In this document: positions 1 through 6,564 of the stretch, one piece after another
Layout of the letters: the number at the start of each line of letters is the position of its first letter
How positions within the stretch are numbered: the stretch's first letter is position 1
NCBI GenBank assembly: GCA_003577005.1
Contig: QEUW01000420.1
Coordinates: 1 to 6,564, forward strand
Length of the DNA: 6,564 bases
Source of the DNA: Chloroflexota bacterium
GTDB taxonomy: Bacteria; Chloroflexota; Anaerolineae; Caldilineales; Caldilineaceae
Direction: 5' to 3'
Position numbers and translations under genes: made by a program
The notes under the pieces: generated by a model
Told to the model about the DNA's origin: nothing
What the model saw: only the letters and a program-made list of their open reading frames with translations
Databases searched by the model: none

Positions 1-180
1 GTCTTCAACGGCGCTAACGAGGAGGCCCAGGGCAGTTTTAGCATCGGCGCCACCATGACCCAGACCATCACGGTTGCGCTGGTCAGCTTTTGCCTGCTCT
101 TTAGCGCGCTGATGATCACGCGCTGGCGGCAGTTGCGTCTGCAAGATCGGATCGAGTCTCTACGTGAAGAGATGGAGTAA
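1..180 (+). CDS. ccmC: CcmC-like haem-handling cytochrome c biogenesis membrane protein, C-terminal fragment
   Basis: The window opens inside this gene; frame 1 is open from base 1 to a TAA and gives the last 59 residues. They contain an outer-loop stretch (FNGANEEAQGSF), one hydrophobic helix at about residues 24-40 of the fragment, and a charged tail with a short coiled-coil look ending in SLREEME. This resembles the last helix and cytosolic tail of CcmC/CcsA-type proteins, which present haem on the outer face of the membrane for covalent attachment to apocytochrome c. The tryptophan-rich haem-binding segment that would prove the family lies outside the window. The identification rests on the tail pattern and on the CcmD-like gene 87 nt downstream, since CcmC and CcmD work together in the CcmABCD complex. 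Another multi-pass membrane protein of the same cluster cannot be excluded. Confidence 0.62.
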   Translation, partial: VFNGANEEAQGSFSIGATMTQTITVALVSFCLLFSALMITRWRQLRLQDRIESLREEME

Positions 181-252
181 GCCCAGTTGCGGTTGTGATA
201 GCATGAACAACAGGGTATTGCTGAGCCGCCACCCAGAACAACTGCCATCAAG

Positions 253-262
253 AGAGGAAGGA
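253..262 (+). promoter_or_regulatory. Shine-Dalgarno of the CcmD-like gene
   Basis: The purine run AGAGGAAGGA ends 5 nt before the ATG at 268. It fixes the start of a gene so short that it could be overlooked. Confidence 0.7.
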
Positions 263-267
263 ATCAG

Positions 268-414
268 ATGACTTTTCTAGCTGCCGCCTTTATCGGCTTT
301 TGGCTCATTGTCACCGGCTATGTGGTCTTCCTCGGCCAACGCCAGCGCCAGCTCGAACAGGAGATGTCGACGTTGGAAGAGATGCTGGCCGAACGAGGGC
401 GCGCGGGCCGTTAA
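268..414 (+). CDS. ccmD: CcmD-like small membrane protein
   Basis: This 48-residue frame starts at an ATG behind a good Shine-Dalgarno and ends with TAA. It has one hydrophobic helix at about residues 3-23, followed by a charged, probably helical tail rich in Q, R and E (GQRQRQLEQEM, then LEEMLAERG). That is the layout of CcmD: a tiny single-pass protein with a cytosolic coiled-coil tail that joins CcmC to the CcmAB ATPase and helps release haem-loaded CcmE. CcmD sequences are poorly conserved, so the call rests on size, architecture and position directly after the CcmC-like gene, not on a diagnostic motif. It is probably co-transcribed with ccmC. If the upstream gene is not ccmC, this would be just a small single-pass membrane protein. 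Confidence 0.66.
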   Translation: MTFLAAAFIGFWLIVTGYVVFLGQRQRQLEQEMSTLEEMLAERGRAGR

Positions 415-493
415 ATATCGATGGGTAGTGCTTTCACGCGGGTAGTACCAAATAGAACGAGATCGAATAGCCGTTCGACAAGTTGCCTCTCAG

Positions 494-522
494 TTGATAA
501 TGGTATCAAAATGTGGTATCAT
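494..522 (+). promoter_or_regulatory. hicAB promoter with overlapping operator
   Basis: A -35 candidate TTGATA (494-499) and a -10 candidate TATCAT (517-522) are separated by exactly 17 nt, and the -10 is preceded by TGG, an extended -10 feature. The -35 is the left arm of a perfect palindrome, TTGATA-ATGG-TATCAA (494-509). The octamer TGGTATCA occurs twice, at 501-508 and 514-521, 13 nt apart, the second copy covering the -10. These overlapping half-sites are what an autorepressing ribbon-helix-helix antitoxin such as HicB would be expected to bind. Sequence features are observed; HicB binding is inferred. Confidence 0.6.
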
Positions 523-530
523 CCTGTGCG

Positions 531-785
531 ATGAATGCCAAGCACCGCAAAACGTTAGAAGCGATCTTTGCTCGACCGGAGCGTGCCGACATCGTCTGGC
601 GTGATATCGAGACACTCTTTGTGGCGCTAGGAGGTGAAGTGTCAGAGGGGAGTGGCTCACGGGTGCGTGTAGCCTTGTTGGGGATACGAGCGGTATTTCA
701 TCGGCCGCATCCGCAGAAAGAAGCGAACAAAGGCGCAGTGAAGGCGGTGCGGCGCTTTCTGCAGGAGGCGGGCATCGAACCATGA
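531..785 (+). CDS. hicA: HicA-family toxin, mRNA interferase of a type II toxin-antitoxin system
   Basis: This 84-residue basic protein has the small dsRBD-like HicA layout. HicA toxins cleave mRNA and stop translation until neutralised by HicB. Visible landmarks are the N-terminal helix (KHRKTLEAIF), the IETLFVALGG helix-turn, the GSGSR strand at residues 41-44, FHRPHP at 56-61, and the closing helix AVRRFLQEAGI. In well-studied HicA proteins the catalytic histidine follows Gly-Ser; here that position is Arg44, and nearby histidines are His57 and His60. The frame extends up to a GTG at 513, but that codon touches the -10 element and its TGG, so the ATG at 531 is chosen. There is no Shine-Dalgarno before it. 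Its TGA overlaps the hicB start in an ATGA junction, so toxin and antitoxin are translationally coupled. Confidence 0.87.
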   Translation: MNAKHRKTLEAIFARPERADIVWRDIETLFVALGGEVSEGSGSRVRVALLGIRAVFHRPHPQKEANKGAVKAVRRFLQEAGIEP

Positions 786-1135
786 TGGAGTATAAGGGCT
801 ACCTGGGCAAAGTTGAATTCGATGACGAGGCCGGTATTTTCTACGGGGAAGTGATCAATCTGCGCGATGTTATTACCTTTGCGGGAGAATCGGTACAGGA
901 GTTGCGAGAAGCATTCCAGGCGTCGGTGGAGGAGTATTTAGCTTTCTGTGCCGAACGAGGCGAAGAACCGGAGAAGCCATTTTCGGGTACGTTTACAGTC
1001 CGCATTCCACCCGAGCTGCATCGCGCAATTGCCGTGCAGGCCAAACTGGCGAACAAGAGCTTGAACAGTTGGGTGGGTGAGGTGTTGGCCGACACTGCTG
1101 CGAGCCGCAGTGTCGAACGGCAGGTTGTGCGGTAA
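782..1135 (+). CDS. hicB: HicB-family antitoxin with ribbon-helix-helix DNA-binding domain
   Basis: The 117-residue protein has two recognisable parts. Residues 2-60 are the HicB N-terminal domain (YKGYLGKVEFDDEAGIFYG, then FAGESVQELREAF), a partly degraded RNase-H-like fold that binds and blocks HicA. Residues 68-104 are an Arc/CopG-type ribbon-helix-helix: the strand GTFTVRIP, helix PELHRAIAVQAKLA and second helix NKSLNSWVGEVL. This domain normally dimerises on the operon's own operator, matching the repeats at 494-522. Two adjacent ATG codons (782 and 785) can start it; the first gives the 4-nt overlap with hicA. The toxin-first order is the usual one for hicAB and differs from most other type II pairs. 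No credible third gene accompanies the pair. Confidence 0.9.
   Translation: MMEYKGYLGKVEFDDEAGIFYGEVINLRDVITFAGESVQELREAFQASVEEYLAFCAERGEEPEKPFSGTFTVRIPPELHRAIAVQAKLANKSLNSWVGEVLADTAASRSVERQVVR
1090..1115 (+). other. Perfect hairpin inside the 3' end of hicB
   Basis: CGACACTGC (1090-1098) and GCAGTGTCG (1107-1115) are perfect complements around an 8-nt loop, about 20 nt before the hicB stop. No T-run follows, so it is not an intrinsic terminator. It may stabilise the 3' end of the message or be chance in a GC-rich coding region. Confidence 0.35.
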
Positions 1136-1331
1136 GCAAATCCAGGGGGTACGGCCCGTGGCGCCCAACAACCCACTCCATCGCGGCTTGGGATACGCCC
1201 GGTAGCGAGTGCCTAGTGGTGTCGGGGGATAGATGTGGATCTATTTCGAGCAGCTCCGCAATTCGCCTTGACTTCTAATCTGCGTGTAATCGCTGTGTAA
1301 GGATTGGGGCGTAGACTGTCCTACAGTTGGG

Positions 1332-1360
1332 CCGACAAAGGTACGATAAAGTGGTATAAA
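1332..1360 (+). promoter_or_regulatory. Candidate promoter of the ccdA operon
   Basis: The hicB-ccdA gap (1136-1412) holds no convincing gene. Within it, TGGTATAAA (1352-1360) forms an extended -10 with hexamer TATAAA, and CCGACA (1332-1337) lies 17 nt upstream as a 4-of-6 match to the -35 consensus. This implies a 5' leader of about 45 nt before the ATG at 1413. It suggests that the three downstream genes are transcribed independently of hicAB. Confidence 0.45.
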
Positions 1361-1412
1361 CAACATAATTCCTAGGTCTGCTAGTGTAATTGCGTAACGT
1401 AATGAGGATTGT

Positions 1413-2375
1413 ATGACACAGATAATCCAGCAGGAGAACACAAATCAGGCGCCGGCGGCTACGGTCCGCACACGGCCTTTGGTGCAACGTGAAGGCAACC
1501 GGCTTGTGGTTTTCTTGCATTCGCTGGCCTTTGTACTGGGCTTCGCCACGGTCTTCACGCTGATTGGGTCGGCGGTGGGGTTGTTGGGGCAGGGGCTCAA
1601 CCAATACCTGCCGACGATCCAGCGGCTGGGTGCGATTCTGCTGGTGATCTTTGCACTGGTCACGCTAGGTGTCTTCCGCTGGCTGGTGGATCTCATCCGC
1701 CGGAAGGTGGATCTGCGCACCAACCCGGCGGCAGAAGCGCTGGTCAGCGTTCTTGACTTTTTTAATGCGTTGCTCTATACCGAAAAGCGCGTGGCCGACA
1801 TGCACCGTGTCAACCGGGGGTGGGGATATGCCAGCAGCTTTTTGTTAGGTGTCAGCTTTAGCGCCGGCTGGGTGCCGTGCGTGGGGCCGATCCTGGCGAG
1901 CATTCTCTTTCTCGCCAGCGACAGCGCCACGGCCGGACAGGGCGCATCGCTGTTGGCGATCTATAGCCTGGGGCTTGGCATTCCTTTTTTGCTGACGGGG
2001 GCAGCTTTTGGCACTACCACCGGCATGTTGCGGCGGCTCAATCGCCATGCGAATATCGTCGGTATTATCAGTGGTATCTTTCTCCTGTTCGTGGCCTATC
2101 TGTTGTGGACAGGCACACTTGCCACGTTGACCACCCGCTTCGATGCAGTCAACCGGCTGATTTTTGCCATGAACGATTGGGTGCTGGCAGGCGAAGATTG
2201 GGTGAGTAGTCTGGCAGGTGCGGGCAGCGACCTCTTTAGCCTGAGCTTGCTGGGCGCTGCGCCGCTGGCGTTGTTTGCCGGCATTATCAGCTTTCTGAGC
2301 CCGTGTGTTTTGCCATTGGTGCCGGCCTACATCGGTTATCTGAGCGGCGCCGCAGTCGGCAGTGGCAAAGAGTAA
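1413..2375 (+). CDS. ccdA: CcdA/DsbD-type thiol-disulfide membrane transporter with circularly permuted helix order
   Basis: CcdA proteins carry electrons from a cytosolic thioredoxin across the membrane to reduce extracytoplasmic thioredoxin-like proteins and apocytochrome c. The family signatures are all present in 320 residues: HSLAFVLGFATVF (36-48), GWVPCVGPIL (152-161, Cys156), YSLGLGIPFLL (184-194), LRRLNRHANIVGIISG (206-221) and SFLSPCVLPLVPAYIGYL (293-310, Cys298). In ordinary CcdA the SPCVLPLVP helix is TM1 at the N-terminus; here it is at the C-terminus. The order is TM2-TM3-TM4-TM5-TM6-TM1, with a linker of about 45 residues before the final helix. Basic residues cluster in the N-terminus, the 90-136 loop and the 206-212 loop, which fits N-in/C-in topology. 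GAGG at 1404-1407 serves the ATG, and an in-frame TAA at 1395-1397 rules out an upstream TM1. It heads an operon with the next two genes. Confidence 0.88.
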   Translation: MTQIIQQENTNQAPAATVRTRPLVQREGNRLVVFLHSLAFVLGFATVFTLIGSAVGLLGQGLNQYLPTIQRLGAILLVIFALVTLGVFRWLVDLIRRKVDLRTNPAAEALVSVLDFFNALLYTEKRVADMHRVNRGWGYASSFLLGVSFSAGWVPCVGPILASILFLASDSATAGQGASLLAIYSLGLGIPFLLTGAAFGTTTGMLRRLNRHANIVGIISGIFLLFVAYLLWTGTLATLTTRFDAVNRLIFAMNDWVLAGEDWVSSLAGAGSDLFSLSLLGAAPLALFAGIISFLSPCVLPLVPAYIGYLSGAAVGSGKE

Positions 2376-2390
2376 AGCAGGCGTTGGCTC

Positions 2391-2645
2391 ATGCGTGTCC
2401 GGTTGTACGGCAAACCCGACTGCTCCTTGTGCGATAAGCTAAAAGCCGATCTGGTGGTGATGCAGCCAGAGGTTGGCTTTGAGCTGGAAGAATACAACAT
2501 CGAACAGGATGCGGCGATGTATAATCAGTACCGCTATCTGATCCCCGTGCTCGACATTGAGGATGGCGAACTGCTCTATCCACCCCACACCTTCCACGGG
2601 GTCTATCAGGCGCTGTGTGCGGCTGCTCAGCGCACACAGAAGTGA
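2391..2645 (+). CDS. Glutaredoxin-like thiol-disulfide oxidoreductase (DUF836-like)
   Basis: This 84-residue protein has a minimal thioredoxin fold. An opening strand (RVRLYG) leads into the active-site motif KPDCSLCD with Cys11 and Cys14, followed by helix KLKADL, strand FELEEYNI, the cis-proline loop YLIPVLDI (Pro52), and a closing helix. These are the features of glutaredoxin-like proteins, which exchange dithiols and disulfides. There is no signal peptide or membrane helix, so it should be cytosolic. It starts 15 nt after ccdA and ends 3 nt before the next gene, so it is almost certainly in the same operon. An attractive inferred role is a dedicated cytosolic electron donor to the CcdA transporter in place of general thioredoxin. 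The true partner cannot be read from sequence. Only a weak Shine-Dalgarno precedes it, suggesting translational coupling. Confidence 0.82.
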   Translation: MRVRLYGKPDCSLCDKLKADLVVMQPEVGFELEEYNIEQDAAMYNQYRYLIPVLDIEDGELLYPPHTFHGVYQALCAAAQRTQK

Positions 2646-2648
2646 AAC

Positions 2649-3338
2649 ATGCAATCAAACGCTGATCGAGAACCAACAACCCATTCACCAGCCCAGCGGC
2701 GCGATTTCGAGTCAACCGTGACAAGAGTTGCCGGCGCCCTGGTGCTGGGCATAGCCCGTCACTGGTTGGCGATCTTCAACCTGGCGTGGGGAACTTATGT
2801 CGTCTTGCCCTTTCTGGCGCCGGTCTTGATGAGTGTTGGCTTGACGGCGCCGGCGCGGGTGATTTACGCCGTCTATTCGATCATGTGCCACCAGTTGCCT
2901 GACCATAGTTATTTTCTCTTTGGGCCGGAAGCAGCGCCCAATCAACTGGCCCTAGAGGCCGCGGGGATGGCGGCCGGACTGGGACCGTTGGCGCAACGAC
3001 AGTTTGTGGGAAATGAGTTCCTCGGTTTCAAGGTTGCGATCTGCCAGCGCGATGTGGCGATCTACGGTTCAGTCCTGGCAGCGGGTCTCCTCTTTGCGCT
3101 GGTGCGCAAACGGCTGCCAATGCTTAGCTTCCGCTGGTATTTGCTCCTGCTCATCCCCATGGCGCTCGACGGTGGCACCCAGTTGTTTGGCTGGCGCGAG
3201 AGTACCTGGCTGCTGCGCACCCTCACCGGCGCGCTCTTTGGCGCCGCTTCGGTCTGGCTGGCCTACCCGTACATCGACGAGGCGATGCAAGATGTCGTGG
3301 TGACGGAAGAGCAGCGCCAATTCGCCGCTCCGGCGTAA
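2649..3338 (+). CDS. DUF2085 family multi-pass membrane protein, function unknown
   Basis: The 229-residue protein has hydrophobic segments at about 39-62, 137-155, 161-178 and 188-206, and hydrophilic ends. It shows the hallmarks of DUF2085: a CHQLP motif (Cys80, His81, Gln82) after the first membrane segment, CQRDVAIYGS (Cys132, Arg134) at the start of the next, PMALDGGTQLFGWRES (170-185), and an arginine plus small-residue helix LRTLTGALFGA. The family has no established biochemical role to my knowledge. The two conserved cysteines and a histidine flank a 50-residue loop and could bind a metal or haem or form a redox pair; this is inference. The ATG follows the glutaredoxin-like stop by 3 nt, so coupling is likely, and its operon with a thiol transporter hints at a redox or cytochrome-maturation job. 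The region between the motifs (93-127) looks long and loosely conserved. Confidence 0.78.
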   Translation: MQSNADREPTTHSPAQRRDFESTVTRVAGALVLGIARHWLAIFNLAWGTYVVLPFLAPVLMSVGLTAPARVIYAVYSIMCHQLPDHSYFLFGPEAAPNQLALEAAGMAAGLGPLAQRQFVGNEFLGFKVAICQRDVAIYGSVLAAGLLFALVRKRLPMLSFRWYLLLLIPMALDGGTQLFGWRESTWLLRTLTGALFGAASVWLAYPYIDEAMQDVVVTEEQRQFAAPA

Positions 3339-3402
3339 ACAGGCCGCACCAGGCCGCCACACCCCGTTGACTGTCGCTGAAGAGCAAGAATTGAACAAGT
3401 TG

Positions 3403-3482
3403 GAAACTATCTCAAAATCGGTTGTGGCTCTGGAATGCTCTCGAACAGCACCGGTGTGGCACAGAGATTTTGAGATAATTTC
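3403..3482. repeat. 80-bp element bounded by a 17-bp inverted repeat
   Basis: GAAACTATCTCAAAATC (3403-3419) pairs with 3466-3482 in 16 of 17 positions; the spacer is 46 nt and codes for nothing obvious. The right arm ends inside the TTCTTAGAAG repeat that starts the next element, so the two repeats abut or are nested. It could be a small non-autonomous transposon end pair, a remnant of a larger element, or a long-loop hairpin after the DUF2085 gene. No T-run supports a terminator. Confidence 0.6.
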
Positions 3483-3515
3483 TTAGAAGCTGTTTGAAAA
3501 GGTGGGCGCCACGCT

Positions 3516-3546
3516 GGTGCGATACACCTGCAAGGTGCGTTGCACC
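3516..3546 (+). repeat. Hairpin repeat unit 1 (inside the MITE-like element)
   Basis: This 31-nt unit has two 14-nt arms around a GCA loop. Read as + strand RNA, 13 of 14 positions pair, including two G-U wobbles. The inner stem is CACCT/AGGTG and the outer stem GGTGC/GCACC. Confidence 0.75.
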
Positions 3547-3567
3547 TTTGAAGCACCCGGCGACCCA

Positions 3568-3598
3568 GGTGCATCGCACTCTTCGAGTGCAACGCACC
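3568..3598 (-). repeat. Hairpin repeat unit 2 (inside the MITE-like element, inverted)
   Basis: This has the same 31-nt architecture as the unit at 3516, with inner stem CACTC/GAGTG and a TTC loop. On the + strand two positions are A-C or C-A mismatches. On the - strand they become G-U wobbles and all 14 positions pair, so this copy is assigned to the - strand. Confidence 0.72.
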
Positions 3599-3636
3599 GA
3601 GCTTTTCAAACGGCTTCTTAGAAGGTACGCAGTTGC

Positions 3637-3673
3637 CCAGGTGCGATACACTTGCAAAGTGCGTTGCACCTGG
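3637..3673 (+). repeat. Hairpin repeat unit 3 (outside the MITE-like element)
   Basis: This copy lies 14 nt beyond the right TTA of the MITE-like element. Its 31-nt core (3640-3670) matches the unit at 3516 except where the inner stem changes to CACTT/AAGTG. The outer stem is extended to CCAGGTGC/GCACCTGG, giving the longest stem of the three. Beyond it, 3674-3768 shows nothing recognisable. Confidence 0.75.
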
Positions 3674-3768
3674 CGCACGTATCGCCAATGTCAACAGAAT
3701 CCCACTGTCTGCCTAAGAGCCGTGAATCTGTACCTGTCTCCCCAATCCGTGGTCTTTGATACAGCAAC

Positions 3769-3777
3769 TGGTATAAC
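3769..3777 (+). promoter_or_regulatory. Possible extended -10 promoter of the acyl-CoA synthetase gene
   Basis: TGGTATAAC has the TGn extension and a TATAAC hexamer, 35 nt before the ATG at 3813. No good -35 lies 16-18 nt upstream; a TTGATA at 3756-3761 is too close (10 nt). It resembles the TGGTATAAA and TGGTATCAT elements before ccdA and hicA. Confidence 0.35.
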
Positions 3778-3798
3778 CCGTCGTATCCCATGTTCCCC

Positions 3799-3805
3799 AA
3801 GGAGG
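3799..3805 (+). promoter_or_regulatory. Strong Shine-Dalgarno of the acyl-CoA synthetase gene
   Basis: AAGGAGG lies 7 nt before the ATG at 3813. It decides the start over the in-frame ATGs at codons 5 and 6, and over any longer upstream frame. Confidence 0.8.
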
Positions 3806-3812
3806 AACCACC

Positions 3813-5438
3813 ATGCATGGCCTCATGATGGACTACCCGCTCACGCTGGACCGCATTCTCGAACATGCCAACCGGCTCTATCCGCACAAGCGCGTGACCA
3901 CCAAGCTCCCCAACGGCAGCCTGCACCAATACACCTATGCCGACCTCTACCGCCGGGTCAAACGGCTGGGCAACGTGTTGGAATCGCTCGGCGTGGACGT
4001 GGGTGACCGGGTGGGCACCTTTGCCTGGAACCACTACCAACACCTGGAGCTCTATTTTGGCATCCCCGGCGCTGGCGCAGTCTGCCACACGCTCAATATC
4101 CGGCTGCCCCCGGACCAACTGGCCTACATCATCAACCACGCCGAGGACAGGGTCATCTTTGTCGATGGGACGCTGCTCCCGCTTTTCGAGCGGCTGGCCG
4201 GGCAGATCGATGGTGTCGAGCAGATCGTGCTCTTCAACGCCGAACGAGGTGTGACGACCAGCTTCCCCAACGCCCTCTTCTACGAAGAGTTGATGGCTGC
4301 TGCCTCCGACGACTACACCTGGCGCTCCACCGATGAGCGGCTGGCAATGGGTCTCTGCTACACCAGCGGCACGACCGGCAACCCCAAAGGCGCGCTCTAC
4401 AGCCACCGCTCCATGTATCTCCATACGCTGGGCGTCTGCCAGAGCAATTCGCTCGCCGTTACCGAGGCCGATGTCGTCTTGCCGGTGGTGCCCCAGTTTC
4501 ACGCCATGGCCTGGGGATTGCCCTTTGCCTGTGTCATGAACGGGGCCGACATGATCATGCCCGGCCCGCATCTACAGGCGGCTCCCCTCGCCGACCTGAT
4601 TGCCGAACACCGGGTCACGGTCGCCGCCGGGGTGCCCACCATCTGGACGGGGCTGTACCACGAGCTGAAGGCCAACCCGCGCGATATATCGTGCATCCGC
4701 GCCCTGGTGGTCGGCGGCGCCGCCATGCCGCGCAGCCTCATCGAAGGCTATGAAAAGGAGCTGGGCGTCAACGTCTGCCACGCCTGGGGCATGACCGAAA
4801 TGTCGCCGCTGGGCACGATCTCCCGCCTGCAAGGCCAGCATCGTGACCTGCCCGACCACGAGAAGTGGGACATCAAGGCGCGCCAGGGCTATCCCATCGC
4901 CGGGGTGGAGATGCGCATCGTCAACGATCTGGGTGACGAACTGCCGTGGGATGGCGCGACGATGGGCGAGGTGCAGGTGCGCGGGCCGTGGGTCATCAAA
5001 CAATATTTCAGAGTAGAGCCCACGCCCGACCAGTTTACCGCCGATGGCTGGTTCCGCACCGGCGATGTCGCCACCATCAGCCCCGACGGCTATATGAATA
5101 TCACCGACCGCACCAAAGACCTGATCAAGAGCGGCGGCGAATGGATCTCCAGCGTGGCGCTGGAAAATGCGCTCATGGCCCACCCCAACGTCATGGAGGC
5201 GGTGGTGATCGCCGTGCCCGACGCCAAATGGGGCGAACGCCCGCTCGCCGCCGTTGTACCCGCGCCTGGGGTGGATGGCGTGCCCGAAGCCGAATTGCTC
5301 GACTACCTCTCTGCCCACTTTGCAAAATACCAGTTGCCCGATAAAATCGTCACCATCAGCGCCATCCCCAAGACCAGCGTCGGCAAATTTGATAAAAAGG
5401 TGCTGCGGCAACAATATGCCGAGGGGAAGCTAACTTGA
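3813..5438 (+). CDS. Long- or medium-chain fatty acyl-CoA synthetase (AMP-dependent ligase)
   Basis: This 541-residue enzyme should activate a fatty acid with ATP to an acyl-adenylate, then form acyl-CoA for beta-oxidation or lipid synthesis. ANL-superfamily motifs occur in order: phosphate loop [11 protein letters not shown] (183-193), [12 protein letters not shown] (227-238, fatty-acid tunnel and gate region), GGAAMPRSL (301-309), [10 protein letters not shown] (323-332), GWFRTGD (412-418), the hinge [15 protein letters not shown] (432-446) and the C-terminal catalytic lysine in PKTSVGK (Lys525). The length is normal for the family. The N-terminus ([15 protein letters not shown]) and the [11 protein letters not shown] segment resemble the FadD/AlkK-like and Thermus long-chain synthetases from memory; chain length cannot be fixed from motifs. 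It is cytosolic or loosely membrane-associated. Repeat-rich gaps on both sides suggest it is transcribed alone. Third positions are strongly C/G-rich compared with ccdA. Confidence 0.9.
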
Positions 5439-5460
5439 TGGCAAGGTACAACAGCAGATT

Positions 5461-5580
5461 CACAGAGATACACAGAGTGCGGCGCTGTGTATCCATCATA
5501 CCAGAACACAGAGGAGACACAGAGAACACAGAGAAAATCTCCAGAATCTCCTCAATCTCTCGGCGCCCTCTGTGTACTTT
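5461..5580. repeat. CACAGAG-rich intergenic repeat element
   Basis: The 176-nt gap between the acyl-CoA synthetase and threonine synthase genes contains five copies of CACAGAG (starting at 5461, 5471, 5507, 5518 and 5527) and one reversed copy CTCTGTG (5568-5574). The reversed copy can pair with the last forward one across a 34-nt loop. Similar CACAGAG clusters are, from memory, dispersed intergenic repeats in several environmental genomes. A 66-codon frame across it (5487-5687) has a repetitive TEETQRTQRK-type translation and is an artefact of the repeat. Confidence 0.6.
5467..5493 (+). other. Perfect 9-bp hairpin after the acyl-CoA synthetase gene
   Basis: GATACACAG (5467-5475) and CTGTGTATC (5485-5493) pair perfectly around a 9-nt loop, starting 28 nt after the TGA at 5436-5438. 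It may end or protect the upstream message, but no T-run follows, so it is not a standard intrinsic terminator. It is built partly from the CACAGAG repeat. Confidence 0.5.
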
Positions 5581-5614
5581 CTGAACCCGCTGTACTCCAA
5601 GTGAAGGAATCACC

Positions 5615-6564
5615 ATGCAGACTCGATCCGCCCTCAGCCACCTCGAATGTGGCAAGTGTGGCGAAATCTATGAGGCCAACCAGTTGATCAACCTCTGCCC
5701 GGCGTGTGGCAGACCGCTGCTGGTGCGCTACGATCTACAAAAGGCGGCCCAGACGCTGACCAAAGCAGAACTCCAGCGCCGGCCGCCCAGCCTTTGGCGT
5801 TACGAGGAAGTGCTGCCCGTGCTACACGACGAACACCGAATCAACCTGGGCGAGGGATGGACGCCGCTGCACTGGGCCGCCCGGCTGGGCGACCACATTG
5901 GCTGCCGCAACACGCTGGTCAAAGACGAGTCGCTCAACCCCACCGGCAGCTTCAAGGCGCGGGGGCTGGCGCTGGCCGTCAGCCGGGCGTACGAACTGGG
6001 CGCAAAGGAGCTGGCGATCCCCAGCGCCGGTAACGCCGCCGGGGCCATGAGCGCCTATGCCGCCGCCGTCGGGTTGCCGGCGCACGTCTTTATGCCCAGG
6101 GATGTGCCAGCGACGTTCCAGGTCGAGTGCAAAGAACTGGGCGCAACGGTGACGCTGGTCGATGGGCTGATCAACGACTGCGGGGTCAAGGTGCGCGAGG
6201 GCGTGGCAAAGTACGGCTGGTTCGATGTCAGCACGCTGCGCGAACCCTATCGCATCGAGGGCAAAAAGACCATGGGCTACGAGTTGGCCGAACAGCTCAA
6301 CTGGACCCTGCCCGATGTGATCATCTACCCCACCGGCGGCGGCACCGGGTTGGTGGGCATGTGGAAGGCTTTCGACGAGCTGGAACAGATGGGGCTAATC
6401 GGCCCGCAGCGCCCGCGCATGGTCAGCGTGCAGGCCGCCAACTGCGCCCCTATCGTGCGCGCCTTCAACGAGGGGAGCGAACACGCCGAACTCTGGCAGG
6501 GCGCATCCACCGTGGCCGACGGTCTGCGCGTGCCGGTGGCGATCGGCGATTTTCTCATCCTGCG
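5615..6564 (+). CDS. thrC: Threonine synthase, PLP-dependent, 3' end cut by the window
   Basis: The frame is open from the ATG at 5615 to the window end, giving 316 residues without a stop. AAGGA at 5604-5608 lies 6 nt before the ATG. An N-terminal zinc-ribbon module has Cys12, Cys15, Cys28 and Cys31, followed by VRYDL. The fold-type II PLP core follows: LGEGWTPL (78-85), the lysine motif NPTGSFKARG (Lys114 forms the Schiff base), SAGNAAGA (137-144) and the phosphate-binding loop PTGGGTGLVG (239-248). Threonine synthase converts O-phosphohomoserine to threonine in the cytosol. The combination with a zinc ribbon and SFKARG, where many threonine synthases have SFKDRG, fits a branch seen in archaea and some deep bacteria. 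Threonine dehydratase or a cysteate-synthase-like enzyme is less likely. The missing C-terminus is probably about 70-100 residues. Confidence 0.88.
   Translation, partial: MQTRSALSHLECGKCGEIYEANQLINLCPACGRPLLVRYDLQKAAQTLTKAELQRRPPSLWRYEEVLPVLHDEHRINLGEGWTPLHWAARLGDHIGCRNTLVKDESLNPTGSFKARGLALAVSRAYELGAKELAIPSAGNAAGAMSAYAAAVGLPAHVFMPRDVPATFQVECKELGATVTLVDGLINDCGVKVREGVAKYGWFDVSTLREPYRIEGKKTMGYELAEQLNWTLPDVIIYPTGGGTGLVGMWKAFDELEQMGLIGPQRPRMVSVQAANCAPIVRAFNEGSEHAELWQGASTVADGLRVPVAIGDFLIL

What the first reader, a model, noticed from the sequence alone, without database searches (positions are those of the whole stretch)
1413..2375. Circularly permuted CcdA: signature first helix moved to the C-terminus
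Seen directly: the protein starts at the segment that normally follows TM1 (HSLAFVLGFATVF), runs through the GWVPCVGPIL helix and the usual last helix, then after a linker of about 45 residues ends with SFLSPCVLPLVPAYIGYL, normally the N-terminal helix. Both redox cysteines are kept (Cys156 and Cys298). The rotation keeps six helices, and the positive-inside pattern (basic N-terminus, 90-136 and 206-212 loops) predicts that each helix keeps its canonical orientation, now with N-in/C-in. An in-frame stop at 1395-1397 and the absence of an upstream helix argue against a simple frameshift. A likely origin is tandem duplication followed by loss of the outer halves. I cannot tell whether this form is already known in related genomes.
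Basis: partly seen in the sequence, partly recalled or inferred. Interest (0 to 1): 0.85.

Follow-up and report, generated by a model that had tools for sequence, protein, structure and literature searches.

The report
Circularly permuted CcdA, evolved repeatedly
A bacterial membrane protein of a family that carries electrons across the membrane has had its first helix moved to its end, and related bacteria seem to have made the same cut-and-rejoin change several separate times, which offers a rare natural test of how membrane proteins tolerate reordering.

Summary
ORF 1413-2375 (320 aa) matches solved Thermus CcdA (5vkv) in three blocks in rotated order: residues 285-313, 35-94 and 141-243 match chain 7-35, 41-101 and 112-210. 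Doubling the query restores canonical order across the join; shuffled controls give nothing.

It is not a frameshift or assembly error: all 120 listed best protein matches (itself included) share the order, as do 29 of 80 loci. Both redox cysteines are invariant in 52 aligned permuted proteins; the moved helix is under purifying selection. In the window and 7 of 11 close relatives it lies in ccmC-ccmD-ccdA-glutaredoxin-DUF2085, so it most likely still works as CcdA, N-in/C-in. That is inferred.

Permuted CcdAs form six groups scattered among canonical ones. One (31 of 31 clusters permuted, the next 89 canonical) lies within canonical proteins of another phylum, in the same gene neighbourhood. 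Two origins are firm, three or more likely; the cuts seen lie in the TM1-TM2 loop. My searches found no report of it.

The parts
1413..2375 (+). circularly permuted ccdA (320 aa)
1395..1397 (+). in-frame TAA upstream of the start
   Evidence: read
1515..1694 (+). block equal to canonical TM2-TM3 (residues 35-94 = 5vkv 41-101)
1833..2141 (+). block equal to canonical TM4-TM6 (residues 141-243 = 5vkv 112-210)
1878..1880 (+). Cys156 codon, GWVPCVGP motif
   Evidence: invariant in 52 rows
2142..2264 (+). linker between canonical last helix and moved TM1
   Evidence: pLDDT 59-70 in residues 241-280
2265..2351 (+). moved canonical TM1 (residues 285-313 = 5vkv 7-35)
2304..2306 (+). Cys298 codon, SPCVLPLVP motif
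   Evidence: invariant in 52 rows
1..180 (+). 3' end of ccmC
   Evidence: phmmer to neighbour ORFs; the matching ORF in L002 hits PF01578 above its cut-off and TIGR01191 ccmC below its cut-off; the fragment itself has no Pfam hit
268..414 (+). ccmD
   Evidence: TIGR04391 CcmD family, 36.1 bits, cut-off 24; no Pfam hit
2391..2645 (+). glutaredoxin-like protein with CSLC, PF05768
2649..3338 (+). DUF2085 membrane protein, PF09858

Best explanation
It is a natural circular permutant of CcdA, the thiol-disulfide electron carrier of the DsbD/CcdA family. The ancestral chain was cut in the cytoplasmic TM1-TM2 loop and its old ends were joined by a linker on the outer side of the membrane, so TM1, which carries one redox cysteine, now comes last. 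The membrane orientation of each helix can stay as before, with both new ends in the cytoplasm. It most likely still passes electrons from a cytoplasmic thiol donor (perhaps the adjacent glutaredoxin-like protein) through Cys156/Cys298 to an extracytoplasmic thioredoxin that keeps apocytochrome c reduced. Shown: the rotated order, conservation, selection, gene neighbourhood. Inferred: topology, function, donor. The form arose more than once.
For: Rotated blocks against 5vkv and doubled-query test with shuffled controls. PF02683 64.3 bits, cut-off 27.1. Same order in 120 of 120 listed relatives of the window protein (itself included) and 118 of 120 of a second group, the other two lacking one motif by pattern; 29 of 80 loci, 28 distinct proteins. 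C156, C298, P155, P297, P301, P304 invariant in 52 permuted rows of groups A-D; the matching cysteines invariant in 48 rows that include group F. pN below pS in 10 of 10 pairs for the whole gene and the moved helix. Genes for ccmE, an ABC ATPase, ccmB, ccmC, ccmD, glutaredoxin and DUF2085 around it in L002; ccmC end, ccmD, glutaredoxin, DUF2085 in the window. In the two draft genomes holding L001 and L005 the permuted gene is the only match at E<=1e-5. A thioredoxin-like gene lies just upstream in L019. Recurrence.
Confidence: 0.92

Rival explanations
1. One ancient permutation, inherited and lost or reversed, explains all permuted CcdAs (not independent origins).
For: All cuts seen lie in the same loop. 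Several pairs of groups are not rejected as sister groups: A+D p 0.37, A+E p 0.37, D+E p 0.42, B+C p 0.25 and 0.08, A+B p 0.087 in one set; A+D+E is one side of a branch, weakly (53/64). In the 130-row quick tree starred branches force only one change.
Against: Groups A-E held as one clade: AU p 0.0022 in the 73-row set, 0.0011 in the 91-row set, and 0.027 with the moved helix left out. F with B: 103 log-likelihood units worse. L163 groups with five canonical rows at 100/98, inside a set of 12 canonical rows and itself at 100/99, and shares the neighbours of canonical L164. The groups were named after the tree was seen, and the sequences are short.
Confidence: 0.06
2. The permuted proteins are no longer CcdA-type carriers but have taken on another role, for example a sensor or a sulfur-related carrier.
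For: In L103 (group B) the neighbours are rhodanese and DUF3105 genes. Group-C and group-E loci, and most of group B, gave no ccm-neighbour match in the stretch examined.
Against: Both redox cysteines and flanking prolines invariant. The window and 7 of 11 clade-A loci keep the ccm-glutaredoxin-DUF2085 neighbourhood.
Confidence: 0.1
3. Artefact: chimeric assembly or frameshift of a normal or duplicated ccdA.
For: Most sources are metagenome assemblies.
Against: Same order in 269 of 271 distinct clusters of the three permuted sets, from lists capped at 120, and in loci from many genomes; clean start and stop; purifying selection.
Confidence: 0.01

Closest known systems
CcdA of Thermus thermophilus (PDB 5vkv; organism recalled) and canonical CcdA/DsbD_TM (PF02683)
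   Same: three homologous blocks, two redox cysteines in TM1 and TM4 motifs
   Different: helix order TM2-TM6 then TM1; long linker; N-in/C-in predicted
Canonical CcdA of Chloroflexota, e.g. L012, L013, L032
   Same: same family; DUF2085 neighbour, in L032 and many others in one ORF with the glutaredoxin; L012 shares the TM2-TM4 spacing of the window's group (110 against 112 residues)
   Different: TM1 first; L012 continues into a part with a WCGPC motif
DsbD membrane domain
   Same: weak NCBIfam match, 29.6 bits under a 330 cut-off; same electron path in print (PMC3884852, passages)
   Different: eight helices and two soluble domains in print (PMC3884852, passages); canonical order (recalled)
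SWEET/PnuC topological isomers and engineered permuted rhodopsin, as described in PMC7162841 (passage)
   Same: idea of one fold with reordered helices
   Different: those are remote or engineered; here high-identity natural homologues with canonical sisters

Membership tests
CcdA / DsbD_TM (PF02683) | profile match above curated cut-off | tested here: met
   64.3 bits against 27.1, in 3 stretches
CcdA / DsbD_TM (PF02683) | one cysteine in SPC-type motif and one in GW(T/V)PC-type motif | tested here: met
   C298 and C156, invariant in 52 rows
CcdA / DsbD_TM (PF02683) | canonical helix order TM1 to TM6 (a feature of the solved member; the homology itself does not demand it) | tested here: not met
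   rotated order; hence filed as a circular permutant, not as ordinary CcdA
CcdA / DsbD_TM (PF02683) | fold of solved CcdA | tested here: inconclusive
CcdA / DsbD_TM (PF02683) | genes for cytochrome c maturation nearby (supporting, not strictly defining) | tested here: met
   ccmC end and ccmD in window; ccmE, ABC ATPase, ccmB, ccmC, ccmD in L002
CcdA / DsbD_TM (PF02683) | transmembrane thiol-disulfide electron transfer | not testable with these tools
   needs biochemistry
Circular permutant | doubled query restores canonical order in an alignment across the join | tested here: met
   doubled shuffles no hit

The most novel reading that the evidence does not exclude
CcdA has been circularly permuted independently several times (at least two, probably three to six) in at least two phyla, each time by cutting the same cytoplasmic TM1-TM2 loop and turning an N-out/C-out protein into an N-in/C-in one with unchanged helix orientations and function. 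It would be a recurrent natural circular permutation of a polytopic helical membrane protein, with permuted and canonical sisters in one gene neighbourhood.
Probability: 0.85. Interest if true: 0.88.

Novelty: new variant of a known kind. Interest (0 to 1): 0.82.

Why it matters
[quoted passage not shown] Here is a natural family with permuted and canonical members close in sequence (clade F against canonical hits, best 66% identity over about 77% of the query) and in one neighbourhood. It makes helix order, insertion of the first helix and topology directly testable in pairs. Source names in the listings call such proteins plain 'cytochrome c biogenesis protein' or the like, so the change passes unnoticed in routine annotation.

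Tried and rejected
Frameshift or assembly error: rejected. Search for remnants of lost halves in the flanks, by profile and by DNA self-comparison: nothing beyond weak noise in 49 genes (weak hits in L011 and L162, and the cut-off start of L036). Search for a seven-helix or doubled intermediate: no protein with two TM1 motifs among P0001-P0240, and none with two TM1 profile hits among 118 ORFs. Second AlphaFold model (clade F) was too poor to use. The viral fold library gave nothing with E<=0.001, and Rfam nothing in the window. Surveys outside Chloroflexota used a strict cut-off (E<=1e-40), so divergent permuted forms would be missed, and of their matches I read the order only in the fetched loci (one, L149, gave no readable ORF), judging the rest by span; only three phyla were surveyed. 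The order test by motif pattern missed many loci, so searches used sequence or profile matches instead. Paper searches gave nothing on the question.

Full report
OBSERVATION. The ORF at 1413-2375 is as described. Pfam hits it with DsbD_TM in three stretches. The decisive test is the comparison with solved CcdA (5vkv_A): query 285-313 matches chain 7-35, query 35-94 matches 41-101, query 141-243 matches 112-210. The chain is the canonical one with its first helix moved to the end. With a profile of 66 canonical rows, the doubled window protein gives a domain that runs across the join, and the same holds for two other permuted proteins, one of group B and one of group F; doubled shuffles give nothing.

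HOW WIDE. The 120 listed best matches of the window protein (itself included) among about 5.8 billion proteins are all permuted. Of 80 genome loci found with it, 29 are permuted (28 distinct proteins) and 51 canonical. A second set (group B, about 258 aa) is permuted in 118 of 120 listed; the other two lack one motif by pattern. In a sample of 251 genomes of the phylum of G002, the genome of Chloroflexi record L003, at least 15 hold a permuted ORF among those I read; only part of the matches were fetched, so this is a lower bound. Strict surveys of two other phyla (E<=1e-40) matched 6 of 299 and 18 of 297 genomes; one permuted gene was seen in each: G375 (phylum of a Clostridium record; groups with B, L144/L162) and G841 (phylum of a Syntrophus record; L163). 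The 31 best protein matches of L163 (itself included) are all permuted and the next 89 listed all canonical, so L163 is not a lone assembly error.

HOW OFTEN IT AROSE. I put all proteins in one order and built trees; the permuted rows form six groups, A (the window's) to F. The label needs, and starred branches force: with 130 rows (quick tree) 5 and 1; with 73 rows 5 and 2; with 91 rows including other phyla 4 and 4; with the moved helix left out 6 and 3. Holding groups A-E together is rejected (p 0.0022 in the 73-row set; 0.0011 in the 91-row set; core only 0.027). Against several origins: some pairs can be sisters without rejection (A+D, A+E, D+E, B+C; A+B p 0.087 in one set and 0.037 in the other; A+C p 0.045), A+D+E is one side of a branch at 53/64, the groups were named after seeing the tree, and the sequences are short. 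L163 is the clearest case: it groups with five canonical rows at 100/98 and within 12 canonical rows at 100/99, group F+B is 103 log-likelihood units worse, and it sits between a phosphoribosyltransferase gene and an lptF/G gene just as its canonical relative in L164 does. I take two origins as firm, three or more as likely. The cuts seen lie in the TM1-TM2 loop; an order test of TM1 against TM4 would also have seen a cut between TM2 and TM4, but cuts elsewhere were not looked for.

HOW IT LIKELY WORKS. Both cysteines and the prolines beside them are invariant in 52 permuted rows of groups A-D and the cysteines in 48 rows that include F. In 10 of 10 pairs of genes pN is below pS, for the whole gene and for the 30 codons of the moved helix (the highest ratio in the moved helix is L030/L031, 0.174 against 0.818; several pS values are near saturation). 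Charge counts fit cytoplasmic ends: mean K+R in the N-terminus 4.0, 2.5 and 2.1 for groups A, B, F against 1.2, 0.7 and 1.0 in the TM6-TM1 linker, which is longer. In the window the gene follows the end of ccmC and ccmD, with a HicA/HicB pair between, and precedes a glutaredoxin-like gene and DUF2085; L002 has ccmE, an ABC ATPase, ccmB, ccmC, ccmD, permuted ccdA, glutaredoxin, DUF2085. Of the 11 clade-A loci, L001-L007 show matches to ccmC, ccmD, glutaredoxin and DUF2085 and L008-L011 show none in the stretch examined; most loci of groups B, C and E show no ccm match, many being only a few kb long. Many canonical relatives keep DUF2085, often in one ORF with the glutaredoxin. In the genomes of L001 and L005 the permuted gene is the only match at E<=1e-5. 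CcdA passes reducing equivalents from cytoplasmic thioredoxin to an outer thioredoxin-like protein that reduces apocytochrome c (PMC3884852, passages); I infer the same here. Origin by tandem duplication, fusion and loss of the outer parts fits the L163 linker (canonical tail, short spacer, canonical head; my reading of sequences), but no intermediate was seen.

STRUCTURE. The AlphaFold model (pLDDT 77, pTM 0.73) has the moved helix at about 78-85 with a break near SPC; its best solved match is 5vkv, over residues 31-263 only. That does not test the packing of the moved helix.

IN PRINT. CcdA with 'circular permutation' gave one paper, on avidins by its listing; DsbD with 'circularly permuted' gave none. 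Of 43 papers holding two of 'cytochrome c biogenesis protein', 'ccda' and 'permuted', 8 were listed, none with 'permuted'. Wider searches on permuted membrane proteins (listings only, partly capped) and the LysE-superfamily paper that includes DsbD (PMC4608589, find for 'permut': 0) gave no report. [quoted passage not shown] The library lacks most subscription journals.

Noticed in passing
window 531-1135: A HicA (PF07927) and HicB (PF05534) toxin-antitoxin pair lies between ccmD and the permuted ccdA, splitting the gene cluster.
   Followed up: partly
window 3403-3673: Inverted repeats (two with 30-34 nt arms, 82-83% complementary, one of 17 nt) and two 32-nt direct copies between DUF2085 and the acyl-CoA ligase; looks like a small repeat element.
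   Followed up: partly
L014:5665-6684, L131:3554-4690: Permuted CcdAs of group D have 170-175 residues between the TM2 and TM4 motifs, against 83 in L019 and 112 in L001; canonical L038 and L046 have 158.
   Followed up: partly
L032, L035, L037 and other canonical loci: The glutaredoxin-like domain and DUF2085 match one ORF beside canonical ccdA, separate in the window; suggests a thiol role for DUF2085.
   Followed up: no
genome G002 (holds L003): One genome holds both a group-A and a group-B permuted CcdA.
   Followed up: partly
L162:3977-4774: Group-B permuted CcdA in a genome of another phylum (G375); transfer or contamination not separated.
   Followed up: no
L012:5995-7812: Canonical CcdA in one ORF with a C-terminal part holding a WCGPC motif, read by eye; not scanned with profiles.
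   Followed up: no
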